Shown: positions 1-64,000 of the stretch, in pieces
Layout: each line of letters opens with the position of its first letter
How positions within the stretch are numbered: the first letter of the stretch is position 1
NCBI GenBank assembly: GCA_012271065.1
Contig: JAAXHE010000112.1
Location: 3,784-67,783, forward strand
Source of the DNA: Candidatus Latescibacterota bacterium
GTDB taxonomy: Bacteria; Latescibacterota; UBA2968; GCA-2709665
Direction: 5' to 3'
DNA length: 64,000 bases
Made by a program: the position numbers and the translations under genes
The notes under the pieces: generated by a model
Told to the model about the DNA's origin: nothing
Database searches by the model: none
Seen by the model: only the letters and a program-made list of their open reading frames with translations

Positions 1-939
1 CGCATCGCCTGGGACGGACGCGACGCGGTTGGCGCGGGCTGGGGGCGCGCGGAAGAGGGCCGGCCGGTATTCAACCGGCGGTTTCATATGGCGGACGGCA
101 CGGTGCGGACCAACCCCGGTACCGGAAATCCAGACGTCGTGAGGGCCGCGGGCCCGGTTGACCCGGACGTGGGTGTGCTCTGTATTCAGAAAACGGATGG
201 CGCACCCGTGGGACTGTTGTGCAACTACGCGTTGCACTACGTGGGCGGGGGTGACCACGAGCGGGAGATCTCGGCAGACTATTTCGGATATTTTTCGAGT
301 CTCATTCAGCGCATGCGAGGCCAACGGTTTACGGCGGCGCTTTCGAACGGCGCTTCGGGCGACATCAACAACCACGACGTGATCGGTGGCAGCCGAAGCG
401 CGAACGACCGGCACCAGCATTCGGAACGCGTCGCCGCGCTGGTGGCGGCACAGGCCTTCTGGGCATGGAACGGGATGGATTTCGCCCGCGACCTGCCTCT
501 CGGCGCTGAAATGGTGGAAGTGGCGCTTCAGCGCAAGGCCGGCCCTTCGCCGGCCGATATCACCCGGGCCAGGGAAATCGACCAAGAGGGTCGAGGGACC
601 ATGGCGGAGCGGGCGTTCGCCCGGCGGATTCTGCGCCGGATGGCGGAAGTGCCGGACTCGTCGCGAACGTGGGTGCAGGCGCTTCGAATCGGAAACCTGG
701 CCCTCGTGGGCGTGCCGGGAGAACTGCTGGTAAGACTCGGCCTGGAAATCAAGCGTCGGTCTCCTTTCGGTCAGACGATGGTCCTGGAACTGGCCAACGA
801 CAGTGTGGGTTATCTGCCGGACGAACAGGCCTATAGAGAAGGCGGTTACGAACCCGAAGCGGCCCTTTTCACGCCGGGATCGGGCGAACAGATCGTGGAA
901 GCAGCCGTTAACCTGCTGGACAAATTGCATGCATCGTAG
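1..939 (+). CDS. Neutral/alkaline ceramidase-like protein, 3' part (cut by window edge)
   Basis: The reading frame is open from the first base, and an ATG at 88 is internal. The upstream codons align with the intact paralogue at 44257-45603 (FNRR.. followed by a DGTVR.NPG block). The fold is that of PF04734, neutral/alkaline non-lysosomal ceramidase. Shared blocks are NYALHYVGG, ISADYFGYF and NGASGDINN. Classical ceramidases carry the nucleophile in a GDVSPN block, but here the matching block is SGDINN, so ceramide hydrolysis should not be assumed. The gene lies 49 bp upstream of a Gfo/Idh/MocA gene, a pairing repeated at 44257-46629. That suggests a shared catabolic role, possibly on a sugar or amide. 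Confidence 0.75.
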   Translation, partial: RIAWDGRDAVGAGWGRAEEGRPVFNRRFHMADGTVRTNPGTGNPDVVRAAGPVDPDVGVLCIQKTDGAPVGLLCNYALHYVGGGDHEREISADYFGYFSSLIQRMRGQRFTAALSNGASGDINNHDVIGGSRSANDRHQHSERVAALVAAQAFWAWNGMDFARDLPLGAEMVEVALQRKAGPSPADITRAREIDQEGRGTMAERAFARRILRRMAEVPDSSRTWVQALRIGNLALVGVPGELLVRLGLEIKRRSPFGQTMVLELANDSVGYLPDEQAYREGGYEPEAALFTPGSGEQIVEAAVNLLDKLHAS

Positions 940-988
940 ATCCCGGCCCAATTGGGGTTTTCAAAGAAACAGCTTCCGAGGAGGAAAA

Positions 989-2032
989 ATGTCGGACAAG
1001 ATACGTATCGGAATCATCGGCGCCGGAGGCATTTTCCGGAGCCGTCATTTCCCCGGGTTGGCGAAGATCGGGGACGCGGAGGTGGTTGCCATCTGCAACC
1101 GGAGCGAGGCAAGCGCGGGCGCAATCGCACGCGAATTCGGCCTGTCACCGAGACTGATGTCGGATCCGTACGCGTTGATCGGGAGCGAGGACGTGGACGC
1201 GGTGATGATCGGTACGTGGCCGTACCGCCACTGCGAATACGTGCTGGCCTCCCTTGACGCGGGAAAGCACGTCTTCGTGCAGGCGAGGATGGCGATGAAC
1301 CTTCGCGAGGCAAAGTCCATGTACGCCAGGGCGCAGGAGACGGGCCTCGTCACGCAGATCTGCCCGTCGCCGATGGCAATGAAGGGCGACTGGTTCATCC
1401 AGCGGCTGATCCGGGAGGGATACCTGGGAGATATCTACCATGTCTATACCCGGTCGTTAAGCGGCGACGGCTGTGACCCCGACAATCCGCTTCACTGGCG
1501 GCAGATCGACCGGTATTCGGGTTTGAACGCGCTGAACATGGGCATCCTGGTGGAAATCGTGCAACGCTGGGCAGGCCAGATGAAGACGATTTCGGCGCAC
1601 GCGGAGACGTTCATCAGGACGCGGCCGCTGGATAACGGTCAGGGGAAGGGACCGGTGGAACGCCCCGATTCGGTGCATATCATGGGGCAGATGGAAAACG
1701 GCGCGCAGGCCGCGTTTCTGTTTTCCTCCGTGGCGAGGTTCGGCATGGATCCGCAGGTGGAACTCTACGGCAGCGAGGGGACCCTGGTCTACAAGCTGGA
1801 CAGCGATACCATTCTGGGCGGGCAAGCCGGAGACAGCGGGCTGTCCGAAATCTCCATTCCGGACGACGAGGCGCGCGAGTGGACCGTGGAGCAGGATTTC
1901 GTGAGCGCGATTCAGGGCGGGCCTCCCGGAGATACCACCTTCGAAGCCGGCCTGAATTACATGGCGTTTACGGAGGCAGTCTTCCGATCCGTGGAACGCG
2001 GCGGCGTTGTGCGTCTGCCCCTGGTGGATTGA
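989..2032 (+). CDS. Gfo/Idh/MocA family NAD(P)-dependent oxidoreductase
   Basis: 347 aa. The N-terminal Rossmann fold shows a dinucleotide-binding GIIGAGGIF loop at residues 8-16 and continues to about residue 120. A C-terminal alpha/beta substrate domain follows. The usual catalytic EKP(x) motif reads VQARMAM, so the catalytic Lys of typical family members is not obvious. The frame is open further upstream, but the ATG at 989 follows a strong GAGGAGG ribosome site and starts right at the Rossmann strand. Members oxidise or reduce sugars, inositols and related compounds; the substrate here is unknown. It sits between a ceramidase-like gene and a HAD phosphatase. Confidence 0.85.
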   Translation: MSDKIRIGIIGAGGIFRSRHFPGLAKIGDAEVVAICNRSEASAGAIAREFGLSPRLMSDPYALIGSEDVDAVMIGTWPYRHCEYVLASLDAGKHVFVQARMAMNLREAKSMYARAQETGLVTQICPSPMAMKGDWFIQRLIREGYLGDIYHVYTRSLSGDGCDPDNPLHWRQIDRYSGLNALNMGILVEIVQRWAGQMKTISAHAETFIRTRPLDNGQGKGPVERPDSVHIMGQMENGAQAAFLFSSVARFGMDPQVELYGSEGTLVYKLDSDTILGGQAGDSGLSEISIPDDEAREWTVEQDFVSAIQGGPPGDTTFEAGLNYMAFTEAVFRSVERGGVVRLPLVD

Positions 2033-2056
2033 CGTATCAGTCGAAAGGTCTGCAAA

Positions 2057-2914
2057 ATGGGTGACGTGCGGCTCGTGGCGTTCGATCTGGATGGTACGCT
2101 GCTCGACGACAGGGGCCGGATGTCAAACGAGTCTGTGGAGGCGCTTCGGCGACTGGCGCTCTCCGGCATCGCGATGGCATCGATCAGTGGCCGAAACGTG
2201 GGGAAGAGTCTGGCGCCGTTTTCGCCCGATCTGAGACCGGCGCTGCACGTGGGCAGCTATAATGGCGCGATGGTGCTGGGAACGGGCGCGGATGACGAAC
2301 GGCCGTTGTTGCACGAACAGCGATTGCCTGAGGGTGGCTTTCCCGGTGTGCTGGACTTCATCGGCGACAGCCGGTTGAACTTCATCTATTGCAGGTGCGA
2401 GGCCGACGCTCCGGGTCTCAACGAGGCCTATCTTACGGACGAGGAGACCCGGTGGATCCGAAATCTCGTGCGGATGACGGGCGTGAGAATCGTGGTGGAG
2501 CCGGATCTGTTGGCCGGGGCACGGGATTTCGTGCCGCCGCCGAAGATGATCGTGCTGCCCGGTCCTGAGCGACGGGAAGCGGTGTTCGAGGACATGCGTG
2601 CGGCGTTTGGGGGGCAATTCTATCTCGCCCGTACGGGTGACGACCGGATCGAGATCATGCATCCGGAGGTGAACAAGGCGGTCGCGTTGCGTGAGATCTG
2701 CGATGCGTGCGGCGTCGCCCCTTCACAGTCGCTTGCGATTGGAGACGGGGACAACGACCTGCCGATGCTGAAGGCGGCGGGCATAGGCGTGCTGATGGGA
2801 AACGCGGACCGTCTGACCAGGGATTCAGCCGCCGAGGCGTGCGTGCGGATGTGCGGGTCGCTGGAGCATGAAGGGTTCTCGAAGACCGTGGCGAGATACG
2901 TGTCGGACGGTTAG
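2057..2914 (+). CDS. HAD superfamily hydrolase, Cof-type (subclass IIB)
   Basis: 285 aa. Motif I reads FDLDGTLL, with the nucleophile Asp10 and Asp12. Motif II is Ser in ASISGR, and motif IV is GDGDNDLPML near residue 235. The C2B cap lies in the middle, giving the architecture of the Cof/YbiV sugar-phosphate phosphatases. It starts 24 bp after the Gfo/Idh stop and ends in TAG 4 bp from the convergent GntR gene. A phosphatase of a phosphorylated sugar or small metabolite is the likely role; the substrate cannot be read from sequence. Confidence 0.88.
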   Translation: MGDVRLVAFDLDGTLLDDRGRMSNESVEALRRLALSGIAMASISGRNVGKSLAPFSPDLRPALHVGSYNGAMVLGTGADDERPLLHEQRLPEGGFPGVLDFIGDSRLNFIYCRCEADAPGLNEAYLTDEETRWIRNLVRMTGVRIVVEPDLLAGARDFVPPPKMIVLPGPERREAVFEDMRAAFGGQFYLARTGDDRIEIMHPEVNKAVALREICDACGVAPSQSLAIGDGDNDLPMLKAAGIGVLMGNADRLTRDSAAEACVRMCGSLEHEGFSKTVARYVSDG

Positions 2915-2918
2915 CGTT

Positions 2919-3686
2919 TCATTCCGATCGGTTTTCGGAATCACCGTCGATACGCGCCCGAAGGTCCACGCTGCTGGACAGAATGTGCTCCTCCATGGCC
3001 CGCTGCGCGGCTTCGGCATCGCGTCTCCGGATGGCTCGCACGATTTTTACGTGTTCTTCCACCGACATCCGGGCCCGCACCTCCACCGTATGGGTTGCGG
3101 GTTCCTCCAGGCTGGCTCCGATCCACTCCTGAAGGTAATTGCGTATCATTACAAGGAGGTTGCGGAGGATCGAATTCTGGGTTGCCCGGGCAATGGCCAG
3201 ATGGAACTGCACGTCGAACTCCAGGAATTCGGCGGGCCGGTTCAGAGATGCCTCGATTCCACGGATCGTCCGGTCGAATTCCCGGAGGTCGGCTTCCGTG
3301 GCGCGCCCGGCGGCAAGGAATGCATTACGGGATTCCAGCATAAGCCGGGTTTCCACGAGGTCCGTGACTTCCTTCGGATCCAGCAGCAGGCCCCAGCTCA
3401 GGGATTTCTCCAGGTATCGGCCGGTGTTGTCGCTGACGAACGTACCCTCACCCACCCGGGGTTCCAGGATGCCCATCACGGAGAGTGTTCGGAGGGCTTC
3501 TCTGAGGGAGGTCCGGCCGACCCCGAACTGTTTGCACAGGCTTCGTTCCGGCGGCAGCCGATCGCCCGGTTTCAGCACGTCCCGGGAGATCAGGTCGATG
3601 ATCTGGCCGACGATTTCGTCGCTCAGCGACGTGCGCCGGACGGGCGTCATCTGCTCGAGTGCCGGGGCCTTCGTTTTTCGAGTCAC
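2919..3686 (-). CDS. GntR-family transcriptional regulator, FadR subfamily (FCD domain)
   Basis: 255 aa. The N-terminal winged helix (about residues 18-85) has the GntR signature: LKPGDRLPPERSL, then GVGRTSLREALR and GEGTFVS. An all-helical FCD ligand-binding domain (about 95-240) follows. It is transcribed divergently from the methyl-transfer cluster starting at 3870. The shared 183-bp region holds a perfect TGGTC-T-GACCA palindrome of the type bound by FadR/PdhR-like proteins. I infer that it represses itself and the cluster, released by an acid or a related effector metabolite of the methylated substrate. Confidence 0.9.
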   Translation of the reverse strand: MTRKTKAPALEQMTPVRRTSLSDEIVGQIIDLISRDVLKPGDRLPPERSLCKQFGVGRTSLREALRTLSVMGILEPRVGEGTFVSDNTGRYLEKSLSWGLLLDPKEVTDLVETRLMLESRNAFLAAGRATEADLREFDRTIRGIEASLNRPAEFLEFDVQFHLAIARATQNSILRNLLVMIRNYLQEWIGASLEEPATHTVEVRARMSVEEHVKIVRAIRRRDAEAAQRAMEEHILSSSVDLRARIDGDSENRSE

Positions 3687-3748
3687 GATATCTTAAACTT
3701 TCTTCTTGATGCGCGAATCGCCCGTTCGTCACGCCCGAAAGATTTCGC

Positions 3749-3802
3749 TTTACAATGGCTTCTTTTTAGGTTAACCTTAAACGCAGAATTGGTCTGACCA
3801 TC
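3749..3802. promoter_or_regulatory. Divergent control region with GntR-type operator
   Basis: TGGTC-T-GACCA at 3790-3800 is a perfect 11-bp inverted repeat. With its flanks it reads AATTGGTnnnACCA, very like the known E. coli PdhR and FadR sites. A second perfect 10-bp palindrome, AGGTTAACCT, lies at 3768-3777. A possible plus-strand promoter is TTTACA (3749-3754), 17 bp, then TAACCT (3772-3777). In that case both palindromes would overlap or flank the -10 box, as expected for repression. The operator call is solid as a pattern; the promoter boxes are weak. Confidence 0.55.
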
Positions 3803-3869
3803 ATCATAACAGTAAAAGAACAGACGGGGTTCCCCGCTGTCAAGGGAAAATTCGTCGGAGGATGGCACA

Positions 3870-4499
3870 ATGGGCCAAACCGTCGATATCGGAACGCGCA
3901 TCGAACTGGTGCCCATGGATCCGCATTTTCATGAAATCACGATCGGCCTCTACCGGCAGGAGGACGACGGGGCTCCCGTGTATGACGTACATACGTACAA
4001 CGGAAGAGCGGGGGCCGACCAGCGGATCGCATTCGTCTCCAACGCGATGGTGGTACTGGGCGGAATGGCGCAGACACACGACGGGCTGCTTCGATTTCCG
4101 TGCGGAGAAGCCCACGAACTGGCCTGCCGGCGGGTCTTTCTCGAGGCGTGCAAGCTGGCTTCCGGCGGCGAGCTGAAAGCCCGTCCGCTGACGATTGTCG
4201 ACAGGAAGTCCGGATTGAACATCACGGTGTCCCGCGCGGGCAGCGGCGAGTACCGCGTCGAAGCCGAAGGGGAGGGAAAGGACGGCGCGCGGAGAATCGC
4301 GGCAATCGCGGGCGGGCTGGCCAAGCTCGGAGAAATGCAGTCTCGAAGCCCGGATACGGTCGCATTTTCGTGCGGACACTACCACGACGCTGTTGTGGGA
4401 TTGCTTCTGGTTCGGGCCCCAAACGTCCGGGCGGCGGTTCGCGAACAGGAGATGTCGGGCGCCCGTGGCGTCCTGGCTGCGCCCAGCCAGCAGCGGTAG
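3870..4499 (+). CDS. Hypothetical protein with two CGxxH motifs, first gene of methyl-transfer cluster
   Basis: 209 aa, not recognised. It has no signal peptide or membrane segment. Two Cys/His clusters stand out: C78-G-E-A-H82 with C86 and C94, and C168-G-H-Y-H172. The spacing is suggestive of a metal site or a duplicated half-site. The C-terminal 20 residues are low in structure. The ATG follows a GGAGGATG-like region. It is the first gene after the GntR operator and lies 41 bp upstream of the methyltransferase, so it probably works in the same pathway, for example as a substrate-handling or metal-delivery partner. No function is claimed. Confidence 0.7.
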   Translation: MGQTVDIGTRIELVPMDPHFHEITIGLYRQEDDGAPVYDVHTYNGRAGADQRIAFVSNAMVVLGGMAQTHDGLLRFPCGEAHELACRRVFLEACKLASGGELKARPLTIVDRKSGLNITVSRAGSGEYRVEAEGEGKDGARRIAAIAGGLAKLGEMQSRSPDTVAFSCGHYHDAVVGLLLVRAPNVRAAVREQEMSGARGVLAAPSQQR

Positions 4500-4540
4500 T
4501 GCCGGCGCGTAGACGATCATTCAAACGGGAGAGTGGGATT

Positions 4541-5587
4541 ATGGCGACTCAACCGGTGGGTCCAATGACCGGCCGCGAGCGCGTTCTGGCGGCGCTGAAC
4601 AGGGAGCAGGTGGACCTGACGCCCGTGTGCAATCCGACGTCGGTGGCGACGGTGGAGTTGATGGATCTGGTGGACGCGCCCTTTCCGCAGGCGAACCGCG
4701 ACCCGGAACTGATGGCCCGCCTTGCCGCCACGGGGCACACGGAGCTGGGGTTCGATTCGGTCATGCCGGTGTTCACGATTATCCAGGAGTCGTCCGCATT
4801 GGGCTGCAAGATCCAGTGGGAGCAGAAAGACAACTGGCCCACCGTAAGGATGCGCGAGCCCATCTGGGAAGACGTGGACGACATTCAGATTCCACCGGAC
4901 CTGCTTACGCACCAGGATACGAAGTGCGTGCTGGATGCGATCCGGATTCTGAAGAAGGAATACGGAGATGACGTGGCCGTTATCGGCAAGACAATGGGCC
5001 CATGGTCACTGGGATACCACTGCTTCGGCGTGGAGCCCTTTCTGCTCATGTCTCTGGACGACCCGGACAAGACAAAGGAGTGTCTTGACAGAATGAAAGA
5101 CGTGACCGTGGACTTTGGAGTGGCGCAGATCGAGGCGGGCGCGGATGCGCTCACGCTGCCCGATCACGCGACGGGCGACCTGGTGAGCGGGGAATACTAC
5201 AAGCGGTATCTGCGCGACCTGCATATCGAGTTCGTGGAGCGGATCCCGATTCCGCTGATTCTACACATCTGCGGGCGGACGGTGGACCGTATGGAGTACA
5301 TCGCGCAGACGGGAATGTCCGCATTCCATTACGACTCGAAAAACGAGCCGGGCGAATCCATGGCGGCGGTGAAGGAGCGGATCTCGCTGGTGGGCAACAT
5401 CAACAATCCGGAGACGCTGTTTTCAAAAGGGCCGGAGGCGGTCCGCCAGGAGGTCTTCAGGAACCTGGACGCAGGCGTGCATCTCGTCGGTCCGGAGTGC
5501 GCGATACCGCTACAGACGTCCATCGAGAACCTGAAGGAGATTCCCGGAGCGGTCCGGGACTGGCACCGGGAGATGCCGGCGGGATAG
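4541..5587 (+). CDS. MtaA/CmuA/UroD-family cobamide methyltransferase
   Basis: 348 aa in the uroporphyrinogen-decarboxylase fold. In this branch a zinc site activates a methyl acceptor or donor. The zinc ligands are visible as H242-x-C244 (LHICG) and C320 (GPECAIP), the H-x-C...C pattern of MtaA/MtbA-type enzymes. True UroD lacks this pattern. The frame is open upstream, but the ATG at 4541 follows a GGGAGAGTGGG site and the domain starts there (TGRERVLAAL). It is followed 15 bp later by a corrinoid protein and then by a RACo activator. It is therefore most likely the substrate:corrinoid methyltransferase of the cluster. The methyl donor is unknown. Confidence 0.88.
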   Translation: MATQPVGPMTGRERVLAALNREQVDLTPVCNPTSVATVELMDLVDAPFPQANRDPELMARLAATGHTELGFDSVMPVFTIIQESSALGCKIQWEQKDNWPTVRMREPIWEDVDDIQIPPDLLTHQDTKCVLDAIRILKKEYGDDVAVIGKTMGPWSLGYHCFGVEPFLLMSLDDPDKTKECLDRMKDVTVDFGVAQIEAGADALTLPDHATGDLVSGEYYKRYLRDLHIEFVERIPIPLILHICGRTVDRMEYIAQTGMSAFHYDSKNEPGESMAAVKERISLVGNINNPETLFSKGPEAVRQEVFRNLDAGVHLVGPECAIPLQTSIENLKEIPGAVRDWHREMPAG

Positions 5588-5602
5588 GGAGACTGGTACG
5601 CT

Positions 5603-6373
5603 ATGGCGGAAATTACCGATATCGTAAACGAGTTCATCCGTGACGAAATCGAGGAGTTCCTTGAGCGAGAAGACGAACGGGAGCGGGCGATCGCCACGTT
5701 CGCCGAGGTTACTCCCAATATGCAGGCAATTGCCGCGGCCCTGATCGACGGCGATCATCACGAAGTGGACGCATTGACCAAAGCCGCTCTGGATGCCGGC
5801 ACCGGGGCGCTGGAAGTGATGGACGACGGGCTGATCGCGGGAATGGGCATCGTGGGGATCAAATTCCGCGAGAACTTCATCTTCGTTCCGGAAGTGCTGG
5901 CCTGCGCCCGGGCGATGAAGGCCGGCATGGCCTATATCGAACCCATTCTGTCCGCGTCGGGCATCGAGCCGATCGGAACGGTAATCATGGGAACTGTAAA
6001 GGGCGACCTGCACGACATCGGAAAGAACCTCTGCATCATGATGCTTCGCGGCGCCGGGTTTGTCGTTCACGATCTGGGCGTGGACACGTCGGAGGACGAA
6101 TTCATGGATGCCGTGGAGGAACACGGCGCTCCACTGCTGGGGATGTCGGCGCTACTGACGACCACAATGCCCAATATGGGCAAGACGATCGAGGCCTTCA
6201 TCGACGCGGATCTGCGTGAAGACGTGAAGATCATGGTGGGGGGCGCGCCCGTCACGCAGGAATTCGCCGACGATATGGGCGCGGACGGGTACGGAAAGGA
6301 CGCGATGGCGTGCGTGGACCTGGCTAAAGACCTGCTCGACGAGATGAAGGCAGAGACCAACCTGAATGTGTGA
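5603..6373 (+). CDS. Methyltransferase cognate corrinoid protein (B12-binding)
   Basis: 256 aa. The N-terminal helical cap domain (B12-binding_2 type) spans about residues 35-110. A Rossmann cobalamin domain follows, with the signature D135-L-H137-D-I-G140, whose His ligates cobalt in the base-off/His-on state. GMSALLTTTMPNM and the glycine-rich VGGAPVT block further down complete the domain. It is longer than the usual 210-220 aa MtaC/MtbC because of an acidic N-terminal extension of about 35 residues. It shuttles the methyl group between the UroD-type enzyme and the pterin- or homocysteine-using enzymes downstream. The stop overlaps the next start (GTGA). Confidence 0.92.
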   Translation: MAEITDIVNEFIRDEIEEFLEREDERERAIATFAEVTPNMQAIAAALIDGDHHEVDALTKAALDAGTGALEVMDDGLIAGMGIVGIKFRENFIFVPEVLACARAMKAGMAYIEPILSASGIEPIGTVIMGTVKGDLHDIGKNLCIMMLRGAGFVVHDLGVDTSEDEFMDAVEEHGAPLLGMSALLTTTMPNMGKTIEAFIDADLREDVKIMVGGAPVTQEFADDMGADGYGKDAMACVDLAKDLLDEMKAETNLNV

Positions 6374-6657
6374 GCCTAACCGTGCAGAAGATTGACAAAG
6401 AGGAATATCAGAAGCGGCTGGACAGGATCACGGAACTGTTCGCCGGAATGATCGCCCATGCCGATGAACTCTCAACCGTCCGGTGCCCCTACAAGAACCG
6501 TTTCGACGAGTGTACCGCCAGGTTCGGCTGCAGAAATCAGCGGAGGCCGCGTCCGGGCGGAACGCTGCTGATGTGCGGTGGAGACGACAAGCTGGACTAC
6601 CGCGGCGCGTGGGAAACGGAGACAGAACTTGGCGCATTCGTCGGGAGCGACGAATAG
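6370..6657 (+). CDS. Small four-cysteine protein of corrinoid methyltransferase cluster
   Basis: 95 aa, starting with GTG in a 4-bp GTGA overlap with the corrinoid-protein stop, so it is translationally coupled. The N-terminal third is a predicted amphipathic helix rich in Lys and Glu. Then come C39-P-Y-K, C48, C54-R-N-Q and C69-G-G, a C-x8-C-x5-C-x14-C pattern typical of a zinc or Fe-S site. It ends 5 bp before the RACo gene. I do not recognise the family. Its position between the corrinoid protein and its activator suggests a role in electron transfer to, or assembly of, the corrinoid site. Confidence 0.75.
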   Translation: MSLTVQKIDKEEYQKRLDRITELFAGMIAHADELSTVRCPYKNRFDECTARFGCRNQRRPRPGGTLLMCGGDDKLDYRGAWETETELGAFVGSDE

Positions 6658-6662
6658 TACGC

Positions 6663-8273
6663 ATGGGTACCATATCTCACGACGGAAAGCGGAGGGCCCT
6701 GACAGCCGGAAAGACGGTTTTCGACTATGCGGATGAACTGGCGGTCCAGGTGCCCACTTCCTGCGGACGCACCGGACACTGTCACGAGTGCGTGGTTGAA
6801 ATCGGGTGCGGGATGGACGCATTGCGGCCGCGGAACGACGTGGAGTCTTTCCTGCGGGAGAATTACCGTCTGGCTTGCCAGGCGGTGGTTGAAAACGACG
6901 AAGCCGATATCGAGTTCTCGCCGCTGAGGCGCAAGCCCAAGATTCTCTCACATTCCCTGGAAAGACCGCTGGATCCGGACCCCCTGGTCGCGCGCCTGGG
7001 GGACGTTGTTTATTATGACGGCGTCGCCGTCGACAGGTATCGCGGTCACCTTTACGGAATCGCGGTCGATCTGGGCACGACGACGGTGGTCATGGACCTG
7101 GTGGATCTGGCCACGGGCGAGAGCGTACACGTGAGTTCGTTCGAGAACCCGCAGCGTTTCGGCGGCAGCGACGTGATGAATCGCATCTCCTACGACGGGG
7201 AGTTTCACGGCGAACTTCAGAAGGCGGCCGTAAACGCGATCAATCACGAAATCCTGGAACTGGGAAGACGATTCGGGTTTGTCCGCCAGGAGATCTACGA
7301 GATCGTCGTGGCGGGAAACTCCACGATGCGGGACATCTTCTTCAAGCTGGACGTTCAGAGCATCGGCCAGAGACCGTACAAATCCCGCGTGGAGCACGCC
7401 TGTCTAGAGGGCGAACGGGAGACGACTTCCCTGCTGGAGGGTTCCAGGCGGCTGGGGCTGCGCGTCAATCCCAGGGCGAGGGTCTACGGGATGCCGCTGA
7501 TCGCCAGCCATGTGGGGGCCGATACCGCGGCGGACCTCGTGGCGACGGACCTGACGTCTCAGGATGGCGTGGTGATGCTGGTGGACGTGGGGACCAATAC
7601 CGAGGTGGTGGTGCGAAGCCCCGACCGGCTGCTCACCGCCTCCTGCCCGGCGGGGCCCGCGTTCGAGGGCGGGCTGGTCCGGTACGGGATGCCCGGACAT
7701 GAAGGCGCTATCGAGTCGATCCGTCTCGAAAACGGCGGGTTCCAATACCGGACCATCGGAAACGTCGAGCCGGAGGGAATGTGCGGGTCCGGGTTGATCG
7801 ATCTGCTGGCGGAACTCCGGCGGCACGATCTCATGGCGCCCAAAGGGATGTTTGCCGACCGGTCCTTCGAGATCCCGGTTGTCCCGGATTACGGGATCAC
7901 GCTGTCCCGCGAAGACGCCAGCAACCTTGCCCAGGCCAAGGCCGCGAATTTCTGCGGGCAGTTCATCCTGATGCGACACCTCGGGGTTGGGCCGGAAGAT
8001 ATCGACACGCTATACCTTGCCGGAGGTTTCGCGAACTACGTGAACGTCCGGAACGCGGTCGAGATCGGGTTTCTGGCGCCGGTCGAGGAAGAACGCGTCG
8101 TGAAGACGGGAAATGCGGCGGTCCAGGGGGCGCGGGAGGTGCTGATCTCGCGAAAAAGGCGGGCGGCCGTCGAGGCGCTGGTGAAAGAGATCGAGCATGT
8201 CGAACTCGAAACAACTCCGGACTTCTTCGAGGTATTCGTGGAAGGCTGCCAGTTCAAGCCGATGCCTTTTTAA
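6663..8273 (+). CDS. RACo-type ASKHA ferredoxin, reductive activator of corrinoid protein
   Basis: 536 aa. The N-terminal [2Fe-2S] ferredoxin domain has C34-x5-C40-x2-C43 and C72. A linker and then the DUF4445/RACo ATPase region follow; its actin-like phosphate loops read AVDLGTTTVVMDL and VDVGTNTEVV, with GCG-type loops at AGNSTM and LAGGFANYVN. RACo/RamA proteins use ATP to return inactive Co(II) corrinoid to Co(I). The ATG at 6663 was chosen because the ferredoxin fold starts there; the frame itself is open further upstream. It lies 5 bp after the small Cys protein. A repeat element separates it from the folate genes. Confidence 0.92.
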   Translation: MGTISHDGKRRALTAGKTVFDYADELAVQVPTSCGRTGHCHECVVEIGCGMDALRPRNDVESFLRENYRLACQAVVENDEADIEFSPLRRKPKILSHSLERPLDPDPLVARLGDVVYYDGVAVDRYRGHLYGIAVDLGTTTVVMDLVDLATGESVHVSSFENPQRFGGSDVMNRISYDGEFHGELQKAAVNAINHEILELGRRFGFVRQEIYEIVVAGNSTMRDIFFKLDVQSIGQRPYKSRVEHACLEGERETTSLLEGSRRLGLRVNPRARVYGMPLIASHVGADTAADLVATDLTSQDGVVMLVDVGTNTEVVVRSPDRLLTASCPAGPAFEGGLVRYGMPGHEGAIESIRLENGGFQYRTIGNVEPEGMCGSGLIDLLAELRRHDLMAPKGMFADRSFEIPVVPDYGITLSREDASNLAQAKAANFCGQFILMRHLGVGPEDIDTLYLAGGFANYVNVRNAVEIGFLAPVEEERVVKTGNAAVQGAREVLISRKRRAAVEALVKEIEHVELETTPDFFEVFVEGCQFKPMPF

Positions 8274-8275
8274 GA

Positions 8276-8412
8276 CTGGGGAGACGGTAGAGGTGAGACG
8301 GGAGAGATTGCCTGCCCCGTAAGTTTTCCGATTAGACCGCAGGCATAGAGGAAGCGCAGATCGGGCAAGGGTTTCATCTAACGTCTACCGGCTCATGTCT
8401 TCCCGCCTTTGA
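8276..8412. repeat. Dispersed repeat family 1, copy A
   Basis: Intergenic element of about 135 bp, related to copies at 16418-16556 and 48161-48290. Shared blocks in order are GAGACGG.AGA near the left end, GGGAGAGATTG(A)CTGCC, a GTAAG/GTGAG step, GCAAGGG(T/C)TTC and a right end near CTACCG followed by TCTCCC-type bases. The ends are roughly inverted. This copy is the most diverged. It sits between the RACo stop and the metF start. Confidence 0.7.
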
Positions 8413-8457
8413 GGGGCCGTGTGGAAGGGTCCCCCGCAAAAACACGAGTAAGTTCGC

Positions 8458-10059
8458 ATGGCGGCAACTTTAGGAAAATCAGATCCAGCCCCCGACAACG
8501 GGGAGAAACGCTCCCTGCGCCATCTGCTCGAGGAAACGGACGCGTTCGTCGTCTGCGCGGAACTGGTCAATTCCCGGGGCGTGATCACCGAACGCCGCGG
8601 GCGACACGTCCTGGACCTCGCGCGGGCGCTGGCCGACCACCCCGGCGTACACGCCCTGAGCATCACGGACAATCCTGGCGGGAACGCCACAAACAGCCCG
8701 GATGCGATGGGAATGGACCTGCTGGGCCGGGGCAAGGAAGTCATCATTCACCTGTCGTGCAAGGACTGGAACCGGAATGCGCTGCTCAGCCGGGGCTGGG
8801 AGCTGGCAAGCGAAGGATTCGAAAACGTGCTTGCGCTCTCCGGCGACTACCCCGCAACCGGATATCACGGGCAGGCGGGCGCCGTGTTCGATACGGATTC
8901 GGTCGGCCTCCTGAAGATGCTCTCGGAGATGAATTCAGGCATGCGGCTCGAAGGCGTCAGAGGCGATCAGGTCCTGAAGCCCACACGTTTCTTCCTGGGC
9001 GCTGTGGTAAACAACCACAAGCGATACGAACGCGAGGTGATGCCGCAGTACTTCAAGCTGGAAAAAAAGATCCGGAACGGCGCGGGGTTCATCATAAACC
9101 AGATCGGGTACGACACCCGCAAGCAGCACGAACTGTTGAAGTACATGGCCCTTTACGGTCTGCACACACCCTTAATTGCCAATGTGTACGTACTCAGCCC
9201 CGCCTCGGCCAGATTTTTCCACGCGGGCAACATCCCCGGCGTGATCGTAACCGACGAGTTGCTCGAACTCACGCGGAAGCACGCCCGTTCCCGCGACAAG
9301 GGCAAGGCTTTCTTTCTGGAGTTCGCCGCGAAGCAGTGCGCAATCGCCCGGGGGCTGGGGTACCGCGGGGTGTACCTTGGCGGGCGCCTGAAGTTCGAGG
9401 ACTATGCTCGGATTCTGGACATCTGCGGCGGCTACGGAGATGCGGACTGGAAGGACTTCGCTTCCGAGATTTGCTTCCAGCAGCCGGACGAATTCTTCTT
9501 CTTTGAACCGGACGGGGAAACGGGGCTGAGTTCGGACGAGGTCAACCGCGCGTATCGTCATTCGAAGCAACCCGAGGTGTTGCGGGCAGCCAGAAGCCGC
9601 GTATCCACGGCCTACAAGATCAACCGCTTCGTGCACGAACAGGTCTTCGAGAAGGATCGTCCGGCCTTTCGCATCGGCAGAAGGTTCTTCGAGGCCGTCG
9701 ACCGCGCCGGAAGCAGGGTGCGCAGGGCTTTGCACGGCGCCGAGCAGGCGGTGAAGATTCCGTGCTTCGATTGCCGGGACTGCGGCGATTGTTCGCTTCC
9801 GGATATCGCGTTCCTCTGTCCCGAGTCGCAGTGCGTCAAGAATCAGCGAAACGGCCCCTGCGGCGGGACCCGCCGGGGACTGTGCGAAGTGGGGGAGAAG
9901 GAATGCATCTGGTCGCTGGCCTACGAACGCCTCAAGGCGTACGGCGAGGAAGAGACGATGCTGGACGGGCCGGTGGTTTTCAGAAACGGCGCCCTCAAAG
10001 GCACCAGCGCCTGGGCGAACGCGTTTCTGGACCGGGACCACCACGCGCGCAAGGAGTGA
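8458..10059 (+). CDS. Methylenetetrahydrofolate reductase fused to MetV-type C-terminal domain
   Basis: 533 aa. Residues about 20-320 form a MetF TIM barrel (FVVCAELVNSRG, SITDNPGGN, ALSGDYPATGY). It reduces 5,10-methylene-H4folate to 5-methyl-H4folate, or runs the reverse in methyl oxidation. From about residue 430 there is a Cys-rich PF12225 (MTHFR_C/MetV) domain with C436, C439, C442 and C445 and a distal PCGG..GLC..KEC set, as in the Fe-S MetV subunits of acetogens. Fusion of both parts lets the reductase use low-potential donors rather than only NAD(P)H. It lies 10 bp upstream of the pterin methyltransferase. Confidence 0.9.
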   Translation: MAATLGKSDPAPDNGEKRSLRHLLEETDAFVVCAELVNSRGVITERRGRHVLDLARALADHPGVHALSITDNPGGNATNSPDAMGMDLLGRGKEVIIHLSCKDWNRNALLSRGWELASEGFENVLALSGDYPATGYHGQAGAVFDTDSVGLLKMLSEMNSGMRLEGVRGDQVLKPTRFFLGAVVNNHKRYEREVMPQYFKLEKKIRNGAGFIINQIGYDTRKQHELLKYMALYGLHTPLIANVYVLSPASARFFHAGNIPGVIVTDELLELTRKHARSRDKGKAFFLEFAAKQCAIARGLGYRGVYLGGRLKFEDYARILDICGGYGDADWKDFASEICFQQPDEFFFFEPDGETGLSSDEVNRAYRHSKQPEVLRAARSRVSTAYKINRFVHEQVFEKDRPAFRIGRRFFEAVDRAGSRVRRALHGAEQAVKIPCFDCRDCGDCSLPDIAFLCPESQCVKNQRNGPCGGTRRGLCEVGEKECIWSLAYERLKAYGEEETMLDGPVVFRNGALKGTSAWANAFLDRDHHARKE

Positions 10060-10069
10060 GGGGAACACA

Positions 10070-11116
10070 ATGAAACTGGATGGACGGGACGGCGAGTTTA
10101 TCGTCATCGGTGAAAACATCCACACGACACGGGTTGTCCTGAGAAAGGGACGACTCGTCGTGAAGAACCCCGATGGGGTGGAGGCGGTCCGCTATTACGA
10201 CACCCGCAAGAAGCGGCGCTTCCTGACGATTCCCGACGATTTCAAGCGGACGCAGGACTACGAAGAAGGGCGCGTCAAGTACGTCAAGATCGCGGTGCAG
10301 GCGGCGATGTCCGGCCTCGCGCCACAGGCGGAAGACGGGCAGGCGTACCTGCACCGGATGATTCAGCGCCAGGTGGAAGCGGGAGCGGACTACCTGGACC
10401 TGAACGTGGACGAGGTCTCACTGCGACTGGACGAACAGAAGAAGGCCATGCGATGGCTCGTGGGCGCTGTTCAGGAGGTAAGCCCCGTTCCGATATCCGT
10501 TGACTCCTCCAATGTGGAGACCATTGGTGAAGGACTCGGGGCCTGCAACGGCGGGGCTGGACGGCCGCTGCTGAACTCGGCCTCGCTGGAACGCCTGGAG
10601 GCGCTGGACCTGGCCTTGAGGTTCAACGCCAGGGTTGTCGTGACGGCCGCCGGCGAGAGCGGAATGCCGCAGGACGCGGAGGAGCGGGTCGAAAACGCGT
10701 CGCGGATGGTGGACGCGGCTCTGTCGAGGGGGATCGCGATCGAGGATATTTTCGTGGATGCCCTGGTCTTTCCGATATCGGTGGACGGCGGTTTCGGCAA
10801 CCACTGCTTCGAGGCCATTCGCAGGCTTCGCGCGGGATTCGGCCCAGGGATTCATGTCACGGGCGGATTCAGCAACGTTTCGTTCGGGCTGCCGTGCCGG
10901 CGCCTGATCAACGACGTGTTCACGATTCTGGCCGTCGAGGCCGGAGCCGACAGCGGGATCGTCGACCCGGTCACCAGCAGCCCGCAGCGTATATTCACCC
11001 TGGACCGGGATACGGAACCGTACCGGCTCGCGGAAGACATGCTTCTGGGCAGGGATCGCATGTGCAAGGCCTTTCTGCGTGCGTATCGGAAGGGTGCGCT
11101 GGACGCTTACCGTTAA
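10070..11116 (+). CDS. Pterin-binding methyltetrahydrofolate:corrinoid methyltransferase-like protein
   Basis: 348 aa with a dihydropteroate-synthase-like TIM barrel of the AcsE/MeTr type. Telling blocks are IVIGENIH at residues 11-18, DYLDLNVDEVSL, PISVDSSNVE and HVTGGFSNVSFGLP. The last is typical of methyltransferases rather than folate synthesis. It has an N-terminal insertion (about residues 25-60) that carries basic residues and is longer than in AcsE. It should move the methyl group between methyl-corrinoid and H4folate, linking the UroD-type enzyme to MetF. Confidence 0.9.
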   Translation: MKLDGRDGEFIVIGENIHTTRVVLRKGRLVVKNPDGVEAVRYYDTRKKRRFLTIPDDFKRTQDYEEGRVKYVKIAVQAAMSGLAPQAEDGQAYLHRMIQRQVEAGADYLDLNVDEVSLRLDEQKKAMRWLVGAVQEVSPVPISVDSSNVETIGEGLGACNGGAGRPLLNSASLERLEALDLALRFNARVVVTAAGESGMPQDAEERVENASRMVDAALSRGIAIEDIFVDALVFPISVDGGFGNHCFEAIRRLRAGFGPGIHVTGGFSNVSFGLPCRRLINDVFTILAVEAGADSGIVDPVTSSPQRIFTLDRDTEPYRLAEDMLLGRDRMCKAFLRAYRKGALDAYR

Positions 11117-11142
11117 ATCATCGAGGAGGAATCGGGGAGGAG

Positions 11143-12222
11143 ATGAAGACATTTCTCGATCGGATGGAAGACACCCGGCCAATGGTCTACGACGGGGGAT
11201 TTGGATCGGAGCTGTTCAAGGGGCGCATCGAACTGACGAACAGCGCGCTCGCGAATGAACTGCATCCGGCTGCGGTTGTCGATATCCATGCCGCCTATAT
11301 TGAAGCGGGGACCGACGTCATCGGCACAAACACATTCGTGGCTTCGCCACTGCACCTGGAAATGGCTGGGAAAGCCGCGAACGACGCCGGAAAGATTGCC
11401 AGGCTGGCCGTGGAACACGCGAAAACGGCGGTCGAAAAGAGCGAAAGGGAGGTCTATATCGCAGGATCCGTCGGACCGTCTCCCGGGGCTATCGAGTCGG
11501 ACGCGGGGGATACCGACTTCGGCATCGCGGACGTGAAGGTAAGGGATGCGCACGAGCAGGTCATCCATGCGCTCGCGCAGGCCGGGGTGGACCTGATCTG
11601 CATCGAGACCATGTTTTCCGCAAAGGAGGCCGCCATTGCGGCTGACGTGGCCCGGAAGACCGAATTGCCCGTCGCGATCAATCTCACGTGCAAGTACACG
11701 AAGGACCGGAAAACAGGCGAGGTGATCTACCGGACGGACTGGGGGCATTCACCTGGCGATCTCCTGGACTTCCTGGGTTCCGGCGAGTTTTCGGACGGCG
11801 ACAATCTGCTGGAGCACATAGGGATCGTCGGAATGAATTGCGGAGCGGAGACCCGGCGGGTGGAACATACGGGGATGGCTTACGCGATCAACGGAATCCG
11901 GCAGTTCAGAGACGCAATGGTGTCGCGGGGAGTCGAGGGGATCGGGCTGATGGCCTATCCCAATGCAGGACTTCCGCAACTGGAGCGAAAGACTGGGCGG
12001 ACGACGTATTCTCAGACCGCCGAGGACATGGCGCAGTCCGTGCCCGAGCTGATTGACAGCGGCGGCGCCATCATCGGAGGCTGTTGCGGGACCGGACCGT
12101 CGCACATTCGGGCGTTCCACGGGGTGATGAACGGGGGTCAGGGGAAGGCAGACAGCGGCGGCAGGGATCCCGGCATCCAAAGCCGGCAGGACGACGGGAA
12201 CGGCCGCGGGAAGAAGGGGTGA
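11143..12222 (+). CDS. Homocysteine S-methyltransferase family protein
   Basis: 359 aa with a Pfam S-methyl_trans barrel, as in betaine-homocysteine methyltransferase and the MetH N-terminus. The zinc thiolates are C233 (GMNCG) and C314-C315 (GGCCGT). The N-terminal DGGFGSEL and GTNTF blocks are canonical. The ATG at 11143 follows GGGGAGGAG; the frame is open upstream but enters the previous gene. The last 40 residues are Gly/Arg/Lys-rich and probably disordered. It either makes methionine from the cluster's methyl pool or acts on another thiol acceptor. Confidence 0.9.
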   Translation: MKTFLDRMEDTRPMVYDGGFGSELFKGRIELTNSALANELHPAAVVDIHAAYIEAGTDVIGTNTFVASPLHLEMAGKAANDAGKIARLAVEHAKTAVEKSEREVYIAGSVGPSPGAIESDAGDTDFGIADVKVRDAHEQVIHALAQAGVDLICIETMFSAKEAAIAADVARKTELPVAINLTCKYTKDRKTGEVIYRTDWGHSPGDLLDFLGSGEFSDGDNLLEHIGIVGMNCGAETRRVEHTGMAYAINGIRQFRDAMVSRGVEGIGLMAYPNAGLPQLERKTGRTTYSQTAEDMAQSVPELIDSGGAIIGGCCGTGPSHIRAFHGVMNGGQGKADSGGRDPGIQSRQDDGNGRGKKG

Positions 12223-12225
12223 GCG

Positions 12226-12498
12226 GTGGCCGAATACCAGGTGTTGTACTGGAAGGACATTCCCGCGCAGGCGCGGGTCTTCGACGGGAAGCGTCGCGTC
12301 GCCCGGCAGATGCCCCCGGAATTCCAGGAGGCGATAGACCGGCGTGCCATGAAGGAGGGCCTCGCCGGTACGGACGCGTACCTGGCGCACTGGAAATGGA
12401 GCGAACGACGGGAGCGTCCCGGCGACCCGCAGACGGTACTGGATTCTGTCGTAGAGGAGCTTGAACGGACTTACGACGATCAGGGCGGCGACGAATAG
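12226..12498 (+). CDS. PF13769 'virulence factor' family small protein
   Basis: 90 aa starting with GTG 4 bp after the previous stop. The sequence YWKDIPAQ followed by PPEFQEAIDR.AM and GTDAYLAHW is the signature of the PF13769 'Virulence_fact' family. In many proteobacteria that family sits beside metF, MeTr and RACo genes. The family name reflects a screen, not a known activity. Its conserved linkage to folate/corrinoid methyl transfer, seen again here, suggests an accessory role in that pathway. The last gene before a strong terminator. Confidence 0.85.
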   Translation: MAEYQVLYWKDIPAQARVFDGKRRVARQMPPEFQEAIDRRAMKEGLAGTDAYLAHWKWSERRERPGDPQTVLDSVVEELERTYDDQGGDE

Positions 12499-12519
12499 AG
12501 GGTCAACACACGTGCAACG

Positions 12520-12552
12520 AAAAAAGGAGCCGGTATTTCCGGCTCCTTTTTT
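12520..12552. terminator. Bidirectional rho-independent terminator
   Basis: A run of A, GGAGCCGG (12526-12533), loop TATTT, CCGGCTCC (12539-12546), then TTTTTT. An 8-bp GC stem with A and T tracts on opposite sides serves both the plus-strand methyl cluster and the converging minus-strand kinase gene. Confidence 0.92.
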
Positions 12553-12577
12553 GTCTTCGACCGTGCGCGACAACACT

Positions 12578-14161
12578 CTACAACACCCCTGCCCCCTGAA
12601 CAGGAGACGCGACGGTGAGTCGTTCACGGATCCCGCGCGGCCGGTAGTACCGCGCCCGCATGGCTTCGATGATTCCCTCGACCCCTCCTGACTCCACGAG
12701 GACCATCATGCTGCCTCCCAGGCCGGCGCCGGAAATCTGCGCACCCACCGCTCCCGCGTCCACGGCAAGGTCGACCATTTCATCGATCTCGGGGATGCTG
12801 CAGTTGTAGTCGCCCGGCTGGAGGTGCAGGTCTTTCGCCGGGTCGAATCGGGGCGCGTCCAGGTCGATGCGGTCGCCGTCGTGGGAGACGTTCATCAGCT
12901 GCCCGTACAGGTCCACGCGGTTCCTGTTCAGGACGTCCTTGAGATTCCTGCTTCGCGCGGATTCGGCGATGCCGTAGGCGATGACCATGCGAATCTGGTA
13001 GCCTTCAGCCGGTTCATCGTGGGTGGCGAACTGCTGCTTGAGGAATGCTTCTTCGTCGGGTAACTGCCTCAGGAGCCCCCGCCGGTCGATTCGTTCCGGC
13101 AGAGACTGTATCAGCGCGTAGATTTCGGGTTGGGCGATGCATTCGATAACGTCGGCGAGGTGGAACTTTTTCTCGATTTCCAGGTTCTTCCTGGCCGCCA
13201 CTACGCCCCGGATCGCATCGGAGTGGCGCGTTTCGAGATAGCTTCGGAGATAGACCTCTCCGATTTCATACGTCGCCGTCTTTTCGTTGAATTTCTGCCC
13301 CGCGCCGCCGGTCTTGTTCGCCTGTATGCCGGAGTCGAAGATGATGATCTGATAACCGTCCGGAAACGGCAGATAGGCGTCGATCATCAATTCCGGGAGG
13401 GTTTTCATGTGGGTGATTCTTCCAAGTTGCCCGCACTTGATCGCAGCGTGGTCGCCAAAGCCGCCGCGCGTGCCCACGTACCATTCCGCGGTGCCCGCGT
13501 ACCTCACGAACTGCCCGTCGTCCAGGTCGATATCGTTGATGCAAGTCATGATTTCGGTGGTCGCGACGATGACCGCGGACGAAGAGCTCAGTCCGCCCAT
13601 GTCGGGAAGGCTGCTGCCCATCACCCCGTCGAAACCCCTGAGCTGTCTTTCGGGATAGCGGGTGTGGAGATAGGCCGGCGGCGCCTGAAGTTTGGTGACC
13701 CAGTCTTCGTTCACGCCCGCCGCCTTGCGTTCGTCGGTCTTTTCCTGCGTCCAGTCCAGCCACTCGCCGTCCGAACGGATTGGCGCGTCCGGACTAATAT
13801 CGCACATGTGGAAACTGCGGGTTCCGTAGGCGGGATCCAGATTGCGGACTTCCACCCGGTCGTCGTCTCTGCGGGAGAAACAGGTGAGAATCTCTTTGTC
13901 GAGGGAGATGGGGTTGATGAAGGCGCCACGGTGGTCGGCGTGCATGCCCACGGTGTTCAGCCTTCCCGGCGCCCTGACGAAACTGACGTCCCTCTCGCCG
14001 AAGGCCTCGCTGAATCGCATGGCGGTTTCCAGGAGCGCGTGGAGACGCTCTTCAAGCAGGCTTTCATTGCTGCCGTAGATGGACTCCAGCCGCGAGATCA
14101 GATCACGGCTGCGACTCCGAATCGCCTGGATCCAATGATGCGTGTTCTTCTGGCCAATCAT
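12578..14161 (-). CDS. GHMP sugar kinase, galactokinase-like
   Basis: 527 aa. The galactokinase signature region reads RAPGRLNTVGMHADHRG at residues 63-79; classical GalK has GEHTDYN here. The phosphate loop is GLSSSSA at 190-196, and a third GHMP motif, ISGAGLGGSMM, lies near 485. It is about 140 residues longer than GalK, with inserts after 110 and 320, and the altered sugar-binding block argues for a substrate other than galactose. The ATG at 14161 has CGGAGGG just upstream; the frame is open 92 codons further but crosses the terminator. It is the last gene of the trio with the beta-helix and IMPase-like proteins. Confidence 0.85.
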   Translation of the reverse strand: MIGQKNTHHWIQAIRSRSRDLISRLESIYGSNESLLEERLHALLETAMRFSEAFGERDVSFVRAPGRLNTVGMHADHRGAFINPISLDKEILTCFSRRDDDRVEVRNLDPAYGTRSFHMCDISPDAPIRSDGEWLDWTQEKTDERKAAGVNEDWVTKLQAPPAYLHTRYPERQLRGFDGVMGSSLPDMGGLSSSSAVIVATTEIMTCINDIDLDDGQFVRYAGTAEWYVGTRGGFGDHAAIKCGQLGRITHMKTLPELMIDAYLPFPDGYQIIIFDSGIQANKTGGAGQKFNEKTATYEIGEVYLRSYLETRHSDAIRGVVAARKNLEIEKKFHLADVIECIAQPEIYALIQSLPERIDRRGLLRQLPDEEAFLKQQFATHDEPAEGYQIRMVIAYGIAESARSRNLKDVLNRNRVDLYGQLMNVSHDGDRIDLDAPRFDPAKDLHLQPGDYNCSIPEIDEMVDLAVDAGAVGAQISGAGLGGSMMVLVESGGVEGIIEAMRARYYRPRGIRERLTVASPVQGAGVL

Positions 14162-14244
14162 CCAGTTGCCCTCCGGGAGTCGTGCGTCGGGACACGGCCT
14201 CGTTCTGCCGGTCCCGGCCGTTCCTTCCTGGTCGAGGAATCTAT

Positions 14245-14287
14245 AAAGAAAAAGACAACGCTTCCAATGGAATCGGGAAGCGTTGTC
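14245..14287 (-). terminator. Rho-independent terminator after beta-helix gene
   Basis: On the minus strand, GACAACGCTTCC, a 10-nt loop and GGAAGCGTTGTC are followed by TTTTTCTTT. The 12-bp perfect stem is at 14254-14265 and 14276-14287. It lies 27 bp after the 14314 stop, so the downstream kinase depends on read-through or its own promoter. Confidence 0.9.
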
Positions 14288-14313
14288 GGGCTCTTTTGCG
14301 GCAGTAAGGCGAG

Positions 14314-15285
14314 TTACAGCTTGTCCGGATCGAAGATGCCCTTCTGCGTGTCCACGACCCGCTCGGACCGGGTCTTGAACATCGTACCGGCCGGATAGTA
14401 GCCGGCCTTGACGTAGGCGAGGCCGTAGGAGATGCACATCGGCCCCAGCAATGTTCCGGGATCCGTTAGGGAGTCACAGGCCAGCTGCGTCCTGTCGCCG
14501 AGAACGACGCCCATTTTGGATCCGCCCAGGTCGTACCACTTGTCGTTGATTTCGACCTTCAGGTTGACGCGCTTATCGCGTTCACGAACGCCCTGGATAA
14601 TACCCAGGTTCGCGGCCGTGGCCTGGTTGCCGAAGTGGGTGGCGTACCCGCAGAGGCTGTCGCCAAGATACGAGGGATGGGGGAAGTTGGCCTCATCGAG
14701 CATGAGGACGTTCTTGAGTTCTCCCCGAATGGCATTGTCACCGTGTTTCTTGTGGCCGCCCAGAACGATATTGCCCCGGAGATAGGCGCCCTGCCGGATA
14801 TCGTTATTCGGGCCGATAATTGTGGGACCCTTGACGCCCGCTGTCGGCTCGATTACGGCGCCTGAACCGACGTAGATGTCCCCGCCGTCGAGGTAAATCA
14901 CGGCGCCGACCACCCTTGCGCCATTAGCGACGTATAGCGTATGGCCCTCGCCGTCGAGCGAACCGTGTACGAAGAGCGGTTCGCAGACGCCCCCCGGCTC
15001 GACCAGCACCGTGTAGTTCCCGACGCCCGTCAGACCGGTGCGTTCTTCCACGCCCTCAGCCGAACCGATTTTTTCGGCCAGCCACTCCGTGGCGTACTTT
15101 TCAATGCCGTCTTTGCCGATGAGATCCACGACCGACCTGGCGCCGTCGACGAGCGCGCGGTGCTCGAACGGGTATCTGTCGAGGTCGAAGAAGTTGGAAG
15201 GTCTCAGCTCGGCAGGGACCTCGCCAGCCGCCAGTTCGGTAACGATGACCGGATTGTCCTTCGTGCCGGTTCCGTTAATGGCCAT
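14314..15285 (-). CDS. Left-handed beta-helix (hexapeptide) protein, GlmU-C/UDP-sugar acyltransferase-like
   Basis: 323 aa. After a helical N-terminal 75 residues the chain becomes hexapeptide-like (about 110-260): GARVVGAVIYLDG, GSGAVIEPTAGVKG, PTIIGPNNDIRQGAYLRGNIVLGGH. This is a left-handed parallel beta-helix as in the C-terminal half of GlmU-type enzymes. No nucleotidyltransferase domain precedes it. The ATG lies 3 bp after the stop of the IMPase-like gene, with AGAAAGGA inside that gene's end, so they are translationally coupled. Probably an acyl- or sugar-transferase subunit, or a nucleotide-sugar enzyme lacking its partner domain. Confidence 0.8.
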   Translation of the reverse strand: MAINGTGTKDNPVIVTELAAGEVPAELRPSNFFDLDRYPFEHRALVDGARSVVDLIGKDGIEKYATEWLAEKIGSAEGVEERTGLTGVGNYTVLVEPGGVCEPLFVHGSLDGEGHTLYVANGARVVGAVIYLDGGDIYVGSGAVIEPTAGVKGPTIIGPNNDIRQGAYLRGNIVLGGHKKHGDNAIRGELKNVLMLDEANFPHPSYLGDSLCGYATHFGNQATAANLGIIQGVRERDKRVNLKVEINDKWYDLGGSKMGVVLGDRTQLACDSLTDPGTLLGPMCISYGLAYVKAGYYPAGTMFKTRSERVVDTQKGIFDPDKL

Positions 15286-15288
15286 TGC

Positions 15289-16236
15289 CTATTCCTTTCT
15301 GCATTCCGCGATTTTTTCGAGGGTTTGATCGTGCAGGTCCTGTGTCCGGCTCACCAGGACGTCGAAGACAGTCTCGTAATCTTCGGTGGGCTTCGCCACT
15401 TCGTTTCCGTGAAAATCGGAGACGATCAGGCCGGCCTGTTCGGCAATTGCGATACCGGAGAAGACGTCGACGTAGGGCTGCTGCCTGGCAAAATAGACGT
15501 CGATCTGCCCCGCCGCGGCCTCTGCAAAAGCGTACGGGCCGCCATTGGGATGGAGCATTTTGAAGGCATCGATGACGGGCCTGTATTCATCGATGAGCGG
15601 CATGAGGAACTTGGCCGGTTTCAGGAGATACGACTCGACACAGGCGTCATCCAGACCTGAAGCGGGCTTTCCATGCCGTTCCCTGCGATAGCTTTCGTTG
15701 AGCCGCTCCACGCCGGTCAACGCGTTTCCGTCCAGTTTGGCCATGAACGCGCCGTTGCCGTTGGCGAAGGCAAGATCTCTATTGAAGACGTCGCCGGTGA
15801 TGGACGTCAGGTGATTGAAGTTGGCATCGAAGAGCGCCAGGGAACTGTACTGCATGAACGGCAGCCCTCTCTTGTACAGCCAGCTGCCGTCGAAGGGATC
15901 TGAAACGCCATAAATCTTGCTGCCTTCCTTGCCGCCGGTGAGATCCACCATTCCGGCTTCCTCGGAAAGCAGCACGACCGGATGCGTACTCTCTTTGAGT
16001 CTCCCGATATAGGCCCCTTCCGCGGCTTCATCTACACCGAAAATCTCGGCGTCCCAATCCTTGTAGTCGCCCTCCCGGGTCCGGATGACCATGGAACCGC
16101 TGGCATCGCCCTGCAGATCGTGCAGAATATCCAGGGTCTCCGCCACGATGGCCAGGCCCAGCGCCGTGAGATCGTCTACATTATCGGATCTACTGAAGTT
16201 GTTGATTCTATTTTCGAAAACCTGATCGTCACCCAT
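15289..16236 (-). CDS. Inositol monophosphatase-like metal-dependent phosphatase
   Basis: 315 aa. IMPase/FBPase superfamily motifs: LLSEEAG (metal-binding Glu pair), DPFDGSWLY (the DP(I/L)DGT motif) and VDVFSGIAIAEQAGL in place of the C-terminal WDxAAG block. Li+-sensitive, Mg2+-dependent phosphomonoesterase chemistry on a sugar or polyol phosphate is expected. The ATG at 16236 has AAGGAGTCACG upstream; an in-frame codon at 16254 has no such site. First gene of the minus-strand trio with the beta-helix protein and GHMP kinase. Confidence 0.85.
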   Translation of the reverse strand: MGDDQVFENRINNFSRSDNVDDLTALGLAIVAETLDILHDLQGDASGSMVIRTREGDYKDWDAEIFGVDEAAEGAYIGRLKESTHPVVLLSEEAGMVDLTGGKEGSKIYGVSDPFDGSWLYKRGLPFMQYSSLALFDANFNHLTSITGDVFNRDLAFANGNGAFMAKLDGNALTGVERLNESYRRERHGKPASGLDDACVESYLLKPAKFLMPLIDEYRPVIDAFKMLHPNGGPYAFAEAAAGQIDVYFARQQPYVDVFSGIAIAEQAGLIVSDFHGNEVAKPTEDYETVFDVLVSRTQDLHDQTLEKIAECRKE

Positions 16237-16292
16237 TCGTGACTCCTTCAGCATAAAGTGATTAAATTTATGTTTTTATGAGACTAACAGGA

Positions 16293-16321
16293 CCGATATC
16301 AGGACTGGATCGAACAGTCAA
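16293..16321 (-). promoter_or_regulatory. Possible sigma70-type promoter for IMPase-like operon
   Basis: TTGACT at 16316-16321, 17 bp, then TATCGG at 16293-16298 on the minus strand, about 57 bp upstream of the start. The -35 is strong and the -10 weak. An AT-rich stretch (16258-16282) follows. Confidence 0.4.
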
Positions 16322-16417
16322 TGAGTATACCATATTCCACCGGGGATGTCAAGCCAAAACATATTGCGGAACCGGTGCGCGGGTGTTATCGTTAGTCGAA
16401 AGCAAAACCTTAAGAGC

Positions 16418-16556
16418 GGGAAGACGTGAGAGGGGAGAGGGTAGAGATTGACTGCCTTGTGAGGTTTCTTTTCGTGCCGAAGGCGATGAGGAAAAACATA
16501 CCGGCCAAGGATTTCTTCTACCGTCTTACGTCTCCCGTCTCCCCGCCTCACGAAGA
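16418..16556. repeat. Dispersed repeat family 1, copy B
   Basis: About 138 bp, ending 60 bp upstream of nagA. It shares with copy C the core GAGATTGACTGCCTTGTGAG, then TCTTTTCGTGCCG, and on the right TTCTTCTACCGTCTTACG. GGGAGACG/CGTCTCCC-like bases recur at both ends. Not coding in any frame of note. Together with the divergent promoter region it fills the 380 bp between 16237 and 16616. Confidence 0.8.
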
Positions 16557-16616
16557 GGGCACGGGAATGGGAGACGTGATGGTTGTGGGGAGAATCTAAA
16601 CGGAAAAGGAGAAACA

Positions 16617-17780
16617 ATGGTTCTTCGCGGGAAGATTGTAGGCACGGAAACACCCGTGTCGGTATCTATCGAAGACGGACTGATCGCGGGCATCGAAGAC
16701 GAGGGACCCGCGGCATTCGGAGGCGACGACGTGTGGATTTCGCCCGGGATATTCGACGTCCAGGTCAATGGCGCCGGCGGAATCAACTACAGTTCCGGGG
16801 ACCTGACGGTGGAGCGCGTGCTCCAGGCCAGCGAGTGGCCGTACCGGACGGGAACCGCGCTGTTCTGTCCCACGGTCACGACCTCCCCGGCGGCGCAGGC
16901 GATTGCGGGGTTGCGGACGCTGGCCCGGGCGTGCGAACAGTCGGCTGCCGCGAAAGCGTCGTTCGTCGGTTTCCACGTGGAGGGGCCGTACATCGCGTCC
17001 GAAGACGGTCCAAGAGGGGCGCATCCCCTCGAACATACCCGGGACCCGGACTGGGACGAGTTCCGCCGTTACCAGGACGCCGCGGGCGGCCGGATCAGGA
17101 TTCTGACCCTCGCGCCCGAACGGGAGGGATCGCTGGACTTTATCGAGAAGGCCGCGGAGGCCGGTGTCATCGTGGCCCTGGGACATACGGGCGCCAGCCG
17201 GGCGCGGATACGGGAGGCGGTCGCGGCCGGAGCGCGGATGTCCACCCACCTGGGGAACGGGGCGCACGCGGAGATTCCCCGCCACGACAACTATATCTGG
17301 GAGCAGCTTGCCGCAGACGAACTCTGGGCGGGGATCATTCCGGACGGGCACCATCTTCCGCCGCCCGTGCTGAAGAGCTTCTGCAGGGCCAAGCAGCAAG
17401 AGCGCATCTGCCTGGTCAGCGACGTGTCGTCCATCGCCGGGCTTCCGCCGGGCATCTACGGCCGGAGCTACGGAACCGACGCGGTGGAGATCCACGAGAA
17501 CGGGAAGATTTCCCTGGCGGGCACGCCGTATCTGGCCGGGGCGTCCCTCTTTCTCGATCACGGGATTCCCAATACGGTGGTATATACGGACGCCACGCTG
17601 GCCGACGCGGTGGAGATGGCATCCATCAACCCCGCGCGGCTGCTGGGCGTGGATGACCGGCTGGGAAGCGTGTCGCCCGGCATGGAGGCCAGTCTCACGC
17701 TGTTCCGCTGGATGGAGGGACAGCGCGCGCTTTCCGTCGAGGCGACGATTGTCCGGGGTGAGTTCGTCCACAAGGCGTGA
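16617..17780 (+). CDS. nagA: N-acetylglucosamine-6-phosphate deacetylase-like amidohydrolase (NagA family)
   Basis: 387 aa. NagA landmarks: FDVQVNG near residue 46, GFHVEGPYI (metal Glu), LGHT (metal His), STHLGNGAHAEIPRHDN (usually THLFNAM), IPDGHHL and LVSD with the catalytic Asp. It removes acetate from GlcNAc-6-phosphate in amino-sugar recycling. The altered THLGNG segment may shift the substrate. The ATG follows AAAAGGAGAAAC. The GTGA at its stop overlaps a possible GTG start of recD2. Confidence 0.85.
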   Translation: MVLRGKIVGTETPVSVSIEDGLIAGIEDEGPAAFGGDDVWISPGIFDVQVNGAGGINYSSGDLTVERVLQASEWPYRTGTALFCPTVTTSPAAQAIAGLRTLARACEQSAAAKASFVGFHVEGPYIASEDGPRGAHPLEHTRDPDWDEFRRYQDAAGGRIRILTLAPEREGSLDFIEKAAEAGVIVALGHTGASRARIREAVAAGARMSTHLGNGAHAEIPRHDNYIWEQLAADELWAGIIPDGHHLPPPVLKSFCRAKQQERICLVSDVSSIAGLPPGIYGRSYGTDAVEIHENGKISLAGTPYLAGASLFLDHGIPNTVVYTDATLADAVEMASINPARLLGVDDRLGSVSPGMEASLTLFRWMEGQRALSVEATIVRGEFVHKA

Positions 17781-17812
17781 AATCTCCAATTGAGGATTCG
17801 GGGGTTCGAGCA

Positions 17813-19975
17813 ATGGAACGGATCCAGGGTGTCGTGGAGCGGATCACGTTTCAGAATGAGGAGAGCGGATACACGGTTGCCAGGTTCCAGCCCGAAGGCC
17901 GGGGGGAGCCGGTGACCGTGGTTGGCAATACGCTCTCGCTGACAGCGGGCGAGTGTGTGGCCGTGAAAGGCGAATGGACAAACCACGCGAAGTTCGGCCG
18001 TCAGTTCAAGATCGAGTCCTACGAAAAGGTACATCCTTCCACGGTTGAAGGGATGCGAAAGTACCTGGGCTCCGGGCTGATCAAGGGAATCGGACCGGTC
18101 ATGGCCGGACGGATCGTGGACCATTTCGGCGCGAAGACCCTGGAAGTGATCGAGAAGGCATCGAAGCGGCTGATCGAGGTGGAAGGGCTGGGCAGGAAGC
18201 GCGCGGGGATGATCGAGGATGCCTGGAAGGAACAGCGCGAAATTCACAATGTGATGATCTTCCTGCAGTCGCACGACGTGGGGACGGGTCATGCCGTAAA
18301 GATCTGGAAGCAATACGGACAGGATGCGATTTCACTGATTCAGGAGAATCCGTACCGGCTGTCGGCCGACGTGTGGGGCATCGGATTTACGAGCGCCGAC
18401 CGGATCGCGCAGAAAATGGGCGTTGAGACCCACTCCGATCAACGGATCATGGCGGGAATCAGATACGTGCTGGATACGGCCGCGGAAAAAGAAGGGCACG
18501 TGTACTTGCCAAGGGAGGAACTGTCAACGGTCTGCGCCGAGACGCTGGGCGTATCGCCGGATCTGATCGCCCCGTGCATCGACGGGTTACAGGTAACCGA
18601 GGAAGTCGTCGTGGAGGAGGACCGCATCTACGTTCCGCCGCTTTACTTTGCCGAAAAGGGCGTTGCGACTCGGGTGCATCAGTTTTCCAGCATCGAGCGG
18701 ATTGAAACCGGCGAAATCGGCCGGGAGATCGCGGCCATCGAGAAAAGGAACGGCGTCCGGTTTGCCGCGCGGCAGAAGGTCGCCCTGGAGAAAGCCCTCG
18801 CCCACAGCCTGCTGGTGCTTACGGGTGGACCGGGCACGGGCAAGACCACGACCATCAGGGGACTGATTGCCCTCTTCGAAGCGCGGGGCAAGGAAGTTGC
18901 GCTGGCGGCGCCAACGGGAAGGGCGGCGAAACGCATGGCCGAAGCCACGGCGCGGGAAGCCAGTACCATCCACCGGCTGCTGAAGTTCAGTCCGGGAGAG
19001 CATAAATTCGAGAAGGACTTCAACAATCAGCTGTCCGTGGGCGCGGTGATCGTGGACGAGGTCTCGATGATGGACGTGGGATTGATGAACAGCCTGCTGC
19101 AGGCGGTGCCGCTGAGCGCGTCTCTGGTGCTGGTGGGCGACGTGGACCAGTTGCCTTCGGTGGGTCCGGGGAACATCCTGAAAGATATCATCGGATCCGG
19201 AAAGGCCGAGACGGTCGCGCTCAACGAAATATTCCGGCAGGCGCGGGAGAGCCGGATCGTGACGAACGCGCACAGCATTCTGGCCGGTGAAATTCCGGAG
19301 GTCGACAACAGCCGGAAATCCGATTTCTTCTTTTCGGAGGTGGACGACCCGGAGGAGGTGGTGGACACGGTCTGCGGTCTCTGCCGGAACAGGCTGCCCC
19401 GCGCCTACGGGGTTGACGCGATTGACGATATCCAGGTCCTGGCGCCCATGTACCGGGGCGAGACAGGCGCGATCAATCTGAATCAGGTGCTCCAGGAGCG
19501 GCTCAATCCGGGCGGGCAGGAACTCCTTCGCGGGGGCATTCGCTTCCGGGTAGGGGACAAGGTGATGCAGGTGCGCAACAACTACGACAAGGACGTGTTC
19601 AACGGGGATATCGGGCGCGTGGCTGCAATCGATATGACGAACCACGCCATGGCGGTGAGGTATCCTGAGCGGACCGTGGGGTACGACTTCACGGAGTTGG
19701 ACGAGATCGTGCTGGCCTATGCCACGAGCGTCCACAAGAGCCAGGGGTCGGAGTATCCGGTCGTGGTGCTTCCCCTGACCACCCAGCACTATATGATGCT
19801 TCAGAGAAACCTGCTCTACACCGCCGTCACTAGAGCGAAGGACCTCGTCGTCATCGTCGGCACGCGCAAAGCCATGGCCATCGCCATCAAGAACAACCGG
19901 GTTTCCGACCGGTACACCTCGCTGCCCCAACGCATCCGGGCCGGACAGAGCGACGAGTCCCCCGCGTCTGAATGA
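17813..19975 (+). CDS. recD2: RecD2-type SF1B DNA helicase (RecD/TraA family)
   Basis: 720 aa. N-terminal OB-like region (GVVERITFQNEESGYTV), tandem HhH repeats (about 75-140; LIKGIGPVMAGRIVDHFG), then the helicase core. Walker A is GGPGTGKTT at 338-346, motif II VDEVSMMD, motif III GDVDQLPSVGPG and motif VI YTAVTRAK. The UvrD_C_2 motif is SVHKSQGSEYP. This 5'-3' helicase works outside RecBCD in repair. A GTG at 17777 overlapping the nagA stop is possible, but the family begins at MERIQGVVERI, hence the ATG at 17813. Confidence 0.93.
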   Translation: MERIQGVVERITFQNEESGYTVARFQPEGRGEPVTVVGNTLSLTAGECVAVKGEWTNHAKFGRQFKIESYEKVHPSTVEGMRKYLGSGLIKGIGPVMAGRIVDHFGAKTLEVIEKASKRLIEVEGLGRKRAGMIEDAWKEQREIHNVMIFLQSHDVGTGHAVKIWKQYGQDAISLIQENPYRLSADVWGIGFTSADRIAQKMGVETHSDQRIMAGIRYVLDTAAEKEGHVYLPREELSTVCAETLGVSPDLIAPCIDGLQVTEEVVVEEDRIYVPPLYFAEKGVATRVHQFSSIERIETGEIGREIAAIEKRNGVRFAARQKVALEKALAHSLLVLTGGPGTGKTTTIRGLIALFEARGKEVALAAPTGRAAKRMAEATAREASTIHRLLKFSPGEHKFEKDFNNQLSVGAVIVDEVSMMDVGLMNSLLQAVPLSASLVLVGDVDQLPSVGPGNILKDIIGSGKAETVALNEIFRQARESRIVTNAHSILAGEIPEVDNSRKSDFFFSEVDDPEEVVDTVCGLCRNRLPRAYGVDAIDDIQVLAPMYRGETGAINLNQVLQERLNPGGQELLRGGIRFRVGDKVMQVRNNYDKDVFNGDIGRVAAIDMTNHAMAVRYPERTVGYDFTELDEIVLAYATSVHKSQGSEYPVVVLPLTTQHYMMLQRNLLYTAVTRAKDLVVIVGTRKAMAIAIKNNRVSDRYTSLPQRIRAGQSDESPASE

Positions 19976-20301
19976 ACATCCAGCGCGCGCAACTCCGCGC
20001 TTCCGTGCTGCCGGGCGATTCGATCTGAAACCCGGTTGAAGCATACCGAGCACCGTGTTCTTCGAACGGACAGATTACCTGCGGACATACGTAACTCGCA
20101 ATCCCCTCGGCTTCTCCAGTCGGCTGAACCCGTATTTACACAGCGAATGAGGACACCCACCAGCGACCGCCTCGTCAGTCGACGCTCCTTTCCGATCCAC
20201 TCCGCAATTCCCCGCCTTCCTCGGTGCCATCCCTCAGGTCCTCATACAGGTTTCCCGCCCCTGCCTGGCAATCCCTCGATCTCCACAAACCTGCAGCAAA
20301 C
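19976..20301. other. Intergenic, no recognisable feature
   Basis: 326 bp between recD2 and the convergent pseudogene. I see no coherent frame, stable terminator stem or repeat. Confidence 0.6.
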
Positions 20302-22284
20302 CTACTCGGCTGCTCCAAGGCGGTAGCCGACGCCGGATTCGTTAAAGATGTGAGTCGGAGACTTCGCGGAGTCGCCCAGCTTGCGCCGGATGTTTATTAC
20401 GGCGGCGTGCACGGTCCGATTGTCATCGGGATTCTGCCTGCCCCAAACGGATTTCAGCAGGTCCCCGTGGGGAACCGTCCGGCCGGGGTGGACGGACAGT
20501 TCCTGCAGTAACGCATATTCGATTCTGGTCAGTTTCACAGGAGCACCGGCCACTGTCACGCGGCGACGGGCGTAGTCAAACTTAAGATCTCCCATCATGA
20601 ACGGTTCGGATGGTACGACCTGTCCCGGAACCGTCCGGTTGCGAAGGATCGCCCGGATTCTGGCAGGTCAGCTCCGACGGCGAAAAGGGTTTGGCCACGT
20701 AATCGGCGGCTCCGCTGTCAAACGCCCGGACGATGGCGTCTTCGTGACCGTAGGCCGACAGGAATATGACCGGCACGTCGGCTTTCTCGACGATTTTCTG
20801 CATCAGTTCAATCCCGTCGCTGCCGGGAAGCACAAGGTCCAACAGCACCAGTTTGGGCTCGTGCTGGTCCATTAGTTGCAATACCTCGTCCGGTTCGCCG
20901 GTAACGACGGGAACGAATCCTGCCCCGGACAGGGCCTGGCGAATGCTGCGCAGCGTCTGCGGGTCATCGTCTACTGCCAGGATTTTCGTTCGTCCCCTTG
21001 CAGCCATTCGCGATCCAGCCGTGGCAGCACCCGCCAGACCAGCGTCGACATCCGCTAAACCTTCGGCGATCGGAATGGTGAACTTGAACCGGGCTCCTGT
21101 GCCTTCCCCGTCGCTTTCGGCCCAGATCCGGCCTCCGTGCGCCTCCACGATTCCCCTGCATATGCAAAGTCCCAATCCCGATTGTACATCGCAATCGTAA
21201 TCCGTGTCGATGTCACGCCGGGAGAACTTGCGAAACACGTGCGGCAGGCGCTCCGGGGACAGACCGCGCCCCTTGTCGGTTACGCGAATCGTCAAATCGT
21301 CGCTCTCCTGCAGTGCGGTCAGCAGGATCGGTGACGTGTCCGGAGAATTCTGCGCTGCGTTGGCCAGCAGGTTAACCAGGACCTGCGTAATCCTCCCGGG
21401 GTCCGCCATTACGGGCGGAAGGCCGGGTTCGAGTTCAATGTGAATATCGTCCCTGTTCCCGGCGCTCAGAAAGGTGTTTCGAGCCTTCTCCAGCATACCC
21501 GTTACGATCACCGGTACAGGATCGACAACGACGGTTCGCGTCTCGACGCGCGCCACGTCCAGCAAATCGTCAATGAGCACGCCCATACGTTCTGCATGTT
21601 CATTGATAATGCGCAGGAACTGGACCATCTCCGCCTGGCGAAATGGAAACGTGTCGCGCAGGGCCGTCGTCGCAGAACCCGTGATGGCGGCCAGCGGCGC
21701 GCGTAGCTCATGGCTTACCATGGCCAGGAACTCAGCGTGCAACCGCTCCTCCTGGCGTCGTCATGAGCGGCGAGCATTACCAGGGTCTCTTCGTCTTCCT
21801 TCGTGAAGGCCCTGCCCGCCTCCTTCTCCGCGAGAAAAACCGTCCCCACTCTCTCTTCTCGATGGCAGATCGGCGCAACCAGGCACGTCAGTTGCGGACT
21901 CACCGGCATTGCCGGATGAAATTCGGGCAGGCCCAGGCGCCGCGCGTGGCTGTGCATGTCTCGCAGACGCAGGGGTTTGTCTACGAAGGCGAAGTAATCG
22001 AACAGGGCTTCGTTTTCCGGCGCCCGCCAAAGCTGCCGGGTCTGTTTGCGCGTGAGGCCGGAGGGTATGCAGTTGTGTATCCGACGCCCATCTTCAGTCA
22101 CCGACAACAGCCCGTACTTCGCGTCGGTCAGCGACCGGGCGCTATCCACGACGCCCTGCAGAACCGTCTTGAAGTCAAGGCTTTCATTGACGCGCAAAAA
22201 AGCGCTGCCCATGCGGGAAAGGCGCTCTCGCAACTCTTCGTTCTCGCCCTGGAGCTTCTCGATTAACTGCATCATCTCCTCCAC
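20302..22284 (-). pseudogene. Hybrid GAF-histidine kinase-receiver-winged helix protein, broken
   Basis: Read on the minus strand, three frames hold one degraded protein. The first is a GAF domain with coiled-coil start (22284-21773: EKLQGENEELRERL, ARSLTDAKYGLLSV). HisKA (FLAMVSHELRAPL), HATPase (NLLANAAQNS, GRGLSPERLP, GLGLCICRGIVEAHGG) and a receiver (LAVDDDPQ, LVLLDLVLPGSDG, DYVAKPFSP) follow in 21742-20600. An OmpR-type winged helix lies in 20598-20302. One extra base near 20663-20668 breaks SPSELT from RIRAILRNRTVPG, which is exactly in the next frame. At about 21750 the frame shifts again; the PAS-like region of about 140 aa usual between GAF and HisKA in this family is absent. Two lesions suggest a pseudogene, though assembly error is possible. 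Confidence 0.8.
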
Positions 22285-22697
22285 TTGCGTGGGCTATTGC
22301 ATTTCTCCCTGACTGACCGAACGATGTTTCGGAACACGGGTACCGGTTTCCCCGCCGTTGTTCTTGCGCTGACGAATCCTATCTGGACCGTGAAATCCTA
22401 TGTTCACGAAAAAATCATATATAAGTCCTTATAAATCAGAATAAAATCATAAATTAACCTGGCAATTATCGTTATCATGGTATACAATGGAATCTATTGT
22501 CATACAAACGCAAATTAAACCGGTACGGCATCGCGAATCACGCCCAGTCTTCTGTGTAGGGGCGTCCCTTGTGGGCGCCCGCATCGCGAAGGACCGGTGT
22601 GAGGGTGGGGCGGACATTCCTGTCTGCCCAGGTGCGCAAGACCTGTCTTTCTGGTTCAAACCATGACCTGCTTGTAGGTACATATCACGTAAATACC
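22285..22697. other. Intergenic region with AT-rich stretch and hairpin repeats
   Basis: 22390-22500 is AT-rich, unlike its surroundings, and may hold divergent promoters. 22557-22585 is an imperfect GGGCG...CGCCC hairpin. 22596-22629 is an inverted copy of repeat family 2. No gene is supported; a short minus-strand frame here is built from the repeat. Confidence 0.6.
22596..22629 (-). repeat. Dispersed hairpin repeat family 2, copy 1
   Basis: On the minus strand GGGC-A-GACA-GGAA-TGTC-C-GCCC, then CACCCTCACACC. The GNRA-type GGAA loop is closed by paired GACA/TGTC and GGGC/GCCC arms. Other copies: 26397-26435, 51256-51284 and 52441-52477. Confidence 0.8.
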
Positions 22698-24011
22698 ATG
22701 CCATTGACAAGCGTACGGATCATCCCACCGGTTTTGGTGCTGTCCTCGACTCTTTTCACTTTCGCCGCTGAAGCGCGAGGCTTCTTCCCTTCGTTTCAAA
22801 CACTGCAGGAGCCGTGTGAAGGCGGCGGCTATGATCCGACGCCGACGGAGATCACAGTCACCGCGGTTCCCATCGTGGTCTCCTCCACGACCGACGACTA
22901 CTTTGTCCTCTACGTGACATTCGACGCGGACGGCACACAGCTTCAGGTTCCGGTGGCGGTGACCCGGGGAGTGGCGGGTACGACCACGCTGTCTGAAAAC
23001 CTGGCGGCACTGCCCGCGGAGCGCTACCGGGTGGAGAAGTACCAGATTGCCGACCCGGCCGACGTCGACGGCGACTGCACGGACGACGTTACCGAACTCG
23101 AAAACCTGGAGAACATGAACCCCGTCAACCCTGCTACGATTCCGGATCCGATCGACGGCGTCGTCGCGGTACCCGACCTCGCAGCGTTCCAGGCCCAGGG
23201 AAACGAGGTATACCCGGGCGTCCTACTGAAATTCGTTGTACTGCATTGGGATACCGCGCGTCCGGCGGTTTATTTCATGAACACGAAGCGGCACCTGACC
23301 CACCCGCCCTTTCTTGAGGCGGTGGACCTGCGGGATGCTATCAAAAACGCCGAGTCGCGGCAATGGATTATCGACGCACTGACGGCCATGCACGCCACTT
23401 ACCCGATCGGGCAATCGCTGCGCTACCGCTCCAGCACCAACAACGAAGACCTGCCGGGTTTCAACGGCGCGGGGCTGTACGACTCTTACACCCAGCATCC
23501 GGAGGAGACCGCAGAGGACGGCATCGACAAGTCGTTCAAGCAGGTGCTCGCCAGCCTCTGGACCTTCCGGTCGTTCACGGAGCGGGAGTTCAATCGCGTC
23601 GACCCCCTCGCGGCCGCGATGGGGGTGCTGGTTCATCCGAACTTCCCAGGTGAACTGGTAAACGGTGTGGCGGTCAGCTTCGACCCCGTCACGGCCCGTA
23701 ATGATCGGTACTACGTCAACTCGCAGGTCGGCGAGGACCTGGTCACCAATCCCGAGGCGCATTCCGTACCCGAGGAGCTCATCCTCCTTCCGGAACGTGG
23801 ATTCTCGGTTCGAGCACTCTCGAACCTGGCCGAGCCGGGGGAACTGCTGATGAGCGACGACCAACTGCGTCAACTGCGCGAACACCTTGAGGTGATCCAT
23901 AGCCACTTTGAGGGGCTGTACAGCCCCGCCCTCGGGGAGCCCTTCGCGATGGAGATCGAGTTGAAGATCACCAGCGAGAACATCCTGGCGATCAAGCAGG
24001 CCCGCCGATGA
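22698..24011 (+). CDS. Secreted PEP/pyruvate-binding (PPDK N-terminal) domain protein
   Basis: 437 aa. Signal peptide of about 27 residues (hydrophobic PPVLVLSSTLFTFAAEARG). A beta-rich region follows, then an Asp-rich DVDGDCTDD segment (thrombospondin type-3-like) and a PF01326-type domain (about 225-430) with RYRSSTNNEDLPGFNGAGLY, SLWTFRSF and MGVLVHPNF. That ATP-grasp domain normally serves PEP synthase or PPDK; a secreted stand-alone form has no assigned reaction. The ATG is chosen because the signal peptide starts there. The gene stops at 24011, just where an FN3 domain continues in another frame, so the original product was longer. Confidence 0.75.
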   Translation: MPLTSVRIIPPVLVLSSTLFTFAAEARGFFPSFQTLQEPCEGGGYDPTPTEITVTAVPIVVSSTTDDYFVLYVTFDADGTQLQVPVAVTRGVAGTTTLSENLAALPAERYRVEKYQIADPADVDGDCTDDVTELENLENMNPVNPATIPDPIDGVVAVPDLAAFQAQGNEVYPGVLLKFVVLHWDTARPAVYFMNTKRHLTHPPFLEAVDLRDAIKNAESRQWIIDALTAMHATYPIGQSLRYRSSTNNEDLPGFNGAGLYDSYTQHPEETAEDGIDKSFKQVLASLWTFRSFTEREFNRVDPLAAAMGVLVHPNFPGELVNGVAVSFDPVTARNDRYYVNSQVGEDLVTNPEAHSVPEELILLPERGFSVRALSNLAEPGELLMSDDQLRQLREHLEVIHSHFEGLYSPALGEPFAMEIELKITSENILAIKQARR

Positions 24012-24421
24012 CGGGATGCCGATAACGGGCTACGACGTGCGGTATCGTGAAGGCAGCGAGGGGGAATGGATGGATGGCCCGCAGGACGTGACGGACACGA
24101 GCGCGATCATTGAGGTTCTGGACCCCGACACGGAATACGAGGTGCAGATTCGGTCGAAAAGCGCTGCCGGCGACGGCGCATGGACGGCCCTGGGGCTGGT
24201 GCGGACGGAGGTCCTGGTCCTGTATGACCTGTTCTCCCTCTCGCTGGACCTGGATGCGTCGGAGAACGACCAGCACCTCTGGACGATGCGCGTCGAACCT
24301 GGTCGAGTCGCGTCCATACAGATATTCGGCGCGGATACACCGTGATCGTGCGCGCCGGCGACGGGAAGGGGGGCAGTGCAAACATCGTCATACGTATCCT
24401 GATCACAGGCAATTCAGAGTA
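24004..24421 (+). pseudogene. Frameshifted FN3 and cadherin-like tail of the preceding gene
   Basis: One frame short of the 24011 stop, PADDGMPITGYDVRY and EVLDPDTEYEVQIRSKSAAGDGAW form a good fibronectin type III domain up to about 24340. Then a third frame gives YTVIVRAGDGKGGSANIV before TAA at 24419-24421, typical of a cadherin-like domain. Two small indels, near 24003 and 24340, explain the split. Likely decay of an adhesive secreted protein. Confidence 0.6.
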
Positions 24422-24511
24422 ACCCCGGCGCATACCAGATCCTGCATTGCCGTTCCTCCTCAACAGCCCGCCCTCGATCCAGAGTGTGGATCTGGACTCC
24501 GGCTCTTCCAG

Positions 24512-26260
24512 TCACAATTCGACCCGGACTTCCCCCTTGAAGGGGGGGACGGATTCCCACCGCTGGACCACGCCGTCTCCGTCGTTTTCGAACACGGCAA
24601 GTTTCTGGTCCACGTTCGCCATGCCATCCAGCGCGAGGCAGGCTGACTTGCCGTCGGGCGTGGCCGCCGCCGCAATCCAGGACTCGTCCCGGGCGCGGGT
24701 ATATTCGGCGGCTTCGTCGTGGCCCACACCCCGGATATCGAATCGCGCCGTCCGCTGCGCAACCAGTGAGAGCCACCTTTCGATCTCCTTCAGGGTCAGC
24801 ACGCCGAACTTCTGCTCGTGGGTCGTGATCTCCGAGAAGAACCCGCTGTCCATCGCCAGGCGGACGGAGCCGGCGGCCCGTTCCGCGGCCTTGTCCATGT
24901 CGTTTGTCGGATTGTCCCCGGCCCAGGTCGTACAGCCCGTCAGCACGTCCGGCTCCACGAGGTGGCGGGGGAGCATGGCGCCGATGTTGTACATCTCAGG
25001 GTCTTCGGGGATATAGTCATAAAACAGGCTGTTGAGACCGTAAGGCCACCAGTTGGGAAACAGCCGCTCCCACTTCACCTGTCCCAGGTGGTAGGTCGAA
25101 TAGACGAACGTCCGCCCCCGGGCTTTCAGATAGGGCAGAACGCGCACTCCCACCTCGCCCCAGTGAAATGCAGCGCGGCGCGGCGGCTTCAGGCCCCTTT
25201 CGTCGTACCAGCGGTCCACCCGCTGGAAGATTTCCTTCAGTTCCGCGTCGCTGTATTCCCCGATGCCGAAATCGAACGGGATCAGCCGGTAATAATCGAA
25301 GGCATGCGCGTCCCAGTCCACCTGCCCGGCCTTGTACCGGGCGCGCATGAACGGCACCACTTCGTCCGGAACGAGGTCCAGGAAGCAGGAGATCATCGGC
25401 CGGTAACCGTGCCGGTTCATCACCTCCGTATAGCGGAAATTGTGGCGTCCCCGGCCGTCGTCCACCCGTATGGTCACGTAGGGCGGCATCATCTGCGCGA
25501 CGAACGGCTTGCGCGCCGCCCAGACGATGGATCGCCAGAAGAAGGCGTCCAACCCCATGGCGTGACCCAGGAACTCCTGGTGCCAGATGCGGGGCGAAAG
25601 GGCAAACTGCACCGCCCTGCCCTTGCCGCAGACCGCAGCCAGCACGGCCGGAAACTGGTCCGGCTCGTAGGCCGTACCTGGTACGTTGTGGCGTGAAAAA
25701 ATGAGCTGTTCCTTGCCCATGGCGGCCTGCGCCAGTTCCACGACGTGCCGCCCCGCGCGTTTGATCTGCGCGACGGTCACGGGTCGTTTCAGTCGGACCA
25801 TACTGCCCGCCTGCTGCGTCCAGTTGATGAAGTGGTCGTTGTCTCCGATGCGAAGCAGGTCCGAAGCCATCGGGATCCGGTCGACCTCCAATCCCAACAG
25901 CCGGAGCAGGGGCGGTTTGTAAAGTCGCAGTTCCCCGTCGAAATTGACCAGTCCCATCCCTGCTTCCTCCACGCCCGCCGCCAGCAAATCCGTCTCCTCG
26001 AACGAGAGGGTATCTCCCAGGCGCGACTGTGCGATAACGACCGCGGCGCATCCGTCGAGCAGTTCGGCAGTCAGGGGCCCGGCGGCCAGATCGTGAATCC
26101 TGAATGGAAACCCGAAATGCTGCAAGGCGACCAGGACGGTCTGGTCCACGATGCTTGTATCCGTATAGCTGCCCCGCCTGTCCACCAGTACCAGAAGGGC
26201 CCTGTTGCCCCTGCTCTCACGCCGGGGGCGCTGCACCATTTGTCGCGGTGAGAATCGCAT
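24512..26260 (-). CDS. GATase1-like/polysaccharide-deacetylase-like two-domain protein
   Basis: 582 aa. Residues about 20-250 resemble a class I glutamine-amidotransferase-like or ThuA-like fold (ALLVLVDRRGSYTDTSIV, AAVVIAQSRLG, GMGLVNFDGEL). From about 265 (YVTIRVDDGRG) to 480 it resembles a NodB/polysaccharide-deacetylase TIM barrel, with WDAHAFDYYRL and AFHWGEVGVR. The metal His pair of active deacetylases is not clear. The last 60 residues form a beta domain. No signal peptide is evident. It stands alone between two decaying regions. Carbohydrate-related function is inference. Confidence 0.65.
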   Translation of the reverse strand: MRFSPRQMVQRPRRESRGNRALLVLVDRRGSYTDTSIVDQTVLVALQHFGFPFRIHDLAAGPLTAELLDGCAAVVIAQSRLGDTLSFEETDLLAAGVEEAGMGLVNFDGELRLYKPPLLRLLGLEVDRIPMASDLLRIGDNDHFINWTQQAGSMVRLKRPVTVAQIKRAGRHVVELAQAAMGKEQLIFSRHNVPGTAYEPDQFPAVLAAVCGKGRAVQFALSPRIWHQEFLGHAMGLDAFFWRSIVWAARKPFVAQMMPPYVTIRVDDGRGRHNFRYTEVMNRHGYRPMISCFLDLVPDEVVPFMRARYKAGQVDWDAHAFDYYRLIPFDFGIGEYSDAELKEIFQRVDRWYDERGLKPPRRAAFHWGEVGVRVLPYLKARGRTFVYSTYHLGQVKWERLFPNWWPYGLNSLFYDYIPEDPEMYNIGAMLPRHLVEPDVLTGCTTWAGDNPTNDMDKAAERAAGSVRLAMDSGFFSEITTHEQKFGVLTLKEIERWLSLVAQRTARFDIRGVGHDEAAEYTRARDESWIAAAATPDGKSACLALDGMANVDQKLAVFENDGDGVVQRWESVPPFKGEVRVEL

Positions 26261-26649
26261 CGGATGTTCCCTGGTTGAAACATGCCATTTAGTTTGCGTT
26301 GATCGGCCGACCGGCCATTCCGGGCCGTGCGAAGAAATCGTGGACGTGCCGTCAATCAGGTTTCGTCACGTGCAAGCGGAGACAGCGACGGCGTCGATGC
26401 GGGCAGACAGGAATGTCCGCCCCACCCTCACACCGGCTTCTTCCGCGTCCGGAAGAAGCCGGGACGCCTCTATCGGGACGGGATGCCGGGGTCCCCGTGA
26501 CACGATCTGATTGGCAACGGCAAGTAACAGAGGAAGGATTGAGGTGGGTGACTCTTGCGGATTTACCGACGGCAGGAAGTGTGAAATCGCTCGACGAATG
26601 CCGCGGGCAATGGAAACGCCTGAGCAATTCCTGTGACACGCCAATGCGA
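26261..26649. other. Intergenic region with repeat family 2
   Basis: 389 bp. Holds the repeat at 26397-26435 followed by an imperfect CCGGCTTCTTCC/GGAAGAAGCCGG hairpin (26433-26461). A plus-strand frame spans it but shows no family and has repeat-derived residues, so I do not call a gene. Confidence 0.6.
26397..26461 (+). repeat. Dispersed hairpin repeat family 2, copy 2, with adjoining hairpin
   Basis: GGGC-A-GACA-GGAA-TGTC-C-GCCC then CACCCTCACACCGG, matching copy 1 over about 34 bases. The adjoining CCGGCTTCTTCC...GGAAGAAGCCGG arms give a second, 12-bp perfect stem. Confidence 0.8.
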
Positions 26650-26850
26650 TCAGACCGTCTCGAACTGCAATGCGGAAAGATTCAGGTCGGTCGAACGTTT
26701 CGAGAGACGGAGCATCTCCACGCCCACGACTTCATTCGATGCGTTGTAGTCGAGTACGACTCCCGGGGAAACCTCCTCGGACTCGACTATTGGAGAATCG
26801 TCGAGGCGCAGATATAGAGCGTCGGCTTCCTTGTCGACGTTCAGTTTCAT
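26650..26850 (-). CDS. DUF2283 family protein, probable antitoxin-like partner
   Basis: 66 aa. MKLNVDKEADALYLRLDD...ESEEVSPGVVLDYN..NEVVGVEML is a clear DUF2283 sequence. Its ATG overlaps the DUF4258 stop by 4 bp (ATGA), so the two are coupled. DUF2283 proteins commonly follow DUF4258 genes in mobile or defence-type contexts and are presumed type II antitoxin-like; biochemical proof is scarce. Confidence 0.88.
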   Translation of the reverse strand: MKLNVDKEADALYLRLDDSPIVESEEVSPGVVLDYNASNEVVGVEMLRLSKRSTDLNLSALQFETV

Positions 26851-27098
26851 ATTCTTCCTTTCATGCCGCGATCAAAGAATACGCTCACCACTCGCCATGG
26901 CACAGCGCGGGTGTTGACTGCCACTCGCAACACACGGTCAGATTGTCCAGGGATCGAGCGAAAGAACCGTTCCACCTCAGGGTCGTTAGGATCGTGCGAC
27001 CGCATAGATGGATCAGTCACGGTCCGTTCTACCCACTCAGCAGGGATCATCCGTTCGGCCATTACGTGGAGGGCGTGCCGAGTGTATTCGAGGGTCAT
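26847..27098 (-). CDS. DUF4258 family protein, probable toxin-like partner
   Basis: 83 aa. YTRHALHVMAERMIPAEWVERTV followed by a DRVLRVAVN...WRVVSVFFDRG ending fits DUF4258, a small basic fold related to RelE/BrnT-like toxins. First gene of the pair with DUF2283. The pair lies in a repeat-rich accessory stretch. Confidence 0.88.
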   Translation of the reverse strand: MTLEYTRHALHVMAERMIPAEWVERTVTDPSMRSHDPNDPEVERFFRSIPGQSDRVLRVAVNTRAVPWRVVSVFFDRGMKGRI

Positions 27099-27328
27099 GG
27101 ATTATTCTGCATCTGCAACAGAGTTACGATACTAATTGGCCGCAAGAAGTTGAGCCACTGCCATTATCAACATTGCAATTCAGTTCAATAATGCCCTTGA
27201 ACGATGATTTTGGCAAGCGGAAAAGTACAGAGCCGTCTGAGCGATTGCCGCTATGGGATGCCGAAATTGATGTCTCAGCCCTGTTCGTCGTCGACGCAGG
27301 ATGTCTTCACCCAGGGTCGAGCCTTGAT

Positions 27329-27958
27329 TCACCTTGAAGTCAGTACTTGGCGGATATCCGTTTCCGCGATACGGCCGGGTCGGAGGATTCGCGGATTCGG
27401 GACGGAGACGTCGACGAGGGTGGAGGGACATGAATCGGGCGAGGTGCCGCCGTCCAGGATCAGATCGACGCGGTCGCCGAGGACGTTGGCGGCATCTTGC
27501 GCGCTTCGGGCCGGGGGCTGGCCCGATAGGTTGGCGCTGGTGCTGGTTATGGGGCCGCCGACATGGCTCAGCAATGCGCTGGCGACCGGTGCGTCGGACA
27601 TGCGGAGGGCTATTGTGGAAGAGGATCCGGGCAGGTGCTCCGGAAGGGAGGGCGAGGCGGGAAACACCAGCGTGAGCGGTCCGGGCCAGAATGCGTCCAT
27701 AAGAACTTCAGCGGTCCGTGGAATGTTCGCGACTAGCGCGTCCAAGTCCCGCCTGCCGCGGATAAGCAGGATCAGGCCCTTTTCCGTTTCTCGGCCCTTC
27801 ACGCTGAAAATGCGTTCGAACGGGATGGGATTGAAGGGATCGGCGCCCAGGCCGTACACGGTTTCGGTAGGATAGACGACCACGCCACCGGAGCGGATAC
27901 AATCGGCAGTCCGGATGATTCCCGGATCGTTGGTCGCCAGGATGGGCGCCCGCTGCAT
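27329..27958 (-). CDS. tsaC: Threonylcarbamoyl-AMP synthase (TsaC/Sua5/YciO family)
   Basis: 209 aa. YrdC-domain motifs: GGVVVYPTETVYGLGADP, FSVKGRETEKGLILL (usually KGRP..NPL), WPGPLTLV, ALRMSDAP and TSTSANLSG. It makes threonylcarbamoyl-AMP for the tRNA t6A37 modification. It starts 2 bp after the stop of the giant NHL gene, so it is probably co-transcribed with it. It could be a YciO paralogue, but full-length t6A function is more likely. Confidence 0.9.
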   Translation of the reverse strand: MQRAPILATNDPGIIRTADCIRSGGVVVYPTETVYGLGADPFNPIPFERIFSVKGRETEKGLILLIRGRRDLDALVANIPRTAEVLMDAFWPGPLTLVFPASPSLPEHLPGSSSTIALRMSDAPVASALLSHVGGPITSTSANLSGQPPARSAQDAANVLGDRVDLILDGGTSPDSCPSTLVDVSVPNPRILRPGRIAETDIRQVLTSR

Positions 27959-27960
27959 GG

Positions 27961-30900
27961 TCAGAGACGGCTTCCCGGCTGGAATCGCGCCGAAGGCGGG
28001 GTCTGTTCGAAGGCGTTGGTGAAGGCGATGAAATCTCCGAATCCGACCGTTCCGTCGCCGTCGAGATCAAAGCGCATATCAGTGGAACCGTAGGCCCGCG
28101 CGAAGAGAATGAAGTCGGCAAAGTTTACCGCGCCGTCGCCGTTGAAGTCGGCCGCGCCGTCCGAAGGCGGCGGCGGTGGCGGAGGGACCGGTGGGGGCTC
28201 GCGGTGGTATTCCGGGGGGAAGTCCACCGTGAGTTGCAGGATGCTGTTGTTGTTCGTGTCTGCAACGTAAACCCTGCCCTCCGGATCGGTGGCGAGGCCC
28301 GTCGGCGAATTGAGCGTCGTCTCGGTGCCTGGGCCCTCGGCCTGGTTGAAGCCCGGAAATCCCGTACCGGCCACGGTCTGTATGATGCCCAGGTTCAGGT
28401 CCAGGACCCGTATCCGGTGGTTGCCGGTGTCCGCGATGTAAAGGTTTCCGTTGTTGTCCGCCGCTACGTCAACCGGGCCGTTCATCAGGGCCGTTGCCCC
28501 CGGCCCGCCGTCGCCCGAAAAACCGGCTTCCCCGGTTCCGGCCACCGTGGAGATGATACCCTCGGTGTTCACCATCCGGATGCGATGGTTGCCGGTATCG
28601 GCGATGAACAGGCGGCCATGGGCGTCTACGGCAACACCCTCGGGCGCGTTCAGCGCGGCCATTGTCGCGCGTTCTCCATCGCCCGCGAAACCCTCCTGAA
28701 AGCTGCCTGCAGCGGTGGTAATGATGCCCCCGGCGTCCACCTTGCGGACCCTGTGGTTGAAGCGTTCCGCAATCCAGACGTTACCGATAGCATCAGCCGC
28801 AATCCCCACGGGGCCCGACAGATTCGCGTCCGCCGCCGCGCGACCGTCGCCGCCGTACCCGGGAATATCCCTTCCGGCGAAGGCGAGGATATTCTCATTT
28901 GAGAGGTCGATTCGTCGCACGATATGACCGCTCACTTCGCCAACGATCAGATCTCCCCTGGGCGTGAGCGCGAGGCCCCGGGGATCACCTAGACTGGCGT
29001 CCGCGACCGGCCCGCCGGTACCGATGGAAAGCCCTATTCCATCTCCTGCGATCGTGCTGATCGAACCATCCACGTCGACCCTTCTTACCCGGTTGTTTCC
29101 CGAATCGGCAATGTAAAGCACCCCGTCCGCTGCAACGGCGACGCCCTTTGGGACGTTCAGGAACGCCTGGTCGGCGCTGCCGCCGTCACCCCCGAAGCTG
29201 CTCTGGCTTCCGCCGATTCCGGCGAGCGTGCGTATGGAGGTATGGTCCGGTCCGACGGGCGGCAGCAGGCTGATTGTGATCTGCCCGGGCGGGAGCCCCT
29301 GAAACCGTGCGGTTGCGGATGCGTCGCCCGGTGTCGTACCGGCCTGAAATAGGATGGATGCCAGTCCGTCCCGCACAACCGCCGTATCGCTACCCGTAAA
29401 AGCGCCTTCGCCAGACGAGACACTGAAAATCAGGAGGCGGTTGCTGATGAGCGCGACCTCGTCCCTGGCGTCCAGGATGCGGGCGCGGATTAGCGCTCGC
29501 GCTTCGCCGTTCGCCGCCAGCGCGGACACAGCGGCGTCCAGTTCGATGCGTCGGGGCGGCGGCGGCACTGTCTCGGTGACTTCAAGAACGGTGTTTGCAG
29601 CGATGTTCCTGAGGCGCTGCGCGATGCCCGACGGCCAGCGAACGGTCAGCGTATCGACTTGGTCGGCGTCGCCCAGTCCGAAGACGGCGGTCAGGGCGTC
29701 CTGAGAGAGATACGAAGCACCGCCCGTAATCTCCCGGGCCGCTGCCTTGCCATCGAAGGCAATTTCGAATCGCGTGCCGATGGCGTCCGGACTGCTCCTT
29801 GTTGCGCGAGGGCGGATGGCCAGCCAGTTTCCATTGAATTCCTGGTTCCGGTACAGCCGGTCGGCGCCGTCCTGCACCACCACGAAGATATCCAGCCCGC
29901 CGTCGCCGTTAAAGTCCGCCAGGGCCACGCCCCGGCTGTTGGCGCCGCCTGTCACGCGGAAGGAGTCGGCCATATCCGTGAAAGTCCCGGCTTCGTTTCG
30001 AAAGAGGTTGTTCTTCCCGCCCGCATTGGAGACGTAGAGGTCCAGATCGCCGTCGCTATCGAAATCGCCCCAGACCGCGGCCCGGCTGTCCACCGTGTCC
30101 GGTCCCGCCACATTGAAACTGTTGCTGGACTCCTGGAACCGGCCGTCGGTATTGACATATAGGCGATTGCCTTCGCCGAAATAAGTCACATACAGGTCCA
30201 GGTCCCTGTCGTTATCGAAATCGCCCCAGCCTGCGCCGAAACTCGGACCGCCCAGACCGAGTTCATCCAGCCCCGCGTCCGACGATGCATCCGTGAAGGT
30301 ACCGCCGTCGTTCCGGAAGAGCCGATTCGGACCGCTGTTTGCGAGGAAGAGATCCGGGTCCCCGTCGTCGTCGTAGTCCGCCCATGCCGGCTGAAGGCTA
30401 CTGTTGTCGTCGTCCAGACCGGCCTCTGCGGCGGCTTCGACAAAGCGGCCCCCTTCATTCCGGTAGAACCGGTTTTCCCCGAAGTTAGCCACGTAAAGGT
30501 CGGGATCTCCGTCTCCTTCCACGTCCGCCCACGCCGCGCCGTACCCGTCTCCGCCGTCGTCCACGCCGGCCTGTGCGGCGACTTCGGTGAATCGGTTGCC
30601 GTCATTGCGGTAGAGCCGGTTGGGCTGTCCGAAATTCGTGACGTACAGGTCCAGGTCGCCGTCGCCGTCGACGTCCGCCCAGGCCGCCGCACTGCCGTCG
30701 CCGTCGTCCGCCACGCCGACCACGGAGGCCACCTCCGTAAAGTCGTCGCCGTCGTTGCGGTACAGCAGGTTGGACTGAAGGCTGCGCACCACGTAGAGGT
30801 CGGGATCGCCGTCTCCGTCGTAATCCGCCCAGGCGGCGCCGAAGCCGGGGCCCTCATCGGCCATCCCCCGGTCGCCCGCCACGTCGAGGAAACCGCCCGG

Positions 30901-32673
30901 CCTGGATTCCGTGCCGAAGCCCCGGAGGGGTATAACCAGCTCAGGCTCGTTCGGATCGTTACTGAACAGCGTGAGTTCCGCCCGCTGCATCCCTGTGTTG
31001 GCAGGACGGAAGACGACGTCAAGGCTTTGTCTCAGGCTCGACTGGATGCGCAGGGTGTCGTCCAGGTTGACGGAGAATTGTACGGGGTCCGTCAGCTCCG
31101 CCCGGAAGACGGTCAGTACGCCGGCGCCCAGGTTCGCAACGCGCAGGACGGTTGACTGTTCGCGGCCAACATACGTGCGATCGAATTCGATGCTTTCCGG
31201 GAACACGCCGATGTCCGGCGCCGCGCCCGTTCCCGAGAGAGGGATGGTGAGTTCGGGACGCCTTGGATCGTCGGTATTGATCGTAAGCGCTCCCTGCACG
31301 ACGCCTTCCTCGAGAGGGTTGAACTGCATCTGGATTTCCGTCTCCCCGGACGGTTCGACTTCGATCGGAAATACGTCCAGCAGGACGAACTCCCGCCGGT
31401 CGGTCGAAGCGCTGGACAACGTGAGGTTGCGCCTGCCCACGTTACCGATAGTCAATGTTCGAGTCGCCTGGTCTTCCACGACGACCGCGCCGAAGTCAAC
31501 GCGGGTGACGGTCAGACGTAGAACGGGCGCCTGGAACGCGGGATCGAAGAGTTTGCGGATGCGGCTGTTGCCCGTATCCACGACAATCAGGTTGCCGTCG
31601 GGGTCCAGGACCACGCGAGTGGGTTCGCGGAGTTCGGCGAGCGGGGCAGGCCCGCCGTCACCGGCGGATCCGAAGTTGCCTGTGCCCGCCAGGGTGAAGA
31701 TATCCCCGGTGACGGGATCCACGGCGCGGACGCGGTTGTTGCCCGTATCCGATATATAGAGGGTTCCGTCCGCGCCCACGGCCACGCCGCCGGGCAAATC
31801 GAGCCGCGCTTCGGTGGCGGGTCCGCCGTCGCCCGAGAATGCGCCGCCACCGCCAAATACGGGACCGCGGCCGGCCACGGTGGTGATGATGCCGCTTTCC
31901 GCGTCCACCCGTCGGATGCGATAATTGTTGAAATCGGCGATGAAGATATTTCCTGACGCGTCCACCGCAACGTCTTCCACCGTCAGTCCAGCTTCAACCG
32001 CCAGGCCGTCGTCGCCGCCGAATGAGAAATCACCGTCGCCCGCAAGGGTCGTGATCACGCCGCTTTCCAGGTCGATCCTCCGTACCCGGTTGTTGCCCCG
32101 GGCCTGTCCGTCCAGTCCGTCCGCGATGTAGAGTCCACCGCGAGGGCCCATCGCCAGGGCGACGACTTCGCCGAGTACGGCGGAGGCGGCCGGACCTCCG
32201 TCGCCGTCGAAACCGAACCCGCCGCTGCCCGCGATGGTGGTAATGATCCCGGTGGCGGCGTCGATGCGCCGGATGCGCCGGTTGCCCGTATCACCAATGT
32301 ACACGTTGCCGTCCTCGTCAACGGCAACGCCCTGGGGCCTGTCCAGTTGGGCTTCGCCAGCGGGTCCGCCGTCGCCCGCGAAACCGGATTCTCCGGTACC
32401 GGCTACGGTCGTGACCTGTCCGGTGACCGCGTCCACCCTGCGGATGCGGTGGGTCCCCGTGTCGGCGATATAGACGTTGCCGTCAGCGTCGGTGGCGGCG
32501 CCGAGGGGGAGACTGAGGGCCAGGTCGGTTGCGGGAATATTCTCGCCTTCCCGGTCGCCGCCGCCCGCGATGGTGACAAGGGTACCCCGGCGCTGGGCGA
32601 AAGATGCTTCAGCCAGCGCGAGCAGGACACCAAGGATGAACAGCGTTCTGTGGTTATTTCGAATGAGGTGCAT
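27961..32673 (-). CDS. Giant secreted NHL / HYDIN-like / FG-GAP / ASPIC protein with dockerin-like end
   Basis: 1570 aa. Signal peptide about 1-26 (ends SFAQ). NHL beta-propeller repeats about 35-385 (DADGNVYIADTGTHRIRRVD type). Two Ig/HYDIN-like domains about 388-600 (VDFGAVVVEDQATRTLTIGNVG). FG-GAP/VCBS repeats about 605-975 (WADYDGDGDPDLYV type). ASPIC/UnbV domain about 980-1070. A Big-like domain about 1080-1170. A second NHL propeller about 1180-1490. A proline linker, then two EF-hand-like units (DFNGDGAVNFADFILFARAYG and DLDGDGTVGFGDF) at about 1510-1555. The end recalls type I dockerin. Probably a calcium-binding cell-surface or extracellular protein; partner unknown. Confidence 0.9.
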   Translation of the reverse strand: MHLIRNNHRTLFILGVLLALAEASFAQRRGTLVTIAGGGDREGENIPATDLALSLPLGAATDADGNVYIADTGTHRIRRVDAVTGQVTTVAGTGESGFAGDGGPAGEAQLDRPQGVAVDEDGNVYIGDTGNRRIRRIDAATGIITTIAGSGGFGFDGDGGPAASAVLGEVVALAMGPRGGLYIADGLDGQARGNNRVRRIDLESGVITTLAGDGDFSFGGDDGLAVEAGLTVEDVAVDASGNIFIADFNNYRIRRVDAESGIITTVAGRGPVFGGGGAFSGDGGPATEARLDLPGGVAVGADGTLYISDTGNNRVRAVDPVTGDIFTLAGTGNFGSAGDGGPAPLAELREPTRVVLDPDGNLIVVDTGNSRIRKLFDPAFQAPVLRLTVTRVDFGAVVVEDQATRTLTIGNVGRRNLTLSSASTDRREFVLLDVFPIEVEPSGETEIQMQFNPLEEGVVQGALTINTDDPRRPELTIPLSGTGAAPDIGVFPESIEFDRTYVGREQSTVLRVANLGAGVLTVFRAELTDPVQFSVNLDDTLRIQSSLRQSLDVVFRPANTGMQRAELTLFSNDPNEPELVIPLRGFGTESRPGGFLDVAGDRGMADEGPGFGAAWADYDGDGDPDLYVVRSLQSNLLYRNDGDDFTEVASVVGVADDGDGSAAAWADVDGDGDLDLYVTNFGQPNRLYRNDGNRFTEVAAQAGVDDGGDGYGAAWADVEGDGDPDLYVANFGENRFYRNEGGRFVEAAAEAGLDDDNSSLQPAWADYDDDGDPDLFLANSGPNRLFRNDGGTFTDASSDAGLDELGLGGPSFGAGWGDFDNDRDLDLYVTYFGEGNRLYVNTDGRFQESSNSFNVAGPDTVDSRAAVWGDFDSDGDLDLYVSNAGGKNNLFRNEAGTFTDMADSFRVTGGANSRGVALADFNGDGGLDIFVVVQDGADRLYRNQEFNGNWLAIRPRATRSSPDAIGTRFEIAFDGKAAAREITGGASYLSQDALTAVFGLGDADQVDTLTVRWPSGIAQRLRNIAANTVLEVTETVPPPPRRIELDAAVSALAANGEARALIRARILDARDEVALISNRLLIFSVSSGEGAFTGSDTAVVRDGLASILFQAGTTPGDASATARFQGLPPGQITISLLPPVGPDHTSIRTLAGIGGSQSSFGGDGGSADQAFLNVPKGVAVAADGVLYIADSGNNRVRRVDVDGSISTIAGDGIGLSIGTGGPVADASLGDPRGLALTPRGDLIVGEVSGHIVRRIDLSNENILAFAGRDIPGYGGDGRAAADANLSGPVGIAADAIGNVWIAERFNHRVRKVDAGGIITTAAGSFQEGFAGDGERATMAALNAPEGVAVDAHGRLFIADTGNHRIRMVNTEGIISTVAGTGEAGFSGDGGPGATALMNGPVDVAADNNGNLYIADTGNHRIRVLDLNLGIIQTVAGTGFPGFNQAEGPGTETTLNSPTGLATDPEGRVYVADTNNNSILQLTVDFPPEYHREPPPVPPPPPPPSDGAADFNGDGAVNFADFILFARAYGSTDMRFDLDGDGTVGFGDFIAFTNAFEQTPPSARFQPGSRL

Positions 32674-32725
32674 AGATTGGTATCGGGCGACGCCGTGTTG
32701 TGTTTCGCACGACTGGCCGGCGGAT

Positions 32726-33727
32726 TCAACGCCCTTCGAAGAGGTCCCGGCCCTTTACGAGGGCTTCGATCTTTCGGTCGGCAACGTTGCGTTGCAGCAT
32801 CCAGAAGCCGCAGTCGGGATGGACGCATGCGATTCGATCCACCCCTAGGCTGCGGGCCGCGGCTTCGATGTCGGATGCGATTTCGTCAGGTGTCTCAACA
32901 ATGTTTGATTTGATGTCGATTACACCGACTCCAATCCTTACGGAATCGGGAACGTCCTTCAGGCATGCAGCCTGTCCGATGCCCCAGCGTTTGAATTCGA
33001 GGACCAGATGGTCCGCTCTCAATGCGGCGAGATACGGGACCAGGTCCTGCCAGGTGCCTTGCTGAACGGTCTGGCCGCCGTAGTTCCCGAAGCAGACGTG
33101 TACGGCTTTTTCTCCCGTGACCTCGTCGAGTACGGTGTTCAACGCACGGGCGGCCCAGGCGGCGTCTTCAGGGTGTCCGGGGATATTGGCTTCGTCGATC
33201 TGTATCACGTCCGCGTCGATGTCGGCAACCTGTCTGGCGAAGAGCTCACCCAGCGCCGCGGCCGCGGCCTCGGGATTTCCATAGTGGCGATCCATAAGGA
33301 CTTTGCTGAGCATGTGCGGCCCGGTGAGGGTGAATTTGAGCTTCGACCGGGTCAGAGGCCGGACCATCCGGTAGTCTCCGGGCAGATTGAGCGTGCCTTC
33401 GTCAAGCTCTCGTTCGATCAGGCCCGCGGGATCCGCGCGATAGTTAAGGCCCGCATCCGCGCGAAACGCATTCAGATCCTCACGTCCGAATCGGGTCGTT
33501 ATACCGCCCAGTCTTTGCGAGAAATAGTCAATCATGCCGTTGGTTTCAGGATGATTGACGTCGAACCGGCACAGTTCGCCGTCCGTGACAACGTCTATTC
33601 CCGCGTCTTCCTGGGTTTTTAACACGACCCGTATGGCGTCGATCAGCGTCTGTCGGGAGGAAGAATTTCGCAGCCAGTCCGGTACGGGATAGCTGCCGAC
33701 GAGGGTGGTGAGGATACGGTGGGGCAT
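32726..33727 (-). CDS. MetE-like cobalamin-independent methionine synthase-family protein (core methyltransferase)
   Basis: 333 aa. It matches the C-terminal catalytic barrel of MetE only. Zinc ligands appear as H-x-C in VHVCFGN and a Cys in HPDCGFW. The N-terminal TTLVGSYPVP block and VVTDGE are family hallmarks. It lacks the MetE N-terminal barrel that binds polyglutamylated folate, so the methyl donor may be a methyl-corrinoid or other compound, as proposed for short archaeal core enzymes. It lies 43 bp after wzz and 52 bp before the NHL gene. A paralogue is at 59645-60706. Confidence 0.87.
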   Translation of the reverse strand: MPHRILTTLVGSYPVPDWLRNSSSRQTLIDAIRVVLKTQEDAGIDVVTDGELCRFDVNHPETNGMIDYFSQRLGGITTRFGREDLNAFRADAGLNYRADPAGLIERELDEGTLNLPGDYRMVRPLTRSKLKFTLTGPHMLSKVLMDRHYGNPEAAAAALGELFARQVADIDADVIQIDEANIPGHPEDAAWAARALNTVLDEVTGEKAVHVCFGNYGGQTVQQGTWQDLVPYLAALRADHLVLEFKRWGIGQAACLKDVPDSVRIGVGVIDIKSNIVETPDEIASDIEAAARSLGVDRIACVHPDCGFWMLQRNVADRKIEALVKGRDLFEGR

Positions 33728-33770
33728 GGGAGAGTTTTTCGCGGGAAATCCCGGCTTATTGCGGGTGGGT

Positions 33771-34970
33771 TCACTGTTCGCGTTGTTTCCGCGGTCTCAA
33801 CTCCTGTCGAATCATATCCAGCCGGGTGCGGTTGGCCGGGTCGGGACTTCGCAGGGCTTCCATCACGAATGCGACCAGGATGCTCAGGAGCAGACTCAGA
33901 CCTGCGGCAGTGCCAACCATCAGCGCGCGCCGTGGGCGGCTCCGGAAGTCGGGCGGCACGGCAGGGTCCAGAACCACGACCAGGGACGTTTCCTTTTTCT
34001 CTTCAAAGCTGCTTTTTTCGTATTCCTGAAGTACGAACTGATAGATCAGGTTTCGGATTTCCATCTCGCGCATCAGTCTCATGGCCTGAAGTCCCAGGTC
34101 CGGGATCTGATCCATCGGGAGCATGATGCCGGGCATATCGCGAACGGCGCTCCCGCCGCTTTCGGGGTCCGATCCCTCGAGGATGCCGTCCAGCGCTTCT
34201 TTCGCGCCCTCGATTTCGATATCGAGCTGCCGGACCCTGCTATTGTCGGGGTTCATCTGAAGGGCGGCGATTTCGCGGCGGATGACCATCTCCCCCAGCG
34301 TTGAAGTGATGAGGGAGGAGTAAGCGTCTATCTGTGCCTTGGTCTGGCGTTCTATGTCAATGGCCGAATGTTCCTTCTGGAACGCGTTGTAGGCCAATTC
34401 GGCTTCGATCATGCTGCGTTCGGCCTGCGCCAGGCGCTTTTCCAGGTAGCCGCGGAGGTCGCTCGCCTGTTGTTCGCGCCGGTGCCTCAGCGCGAGGTCG
34501 AGTTCTTCGACAAAGGCATTGGTAATCCTGGCGGCCGCTTCCGGTGTTTCCGCCTCGTAGGATACGGTCAGGAACTGCTCTCGAGAGAGTTCCACTTCCA
34601 GCCGGTCGTCGACCATCTGGAGGAGTTCCTCGCGTGTTTCGGCATCGTAGGACTCCTGAAGATTGAATCGGCGGATGATGGCTTCGGCCACGCGCTGGCT
34701 CTTGAGAATGGGCACGAATTCGGTCGCCGAAACGACGCTTTCCCCCATGCCCAGCATCCCCACCGGCAGTTTTTCGAGAATTGCGGAAATGCCCAGCGTT
34801 CCCTGGCTCTCGCTGGGCGGATAAAGGACGGCGCTTGCACGGTAGACCGGTGTGATGATCAGGCTGACGCCCGCCGTCACTGCGGATATGGTAATGCAGG
34901 TGACGAGGATCATTCGCCGCCAGCGGACGAGGACAGCCAGATGGTCGAGGAAGTTCTTTTCGGGTTCCAT
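33771..34970 (-). CDS. Wzz/GumC-type polysaccharide chain-length/co-polymerase protein
   Basis: 399 aa. Transmembrane segment at about 22-43 (MILVTCITISAVTAGVSLII), a periplasmic Wzz domain with long coiled coil (about 145-240), and a second membrane segment at about 345-370 with a short cytoplasmic tail. No tyrosine-kinase domain. The ATG overlaps the stop of the Wza-like gene by one base (TAATG). With the outer-membrane protein it forms the trans-envelope export apparatus for a capsule or exopolysaccharide; no glycosyltransferases are nearby. Confidence 0.88.
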   Translation of the reverse strand: MEPEKNFLDHLAVLVRWRRMILVTCITISAVTAGVSLIITPVYRASAVLYPPSESQGTLGISAILEKLPVGMLGMGESVVSATEFVPILKSQRVAEAIIRRFNLQESYDAETREELLQMVDDRLEVELSREQFLTVSYEAETPEAAARITNAFVEELDLALRHRREQQASDLRGYLEKRLAQAERSMIEAELAYNAFQKEHSAIDIERQTKAQIDAYSSLITSTLGEMVIRREIAALQMNPDNSRVRQLDIEIEGAKEALDGILEGSDPESGGSAVRDMPGIMLPMDQIPDLGLQAMRLMREMEIRNLIYQFVLQEYEKSSFEEKKETSLVVVLDPAVPPDFRSRPRRALMVGTAAGLSLLLSILVAFVMEALRSPDPANRTRLDMIRQELRPRKQREQ

Positions 34971-36649
34971 TAACGACTGATGCTCCGTACCGCAATGACC
35001 AGAGCAGCTACCTGCGAAAGTACAACCAGCGTCTCGCGGAAAAGCCGCCATCCGTGTACGGGCTTCTTGCCCATGACGAAAATTGTGTCTCCCGGATTGA
35101 CGTGCTGGACCCTGGACGCTTTCGTCCAGTTACCGGTGCTGCCCTGTATCACGTATATTTCGCCTCTTTCGGCCTGCTCGTTCAGCCCGCCGGCCCTGCT
35201 GATGTAGTCCTGAACGCCGAGATCCGGTTCGTAGGGAACGGCGCCGGGGGTAATGACGTATCCATTGACCGCAACCGAGGGTACGAGCCTCGGGATCCTC
35301 ACGATATCTCCGTCTCTGAGCAGGATGTTCTGCGAATCGTCCTTTTTCTCGAAGAGCGCGGCAAAGTCGACCGGCAGGCGTCCGGACATTTGCTGTTTCT
35401 GCATGGCCATATAGGTCCGCTGGGCGTCGGTCAGACTGATGGGGCCAACGCTCTGCAGCTGCTTCGGACCGGCGACTCCTTTGGGAGACTCGACGCGGCG
35501 GACGACGATGGATTGGGCGAGAGAGGCTTTGGACGTGAATCCGCCGGCCTTCCTGATCAGTTCACTGAGCGTCATCCCCGCGCCCAGGAAATAGGTCCCG
35601 GGGAAGTAGACCTCACCTTCGATTGTGACCCGCCGCTCCTTTACGGCCACGTGGAGCTTGTCTCCCGAGCGGAGAGGCAGGTTCGCATCCACGTCACCTG
35701 CCAGTGCCTGAGAGAGCCGGATGGCGTTTCGCTCTTCGCGTCCTTCCGCAAAAAAGGCACGGAGCAGTTCAGCGCTGGCGGTCGTTGCGTCGCCGTGCAG
35801 TCCCCCGGCCAGAGCGATCAGGTCGGAGACACGGTCGCCGGAGACGAATTCGAAACTGCCGGGCTTATAGACCGCGCCCGAGACGCGCACTGAGTCCGTG
35901 CGTGCGGGCACGAATATCTGGTCGCCATCGAGCAGGAAGGGGTTGTGGGCGATATCGCCCGAAAGTCGCCACAGGGCGAGGTCCGCGCTGCGTTCCGTTT
36001 CCATCGGCTTGCCGAGTTCGGAGAGCCGCTGTATCCGGATGTTCCTGTTCGAAGCCCTTCCGTCTGGAGGCTTGAGCAGCCCGCCGGCCTGGCTGATGAG
36101 TTCGGAAACCTGCTCGGTTCCCTCCACCATGTAGGTGCCGGGCTGGGCGACCTGCCCCACGACGTTTACGGGGAAACTGCGCAGCCGCGTGAGAGAGATC
36201 TGGATGTCGAGCTTGTTCAGGCGGTCGCTTACCGCTTCCTGGATCTCGCGTCGGCTTTCTCCGAGGTTGAGACCGGCCAGCTGAATGGCGCCGACGTACG
36301 GAATGACCAGTTTGCCTTCCGCATTGACAAGAACCGGGAGCGTGACCGGTTCTTCGCCGGCCTCGATATGGATGCTGAAGGTATCGCCTGGACCGACAAT
36401 GTATCGTTCGGATCGGATAATGGCATCGTAAGCGATTTTCCCGATCCACTTCACGTCCAGGCCCTGCATCTCGTCCGGTTGAAGCGTTGCGCCCATGGAT
36501 TTGCGTTCGGACCTCCTGCGGCCGAGTTCCCGTCCGGGACCGGATTGCGCGAATAGCATAACAGGTTCAGCCACGAGCCCGCAGGTAAGCACGATCGCAA
36601 TCAGCCGTATGACAAGAGACGGCTTGCGATAGGAAAAAAACCCGGTCAT
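34970..36649 (-). CDS. Wza-like polysaccharide export protein (SLBB repeats)
   Basis: 559 aa. Signal peptide 1-35. Poly_export domain about 83-165 (YIVGPGDTFSIHI). Four or more SLBB beta-grasp repeats follow (VNVVGQVAQPGTYMVEG; VRVSGAVYKPGSFEFVSG; VTIEGEVYFPGTYFLGAG; VAVNGYVITPGAVPY). A C-terminal hydrophobic segment (about 535-556) probably forms the outer-membrane helix ring. It lacks a lipobox Cys. The start overlaps the thrB stop by 4 bp. Outer-membrane exit channel for a surface polysaccharide. Confidence 0.9.
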   Translation of the reverse strand: MTGFFSYRKPSLVIRLIAIVLTCGLVAEPVMLFAQSGPGRELGRRRSERKSMGATLQPDEMQGLDVKWIGKIAYDAIIRSERYIVGPGDTFSIHIEAGEEPVTLPVLVNAEGKLVIPYVGAIQLAGLNLGESRREIQEAVSDRLNKLDIQISLTRLRSFPVNVVGQVAQPGTYMVEGTEQVSELISQAGGLLKPPDGRASNRNIRIQRLSELGKPMETERSADLALWRLSGDIAHNPFLLDGDQIFVPARTDSVRVSGAVYKPGSFEFVSGDRVSDLIALAGGLHGDATTASAELLRAFFAEGREERNAIRLSQALAGDVDANLPLRSGDKLHVAVKERRVTIEGEVYFPGTYFLGAGMTLSELIRKAGGFTSKASLAQSIVVRRVESPKGVAGPKQLQSVGPISLTDAQRTYMAMQKQQMSGRLPVDFAALFEKKDDSQNILLRDGDIVRIPRLVPSVAVNGYVITPGAVPYEPDLGVQDYISRAGGLNEQAERGEIYVIQGSTGNWTKASRVQHVNPGDTIFVMGKKPVHGWRLFRETLVVLSQVAALVIAVRSISR

Positions 36650-37548
36650 TCTGTGGTTACCCCGTCCCGATCGACACGCAGGACGGCGGTGTCGACCTGT
36701 ATGTCCTGTCGCTCCCAGGCTTTTTTCATGGCGCTTGCTATACTCACAGCGTCATCGGTCGCAAAAGCCAGCAACGACGGTCCGGCGCCGCTCAGGCATG
36801 CGCCCATGGCCCCGGCTTCTTCCGCTGCCTCTAGAACGTGGCCGATTCCCGGCACGAGTGAAGCCCGGTATGGCTGGTGGAGGCGGTCCCTCATCGCGGA
36901 TCTCAGAGCGGGCAGGTCTCCGCTCATCAGCGCCGCCGTAACCAGGCATGCGCGGCCCACGTTGAACACCGCGTCCCGGTGCGGCACCTGTTCCGGAAGG
37001 GCCGCTCGCGCGGCTTCCGTATTGAGTTCAAAGCAGGGAACTGCGACGACCGCGCGAAGTTCCGACGGCGGCAGGGCGCGGATTGTTTCGACCCGGCCGT
37101 TTTCGGAGGAGCAAATGACGAGGCCGCCCAGAAGACAGGGCGCAACGTTATCGGGATGACCCTCCAGTTCCGTGGCGAGATCGAGCAGGGCGTGTTCCGA
37201 CATGGGCTCGCCCAACAGCAGGTTGGCCGCGTAGACCCCGGTTGCAATGGCCGTGGAACTGCTGCCCAGCCCGCGGGAGAGCGGCACGCCATTGTGCATC
37301 TCCACGTCCAGCCCGGGCAGGGTTCGGCCCGCGCGCCGCGCGGCCGCGTCGGCGGACCGGAAGAACAGGTTGGAATCGTCCAACGGGAGTTTCCCGGCGC
37401 CTTTCCCGGTAATGCACATCCGTCGGCGCCGGTCATTGGATGCGGTTCGAATGACGACCCGGTTGTAGATGGTCAGAGCAAGGCCGAGCGCGTCGAATCC
37501 GGGACCCAGGTTGGACGTGGAGCCGGGCGCTCTCAGGCGGATTTCCAT
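36646..37548 (-). CDS. thrB: Homoserine kinase
   Basis: 300 aa GHMP kinase. MEIRLRAPGSTSNLGPGFDALGLAL is the ThrB N-terminus. PLSRGLGSSSTAIATG is the phosphate loop and CLSGAGPSLLAF the third motif. It phosphorylates homoserine in threonine synthesis. It overlaps hemW upstream by 16 bp and the wza-like gene downstream by 4 bp, so biosynthetic and export genes share one transcript. Confidence 0.92.
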   Translation of the reverse strand: MEIRLRAPGSTSNLGPGFDALGLALTIYNRVVIRTASNDRRRRMCITGKGAGKLPLDDSNLFFRSADAAARRAGRTLPGLDVEMHNGVPLSRGLGSSSTAIATGVYAANLLLGEPMSEHALLDLATELEGHPDNVAPCLLGGLVICSSENGRVETIRALPPSELRAVVAVPCFELNTEAARAALPEQVPHRDAVFNVGRACLVTAALMSGDLPALRSAMRDRLHQPYRASLVPGIGHVLEAAEEAGAMGACLSGAGPSLLAFATDDAVSIASAMKKAWERQDIQVDTAVLRVDRDGVTTE

Positions 37549-38651
37549 TCCATCCCCCTGAGAAGCTCTTCACAGACCAGATCCGCCAGCAGGAGTCCGC
37601 GGCGGGTGAGCCGGACACGCCCGTCGCCGCGTTCCAGAAGGTGATCGGGAATGAAGCTGTTCCGTCCGCCTCCTGGGCCTAACAGCCTCTCGGGTATGCC
37701 GTTGCTGCGGCGGAGACCGAGCATTACCTGTTCCATGCGCCTTTCGCGTGAGGAGATTGCTTCTTCCTCTTCAACGGCGGTACCCGAAGATTCCACACTC
37801 CTTATATACGCCATGAGCGGGCGGATGTTCCAGGTCCGGCGGTCATTGACGAAGGAATGGGCGGAAAGCCCGATGCCAAGATACGCGCGCCTTTCCCAGC
37901 AGGCGATATTGTGACGGCAGGCAAAACCAGGTTGTGCGAAGTTCGAGACCTCGTACTGGACGTAGCCGGCCTCGGTCAGCTTTTCCTGTGCGTTTTCGTA
38001 CATTTCCGCCTGAGTTTCTTCGGGAGGAAGCGGCAGGCGGCCTTTCTTCATTCTTCGGCCGAATGCGGTGACCGGCTCGATGGTCAGCCCGTAAACGGAG
38101 ACGTGTTCGGGAAAAAGGTCTATGGCCCGTTCCAAAGTCTCGCGCCACACGGATACCGTCTGTCGAGGCGCGGAGAACATCAGGTCGATATTGAGGTTGC
38201 TGAATCCGGCCCGGCGCGCGGCGCCGACTGCCGCCTCGGCCTCCGCGGGCGAATGCCGCCTCCCCAGGGCCCGGAGCGTGGCGTGGTCCAGGGCCTGTAT
38301 CCCCAGGCTGAGGCGGTTGATGCCGACAGCAGCCATCTCCGCAAATCGCGAACGGTCCTCCGGATTGGCTTCGGCGGAAACCTCTGCATCCTGCGCGATC
38401 GCGGAACGCGTCCTTGCCGTATCCAGAATCCGTTTCAGCGAGTTCGGCGGAATCTCGGAAGGCGTGCCGCCGCCGAAATAGACCGTGTCGAACACGGCGC
38501 GGGACCCCATCTGCGGAAGCCGGGTCCGGAACTCGCTGATGACCGCCGCCGTGTACCGGTCTGCCAGGCGCGTCTTGCCGACGTCGAAGGCGAAGTCGCA
38601 GTAGGGACACCTGGATTTGCAGAATGGAATATGGATGTAGAGACTGGACAT
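37533..38651 (-). CDS. hemW: HemW, radical SAM heme chaperone (coproporphyrinogen oxidase-like)
   Basis: 372 aa. Radical-SAM cluster C11-x3-C15-x2-C18 in HIPFCKSRCPYC. VYFGGGTPSEIP and EANPED are typical, with a HemN_C region. It lacks the extra N-terminal residues of HemN, so HemW (heme binding and insertion) is preferred over coproporphyrinogen dehydrogenase. The ATG at 38651 places the HIPFC motif at the expected position; the frame is open further upstream. Confidence 0.9.
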   Translation of the reverse strand: MSSLYIHIPFCKSRCPYCDFAFDVGKTRLADRYTAAVISEFRTRLPQMGSRAVFDTVYFGGGTPSEIPPNSLKRILDTARTRSAIAQDAEVSAEANPEDRSRFAEMAAVGINRLSLGIQALDHATLRALGRRHSPAEAEAAVGAARRAGFSNLNIDLMFSAPRQTVSVWRETLERAIDLFPEHVSVYGLTIEPVTAFGRRMKKGRLPLPPEETQAEMYENAQEKLTEAGYVQYEVSNFAQPGFACRHNIACWERRAYLGIGLSAHSFVNDRRTWNIRPLMAYIRSVESSGTAVEEEEAISSRERRMEQVMLGLRRSNGIPERLLGPGGGRNSFIPDHLLERGDGRVRLTRRGLLLADLVCEELLRGMEWKSA

Positions 38652-38843
38652 AAGGCAACCGGAAGCAGCAAGAGAAGCCATCAGCTCTCCGCTGTCAGCT
38701 TGAATCAAAAACCCGATCAACTGACATCAGCGCCGTGAAGAGGCAGCGCCGGAAAAATCGCAACGACACGGCTCGAGTCGGCGGATAAATGGTGACACAG
38801 TCTCGGGCCGTAACAGCTGTACGAGCGAAACCGCAAGATGTCA
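38652..38843. other. Intergenic between lepB and hemW
   Basis: 192 bp. It contains a CATCAGCT/AGCTGTCAGC-like simple inverted stretch near 38679-38701 but no clear terminator or promoter. Confidence 0.5.
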
Positions 38844-39605
38844 TCACCTGACAATCCGTCCGATACGGCTCCATCGTGCGCGGCCGAATCCATGAATCAG
38901 GTTATAGACGGCAATTTTGGGAATCGAAAGGATGTTCTCGAACGCCGGCGCCCCGGGGTCCGGCGCCCACGACCAGTAGATGATATTCGCCTGCGCCCGG
39001 ATACGGTCTTTTTCCAGAAAGCCCCAGTAGCGGCTGTCCTCACTGTTGTCGCGGTTGTCTCCCATGACGAAATAGTGGCCCTCGGGAACCCTCGCAAGGC
39101 GTTTGTTGTCCCGATCCCCGCCGGATGACGAAAAGGGGAGGATGACCGGGTCCACGTATTTGGAAAGCGGCGGGTCCACGGTGCGCTTGCCATCGACGTA
39201 GAGGATCTTGTCCCGGATTTCGATCTCCTGTCCTGGCCCCGCCACCACGCGCTTGATAAAGTCCCTTTCCGGATTCTTCGGATACTCGAAAATGACGATA
39301 TCACCGGGTTCGGGATTCCTGAAACCGGGGAGCCGCGCGTCGGTAAAGGGAATCCTGGCGCCGTAGACGATCTTGTTTGCCAGCAGAAAGTCCCCTATGA
39401 GCAGCGTGTTTTCCATGGAGCCCGTGGGAATGCTGAAGGCCTGGACGACGAAGGTTCGCAGGAAAAGCGCCAGTGCGACGGCCACCAGAATGGCTTCGAG
39501 ATATTCTCTGGCCACGGACTTCTTCCCCTTTCGGGTCCTTCCCTTCCGGGCCTTCCTGACAGGGGCCTTTTTCCGGGTTCTCGTGCGTCGTGCAGGTTTG
39601 ACCAT
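38844..39605 (-). CDS. lepB: Signal peptidase I
   Basis: 253 aa. A very basic N-terminal stretch (residues 5-30, Arg/Lys) precedes one transmembrane helix (about 35-55). Catalytic Ser63 is in SIPTGSMENT and Lys118 in DFIKRVVAGPG. The box E GDNRDNSEDSRYWGF motif is intact. It cleaves Sec signal peptides at the periplasmic face. The ATG at 39605 was chosen because upstream codons lie inside lepA. It lies 38 bp after lepA. Confidence 0.92.
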   Translation of the reverse strand: MVKPARRTRTRKKAPVRKARKGRTRKGKKSVAREYLEAILVAVALALFLRTFVVQAFSIPTGSMENTLLIGDFLLANKIVYGARIPFTDARLPGFRNPEPGDIVIFEYPKNPERDFIKRVVAGPGQEIEIRDKILYVDGKRTVDPPLSKYVDPVILPFSSSGGDRDNKRLARVPEGHYFVMGDNRDNSEDSRYWGFLEKDRIRAQANIIYWSWAPDPGAPAFENILSIPKIAVYNLIHGFGRARWSRIGRIVR

Positions 39606-39643
39606 TTGTCTGGTCTTTCGGCTCGGTGGCCGTGGGTTTCTTC

Positions 39644-41473
39644 TTACATTTCCATACGCAGGACGGCGAGGAATGCCTCCTGTGGAATCTCGATGTTTCC
39701 CACCTGCTTCATCCTTCGTTTCCCTTCCCTCTGTCTTTCCAGAAGCTTGCGCTTTCGGGTCACGTCTCCACCGTAACATTTCGCGGTGACGTTTTTTCGG
39801 AAGGGGCGCACGGATGTTCTTGAGATGATTTTCCTGCCGATGGCGGCCTGGATGACAACCTCGAACATCTGTCGCGGAATGAGTTCCTTGAGTTTGGAAC
39901 AGATCGCCCGTCCCCATTCGTAAGCCTTGACGCGATGGACTACGGCGGACAGCGCGTCGACGGGGTCTTCATTGATGAGCAGGTCGAGCTTCACCAGGTC
40001 GGCGGCCCGGTGTTCCCTGTATTCGTAGTCGAACGAGGCGTATCCTCGACTGACGGATTTCAGACGGTCGTAAAAGTCGAGCACAATCTCGGAAAGTGGG
40101 AGTTCGTAACGCAGCAGCGCGCGAGTCGGATCCACAAACTCCGTGGTAATATAGATTCCACGGCGGTCCTGGGCAACCTGCATGGCTGCGCCGATGTATT
40201 CCGCCGGAACCAGAATCTGTGCGTTGAGTACGGGTTCCGCTATTTCTTCGATCTGAACGGCCGGCGGCATTTCGGCGGGATTGTGCACGACTTCGACGTC
40301 GCCGTTGGTGAGAAGCACTTCGTACTCCACGTTGGGTACGGTGGTGATGATGTCCATGTCGAATTCCCGTGCAAGGCGCTCCTGGACGATCTCCATGTGA
40401 AGCAGGCCCAGGAAGCCGCAGCGGAAGCCGAACCCCAGTGCCGTGGACGTTTCCGGCTCGAAACGGAGCGACGCGTCGTTCAGGCGCAGTTTCTCCAGGG
40501 CGGTTCGGAGGTCAGTATAGTCTTCCGCGTCGACCGGATAGACGCCGGAAAAGACCATCGGCTTGACTTCCTGGTACCCTGGCAGCGGTTCCCTGGCGGG
40601 GCGGCTGCACCCCGTAACGGTGTCTCCCATGTGGAGTTCTTCCAGGTCCTTCACGCCGGCAATGAGATATCCGACTTCTCCGGCCTGCAGCGTGCCTGTC
40701 TTGACGCGCCTGAGTCGGAGTACGCCGATTTCCTCGGCTTCGAACTCTCGCGCCGTTGAGAAAAACCGAATGGGCATGCCGGTCTGCAGGCTGCCCTGGA
40801 ATACGCGAACGGAGGCGACAGCCCCGCGGTACCGGTCGAAGATCGAGTCGAAGATCAGGGCCTGGAGTTCCGCATCCGGATCGCCCTTCGGCGGTGGAAT
40901 CAGGTCGATGATCGCCTGCAGCACGCCCTCGACGCCAACGCCCTCTTTGGCGCTTATCTTGTGGATTTCGGACTCTTCGACACCCAGGAGGTCGTGGATC
41001 TGCAGGACCACCCTGTCCACGTCCACGTTGGGCAGATCGATCTTGTTGATAACCGGGATGATCTCGAGGTCCTGATCAAGCGCGAGCAGCACGTTGCTGA
41101 TCGTCTGCGCCTCCACGCCCTGCGCGGCGTCGACCAAAAGGAGCGCGCCTTCGCAGGCAGCCAGGCTTCGGGAAACCTCGTAAGAAAAATCGACGTGTCC
41201 AGGTGTGTCGATGAGGTTGAGGGTGTATCTCCGACCGTCGGGACGCACGTACTCCATCCGGACGGCGTGCGACTTGATGGTAATGCCGCGTTCTCTTTCC
41301 AGGTCCATATCGTCCAGAACCTGATCCACCATCTCATTCTGAGAAAGGGTCGAGGTCGTTTCCAGGAGGCGGTCCGCCAGGGTCGACTTGCCGTGGTCGA
41401 TGTGGGCGATGATGCAGAAGTTTCTGATATTCCGGGTATTCATCCTCGGGACACGCTCATGCTTCTGTTCCAT
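39644..41473 (-). CDS. lepA: Elongation factor 4 (LepA)
   Basis: 609 aa. G-domain motifs: [16 protein letters not shown] (P-loop), DTPGHVDF and NKIDLP. The C-terminal LepA-specific domain ends in [22 protein letters not shown] ribosomal back-translocase-like GTPase. An alternative start is Met11 at 41443. Strong promoter about 100 bp upstream. lepA-lepB is the usual bacterial order. Confidence 0.95.
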
Positions 41474-41575
41474 TCAGGGAAAAGGTGGCCTCACACCATC
41501 TTGTTTTCAGGCCGGGACATTATTTACAACTTCAAAAAATTCAACCGTCTACACACGCATTTTATAGAAGGTTAG

Positions 41576-41604
41576 AATATACTCTGTTAGGGGTTTGAAG
41601 TCAA
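41576..41604 (-). promoter_or_regulatory. Sigma70-type promoter for lepA-lepB
   Basis: On the minus strand TTGACT (41599-41604), 17 bp, TATATT (41576-41581). This leaves a leader of about 95 nt to the lepA ATG at 41473. It lies in the 340-bp lepA/Gfo intergenic region, which is AT-rich between 41520 and 41590 and otherwise featureless apart from the divergent promoter at 41735. Confidence 0.75.
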
Positions 41605-41734
41605 CCGCTGAAGGGGAAACGCCGGGGCCTTTACCGCCCGGATGACATTATTTCGACGATGGGCCGGAAGATCGGACCGGGGCCGGGGAGGAGTGAGGGA
41701 CATGACCAGGTACCGGCTCTCGGGCGCAAAGGGG

Positions 41735-41764
41735 TTGACACCGCTGGAAACCCGACGGTATATT
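41735..41764 (+). promoter_or_regulatory. Sigma70-type promoter for Gfo/Idh gene
   Basis: TTGACA (41735-41740), 18 bp, TATATT (41759-41764), ending 49 bp before the ATG at 41814. GGGAGG precedes the start. Confidence 0.7.
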
Positions 41765-41813
41765 TCGGAATATTGAGAAAGAAGGCAACGGACAATGGGA
41801 GGTAGCAGCACTC

Positions 41814-43025
41814 ATGCATAGGCTTCGGATTGCGGTGATCGGCGTGGGGGTGGATCCGGGTTCCCGGGCGCGCCAGTATCTCGGTACAATCGCCCGGTTG
41901 TCGGATCATTACGAACTGGTCGGAATCTGCGACCGTGACGAACGCGCACTGGCCGAAGCGTCAGCCGGCGCTTCAACGGCCTGTTTCCGGGACATCGGGT
42001 CTCTCTTCGCTTCGGCCAGACCCGAAGTGGTGCTGAGTATGACGCCCAAGGACTCGCACGGCGTAATCGCGATGACGTCCGCGAGGCGAGGCGCGCATGT
42101 TGTTACCGAGATTCCGGTCGGGCTCACCCGAAGGTACGCGAAGGCCGTCGCGAGGACATGCGAAGAAAACGGCGTGTTATGGGAGGTGGCGGAGCAGGTG
42201 TGGTTGTGGCCCAGGGAGCGGCTTAAGAGAAAGGTCATCGAGGCAGGCATGCTCGGAGAGCTGACCCATTCCCGTCTGTGGTACCTGACGGGTCAATATC
42301 ACGGATTCAACGGAGTCCGCACGTTGCTGGGCAGGGAGGCGAAGCGGGTGCTGGGCTTTTGCGGTGAAGTGCCGGCGCTTCCGTACGAGGCCTACGGCGG
42401 AGAGCGCGAGACCACGGTGATGTGGGACCATGCAGTGGTGGAGTTCGAGGGCGGTATCGTCTGCCTCTTCGAAAAACCGCCGCGCGTCTTCCCTTCCCCG
42501 GCACAGGGTTTCCCCACCGGGTGGCACGTGGAAGGGACCCGTGGATTTCTGGACCAGGGCCAACTCGTGCTGTATGGCGAGAAAACTTCGCAGGCGTACG
42601 CACTGCAGGAGAGTTACGTGGACGTCGGTGGTGAATCGGTACTGGATGTCGCGCACGTGGAAACGGATCCGCCGGTCTCATGGGAGAATCCTTACAGAAA
42701 GTGGCGAATCGGCTCGGCTGACGACGTCGCCAAGGCGAGCATTCTCGTCAGCTTTCACAATGCGATTACAACTGGCGGCCGGCCGCAGTACGGGCATGAA
42801 AACGCGCTGAAAGACTGGGAAATCTGCCTTGCCGTGCGGGAAAGCGCCAGGAGGGGAAATACGTGGGTCGACCTGCCCCTGGGCGAACCTACGGAGCTCG
42901 AGAGAAAAATCGAGGAGGAATTCGTCCGGCGCTACGGTCACGACCCCATTGAAGAGCCCGAGAAGCTGCTGGACGCCAATTTCACCCGGTCGGCCACCCT
43001 GTGGCCCTATGCGCATTGGCTGTGA
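41814..43025 (+). CDS. Gfo/Idh/MocA family oxidoreductase
   Basis: 403 aa. N-terminal Rossmann fold (LRIAVIGVGVDPGSRARQYL), then SMTPKDSHGV, with the EKP-like position reading TEIPVGL. Long C-terminal domain with a family-atypical tail to YAHWL. The cofactor site looks intact, but catalytic Lys is again replaced. It is followed by an NSAR/OSBS-like enzyme 14 bp later, so both probably act on one substrate. Confidence 0.85.
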   Translation: MHRLRIAVIGVGVDPGSRARQYLGTIARLSDHYELVGICDRDERALAEASAGASTACFRDIGSLFASARPEVVLSMTPKDSHGVIAMTSARRGAHVVTEIPVGLTRRYAKAVARTCEENGVLWEVAEQVWLWPRERLKRKVIEAGMLGELTHSRLWYLTGQYHGFNGVRTLLGREAKRVLGFCGEVPALPYEAYGGERETTVMWDHAVVEFEGGIVCLFEKPPRVFPSPAQGFPTGWHVEGTRGFLDQGQLVLYGEKTSQAYALQESYVDVGGESVLDVAHVETDPPVSWENPYRKWRIGSADDVAKASILVSFHNAITTGGRPQYGHENALKDWEICLAVRESARRGNTWVDLPLGEPTELERKIEEEFVRRYGHDPIEEPEKLLDANFTRSATLWPYAHWL

Positions 43026-43039
43026 GAGAGGAAATCCAC

Positions 43040-44149
43040 GTGAAAATCGATTCCGCGGAAATACGATACGTCGAACTGCCGCTGATTTCACCGTGGCGGA
43101 CCGCCTACGGCGAGGATGCGTCGATACACTCCGTGATGGTCAAGCTGTCGGGCGACGGGGCGGAAGCGTGGGGCGAGGCGGCGCCGTTCTACGCCCCCAC
43201 CTATTCGCCGGAATCCGCGCGCTCCGTCTATGAGACCGCCCGCGTGTTTTTTCTGCCGCGGATCGTTGGCTGGACCCTGGAAACCGCAGAGGAAGTCGCC
43301 GAACGGATATCGATCTTCAAGGGGAATCCGTTCTCCAAAGCCGCGGTTGAAACGGCCTGGTGGGCGCTCGACAGCAAATTGAACGGCGTCCCCCTCTGGC
43401 GCGCGCTGGGTGCGGAAGAGCCGGTGGTGCGGTGCGGCGCCGATTTCGGGGTCCAGGATACGATTGACGAGCTTCTCGCGCTGATCCAGGACGCCGTGGA
43501 CGCGGGCTTTCCGCGGATCAAGCTGAAGGTGAAACACGGATGGGATATTGAGATGCTGGATGCTGTGAGGTCTGCCTTTCCCGATCCCGTGATTCACGTG
43601 GACTGCAACTCCGGCTACGACCTTAAGGCGGATTTTGATACGCTGGCGGCTTTCGACCGGTTCAACCTGGCGATGATCGAACAGCCCCTCGACCATACGG
43701 ATCTCATCGACCACGCCGAGTTGCAGCGTCGCATCGAGACGCCGGTGTGCCTGGATGAATCGGTCACGCGCCCCCGCGACTTCGAGCTGGCGTTGAAAAT
43801 CGACGCGTGCCGCGTGATCAACGTAAAGCCGGGACGCGTGGGCGGGCTGGACAACGCGGTGCGGATTCACAATATGGCGCGAGACGCGGGGATGCCGGCG
43901 TGGGTTGGCGGGATGCTGGAAAGCGGGGTGGGTGCGGGTATCTGCGCTGCGTTGGGAACGCTGCCGGGATTCACCTATCCGGCGGACGTGTTTCCTTCTT
44001 CCAAATTCTACGCTGAAGATATTACGGATCGATGGGTCGAACAGGACGAAAACTGCAATGTCGTACTGGACGAAACGCCCGGAGTGGGATTCGATCCGGT
44101 ACAGGAACGCCTGGATGCGGTGACAGCGATGCGGGAGGTGATTGAATAA
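43040..44149 (+). CDS. Enolase-superfamily enzyme, NSAR/o-succinylbenzoate synthase-like
   Basis: 369 aa in the muconate-lactonising-enzyme subgroup. Catalytic KxK in IKLKVKHGWD, metal ligands in HVDCNSGYD, EQPLDH and CLDES, and second Lys in NVKPGRVGG; GGMLESGVG completes the site. These fit N-succinylamino acid racemase or OSBS type II. No menaquinone genes are near, so racemase-type function is more likely. GTG start at 43040 with GAGAGGAA upstream. Confidence 0.87.
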   Translation: MKIDSAEIRYVELPLISPWRTAYGEDASIHSVMVKLSGDGAEAWGEAAPFYAPTYSPESARSVYETARVFFLPRIVGWTLETAEEVAERISIFKGNPFSKAAVETAWWALDSKLNGVPLWRALGAEEPVVRCGADFGVQDTIDELLALIQDAVDAGFPRIKLKVKHGWDIEMLDAVRSAFPDPVIHVDCNSGYDLKADFDTLAAFDRFNLAMIEQPLDHTDLIDHAELQRRIETPVCLDESVTRPRDFELALKIDACRVINVKPGRVGGLDNAVRIHNMARDAGMPAWVGGMLESGVGAGICAALGTLPGFTYPADVFPSSKFYAEDITDRWVEQDENCNVVLDETPGVGFDPVQERLDAVTAMREVIE

Positions 44150-44256
44150 GGGGACGTCTCGACCGCGCTCAGAATGACGGGAAAGCCGATTCTCGAACCC
44201 GTCGGTAACCGTCAATGATCCCCGTCGCAGGCTGAAAATGCGTTGGATTTTTTGTT

Positions 44257-45603
44257 TTAGAAAAGCCGCGCCAGCAGGTCGTCTGCGAGGGTCTCCATGG
44301 CCGGGGCAGTGCCCACGCCGCCCAGAGAGGAGTTGGCCGCCCAGGTTTCGTATCCGCCCTCCTCGGAAAGGGCTCTGTCGGTACAGATGTAGCCGATGTA
44401 ACCGTTGGCGAGACTTACGACAAAGACCGGACTGGCGTGCGCCCGGGTCTTGATTCCCAGGCCGGACTCCACGAAGACCTCGCCCGGAAGCGCCACGATG
44501 GCGGCGTGGCCGAGTCTGAATGCCTGCACCTGGGCGCTCATACTGGATGGGAGCTTCGCCAGGCGTTGACATTCCATCGCGTAGATGTCCACGATGGACC
44601 GCGGGATGGGCTGACCGACGACCCAACTGAAGGGGCCTTTGTCGTATTTTGGAGGATCGTCGGGCGACGCAAGGATTTTTTCAGCCATTTCCAGGTCTTC
44701 GGGCGTGATCGTTCTGGGCGAGAAATCGAACGAACCGGCAGCGGCCGCGAGATCCAGACTATCCTGCATGTCCATCAGCTGGATTTCGGTGAGCATGTGG
44801 CCGGCCAGGACGTTGGCCATTTTCTTTGCGTGCGCATGACCGCTGTCCTTCCACCTGCGTCGACCGCTGAAGTCGATATTGTTGATCTGGCCGGACGCCG
44901 CATTCCACAGCAGGGGGACGCATTCGCCGCCCAGATAACGGCGCATCAGCCTGAAGAAGTGTCCGAAGTAATCCGCCGAGATGCCACCTCCGGCGCCGAT
45001 GTAGTGCAGGGAGTAACTGGCAATGGCCGACAGCGGATTGCCGTTCAGGTCCTCCACGTAGAACATTGCGAGTTCCGGGTCAGTGGGGCCCGAGGGTTTG
45101 ATCAGGTTTGGGTCGGCCACCCCCGGGTTCATCCGCACGGTCCCGTCCTTCATCCGCCAGCGGCGATTGAAGGCGATGCGGTCTTCCTCCACGCTTGCGA
45201 AGCCGATTCGGGCGGGTCGCAGGCGGCGGCACGCGAGTTCTGCCGCGTCCGCGATCTTGAGGTGGAGCCATTCGATATAGTCAGAATCGCCGTCCGTACC
45301 CAGCAAGTCGGCGATGCCGCCCCCACTGTGTGTGTGGGTCGCATTGATCATCGTGTTTTCGATCGGGATGCCGCACCGCTGCGCCACGCGCTGCCTTGCG
45401 CGGTCCGCGATATTCCGCGGCACGGCGATGAGATCGCAGGTGATGAAGGCGACGCGGGTATGGCCGTTGTCCAGGACGAGGGCTTTGGCCAGGAGTTCGT
45501 CGTGGACGTCATCGGCATATCCCGGCCGATGCCCCCCGGGAATGGTCACGCCCAGCCAGGGGGTGATGTTGGCCGTGGCGACGCCTGCCTGTAAAGCGCC
45601 CAT
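44257..45603 (-). CDS. Neutral/alkaline ceramidase-like protein (PF04734)
   Basis: 448 aa, full length. GVATANITPW at the N-terminus, metal-binding INATHTHSGGG near residue 90, then SYSLHYIGAGGGISADYFGHF and NAASGQINN. No signal peptide, unlike secreted ceramidases, and the block normally holding the Ser nucleophile reads ASGQINN. It is the last gene of a three-gene minus operon with an enolase-superfamily enzyme and a Gfo/Idh oxidoreductase, suggesting a sugar-acid or amide pathway rather than lipid hydrolysis. Paralogue of the gene at 1-939. Confidence 0.82.
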   Translation of the reverse strand: MGALQAGVATANITPWLGVTIPGGHRPGYADDVHDELLAKALVLDNGHTRVAFITCDLIAVPRNIADRARQRVAQRCGIPIENTMINATHTHSGGGIADLLGTDGDSDYIEWLHLKIADAAELACRRLRPARIGFASVEEDRIAFNRRWRMKDGTVRMNPGVADPNLIKPSGPTDPELAMFYVEDLNGNPLSAIASYSLHYIGAGGGISADYFGHFFRLMRRYLGGECVPLLWNAASGQINNIDFSGRRRWKDSGHAHAKKMANVLAGHMLTEIQLMDMQDSLDLAAAAGSFDFSPRTITPEDLEMAEKILASPDDPPKYDKGPFSWVVGQPIPRSIVDIYAMECQRLAKLPSSMSAQVQAFRLGHAAIVALPGEVFVESGLGIKTRAHASPVFVVSLANGYIGYICTDRALSEEGGYETWAANSSLGGVGTAPAMETLADDLLARLF

Positions 45604-45627
45604 TTGAGGTCTCCTGTTGTGGCGGGA

Positions 45628-46629
45628 TTACTCGATACTCAGAAACTCGCCGCCCCGGCGCGCGGATTCTTCCGCCATGATGCATGCTCTGGCAACGGCC
45701 AGCACGTCGGAGGTGGAGATGAAGTTCTCCTCGCCGCCTGAGAACGCGTTCACCATCGATTCCACAAAGCTGCTGTTGCGTTCAGGTGGGAACTCGGGCT
45801 CGTACGCGCCCTTGCCGTCGGCAACGATGAGCAGGCTGTCTGACGCATACGCCCTGAGGTGGGCCGATCCCTTCGTGCCCATGATGATGAAGCGCGTGTC
45901 GCCGAATGACGGAGAGTCTTCGGGAGTCAGCCAATCCGCGGTGAGCAGCGCGCAGGCTCCGGTACTCAACTGAAATGACGCCTGAATGTGGTCCATCTCA
46001 AGCTTTTGCGGGCCGTGCGTATGCCTCTTGCACGTGCCGAGCGCATGCACGCCCACGCATTCGGCGCCCGTGAGCCAGCGGACCTGGTCCACGCCGTGGC
46101 ACGCGACGTCGCTGAAGGTGCCCGTATAGATCTGCGGATCGAAATACCAGTCGGGAGCCCATGGGCCGAGCTTGTGGGGATGGGTGGAGATCAGGCTGAC
46201 GATCTCGCCGAGTTCTCCTGCGAGAATGGCTTCCCTCAGCGCGATGAAAGGCGGGTAACCACGGGAGGTATAGAACATGGTCAGGCGGATGTTGTGACGC
46301 TGGACTGCGGTTCGGATACGATCCCAATCGTCCAGAGAACGGCAGAGCGGTTTGTCCAGGAACACATGGGCGCCCGCCGCGGCGCAGGTCTCGACCATGT
46401 CCACCTTCTCGTGGTGGCCCACGCCTTCCATGACCACGTCGGCGCGTGTCGCGTCCAGCATGTCCGTCAACGTGGGATAGCGGGGGACGTCGACGTCGCG
46501 TGTGTACTGTTCGTAAAGGGCGTCGTCGTGTTCCACGATGCCGACGAGTTCCGCGTTGGAGGCGTTGACCGCGGACCTGAACATGCCGCCGATGTGTCCG
46601 TAATGGACACCCATAACACCAATTTTCAT
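45628..46629 (-). CDS. Gfo/Idh/MocA family oxidoreductase
   Basis: 333 aa. MKIGVMGVHYGHIGGM is an unusual dinucleotide loop. The catalytic motif is intact as DKPLCRS, and GTFSDVACHGVD supplies the His/Asp of the family active site. Lies 10 bp after the enolase-superfamily gene and 24 bp before the ceramidase-like gene. Confidence 0.87.
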   Translation of the reverse strand: MKIGVMGVHYGHIGGMFRSAVNASNAELVGIVEHDDALYEQYTRDVDVPRYPTLTDMLDATRADVVMEGVGHHEKVDMVETCAAAGAHVFLDKPLCRSLDDWDRIRTAVQRHNIRLTMFYTSRGYPPFIALREAILAGELGEIVSLISTHPHKLGPWAPDWYFDPQIYTGTFSDVACHGVDQVRWLTGAECVGVHALGTCKRHTHGPQKLEMDHIQASFQLSTGACALLTADWLTPEDSPSFGDTRFIIMGTKGSAHLRAYASDSLLIVADGKGAYEPEFPPERNSSFVESMVNAFSGGEENFISTSDVLAVARACIMAEESARRGGEFLSIE

Positions 46630-46639
46630 TTTCTGACTC

Positions 46640-47758
46640 CTACCCGGAATAACGTCTCACCCTTTTCCGGTCCAACTCGATCCCCAGTCCCGGTGTGGTG
46701 GGTATGGTAAGCAGGCCGGCGTCGTCGAGCTGGAAAGGTTCGGTGAGGATGTCTTCTATGTACGGCGACGGGGTGATGTACTCCACCCAGCGGGCCGTCG
46801 GATGGGCGGCGGCCAGGTGGAGGTCCGCCGCCAGGCCTACCGCGGTGTTCCATCCGTGGGTCACCAGCAGCACGTTGTGATTGCAGGCGTGCCAGAGGAT
46901 GCGGCGGGTCTCCGATAGGCCGCCGACTTTCGTGGCGTCCGGCTGAACGATATCGAAAGCGCCGCGCGCAATCCAGGCAATGAAGCTCTGTCGACGGGTC
47001 AGGACCTCGCCCCCGGCGATGGGGACAGGGGCGTTTTGACGGAGGGCGATGAATCCCTCCAGATCGTCCGGCGGCAGGGCTTCCTCGAACCAGACCACGT
47101 CGTAGTCGGCCAGCATCCGCGCGGTTTCGAGCGCCCATTTATACCCGTGCGGCCAGAACTGATCGCTGCCGCCCGCGTCGACCATCAGTTCGACATCCGG
47201 CCCCACCGTGTCTCGAGCGAGCTTGACGAGACGCTCGTCGGTGCGCCTGTCCTCGCGGCCGAAGGGTCCCCAACCGAGCTTGAGCGCGCGAAAACCCCGG
47301 GAAACGGCCGACTCCAGAGTCTGTTTGAAAGCAGCGTCATCTGCCTCGAAGAGGAGGGAGCCATAGGGCTTGATCCTGTGTCGGTAGTATCCGCCCAGGA
47401 GGCGACCCACGGGTTGTCCGCTGGCTTTGCCCAGGAGGTCCCACAATGCGATGTCGATGCCCGAAATGGCGTGCGTGACCGAGCCGCCCCGGCCCTGCCA
47501 GAAGGTCGACTGGTGGAGTTTTTCGGAGACGCGCTCCGGTTCGATGGCCGACTCGCCGATGAAGTGGGGTTTCAGAAGATCCAGCGCGGCGTCCACCAGG
47601 GCCCTGCTGGTGGCCACGCTTCCCAGGCCGGTCAGGCCGCTGTCCGTATGCACTTCCAACAGCGTGTGCAGGTTTTCCGACGGCGGCGTTTCGGCCGTCC
47701 AGCCGGATTTCGGCGTTGCGCCCATGAGGGCGATTGTCTCTATGCCTGTAATCTTCAT
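46640..47758 (-). CDS. Mandelate racemase/sugar-acid dehydratase-like enolase-superfamily enzyme
   Basis: 372 aa. Residues ALKLGWGPF carry the catalytic Lys, with metal ligands in MVDAGGSD, WFEEALPPDD and IAGGEV. The Asp-His dyad is in QPDATKVGG and VTHGWN. This is the mandelate racemase subgroup, which includes acid-sugar dehydratases. First gene of the minus operon. A perfect 21-bp inverted repeat lies 193 bp upstream. Confidence 0.88.
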   Translation of the reverse strand: MKITGIETIALMGATPKSGWTAETPPSENLHTLLEVHTDSGLTGLGSVATSRALVDAALDLLKPHFIGESAIEPERVSEKLHQSTFWQGRGGSVTHAISGIDIALWDLLGKASGQPVGRLLGGYYRHRIKPYGSLLFEADDAAFKQTLESAVSRGFRALKLGWGPFGREDRRTDERLVKLARDTVGPDVELMVDAGGSDQFWPHGYKWALETARMLADYDVVWFEEALPPDDLEGFIALRQNAPVPIAGGEVLTRRQSFIAWIARGAFDIVQPDATKVGGLSETRRILWHACNHNVLLVTHGWNTAVGLAADLHLAAAHPTARWVEYITPSPYIEDILTEPFQLDDAGLLTIPTTPGLGIELDRKRVRRYSG

Positions 47759-47950
47759 TCGGTGGAAACCAATCGGTAAAGGTGCGAAACAGGACGGTCC
47801 GGACGCTCGGGTTTTGAGAAGTTGAACCGGAAAGACATTGGCATCATGATGATTCCGCCGCGTGTGCCTATACGGGTTGGTCTACTTGCGCCAATATATG
47901 GATTCGGCGTCCTGGCTTCAACAGGAAATCGAGGCTGACTGGCGTATATC

Positions 47951-47971
47951 GATCTGCCAAAATGGCAGATC
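47951..47971. promoter_or_regulatory. Perfect 21-bp inverted repeat, possible operator
   Basis: GATCTGCCA-AAA-TGGCAGATC, 9-bp arms. On the minus strand it is followed directly by GATATACG, which resembles a -10 box, so it may be an operator for the enolase-superfamily/Gfo/ceramidase-like operon. Regulator unknown. Confidence 0.5.
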
Positions 47972-48160
47972 CCTGGCATTCGCGTGGTCCATTCGAAATC
48001 GAAATCTTTTGTCGACCGGCTTGATATATCGTAACATGATAAATTCCAATATGATAGACGCGGCACACTCTTTAAGGTACGAATGTTGCATGCTCTATGG
48101 GCCTATAACAGGTTACCGAAATCTGGCCGTCGAGTAGCAGCAAACGAGGCCGCCAGCAAA

Positions 48161-48290
48161 AAGAGGGTAGACGTAAGCCGGTAGACGGGAGAGATTGACT
48201 GCCTTGTGAGGTCTCTTTTCGTGCCGGAGGCAAGAAAGAATAAAACATCGAGCAAGGGCTTCTTCTACCGTCTACCCTCTCACCGCTTTT
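48161..48290. repeat. Dispersed repeat family 1, copy C
   Basis: Best-preserved copy. The ends are an 11-bp perfect inverted repeat, GAGGGTAGACG (48163-48173) and CGTCTACCCTC (48269-48279). The inner core is GAGATTGACTGCCTTGTGAG, then TCTCTTTTCGTGCCGGAGGC and CGAGCAAGGGCTTCTTCTAC. No coding capacity. Confidence 0.85.
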
Positions 48291-48579
48291 AGGAAACCTC
48301 TCCCCCCAACCCCCTCACCTAAAGGAAAGGGGGAGGAAAATCAACAAGGCGGGCGACCACGAGGGTCGCCCCTACAAGATCAACTGTGGCACGGGACAAA
48401 GCATGAAGCGTCTGGCGTTTCGACAGGCACGACAGGAGCGGCGAACGCAGTGGGTCACAATGAAGCGGCTAATGAATGTTGCCATATTTCCCGGACAGGG
48501 CGTTCGATTCGGCAAACCTGTCTGGAATGAACGCGATTCAATGTATCGTGATTCTTGACCAACAAAAGGAGCGAATCGA

Positions 48580-51084
48580 ATGTCGGACGAGAAAAAGCCA
48601 GAAAGCATCGAAGTCATCGACCGGACCCACGTCCCGGGCGAAGTGCCTGTATTGAGAAGCAAGGAAGTCGTCATCTTTCCCTATATGTTGTCACCATTGC
48701 TGATTGAAAGCGAACAGGCGATCCGTGCCGTGGACACGGCCGTAGACGGCGGACACCGGGTTGTTGCATTATTCGGGCAGAAACCGGGACCGGAACAGGG
48801 GAAATCCGAACCCGACGACGAGGCCGGCGACGCGGAAAGTGAAATTCAGGCCGAGGACCTGTATCAGGTTGGCACGGCGGCGCAGGTGGTGCGGATGCAG
48901 CGAACGCAGGACAACAAGCTGCAGGTTCTTGTGAACGGGATTGCCCGCGTGGGTCTTGAGGAACTGGTTCAGACCACGCCCTATCCCCTGGCGCGGGTCA
49001 GGGTGCTGGAGGGTTGGGCGGAAAAAACCTATGAGCTGGAAGCGCTCTCCCGAAACGTGCTGGGTCTGTTCAAGAAGGCGATGGATCTGGTGCCCAACGT
49101 GCCCAAAGAGCTGATGGCGGCGTTGGATTCTCTGAGCGAACAGGAACAGAAGGCGGATTTTATCGCTTCCCAGTTCAACATCAGGTTCGAGGAACGCCAG
49201 GAGGTCTTGTCCGAACTCAACCTCCGCCTGAGGTTCGAGCTGATTCACAAGTTTCTTACGCGGGAAGTCGAAATCCTGGAGCTGCGGCAGAAAATCGAGA
49301 GCGATGCGGCCGGGTCCATGGATGACGCGCAGCGCGAATACTTCCTCCGGCAGCAACTCAAGGCCATTCGCGAGGAACTGGGGGAAGGCGGAGACGAAGT
49401 CGAAGAAATGGAGGAGCTGTCTTCAAAGATCGAGGCCGCGGGCATGCCGGACGAGGCTCGAAGGGCCGCCGATCGAGAGCTTTCACGGATGGAGAAGATG
49501 CCCGGCGAATCCGCCGAATATACGGTGTCTCGAACGTATCTGGACTGGTTGGTCGAACTGCCGTGGAGCAAAGCGAGTGCAGACCGTATCGACGTGGACC
49601 GGGCGCAGAAGATTCTGGATGATGACCACTACGGGATCGAAAAGCCGAAGGATCGGATCCTGGAATATCTGGCGGTGCGCGGGCTGAAAAACGACATGCG
49701 GGGGCCGATTCTGTGCCTGGTGGGTCCTCCGGGCACGGGAAAGACGTCGCTGGGTCGTTCCGTGGCGCGTGCGCTGGACCGTACATTTGTCCGGATATCG
49801 CTGGGCGGCGTACGGGACGAATCGGAAGTCAGGGGCCACAGGCGGACCTACGTGGGCGCGCTACCCGGCCGGATCATTCAGGGATTGCGCCGGGCGGGCA
49901 CGAACAATCCGGTTTTCATGCTGGACGAGATCGACAAGCTGGGCGCCGATTTCCGGGGCGACCCGTCCGCAGCGCTGCTGGAGGTACTGGATCCCGAGCA
50001 GAATTGCCGATTCGAAGACCACTATCTGGATGTGCCGTTCGATCTATCACAGGTGATGTTCATTGCCACGGCGAATACGCTGCATACGATTCCGCACGCG
50101 CTGCTGGACCGGATGGAAATCCTTGAACTTCCGGGTTACACCGAGCAGGAAAAGCTGCATATCGCCCGCAGCTATCTGGTGCCCAGGCAGCTTGAGGAGC
50201 ACGGATTGACGGCCAGGCGGCTGGAGATCGACACCGGGGCGCTGACGGACCTGGTCCGGTACTATACCTCCGAGGCGGGGTTGCGTAACCTGGAGCGGTC
50301 GGTCGGTACGTTATGCCGCAAGGTGGCGCGCCGGTTCGCCCAGGGTCGTAAACGAAAGGTGATGGTGAAGACCGGCCACTTGCAGGAATACCTGGGGCCC
50401 CGCCAGTTTCAGCACGAAATTGCCGAGGACAACGATGAAGTGGGCGTTGCGGCGGGCCTTGCGGTGACGTCCGCGGGCGGGGACGTTATGTTTGTCGAGG
50501 CGACATTGATGCCCGGCGGCGGGAATCTGAATCTGACCGGGCAAGTCGGGGACGTGATGCAGGAATCCGTTCAGGCCGCGATGACCTACGTGCGCTCCCG
50601 ATGGGAGAGCCTGGGGCTGCAAGAAAAGTTCAACGAAGCAAGGGACGTACACATTCACGCGCCTGCGGGAGCCGTGCCCAAGGACGGTCCGTCCGCGGGG
50701 ATTACAATGGCGGCCGTACTGGCGTCAGTTTTCACGGGACGGCCGGTCCGAAAAGACGTGGCGATGACCGGAGAGATCACCCTTCGCGGCAAGGTGCTGC
50801 CGGTCGGCGGCATACGCGACAAGGTGCTGGCGGCCCACCGGGCGGGCATCCGGACGGTGATCCTGCCCGAAAAAAACCGGAAGGATCTGGAGGAAGTGCC
50901 GGACACCGTTCGCAAGGACGTGAAGCTGGTGTTCGCCGACCACATGGACAAGGTGCTGGACACGGCCCTGGTCAGAAAGAGAAGGACGCCGTCCAAGCGC
51001 CGCTCTGGGACCGCGGGGAGCAGGCCGTCCGTCCGCACCGGCAACCGACCACGCCCCGCCGTTACGGCGGATTCGGGAGAGTGA
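48580..51084 (+). CDS. lon: ATP-dependent protease Lon
   Basis: 834 aa. Substrate-binding LonN domain about 20-225 with an acidic insertion near 70-85. Central AAA+ domain with Walker A GPPGTGKT at 382-389 and Walker B VFMLDEIDK. Lon protease domain with catalytic Ser705 in PKDGPSAG and Lys748 in GGIRDKVLAAHRAG, the 43-residue spacing of E. coli Lon. The C-terminal 40 residues are Arg/Thr-rich and extra to the family. Strong AAAGGAG ribosome site. Confidence 0.96.
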   Translation: MSDEKKPESIEVIDRTHVPGEVPVLRSKEVVIFPYMLSPLLIESEQAIRAVDTAVDGGHRVVALFGQKPGPEQGKSEPDDEAGDAESEIQAEDLYQVGTAAQVVRMQRTQDNKLQVLVNGIARVGLEELVQTTPYPLARVRVLEGWAEKTYELEALSRNVLGLFKKAMDLVPNVPKELMAALDSLSEQEQKADFIASQFNIRFEERQEVLSELNLRLRFELIHKFLTREVEILELRQKIESDAAGSMDDAQREYFLRQQLKAIREELGEGGDEVEEMEELSSKIEAAGMPDEARRAADRELSRMEKMPGESAEYTVSRTYLDWLVELPWSKASADRIDVDRAQKILDDDHYGIEKPKDRILEYLAVRGLKNDMRGPILCLVGPPGTGKTSLGRSVARALDRTFVRISLGGVRDESEVRGHRRTYVGALPGRIIQGLRRAGTNNPVFMLDEIDKLGADFRGDPSAALLEVLDPEQNCRFEDHYLDVPFDLSQVMFIATANTLHTIPHALLDRMEILELPGYTEQEKLHIARSYLVPRQLEEHGLTARRLEIDTGALTDLVRYYTSEAGLRNLERSVGTLCRKVARRFAQGRKRKVMVKTGHLQEYLGPRQFQHEIAEDNDEVGVAAGLAVTSAGGDVMFVEATLMPGGGNLNLTGQVGDVMQESVQAAMTYVRSRWESLGLQEKFNEARDVHIHAPAGAVPKDGPSAGITMAAVLASVFTGRPVRKDVAMTGEITLRGKVLPVGGIRDKVLAAHRAGIRTVILPEKNRKDLEEVPDTVRKDVKLVFADHMDKVLDTALVRKRRTPSKRRSGTAGSRPSVRTGNRPRPAVTADSGE

Positions 51085-51130
51085 CGGGACGAAGGGCCAC
51101 CTCTCGCCGGCGCGTCCCATTGTCGCAACT

Positions 51131-51159
51131 GTAGGGGCAGGTTTGAAACCTGCCCCTAC
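51131..51159. repeat. 29-bp near-perfect palindrome
   Basis: GTAGGGGCAGGTTT, one G, AAACCTGCCCCTAC: 14-bp arms around a single base. It would form a very stable cruciform or hairpin 47 bp after the lon stop. No T tract follows, so it is probably a repeat rather than a terminator. Confidence 0.85.
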
Positions 51160-51255
51160 TGCGTCCGCGGATGCTTTGTGACACGGGATGCATTCCTTTG
51201 CGCTTCGGCGGCTGAATCTACTCTTACGTCTCGATGCCCGCAGGACGAAATCAAT

Positions 51256-51284
51256 GCGGGCAGACAGGAATGTCCGCCCCACCT
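51256..51284 (+). repeat. Dispersed hairpin repeat family 2, copy 3
   Basis: GCGGGCAGACAGGAATGTCC followed by GCCCCACCTT. Same GGAA-loop hairpin as copies 1 and 2. Confidence 0.8.
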
Positions 51285-51323
51285 TCGGGCTAGAGACTGC
51301 AGTCAATGAATGGAAAACGAAAA

Positions 51324-51360
51324 GGGTCGAAGCGCGCATAAGTGGCTTCGACCCTCTTTT
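51324..51360 (+). terminator. Terminator-like hairpin
   Basis: GGGTCGAAGC (51324-51333), 11-nt loop, GCTTCGACCC (51345-51354), then TCTTTT. Related hairpins lie at 52627-52649 and, degraded, near 55909-55938. It lies 240 bp after lon, far for its terminator, so it may be part of a repeat. Confidence 0.6.
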
Positions 51361-51485
51361 ATGGGACAATTGCTATTTCGCTTTCGGGGCGGGATCTCTA
51401 GCCATTTTGGTAGGGATGACGGGATCTACGACACGGTAGCGCGCACGATCAGCGGCTTATTGCGCGGACGACGCTATACCACAGG

Positions 51486-52142
51486 TCAAGGTTGTTCCGC
51501 TTCCAGAACTTCCGGATCCAGTTGATACCAGAACACCTCACCGGATTCAACGAGACCCCGTATCCGATCATCCCGGCGCAAGCCCTCAACAGCAGCAAAT
51601 GCCTATTTACCGGTAAATCTGGTAAGGAACTCGGCATTTCGGAGAGCGCGACTGGTGTCCCGTCCATTGGCGGTGAATGAGACTTCCACCGCAATGTAGC
51701 AGGGAGCGCCATTCTGATCGGTGGCTTCTATAATCAGGTCGGCGCGGCGGAAGCTTCTCAACTCATTTGCTGGAATGTCAGACGTGTCGGTAGCGTTAAT
51801 CAACTCCCACAGATCAAATTCGGTGAGGTTCTTGACCCACCGAAAGCCCATCTCACTTGCTATGAAGGGTGTCTCCCGAAGCGCGGAACTCCGTGCGTGG
51901 GCGCCTTTGAGTACACCAACGTCATTCTGGATAGACGCTACGCTGTTTTCGAGCGCGGCAGAGCACCGGTTGGTGGTCTCGACGAACCTCTGCACCTCTG
52001 CTGCAAACTATGTGAACATTTCAGACAATTCAATCAGTTCCTACGTCAACAACCGGCCACGCAGGGCATCGGCCCATTCAGGTTTGTCGTCCAGGATGCG
52101 AATGAGGTCGTCTATCGTTTGAATCGTGTTGACCGGGTTTCC
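51486..52142 (-). pseudogene. PD-(D/E)xK-like hypothetical protein interrupted by three in-frame TAG codons
   Basis: The minus frame is coherent from about 52142 to the TGA at 51486-51488, except for TAG at 52041-52043, 52008-52010 and 51603-51605. Pieces: TIQTIDDLIRILDDKPEW...GRLLT / ELIELSEMFT / FAAEVQRFVETTNR... to ADLIIEAT...CYIAVEVSFTANGRD...TRFTGK / AFAAVEGLRRDD...FWYQLDPEVLE. The coiled-coil front and E-A..IAVEVS core resemble a widespread nuclease-like family. There are no frameshifts within the body. No ATG, GTG or TTG start lies in frame ahead of the TIQTIDDL block. Decay by point mutation is most likely; amber read-through is an alternative. Confidence 0.75.
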
Positions 52143-52440
52143 TCAATGGAGGTTCTTTCCATCGCCCAATCAGAGGGACGGAAGAATAACCCACTTGCAT
52201 TCAATGTCAGTCAAATCAATAGACGGAATTCGAGCACACAGGGCAATATTGCGGCTGAAATACAGGGTCCTTCAAAAAGGCAGACACAGATGGAAAAAAT
52301 CCTTCGTCCCGCAAAATACGCAGACGCGCATGGCGGACATCGGCTAACCGCCGGTTCGAAGACGGGGCCTGCGGACAAAACGGGGCGTCTTTTATTAAAG
52401 CCGCAAGCTGTTTTATGACTGAATTGGCGCGGAAAAACAG

Positions 52441-52477
52441 GTAGACGGGCAGACGGGAATGCCCAACCCGCCTTCAG
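52441..52477 (+). repeat. Dispersed hairpin repeat family 2, copy 4 (diverged)
   Basis: GACGGGCAGACGGGAATGCC then CAACCCGCCTTC. Same order as the others but with changes in both arms. Confidence 0.6.
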
Positions 52478-52626
52478 AAAAGTTCCCTGAGAGGGCGGGC
52501 ACAGATGTGAGGAGAACATTTCGCGGATAATTCCGCGGCCTATTGTGGAAACACACAGCTGCGGCCAAATGTAGCGAAGCCGCGATTTCGCAGTAGCTGT
52601 AAACGGCGTTTAGATAAACAAGAAGA

Positions 52627-52649
52627 GTCGAAGCCTGAGCGGCTTCGAC
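52627..52649. terminator. Hairpin, possible terminator after MNT-HEPN gene
   Basis: GTCGAAGCC (52627-52635), TGAGC, GGCTTCGAC (52641-52649). On the minus strand it is followed by TCTTCTTGTTT. Related to the hairpin at 51324. Confidence 0.5.
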
Positions 52650-52702
52650 CCAGTAAATCAACGACGTACATTAAATACGCCCGGTAACGTGGAGAAGCCG
52701 GA

Positions 52703-53509
52703 TCATCCCGATTCTGAGCCGGTCTGTTCGGCTGGGTATGCGTTCAGCCCACGTATGCGGACAATAATGTCCTCGACGGTTTCGGTGACCGCCGAAAGCA
52801 GCGCATCCCGATCATCAATGACCACCTGCGCGTCTGCATAGCGGTATCGTACAGCGTACCTTGAAAGCCAAGCCAGCTTCTCCCCGGCCGGGGTGTGGCT
52901 TTCGGCCGGGTGCTGTCGCACGATAGCGGCAAGCTTCGCCAGATCGTGCGTGTTACGATAGTCGTCATCAAGCGCGGAAATCCAGCCCTTCAGCGCGTTT
53001 TCCATTGCCTGTTGGGCGTGAAACCCGATGGCCGCCTGAGAAGACCGGGAGTCTTCCACAAGGACTTCCAGATCTCTGAGACTCCGCCTGGCATTGGCGA
53101 CACGTTGCCGTATATCGGGCCAGTTGGACGGTTCCGGGTTCTCGTAGTTTACTCTGTCTCCATTCCCGTCGATACCGTCACGGACGGCCTGGCCTGCCAC
53201 GTGGTTTCGCGCCCGGCGACCGTCGTGGAAGGCTCTCTCGTTCAGGTGGACCAGATCGACGCCGATCAAGTCGCCATACAGTTCGTCGACCTTGCGGTGG
53301 GCCGCCACGCTCGTGTCCTGATACTCCTGCTGATCCGTGAAATCGGAGTCGGTAATGATGAGCAGGTCGATATCCGAATGCGGGCTGTAGTCGCCGCGGG
53401 CTCGAGAGCCGAACAGGATGACCCGGTTCGGGCGGACCGCTTCGCCGACAGCCCGGGCGACGGCGCGGGCCTTCGGGTCGGGCGCCTTGCGTGTAGTTGG
53501 CATTGACAT
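52703..53509 (-). CDS. Fused MNT nucleotidyltransferase-HEPN protein
   Basis: 268 aa. N-terminal minimal nucleotidyltransferase with FGSRARGDYSPHSDIDLLI (Gly34-Ser35, Asp46, Asp48). C-terminal all-helical HEPN domain from about 140 (ARRSLRDLEVL, AAIGFHAQQAMENALKGWI, THDLAKL). MntA and HepT are normally two genes of a toxin-antitoxin pair in which MNT AMPylates the HEPN RNase; here both are one chain. The HEPN R-x4-6-H catalytic motif is not obvious, so it may be inactive. ATG at 53509 preceded by GGAGGG. Confidence 0.85.
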   Translation of the reverse strand: MSMPTTRKAPDPKARAVARAVGEAVRPNRVILFGSRARGDYSPHSDIDLLIITDSDFTDQQEYQDTSVAAHRKVDELYGDLIGVDLVHLNERAFHDGRRARNHVAGQAVRDGIDGNGDRVNYENPEPSNWPDIRQRVANARRSLRDLEVLVEDSRSSQAAIGFHAQQAMENALKGWISALDDDYRNTHDLAKLAAIVRQHPAESHTPAGEKLAWLSRYAVRYRYADAQVVIDDRDALLSAVTETVEDIIVRIRGLNAYPAEQTGSESG

Positions 53510-53593
53510 GGTGAACAGATACCCTCCGCGCCTCACCGCCGTTTGTTGTTCTTCCGGTCGCCGCGGCGCCGGGGATTAGATTGAGGCCGTGGC

Positions 53594-54961
53594 TCAGCCC
53601 GTCCACGGCCCGGTGATGGCCAGTGTGATCCCGGGCGACTGGATGTTGGCGTAGAGCGTCCGGCCGTCGGGCGAGAACGTGGCGCCGGCGAACTCGGACT
53701 CGTTGAAGGCGTTGCGGCCGAGCTTGTAGAGCCGCCCCTCCGGCGTGACCCCTACCAGATGGTTGTCCCCTCCGCCGTCCTCGCAGAGTACGAGGTCGCC
53801 CCAGGGCGCCACCGTGAGGTTGTCGCAGTTCTCAACCAGGTTGCCGTCGTTGGGCTCGATGAACAGCTCAAGGGTTCCTGGCGCGGCGGTTTCGTCGGGT
53901 GTCCCCTCGTTGGGGCTCGGCTCGTAGCGCCACACCTGCCCCTTCTTCTCCTTGCCGCCGCTGGTGCATGCGAAGTAGACGGCCTCCCGGCCGTACCACA
54001 TCCCCTCGCCGCGGGAGAAGCGGGCGGCGCCCTTGTCGAAGCCCTGGTCGCGCAAGTCATTTTCAGGTGACTCCACGTCCTCCATGTCGACCCAGGCCGC
54101 GGCCAGGCGGTCCCCGGGAGCGACGGTCTGCGACCCGTGGTTGTCCGTGTCCAGACTCGGCCGGTCGAGGGCCATGAGCGCCTGCAGCCTGCCACCGGCC
54201 GCGAGACGTCCGGGCTCGTCGGGCAGGTAGCGGTAGATGAGACCGTCGCCGGCGTCTTCGGTCTGATACACGATGCCCGTCGCCGGATGGACGGCCACGG
54301 CCTCGTGGTTGAAGCGGCCCATCGCCTTCAGGGCAACCGGTTCCGCCGGCCCCGTATCCGGTCCCGCCGGGACCTCGAAGTTGTACCCGTGGTCCTGTTC
54401 GTGGTCGTCGTCGGCGCGCTGGGTCGTTTCCTCGCAGGTGATCCAACTCCCCCAGGGGGTGAGGCCGCCGGCACAGTTGCGCACGGTACCTGCCAGGCTG
54501 AGGTAATGTTTCTCCAACTCACCGTCGGGGCCGAGCACGAAGGTCGTCGTCCCTCCCTGGGGCGGGTCGCCGTGGCCCCAGTCGTAGAACCGCTCCCGCG
54601 GCACTTTGCGGAGACGCTCGTTCTCATCGCCAAAGGCGCCGACCTTGCGGGCCCCCGCACTGAGTTCGTGGTTGCAGACCAGCAGGGTCCGTCCCGCCGC
54701 ACCGGGAAAGGCGGCCATGGCGTCGGGCAGGCCCGGCACCCGCAGGCCGTCGTCCATCTCGTCGCCGGTGCGGGAGATCACACGGTAGGTAAAGCCCTTG
54801 GGCAGGTCGATGATCCCGCCCGGGTCCGGCAGCATGGGGCCGTAGCCGGCAGCGATCCCCTTCGCGAAGGCTTCGCCCCAGACCACAAAGTGCTGCAGAC
54901 CCTGGAATCCCGCGGTGACGGCGGTCGCCGACTTCAGAAACTGCCTTCTGGTGACTGGCAT
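53594..54961 (-). CDS. PhoX-like (DUF839) Tat-exported protein
   Basis: 455 aa. Twin-arginine signal TRRQFLKSATAV at residues 4-15. PhoX hallmarks: LLVCNHELS, GGLTPWGSWITCEET, MGRFNHEAVAVHP, VWRYEP, NCDNLTVAPWGDLVLCEDG and SEFAGATFSPDGRTLYANIQ. PhoX phosphatases are periplasmic beta-propellers with Ca and Fe; the metal and phosphate ligands lie in these blocks. Alkaline phosphatase is possible but not certain. No pho-box seen. Confidence 0.87.
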   Translation of the reverse strand: MPVTRRQFLKSATAVTAGFQGLQHFVVWGEAFAKGIAAGYGPMLPDPGGIIDLPKGFTYRVISRTGDEMDDGLRVPGLPDAMAAFPGAAGRTLLVCNHELSAGARKVGAFGDENERLRKVPRERFYDWGHGDPPQGGTTTFVLGPDGELEKHYLSLAGTVRNCAGGLTPWGSWITCEETTQRADDDHEQDHGYNFEVPAGPDTGPAEPVALKAMGRFNHEAVAVHPATGIVYQTEDAGDGLIYRYLPDEPGRLAAGGRLQALMALDRPSLDTDNHGSQTVAPGDRLAAAWVDMEDVESPENDLRDQGFDKGAARFSRGEGMWYGREAVYFACTSGGKEKKGQVWRYEPSPNEGTPDETAAPGTLELFIEPNDGNLVENCDNLTVAPWGDLVLCEDGGGDNHLVGVTPEGRLYKLGRNAFNESEFAGATFSPDGRTLYANIQSPGITLAITGPWTG

Positions 54962-55033
54962 CTGCTCGTTCCTCCCTCAGTAATGAATATACATAGATGG
55001 CTGCCTCCCCGCCGACACGGAGGCCGTGGGCCC

Positions 55034-55833
55034 TTATTGCCCGGTCCCGGTTTTCATGTTCTCCCCTGTTCCCTGATCAATCCTCGTCTGCTCGTCAAGC
55101 CGGCGTTTTTCTTCCACGCGTCTTTTCAGTTCCAGGATGGCATTCCGGTATTTCCCGCTGGATTTTCGGGCGTAGGCTTCCTGTAGAGCGGTGCGCGCCT
55201 GGTCGAACCGGTCCGAATACATGCAACTCAGTCCAAGGTCGTAGTAGGCCTTGTGGATCTCGGGAGAATTGGAGTAAGTCCGTGTTGCCTCCTGAAAGAC
55301 GTCGACCGCGGCGTCCCAGTTACCCATCTGGACCATTCTGAAGCCACGTTCCAATTCCGGTATTCCCTTGTCGGTATCAAACGAGACATAAACGCGCTCG
55401 GTGTATGGCACGATCATCCGTTCCAGGGCCCGGACGATGTCCGTCCGGCATTCCGCGAAGAGCCGCTTGCGATCCGCATTGTCAATGCTTGCCTTCTTCG
55501 GACTTTTCCCCGAGGTCCTTATCGTCTCACGCCTGGTGAGATTCCTGCTGGCCAGAATCCTGGATGTCTGCAAGTCCACGACTCGCAATTGGACTTCCAC
55601 GTGTCTCCGGATTCCACTCCCTGCAGAAATTTACCCAGATCATCCAGTTTCGATACAAAACCGCTGCCAGGACCCTTGATTTCGCCAATTGCGATCCTGT
55701 CATAATCGCCCAGGTTGACTTCGGCCGGACGGGTTACGAGAATGGAGACGCTCCTGCCGGCACAACCTGTAATCCGTCCCGTAACGACAAGGGCTGAAAG
55801 TACGATGAGATTGCGAGTACACATTCTGTTCAT
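55034..55833 (-). pseudogene. Lipoprotein with TPR-like C-terminus, frameshifted
   Basis: Two overlapping minus frames make one protein. The N-terminal part (55833-55519) has a lipoprotein signal (GRITGCAGRS) and VNLGDYDRIAIGEIKGPGSGF. The C-terminal part (from about 55608 to 55034) reads VEVQLRVVDLQTSRILASRNL, then ERVYVSFD, IPELERGFRMVQMGNWDAAVDVF and TPR-like repeats. The join falls in GTGGAATCCGGAGACACG, where the frame changes and the CsgG/LpoB-like middle expected between the two parts is short. Likely decayed by deletion plus frameshift. Confidence 0.7.
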
Positions 55834-55955
55834 CGTGCTCTACTCCGATAGTCCGGACGATTCGTTGTGCCGGCGACCGGCCGCAGGTATGGGTTCCAAA
55901 ACAAAAAAGGTCGAAGCGCTCTTCAGCAGTCCCGACCCTCGTTTCCCGCGATGTA

Positions 55956-56192
55956 TCATATACGTTTCGCTATTTCGGGCTGGATTTCTTCATACTCGGG
56001 AAAGCGGCCCTCTTTGAGCTTGGAAAAGGCGAGGTCGCCGTCGATGGTAACTTCAAAACGTCCGCCGCCGGCGGGAATGAGCGTGAAGCTATCGATGTCC
56101 TGCTTGAATTCTCTCAAAAGCCTGTCCGTCAAACTGACGGTTTCGTCTTCGTAGCCTCAAGCCGCGCAGTATTCGATGTCGATTCTGGGCAT
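55956..56192 (-). CDS. Candidate selenoprotein, SelW/SelT/SelH (Rdx) family, in-frame TGA as selenocysteine
   Basis: 78 aa if the TGA at 56157-56159 is read as Sec. The chain starts MPRIDIEYCAA-U-GYEDE, giving the redox motif C9-x-x-U12 of the thioredoxin-like Rdx family. It continues TDRLLREFKQDIDSFTLIPAGGGRFEVTIDGDLAFSKLKEGRFPEYEEI, the family's G-G-x-F-E-V core and G.FPE end. AAGGAGG lies 7 bp before the ATG, a TTGACA-17-TATATT promoter lies upstream, and a SECIS-like hairpin follows the TGA. Conventional gene callers would split or miss it. Alternative: a TGA-truncated remnant, but intact codons after it argue against this. Confidence 0.82.
56126..56140 (-). promoter_or_regulatory. Putative bacterial SECIS element
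   Basis: On the coding strand CCGTCA-GTT-TGACGG, a 6-bp perfect stem with a GTT apical loop, beginning 17 nt after the TGA. A G at the first loop position and a loop 23-25 nt downstream of UGA fit the bacterial SECIS consensus. Confidence 0.65.
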
Positions 56193-56266
56193 ACGGCGCC
56201 TCCTTGACGTCTGCGGTTGAAAACCGGTTCCGGGGCGGATGACGGGGTGTTTTCCGGGGATGTTTT

Positions 56267-56295
56267 AATATATCTCGTACCGCCATGATTGTCAA
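56267..56295 (-). promoter_or_regulatory. Sigma70-type promoter of the selenoprotein gene
   Basis: On the minus strand TTGACA (56290-56295), 17 bp, TATATT (56267-56272). It is the best promoter match in the window, about 75 bp upstream of the ATG. Confidence 0.8.
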
Positions 56296-56418
56296 CGTCG
56301 GAAGCTGTTTTAAAATCCCTGGTGCATATTGGGAATCCGCTTGACCGTAAACGTGGCGAGGGTTAGATTTCAGCGGCAATCGAAGCGGTTGTCGGCGAGG
56401 CACGAAGGGAGAACTGCA

Positions 56419-57930
56419 ATGTCCACGCAACAGGCGTACGAGGACCTCATCGGTCATTGGAAGGAACTCCAGTTGCTGGAGTCCTGCGCGGCCGTGCTGG
56501 GTTGGGACGAACGCACGTATATGCCCCGCGGCGGCGCGGCGCACCGCGCCGAACAGCACGCCTTGCTGGCCGGGATGGCGCACGAGCGGGCGACGGCGCC
56601 TGAGGTGGGAGAATTGCTGTGGCGCATCGAAGACGGTGATGAGCACTTCCGGCCGGACTCGGCGCCCGCCGTGAACGTGCGGGAAATCCGGCGCGACTAC
56701 GACCGACGGACGAAGTTGCCGCAGTCCCTGGTGGTAGCGCTCGCGAAGGCAACGACGCTGGCGGAGCAGGCCTGGCAGGAAGCGCGGGAGAAATCGGCGT
56801 ACGAAGTGTTCCGTCCGCATCTCAAAGAGGTGGTAGGGCTCACTCGGGAGATGGCGACTGCGCTAAGGACCGAAGGTTCGGCATACGACGCGCTCCTGGA
56901 CCGGTTTGAACCCGGAGAGACCTCACAGAATCTCAAGAAGGTGTTTGGAGCGCTCAGAGACGAACTGGCCCCGCTGGTCGCGGCGATTGTGGATTCGGGA
57001 AGGGCGCCAGACGCATCGATCCTTACCCGCGACTATCCCGTGACGGATCAGGCGTCTTTCGGCGTCGCCGCGGCGACGGCCATTGGTTTCGACTTCGAGC
57101 GCGGGCGGCTGGATGAAACCGTGCACCCATTCTGTTCGGGGATCGGCCCCGGAGACACGAGAATAACCACCAGGTACGACCGCAACCAGTTTGCGCAGGC
57201 TTTCTTCGGGACGCTCCACGAGGCGGGTCACGGCATGTATGACCAGGGACTGGATGACGCGCATTCGGGAACGCCGATGGCAGACGCCGTGTCTCTGGGA
57301 ATTCACGAGTCCCAGTCCCGGATGTGGGAGAATTTCGTGGGGCGCTGCCGGGCGTTCTGGACGCACTTTTTTCCGAAAGCGCGGGATGTGTTTCCCGCGG
57401 CTCTGACGGACGTATCGCCGGATGCGTTCTATTTCGCGGTAAACGATGTGCGGCCCTCGTTCATCCGGGTGGAAGCGGATGAGGCCACGTACAACTTGCA
57501 CATTCTGCTGCGATTCGCGCTGGAGGAGGCGCTGGTGGAGGGCGATCTGACGGTAGCGGACGTCCCCGGCGCGTGGAACGAGCGGTTCGAAAAGGATTTC
57601 GGCTTGAATCCGCCGGACGATGCGCACGGGTGTCTTCAGGACGTGCACTGGAGTGCGGGGTTGATCGGATACTTCCCTACCTACACGCTTGGAAATCTCT
57701 ACGCCGCTCAGTTTTTCGAAGCGGCCCGCACGGATCTTGGCGATCTCGACGGGCAGTTCGCCAAAGGAATGTTCGGCCCGCTGCTGGGTTGGCTGAGGGA
57801 CAGGATCCATCGGCACGGTATGCGCTATAAGGCGACGGAACTGGTGGAGGTGGTTTCAGGGGAACCCCTGGGTCACAGGGCATTGATGACGCATCTGAAG
57901 GCCAAATTCGGACCGTTGTATGGGGTTTGA
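56419..57930 (+). CDS. Carboxypeptidase Taq (M32 family metallocarboxypeptidase)
   Basis: 503 aa. Metal-binding HEAGH at 267-271 (TLHEAGHGMYDQG), then HESQSRMWEN with the third ligand Glu, DYPVTDQ and FCSGIGPGDTRITTRY substrate-side blocks. Cytoplasmic, all-helical exopeptidase. ATG at 56419 follows AAGGGAGAACTGCA; in-frame codons from 56329 lack a ribosome site. Confidence 0.93.
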   Translation: MSTQQAYEDLIGHWKELQLLESCAAVLGWDERTYMPRGGAAHRAEQHALLAGMAHERATAPEVGELLWRIEDGDEHFRPDSAPAVNVREIRRDYDRRTKLPQSLVVALAKATTLAEQAWQEAREKSAYEVFRPHLKEVVGLTREMATALRTEGSAYDALLDRFEPGETSQNLKKVFGALRDELAPLVAAIVDSGRAPDASILTRDYPVTDQASFGVAAATAIGFDFERGRLDETVHPFCSGIGPGDTRITTRYDRNQFAQAFFGTLHEAGHGMYDQGLDDAHSGTPMADAVSLGIHESQSRMWENFVGRCRAFWTHFFPKARDVFPAALTDVSPDAFYFAVNDVRPSFIRVEADEATYNLHILLRFALEEALVEGDLTVADVPGAWNERFEKDFGLNPPDDAHGCLQDVHWSAGLIGYFPTYTLGNLYAAQFFEAARTDLGDLDGQFAKGMFGPLLGWLRDRIHRHGMRYKATELVEVVSGEPLGHRALMTHLKAKFGPLYGV

Positions 57931-58879
57931 TCCTTCCGACAGCCGGCCGGTGATTCTGGATGCGGACCCGGGCGTGGACGACGCCCTGGCCATCATGCTG
58001 GCGCTGGGCTCCCCCGAACTGGAGGTGCTGGGCATCTGCACCGTGAGCGGCAACGTGCCGCTGGAAATCGGAACCGGGAACGCGCTGAAGGTGCTGGCTT
58101 TGCTGGGTCGCGACGAGGTCCCTGTTTACCCCGGCGCTGAAGGTCCGCTCCGGAAGGAAGCCGCTTACGCCACCGAGGTACACGGACTCGGAGGACTGGG
58201 GGATTCCGCATTGCCGCTGCCGGGTCGCTCGCCTGTGGGTGACGCCGTCTCATTTATGATCGAGACCCTTTCGGCTCGGCCGCGGGAGGTGACTTTGATC
58301 GCCGTCGGGCCGCTGACCAACCTGGCCCTGGCGGAAGCGCGGGCGCCGGGGGTGTTGAAAAAAGCCCGGGAGGTGTGTGTGATGGGCGGCGCCGTCGACG
58401 AGCCCGGTAACATTACGCCGGTGGCGGAGTTCAATTTCTTCGCCGATCCCGACGCCGCCAGACAGGTCCTTCGTTCCGGCGCAGGCGTTACACTGGCGCC
58501 TCTGGACGTGACCCATCGGGTGGTATTGGAAGCATCGCATCTTGCACAATTACCCGCGTCGCCCGCAGGTGTCTTCGTAAGAGAAGCGGTGCGGCCGGCC
58601 ATGGATCTTATCAGGCGGGTTCAGAATCGACATCGTTTTTATCTGCACGATCCGTTGGCGGTGGGGCTGGCGATCGATCCGTCAGTTTTCGGATTCGAGA
58701 CCGTATTCGCGGACGTGGAGACAGAGGGTGTTCTCACCGCGGGACAGGTGGTGGCGGACCGGCGGACGTTCACGAAGGAAGGGAACCGCAAGGGACTGCC
58801 GGTGAACTGCGCGATGGACGTGGATGCCGGTCGATTCCTGGCGTTATTCCTGTCCCGGATTTTACCTTCAAACGTATAG
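57920..58879 (+). CDS. Inosine/uridine-preferring nucleoside hydrolase
   Basis: 319 aa. VILDADPGVDDALAIMLAL is the calcium-binding DxDxxxDD signature; GPLTNLALA, VMGGAVDEPGNITPVAEFNFFADPDAA and DVTHRV complete the site. Hydrolyses N-glycosidic bonds of ribonucleosides or analogues. Overlaps the M32 gene by 11 bp. Confidence 0.92.
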   Translation: MGFDPSDSRPVILDADPGVDDALAIMLALGSPELEVLGICTVSGNVPLEIGTGNALKVLALLGRDEVPVYPGAEGPLRKEAAYATEVHGLGGLGDSALPLPGRSPVGDAVSFMIETLSARPREVTLIAVGPLTNLALAEARAPGVLKKAREVCVMGGAVDEPGNITPVAEFNFFADPDAARQVLRSGAGVTLAPLDVTHRVVLEASHLAQLPASPAGVFVREAVRPAMDLIRRVQNRHRFYLHDPLAVGLAIDPSVFGFETVFADVETEGVLTAGQVVADRRTFTKEGNRKGLPVNCAMDVDAGRFLALFLSRILPSNV

Positions 58880-58896
58880 CGGAAGGGTTTCCTGGG

Positions 58897-59643
58897 TTGA
58901 AAGCAATCATCATCGGCGCGGGGCGAGGAATGCGGTTAATGCCGCATACGAAAGACGCTCCGAAATGTCTTGCGGTGGTGAAGGGCCGGCGCATTCTGGA
59001 TTGGGGCCTGGACGCATTGCGTTCGGCCGGCTTGCACGATATCGTCTTCGTCGGCGGCTACCGCATCGAGCAGGTGCAGATCGGGTATCCCGGCCTTACG
59101 TATTGTCACAACGCGGACTGGCCGAATAACAACATCCTGATGTCCCTGATGCACGCTGAATTCCATATGGACGATGGCTTCGTCTGTGCCTATTCGGATA
59201 TTCTCTACAGACCTGAGATTGTCTCGAATCTGATGCGCAGTACGCACGAGATCACGCTCGTCTGCGACACGGCCTGGCCGACGCGATATCAGAAACGGAC
59301 CGAGCATCCCGAGGACGACGCCGAGAAAGTGGCCAGCGTGGGCAACCGGGTGGTAGCGATCGGAAGGAACCTGCCCGGCGAAATCGCACACGGCGAGTAT
59401 ACGGGCATCGCCCGTTTCGGACGAGACGGAACCGTGCAGTTGCGGGAAGCCTATCACCGGGCAAAGTCGTTGTACAACGGCCGGTCTTTTCAATCGGCCG
59501 CCACCTTTCAGAAAGCGTATCTGATCGACTTGTATCAGGAGATGCTTGACGGCGAGGTCCCGATCCATCTGATGGAGACGGACGGAGGGTACATGGAAAT
59601 CGATACGAATCAGGATTTCCGAATCGCGCGGGAGGAATGGTAG
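58897..59643 (+). CDS. Sugar-phosphate/choline-phosphate nucleotidyltransferase-like protein
   Basis: 248 aa, TTG start preceded by GGAAGGG. MKAIIIGAGRGMRLMPHTKD-APKCL is the NTP-transferase signature (GxGxR, PK). Further blocks NNNILMSLMHAE and YSDILYRP fit LicC-like cytidylyltransferases more than RmlA. Ends 1 bp before the ATG of a MetE-like gene region (59645), so they are co-translated. Product unknown. Confidence 0.85.
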   Translation: MKAIIIGAGRGMRLMPHTKDAPKCLAVVKGRRILDWGLDALRSAGLHDIVFVGGYRIEQVQIGYPGLTYCHNADWPNNNILMSLMHAEFHMDDGFVCAYSDILYRPEIVSNLMRSTHEITLVCDTAWPTRYQKRTEHPEDDAEKVASVGNRVVAIGRNLPGEIAHGEYTGIARFGRDGTVQLREAYHRAKSLYNGRSFQSAATFQKAYLIDLYQEMLDGEVPIHLMETDGGYMEIDTNQDFRIAREEW

Positions 59644-59644
59644 C

Positions 59645-60706
59645 ATGGGAAGCAACCGGATTCTATTCCCCGCCGGGGTCGTCGGGAGCATGCCTCGGTC
59701 GCAGTTTGTACGGGACCTTCTGGATCCCGGAAAAGCGCCTGATGATCCCAACGAGTTATCCGTCCGGATGGATGCCGCCGTGGACTACGTTCTGGCGTTA
59801 CAGGAAGCCGCCGGCCTGGACATCGTCTCCGACGGGGAGTACCGCCGCCGGTCCTATATCGGCATTATCGCCGATGTCGCGGACGGGTTCGCGCGCGAAC
59901 GGAAGGGTGGACGCTGGTGGCACACGGTGGTGGAACCCGTCGAAGCGAAACGGACGGGTCTTGCCGCGGCCGAGGCGAAATATTTGAAGGCCCGGACCGG
60001 TAAAGCCATCAAGGTGTGCCTGCCTTCGCCATATCTGCTGGGCCAGCGGATGTGGCATCCGCAACGTTCGATCGACGCGTATCCCACGCGCGAGGCGTTT
60101 ATGCGCGCACTGGTGCCCATTCTGCGGGGCGAACTGCTGTTGCTGCGGGACGCGGGCGCCGACGTGGTCCAGTTCGACGACCCGCACCTCTGTCTGTTTG
60201 TGGATCCCGGTGTTCGCGGGAGCTACGAGAACCCGGACAGGGAGGTGGACCTCTGCGTGGACCTCCTGAACGAGATTGTGGACGGCGTTGACGGATTGGC
60301 CGTGGCCGTGCACCTGTGCCGGAGAAACAAGGGCCGCGCCGGCTGGGTCGGTCAGGGGGGATACGGACCGATTCTGTCCGCTCTGCTGCGTTTGAACGTG
60401 GATCAGTACGTGATGGAATTCGCCGTCCCCGCCGCGGGTGATATGGACGTATTGGAGCAGATCCCGCAAGACCGGCAGGTGGGACTTGGGTGCGTGGATT
60501 GCAGGTCTCCCAGGATTGATCCCGTGGGTGAAATTATGCATAGAGTGGAAAACGCTTTGGAATTCCTGCGCCCTGAACAAATCGTATTGAATCCCGATTG
60601 CGGCTTTGCGCCGGGCAACGCGGCGGAAATCCCCGTTGAGGAGGCCTACGCGAAGCTGCGCAACGAGGCGGGCGCCGCGCGACAACTGAGGGAGAAATAC
60701 GGGTAG
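59645..60706 (+). CDS. MetE-like core methyltransferase-family protein
   Basis: 353 aa. N-terminal GVVGSMPRSQFVRD and DIVSDGEYRRRSY are typical of short MetE-family proteins. Zinc ligands: H-x-C in VAVHLCRRN and Cys in LNPDCGFAPG. VQFDDPHLCLF is the substrate-side block. Only the catalytic barrel is present. Paralogue at 32726-33727. Acceptor thiol and methyl donor are not known. Confidence 0.87.
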   Translation: MGSNRILFPAGVVGSMPRSQFVRDLLDPGKAPDDPNELSVRMDAAVDYVLALQEAAGLDIVSDGEYRRRSYIGIIADVADGFARERKGGRWWHTVVEPVEAKRTGLAAAEAKYLKARTGKAIKVCLPSPYLLGQRMWHPQRSIDAYPTREAFMRALVPILRGELLLLRDAGADVVQFDDPHLCLFVDPGVRGSYENPDREVDLCVDLLNEIVDGVDGLAVAVHLCRRNKGRAGWVGQGGYGPILSALLRLNVDQYVMEFAVPAAGDMDVLEQIPQDRQVGLGCVDCRSPRIDPVGEIMHRVENALEFLRPEQIVLNPDCGFAPGNAAEIPVEEAYAKLRNEAGAARQLREKYG

Positions 60707-60868
60707 TGTTCTGTCTCGGAAATAAGTTGCCTGAATTCGACCGCCGAGTCGCCCGGCTCGCAAGGCGCCTGAACGCAGGCGACCTGCGTAAGGTCGGCGA
60801 GCGAGGGGAACGCAGCGAGACGGGATGAATCGGCGGTCGAATGGTGAGGAATTTTCGGGACAGGACAC
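60706..60868. repeat. Long imperfect palindromic element (MITE/REPIN-like)
   Basis: About 163 bp with inverted ends: GTGTTCTGTCTCGGAAAT on the left against the complement of ATTTTCGGGACAGGACAC on the right. A perfect 13-bp inner inverted pair is ATTCGACCGCCGA (60735-60747) and TCGGCGGTCGAAT (60830-60842), and a further imperfect stem lies inside. The left end overlaps the last base of the MetE-like stop. Confidence 0.8.
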
Positions 60869-60897
60869 CAGGCGCAAATCGCGGTTTCGCTGTCGCG

Positions 60898-61857
60898 TCA
60901 GGGATTTTTCCGGAGCTGGAGGTACGATTCGTATCGCCTGCGGGAGACTTCGTCGCGGTCCACTGCATCCTTGACGATGCAGCCCGGTTCGCTGCCGTGG
61001 GTGCAGTTCCGAAAACGGCAATGTCCGGGCAGGTTCCGGAATTCCGGAAAGAGCCCGGGGATTTCTTCCGTATCTATCTCCCACAGGTGGAATTCTCTTA
61101 TGCCCGGCAGATCGCCGACCATGCCTCCGGCGTCGAGTTCGACGAGTTCCGTGTGGGTGGTCGTGTGACGGCCTTCCCCGGTGGTTTCGCTGACTTCGCT
61201 CGTCCGCAACTCGAGGCCCGGCTGCAGCCAGTTGAGCAGGCTGGATTTACCCACCCCCGACGGCCCCATGAAGAGCGAAATCCGGTTCCTCAGGAGGTTG
61301 AGGAACGCCTGCCTGCCTCTATCGGAAATGATGCTCGTGAACACAACCGGGTATCCGATTTGCTCGTAGACCGAAGCCGTCGTCTCGAACGCGGCTGGGC
61401 AGGGCAGGTCCAGTTTGTTGAAACAGATGGCGGCCGGGATCTCCCACCATTCCGCAACGGCCAGCATCCGGTCCAGCATATTCCAGTCCGGCGGCGGTTC
61501 GTCCACCGAGAAGACCGGCATGAGTTGATCGATGTTGGCTGCCAGGATCTGTTCTTTCCCTGAACTACCCGATGCTCTTCTGGATATCTTGTTGCGCCTG
61601 GGCAGAACTTCACGGATCAGACCGGTATTCCCTTCGCCGGTATCGATCCGTACCCGGTCACCGATGGCAACGGGGTCCACGACCCGCGTGCGGCGGACGG
61701 CCTGTACCCGGTTTCGCCGCGAACCGGGCGCCGCTTCGGGGTATTGAAGCTGTTTTCTCAATTTGCTCGAAACGGCACAGTCCACCACCCGGTTTCCGGA
61801 GGCGACGTAGTAGTGCCTGCGGTGTTCCCGGATGACAATGCCTTCGATGTGTTCCAT
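60898..61857 (-). CDS. rsgA: Ribosome small subunit-dependent GTPase RsgA
   Basis: 319 aa. Circularly permuted GTPase: OB-fold first, then NKLD (G4), then P-loop GPSGVGKSSLLN (G1), then DLPGIREF (G3). C-terminal zinc finger CRFRNCTHGSEPGC. 30S subunit maturation factor. ATG at 61857; a TTG at 61962 is in frame but would leave almost no leader after the promoter. Confidence 0.93.
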   Translation of the reverse strand: MEHIEGIVIREHRRHYYVASGNRVVDCAVSSKLRKQLQYPEAAPGSRRNRVQAVRRTRVVDPVAIGDRVRIDTGEGNTGLIREVLPRRNKISRRASGSSGKEQILAANIDQLMPVFSVDEPPPDWNMLDRMLAVAEWWEIPAAICFNKLDLPCPAAFETTASVYEQIGYPVVFTSIISDRGRQAFLNLLRNRISLFMGPSGVGKSSLLNWLQPGLELRTSEVSETTGEGRHTTTHTELVELDAGGMVGDLPGIREFHLWEIDTEEIPGLFPEFRNLPGHCRFRNCTHGSEPGCIVKDAVDRDEVSRRRYESYLQLRKNP

Positions 61858-61986
61858 AACGGTTCCGGCAAGCTGAAGGTGTTCCGATCCACATTGTTCC
61901 GTCGGGCTTTTTCGACTTTCCAACGTGCTGTAAAAAGAAGGTTTATGGTAGATGTCAGCCAACGGTCAACGGGCTGCGGGGCACGG

Positions 61987-62015
61987 AAAATACGGAGCCG
62001 AAATTTCTTTGTCAA
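61987..62015 (-). promoter_or_regulatory. Sigma70-type promoter of rsgA
   Basis: On the minus strand TTGACA (62010-62015), 17 bp, TATTTT (61987-61992). Confidence 0.7.
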
Positions 62016-62075
62016 GAAAAACGACTACATAGCGCATATTCCGGTTCGCGCCCGTCGGGAGCCCGGTGAATCGGG

Positions 62076-62104
62076 TTGACTTTGTACGGCCATTTGTATA
62101 TTCT
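62076..62104 (+). promoter_or_regulatory. Sigma70-type promoter of UVR-motif gene
   Basis: TTGACT (62076-62081), 17 bp, TATTCT (62099-62104). It lies downstream of an upstream in-frame ATG at 62066, which favours the start at 62165. Confidence 0.6.
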
Positions 62105-62164
62105 TCGAAGACGGGGACCACCGAAAACGCCGCGCATGCCGCGTCCGGCATGCAGGAGCTGTCC

Positions 62165-62914
62165 ATGGAGAAGGATCTGTCACCGATTTTCAAGCGCTGG
62201 ATCTTCGATCCACAGAAGACCTGTGCCAGAAAGATCGTGGGAATCGACGGAAGGGAGAAGCTTCAGGTCCGTTTCGAGCTGGGCCTTTTGCAGATGGAGA
62301 TGACCGGTCGACCCGACGGCAAGTCCCCCAAAGGATATGGCTCGGCCCTGGATGCGTACCTCGATCGTCTGGAGGCGCACCGCCGGCAACACGGTTCAGA
62401 TGAAGGTTTCCGGCTGGATGAACAGGCATGCAATGTATTGTGGACGGAGGGAGTACAATTCTATCAGCGGTACGTCTGTCTGATGCATCTGGGCGACTAT
62501 GAAGGGGTTTTGAGGGACACCACGCACAATCTGGCGTTGCTTGATCTGGTGAGGACATTTGCCGGAGATGAAGAGATCAAGTGTGAGTTTGAGCGTTCAC
62601 GGACGTGCGTTCTCATGGTACACACCAGATCCAAGGGTGAAATCTGTCTGCTGAATGGAGATTCCGAGGGTGCGCTGGAGGTGGTGCGAGAGGGTATCGA
62701 GGAAATCCGGAGCTTCCTGATCGAGTCAGGAGACCCGGACTCGCTCGAATCCAGTGATGAACTTCTTACGCTGGAAGAATGGGAGGATGAGATTCAGCGG
62801 AAATACCCCGCCTGCGCCAGGGAGAACCTTCTGGATCAGATTCAGACGGCGGTCGCAATGGAGCGTTACGAACAGGCTGCGATCTTGAGAAACCGTCTTC
62901 TCGGACTCAACTGA
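62165..62914 (+). CDS. UvrB/UvrC-motif protein
   Basis: 249 aa. Two conserved features: an N-terminal block KTCARKIVGIDGREKLQVRFELGLLQMEMTGRPDG, and a C-terminal UVR motif (LLDQIQTAVAMERYEQAAILRNRL, about 222-245) which in UvrB/UvrC mediates protein-protein contact. The middle is helical, TPR-like (GDYEGVLRDTTHNLALLDLV). Not a nuclease. Similar proteins are found as conserved hypotheticals in several phyla; role unknown. ATG at 62165 with AGGAG ahead. Confidence 0.8.
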   Translation: MEKDLSPIFKRWIFDPQKTCARKIVGIDGREKLQVRFELGLLQMEMTGRPDGKSPKGYGSALDAYLDRLEAHRRQHGSDEGFRLDEQACNVLWTEGVQFYQRYVCLMHLGDYEGVLRDTTHNLALLDLVRTFAGDEEIKCEFERSRTCVLMVHTRSKGEICLLNGDSEGALEVVREGIEEIRSFLIESGDPDSLESSDELLTLEEWEDEIQRKYPACARENLLDQIQTAVAMERYEQAAILRNRLLGLN

Positions 62915-63092
62915 ATTCGTTTTCGACAGTCGAACAGGATGTCCACGCGGGGCCGCGGCGCCGTGCGGAAGACAAAACAGCATATTCCGAATCTGAGCAG
63001 CGATGCGTTTTCAGATCCGGTTTTTTTGTTTGTGGAGGCGGCGCCGTTCCTGATTTTTTCGTGTCGAATGACCGCGGCTGAAGTGAGGGGGC

Positions 63093-64000
63093 ATGGGTCC
63101 TGAGTTCATGATCGCGCGCAGGCATTTCCGGTCATTGCGCGCCCGTAGGCGGATCTCGTTTACGATTGGTATCGCCGCGGTCGGCGTGGCATTGGGTGTG
63201 TCGTCGCTGGTGATTGTGATGTCCGTCATGAACGGGTACACCAATATGATCCGTGAGCGTCTGCTGGGCGTGAACGCGCATTTGACCGTGCGAAAGTCCT
63301 ATCGCAAGCCCATTTCGGACTACGGGCCGGTGGTCCGCACCCTGGAAGACCATCCTGAAGTGCTTGCGGCGTCTCCCTTTATTCATGCGGAGGGGTTTGT
63401 CTTCCGGAAGCCGGCCGCGGCGGGTGTGGTGAAGTCGGGTGTTCTTGTGCGAGGTGTCGACCCGGGGGCCTTTGTCCGCACCAGCGACGTGGGTACTTAC
63501 ATCCGGGACGGGACAATAGATCTCGGTCCACGCGAGCAAAAGGGTTCGCGGGCGGTATACGGCATCCTGTTGGGCCAGGTTCTGGCACAGAGACTGGATG
63601 CAGGCCCCGGGGACGATGTGTACCTGGGCCTGGTACCGAAGGACGTCTTCGGCGGCCGTGGACGCCGCTGGCAGCGTTACCGGGTGACCGGGGTCTTCAA
63701 CACCGGTTATTTCGAGTTCGATTCCCGTCTCGTCTATGTCTCGCTCGCCGCCGCGAGGCGGGACCTGGGCTGGCAGGACGCCGTAACCGGTATCCGAATG
63801 CGATTGCGGGACCCGATGGCAGCCGACAGGTTGGGCGCGACGTTCAGGCAGCTCCTGCGTGAAACGTATCCCGGCTTATTTGCCTCTTCGTGGACGCGGA
63901 ACTTCGGGAGCTTCTACGTATTGATCCAGTTGCAGAAATGGACGTTTTTCCTGATTCTGAGCCTAATCGTGGTTGTGGCGGGGTTTAACATCATCAGTAT
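63093..64000 (+). CDS. LolC/LolE-type lipoprotein-releasing ABC transporter permease, 5' part
   Basis: About 302 codons, open at the window end. Short cytoplasmic basic start (FMIARRHFRSLRARRRISF), first membrane helix about 26-50 (GIAAVGVALGVSSLVIVMSVM), then NGY and a large MacB_PCD-type periplasmic domain, and the second membrane helix beginning about 290 (TFFLILSLIVVVAGFNI). FxxARRxxR and VMNG are LolC/E hallmarks. Extracts lipoproteins from the inner membrane. ATG at 63093 preceded by GAGGGG. Confidence 0.88.
   Translation, partial: MGPEFMIARRHFRSLRARRRISFTIGIAAVGVALGVSSLVIVMSVMNGYTNMIRERLLGVNAHLTVRKSYRKPISDYGPVVRTLEDHPEVLAASPFIHAEGFVFRKPAAAGVVKSGVLVRGVDPGAFVRTSDVGTYIRDGTIDLGPREQKGSRAVYGILLGQVLAQRLDAGPGDDVYLGLVPKDVFGGRGRRWQRYRVTGVFNTGYFEFDSRLVYVSLAAARRDLGWQDAVTGIRMRLRDPMAADRLGATFRQLLRETYPGLFASSWTRNFGSFYVLIQLQKWTFFLILSLIVVVAGFNIIS

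What the first reader, a model, noticed from the sequence alone, without database searches (positions are those of the whole stretch)
55956..56192. Candidate UGA-encoded selenoprotein of the SelW/SelT/SelH family
A minus-strand frame of 78 codons is interrupted only by TGA at codon 12, which completes C-x-x-U. Downstream codons keep the Rdx family core. A strong ribosome site, a TTGACA-17-TATATT promoter and a CCGTCA-GTT-TGACGG hairpin 17 nt after the TGA support real use. It would mean the host has selAB/selC outside this window.
Basis: partly seen in the sequence, partly recalled or inferred. Interest (0 to 1): 0.85.

Follow-up and report, generated by a model that had tools for sequence, protein, structure and literature searches.

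The report
Bacterial SelW-like selenoprotein with UGA codon
A small redox protein gene in an uncultured bacterium very probably reads a stop codon (UGA) as the rare amino acid selenocysteine; it is a new example of a selenoprotein family already known to be common in marine microbes.

Summary
Observation confirmed, interpretation supported. Window 56192-55956 (minus strand) is a 78-codon frame whose only internal stop is TGA at codon 12, completing C-x-x-U. With that TGA read as a residue it matches Pfam Rdx (E 9.8e-21), and its model matches solved SelW-related structures (TM up to 0.93). The window's own assembly is not held. The nearest genome has the gene 95% identical with the same TGA, selA-selB-selC side by side and selD. 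Of 60 relatives, 44 carry the gene (48 copies), all with TGA at this codon. All 44 have selD and 37 have all four sel genes above the thresholds used; 13 of the 16 without the gene have none. The codons after the TGA are under purifying selection. The hairpin behind it is conserved, though alone it is weak evidence: 5% of synonymous resamplings give one. Distant homologues have Cys there. [quoted passage not shown] Selenocysteine in the protein itself is inferred, not shown.

The parts
55956..56192 (-). selW-like selenoprotein gene, 78 codons plus TGA stop, CxxU active site
   Evidence: Rdx PF10262 E 9.8e-21; TIGR02174 above cut-off
56157..56159 (-). in-frame TGA, codon 12, read as selenocysteine (inferred)
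   Evidence: TGA in 54 of 55 extracted rows (50 distinct loci once 4 repeats are dropped), TGT (Cys) in the remaining one, Halomonas L015
56126..56140 (-). bSECIS-like hairpin CCGUCA-GUU-UGACGG after a 16-nt spacer; loop starts with G, 22 nt after the TGA
   Evidence: 17-nt fold -7.6 kcal/mol, z -3.57; 98.2% of pair cells formed in 37 distinct sequences, one pair changed on both sides in 8 of them
56199..56205 (-). ribosome-binding site AAGGAGG, 6 nt before the ATG
   Evidence: AAGGAGGCGCC is shared by the 5 genus-level sequences printed
56267..56295 (-). sigma-70-like promoter TTGACA-17-TATATT
   Evidence: same hexamers and 17-nt spacing in 4 of the 5 genus-level sequences printed, window included (L020 lacks them within 150 nt)

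Best explanation
It is a gene for a SelW-like (Rdx family) selenoprotein. SelB carrying Sec-tRNA(Sec) (anticodon UCA) binds the hairpin just downstream of the UGA while that codon is in the ribosome and inserts selenocysteine. This gives a 78-residue thioredoxin-fold protein with a Cys-x-x-Sec redox pair; the second TGA, at codon 79, is an ordinary stop. Shown here: the frame, its conservation, family and predicted fold, the conserved hairpin, and the sel genes in near relatives. Inferred: that the UGA is decoded as Sec in this cell, that SelB binds this hairpin (established for bacterial selenoproteins in general), and that the protein is a thiol/selenol oxidoreductase (substrate unknown).
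For: Family and fold. TGA at codon 12 in all 48 matches in 44 of 60 relatives. Window against four congeners: 66 downstream codons dN 0.020-0.115, dS 0.098-0.963; 10 upstream codons with 0-2 synonymous and 0 non-synonymous changes. Sec genes; selA, selB and a UCA-anticodon tRNA in a row in G001; selD with its own in-frame TGA in G001 and in 40 of the 47 selD matches over the cut-off. Hairpin: same third base in codons 18, 19, 21 and 22 in 54 of 54 rows, pair counts; the Cys homologue of Halomonas lacks it. Cys at the position in distant homologues.
Against: The window's own assembly is not held, so its sel genes are inferred from congeners. No Rfam match at the hairpin. The 50-nt fold is not unusually stable (z -0.55). 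Of the 50 distinct TGA loci, 10 miss the -7.5 kcal/mol limit narrowly (-6.8 to -7.2) and 3 second-copy genes have no hairpin at or below -5 by my test. Only one stem pair shows changes on both sides, a number that 198 of 500 shuffles reach. Five SelW genomes have no tRNA-Sec match of 65 bits or more, and 2 each lack selA or selB over the cut-off. No expression or mass-spectrometry data.
Confidence: 0.96

Rival explanations
1. The full-length frame is a pseudogene or an assembly error: a Cys codon (TGC/TGT) mutated or was misread to TGA.
For: One base separates TGA from TGC/TGT, and Cys sits there in distant homologues.
Against: The same TGA is in 49 other loci from 45 other genomes, with purifying selection downstream among congeners.
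Confidence: 0.01
2. The real product is a 58-residue protein started at TTG codon 21, downstream of the TGA, as databases list it.
For: Of 130 database proteins in hand, 61 begin after the TGA, 56 of them at the position of residue 21.
Against: That start lies inside the hairpin and leaves out the CxxU site. The 10 codons before the TGA show only synonymous changes among five congeneric sequences, and the ribosome site and promoter lie before the ATG. Starting after an assumed stop is what gene callers do with Sec genes (recalled).
Confidence: 0.02
3. TGA is read as tryptophan throughout this genome, with no selenocysteine here.
For: 18 database relatives show W at the position.
Against: 5 of 8 neighbouring genes checked end at TGA (lon, PhoX-like, nucleotidyltransferase, M32 peptidase, RsgA). 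The nearest genome has selA, selB, selD and a UCA tRNA-Sec.
Confidence: 0.01

Closest known systems
SelW-like bacterial selenoproteins (CxxU) of marine microbes, Sargasso Sea and GOS surveys (PMC1088965, PMC2398784; passages seen)
   Same: Same family name and CxxU motif, in-frame UGA followed by a small hairpin with G in the apical loop
   Different: Host lineage: nearest records are MAGs labelled Gemmatimonadota, one close protein Candidatus Latescibacteria. No mention of selenoproteins in that lineage turned up in the searches (listings) or in the passages
Cys-type bacterial SelW-related proteins with solved structures (2FA8, 2P0G, 2OBK, 2OKA, 3DEX, 2OJL)
   Same: Same fold (TM by query length 0.84-0.93), aligned over nearly the whole chain
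   Different: Cys in place of Sec: CxxC in the five alignments printed (2OJL not printed); 26-35% identical
Mouse selenoprotein W (2NPB)
   Same: Rdx family by sequence, similar fold (TM 0.67)
   Different: Eukaryotic, SECIS element in the 3' untranslated region (recalled); 26% identical

Membership tests
SelW-like selenoprotein (Rdx family) | Rdx domain above the curated cut-off | tested here: met
   PF10262 74.2 bits, cut-off 22.6; TIGR02174 63.7 bits, cut-off 34.2. The narrower Campylobacter equivalog NF041051 is not reached (75.2 against 88)
SelW-like selenoprotein (Rdx family) | CxxU (Cys homologues CxxC) near the N-terminus | tested here: met
   C9-x-x-TGA12; first Cys in 69 of 69 and Cys at the second position in 51 of 69 database homologues that reach it, W in the other 18
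SelW-like selenoprotein (Rdx family) | Thioredoxin-like SelW fold | tested here: met
   AlphaFold pLDDT 96.2, with Cys for Sec; best PDB matches are SelW-related chains
Bacterial selenoprotein gene | bSECIS model: 3-9 nt apical loop, 4-16 bp stem, G in the first two loop positions, 16-37 nt from the UGA, energy at or below -7.5 (as stated in PMC13188914) | tested here: met
   loop 3 nt GUU, 6 bp, 22 nt from the UGA, -7.6 kcal/mol with one flanking base each side
Bacterial selenoprotein gene | selA, selB, selC, selD in the genome | tested here: inconclusive
   Own assembly not held; all four present in the four genus-level genomes G001-G004
Bacterial selenoprotein gene | Selenium in the protein at this residue | not testable with these tools
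   Needs 75Se labelling or mass spectrometry

The most novel reading that the evidence does not exclude
A whole class of uncultured bacteria (records labelled Gemmatimonadota or Latescibacteria) uses selenocysteine by default, with a lineage-wide SelW hairpin (CCGYC-RGNNU-GRCGG) frozen at synonymous sites; one genus has a second SelW selenoprotein with a Cys-Cys tail that could hand electrons to the CxxU centre.
Probability: 0.3. Interest if true: 0.4.

Novelty: new member of a known kind. Interest (0 to 1): 0.27.

Why it matters
It adds a lineage of uncultured bacteria to the users of selenocysteine. It also shows how public databases lose such genes: of 130 database relatives in hand, 61 are cut down to fragments that start after the TGA and 18 show W at the position. 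The conserved hairpin family gives a ready set for testing what SelB of this lineage requires.

Tried and rejected
Rfam scan of the whole window at gathering thresholds and of 56060-56230 at E up to 10: nothing. The 50-nt stretch after the TGA does not fold better than its shuffles (z -0.55). A pseudogene, an assembly error, a downstream start and a changed genetic code were considered and rejected (see rivals). A list of all frames of 300 aa or more in the window under TGA=U was made but not evaluated, so I cannot say whether the window holds other Sec genes.

Literature on selenoproteins in this lineage: searches were seen as listings only (15 of 342 listed; 10 of 12 listed). Passages were seen of PMC8318568 and PMC9999580, of PMC1088965 and PMC2398784 and of PMC13188914 (and its SECIS section in full). 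The deep-Sep paper PMC12013277 was seen as a listing only, because one search failed.

For tRNA-Sec I counted matches of 65 bits or more (42 of 60 genomes) and not the family cut-off of 47 bits (45 of 60). The weaker matches look like other tRNAs: 5 of 14 control genomes pass the cut-off for tRNA-Sec against 1 of 14 for selA. With the stricter limit 5 SelW genomes have no counted tRNA-Sec (G025, G032, G033, G034, G037); with the family cut-off 3 (G025, G033, G034), and then G055, which has no SelW, counts as having one. I take these for gaps in incomplete assemblies, but did not check. Matches below cut-off to selB, selD and tRNA-Sec occur in all 60 genomes, because those families have common relatives, so only matches above the limits were counted. 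The genome lists were typed by hand.

Full report
What is there. One search shows the minus strand and its translation with TGA read as U: MPRIDIEYCAAUGYEDETVSLTDRLLREFKQDIDSFTLIPAGGGRFEVTIDGDLAFSKLKEGRFPEYEEIQPEIAKRI, followed by a TGA stop. The gene lies beside a divergent M32 carboxypeptidase gene (frame 56329-57930) and, downstream, a TPR gene that is split into two frames in the window.

Family and fold. With C in place of the TGA residue the protein matches Pfam Rdx (E 9.8e-21) and NCBIfam TIGR02174 CXXU_selWTH above its cut-off. By sequence it matches 8 solved Rdx-type chains at E below 0.001, mouse SelW among them; four further rows at E 0.67-1.6 are chance matches to sliding clamps. 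The AlphaFold model built on 21 sequences has mean pLDDT 96.2. Its 21 best PDB rows are chains of those bacterial SelW-related proteins (TM by query length 0.84-0.93), then MIEN1 (0.75) and mouse SelW (0.67).

The TGA is kept. The window's own assembly is not held. The nearest held genome, G001, shares 21% of 31-letter words. Of 60 relatives searched, 44 carry the gene, 48 matches in all, each with an in-frame TGA. I extracted those 48, the window and the six loci, 55 rows in all; four rows (L010-L013) repeat L008, L019, L020 and L022. Codon 12 is TGA in 54 rows, that is 50 distinct loci, and TGT in one, Halomonas L015. The final stop varies among TGA, TAA and TAG. Against four congeners the 10 codons before the TGA have 0 to 2 synonymous and no non-synonymous changes, too few for a formal test. 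The 66 codons after it have 4 to 19 synonymous and 3 to 13 non-synonymous codon changes, with dN 0.020-0.115 and dS 0.098-0.963.

Homologues in protein databases. Two searches left 130 proteins in hand besides the query: 27 from the first, and 103 more from the 120 best listed of 5435 reported by the second. Of the 130, 69 reach codon 12: 51 have Cys and 18 have Trp; all 69 have the first Cys. The other 61 start after the TGA, 56 of them at the position of residue 21, which is a TTG in the window's hairpin. I read the Trp cases as gene callers using another code on TGA; their DNA was not examined.

Sec machinery. In 60 relatives, counts above the limits used are selA 45, selB 44, selC 42 (at 65 bits or more; 45 at the family cut-off) and selD 47. 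Among the 44 genomes with SelW: selA 42, selB 42, selC 39, selD 44, all four 37. Among the 16 without it: selA 3, selB 2, selC 3, selD 3; 13 have none. The two SelW genomes without a selB over the cut-off (G014, G025) have partial matches at contig ends. The co-occurrence follows phylogeny (44 of the 47 genomes of the same class or nearer have SelW, none of the 13 more distant), so these are not independent events. In G001 selA (L085:5857-4376), selB (4412-2478) and the tRNA-Sec (2426-2333, anticodon UCA) lie in a row. selD of G001 on L084 has an in-frame TGA at codon 19 followed by a hairpin with a GGUC loop; 40 of the 47 selD matches over the cut-off have a TGA inside.

The hairpin. A 2026 review gives the bacterial SECIS model: loop 3-9 nt, stem 4-16 bp, G in the first two loop positions, 16-37 nt from the UGA, energy at or below -7.5 (PMC13188914, section read). 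The window hairpin fits: 3 nt, 6 bp, G first, 22 nt, -7.6. In my simple version of this test, not the bSECISearch program, 41 of 55 rows pass. The 14 that do not are the Cys gene of Halomonas (another, weaker hairpin, -5.7), three second-copy genes (L009, L068, L069; nothing at or below -5), and ten with -6.8 to -7.2. In 37 distinct 42-nt contexts (the Cys gene left out) 98.2% of pair cells form; sliding the partner drops this to 20-47%. The pair at columns 23-31 goes U-A (18), U-G (11), C-G (8), and the outermost pair is broken in 4. Codons 18, 19, 21 and 22 have the same third base in 54 of 54 rows although their amino acids vary (the 54 include the four repeats, and 15 rows have Met at codon 21, which leaves no choice). 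Controls against my reading: 164 of 1635 TGA triplets in the window are followed by a hairpin that fits the model, and 5.3% of synonymous resamplings give one; the 50-nt fold has z -0.55; the number of pairs changed on both sides is reached by 198 of 500 shuffles, while cells paired, cells changed on both sides and the covariation score are reached by none, a control that relatedness can beat. So one sequence proves little, while the aligned set supports a selected RNA element.

Literature. SelW-like proteins are described as the most abundant selenoprotein family of the Sargasso Sea set (48 genes; PMC1088965, passages) and head the table of the GOS survey (427; PMC2398784, passages). In the held library no paper holds both selenoprotein and Latescibacterota; some searches gave listings of 3, 3 and 12 papers (10 shown), of which passages of two were read and do not describe selenoproteins of this lineage. 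The host label is uncertain: the nearest named records are MAGs called Gemmatimonadota, one close protein is named Candidatus Latescibacteria.

Verdict. A genuine SelW-like selenoprotein gene of an uncultured bacterium: a new member of a known kind. Decoding as Sec is very likely but inferred; substrate and role are unknown beyond a thiol/selenol redox centre.

Noticed in passing
window 55034-55833, minus strand: The gene downstream of selW is one 348-aa frame in L010 but two shorter frames in the window; blastn against L010-L012 shows about 250 bases missing near 55596-55604, with a few bases of overlap at the junction.
   Followed up: partly
L009, L068, L069 (G001:C28, G004:C24, G003:C15): A second SelW-like frame with TGA in three of the four genus-level genomes, with about 39 residues beyond the match that hold a Cys-Cys pair; its hairpin is one pair shorter and weaker.
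   Followed up: partly
L084:506-1621 (G001 selD): selD of the nearest genome is itself a UGA gene at codon 19 with a hairpin behind it (-15.8 kcal/mol for 50 nt, z -1.56); 40 of 47 selD matches over the cut-off have a TGA inside.
   Followed up: partly
G021:C12:44763-44856 and G021:C31:164838-164931: Genome G021 has two tRNA-Sec matches of equal score (69.6 bits) on different contigs.
   Followed up: no
window 52703-53536, minus strand: One frame holds a nucleotidyltransferase domain followed by a HEPN domain, a pair usually split over two genes (recalled).
   Followed up: no
window 8278-8411, 16412-16556, 48159-48281; also L010:127-266: A repeat of roughly 125-140 bases, 74-79% alike, at several places in the window and in relatives.
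   Followed up: no
window 22594-22629 and 26401-26436: A perfect 36-base inverted repeat 3.8 kb apart.
   Followed up: no
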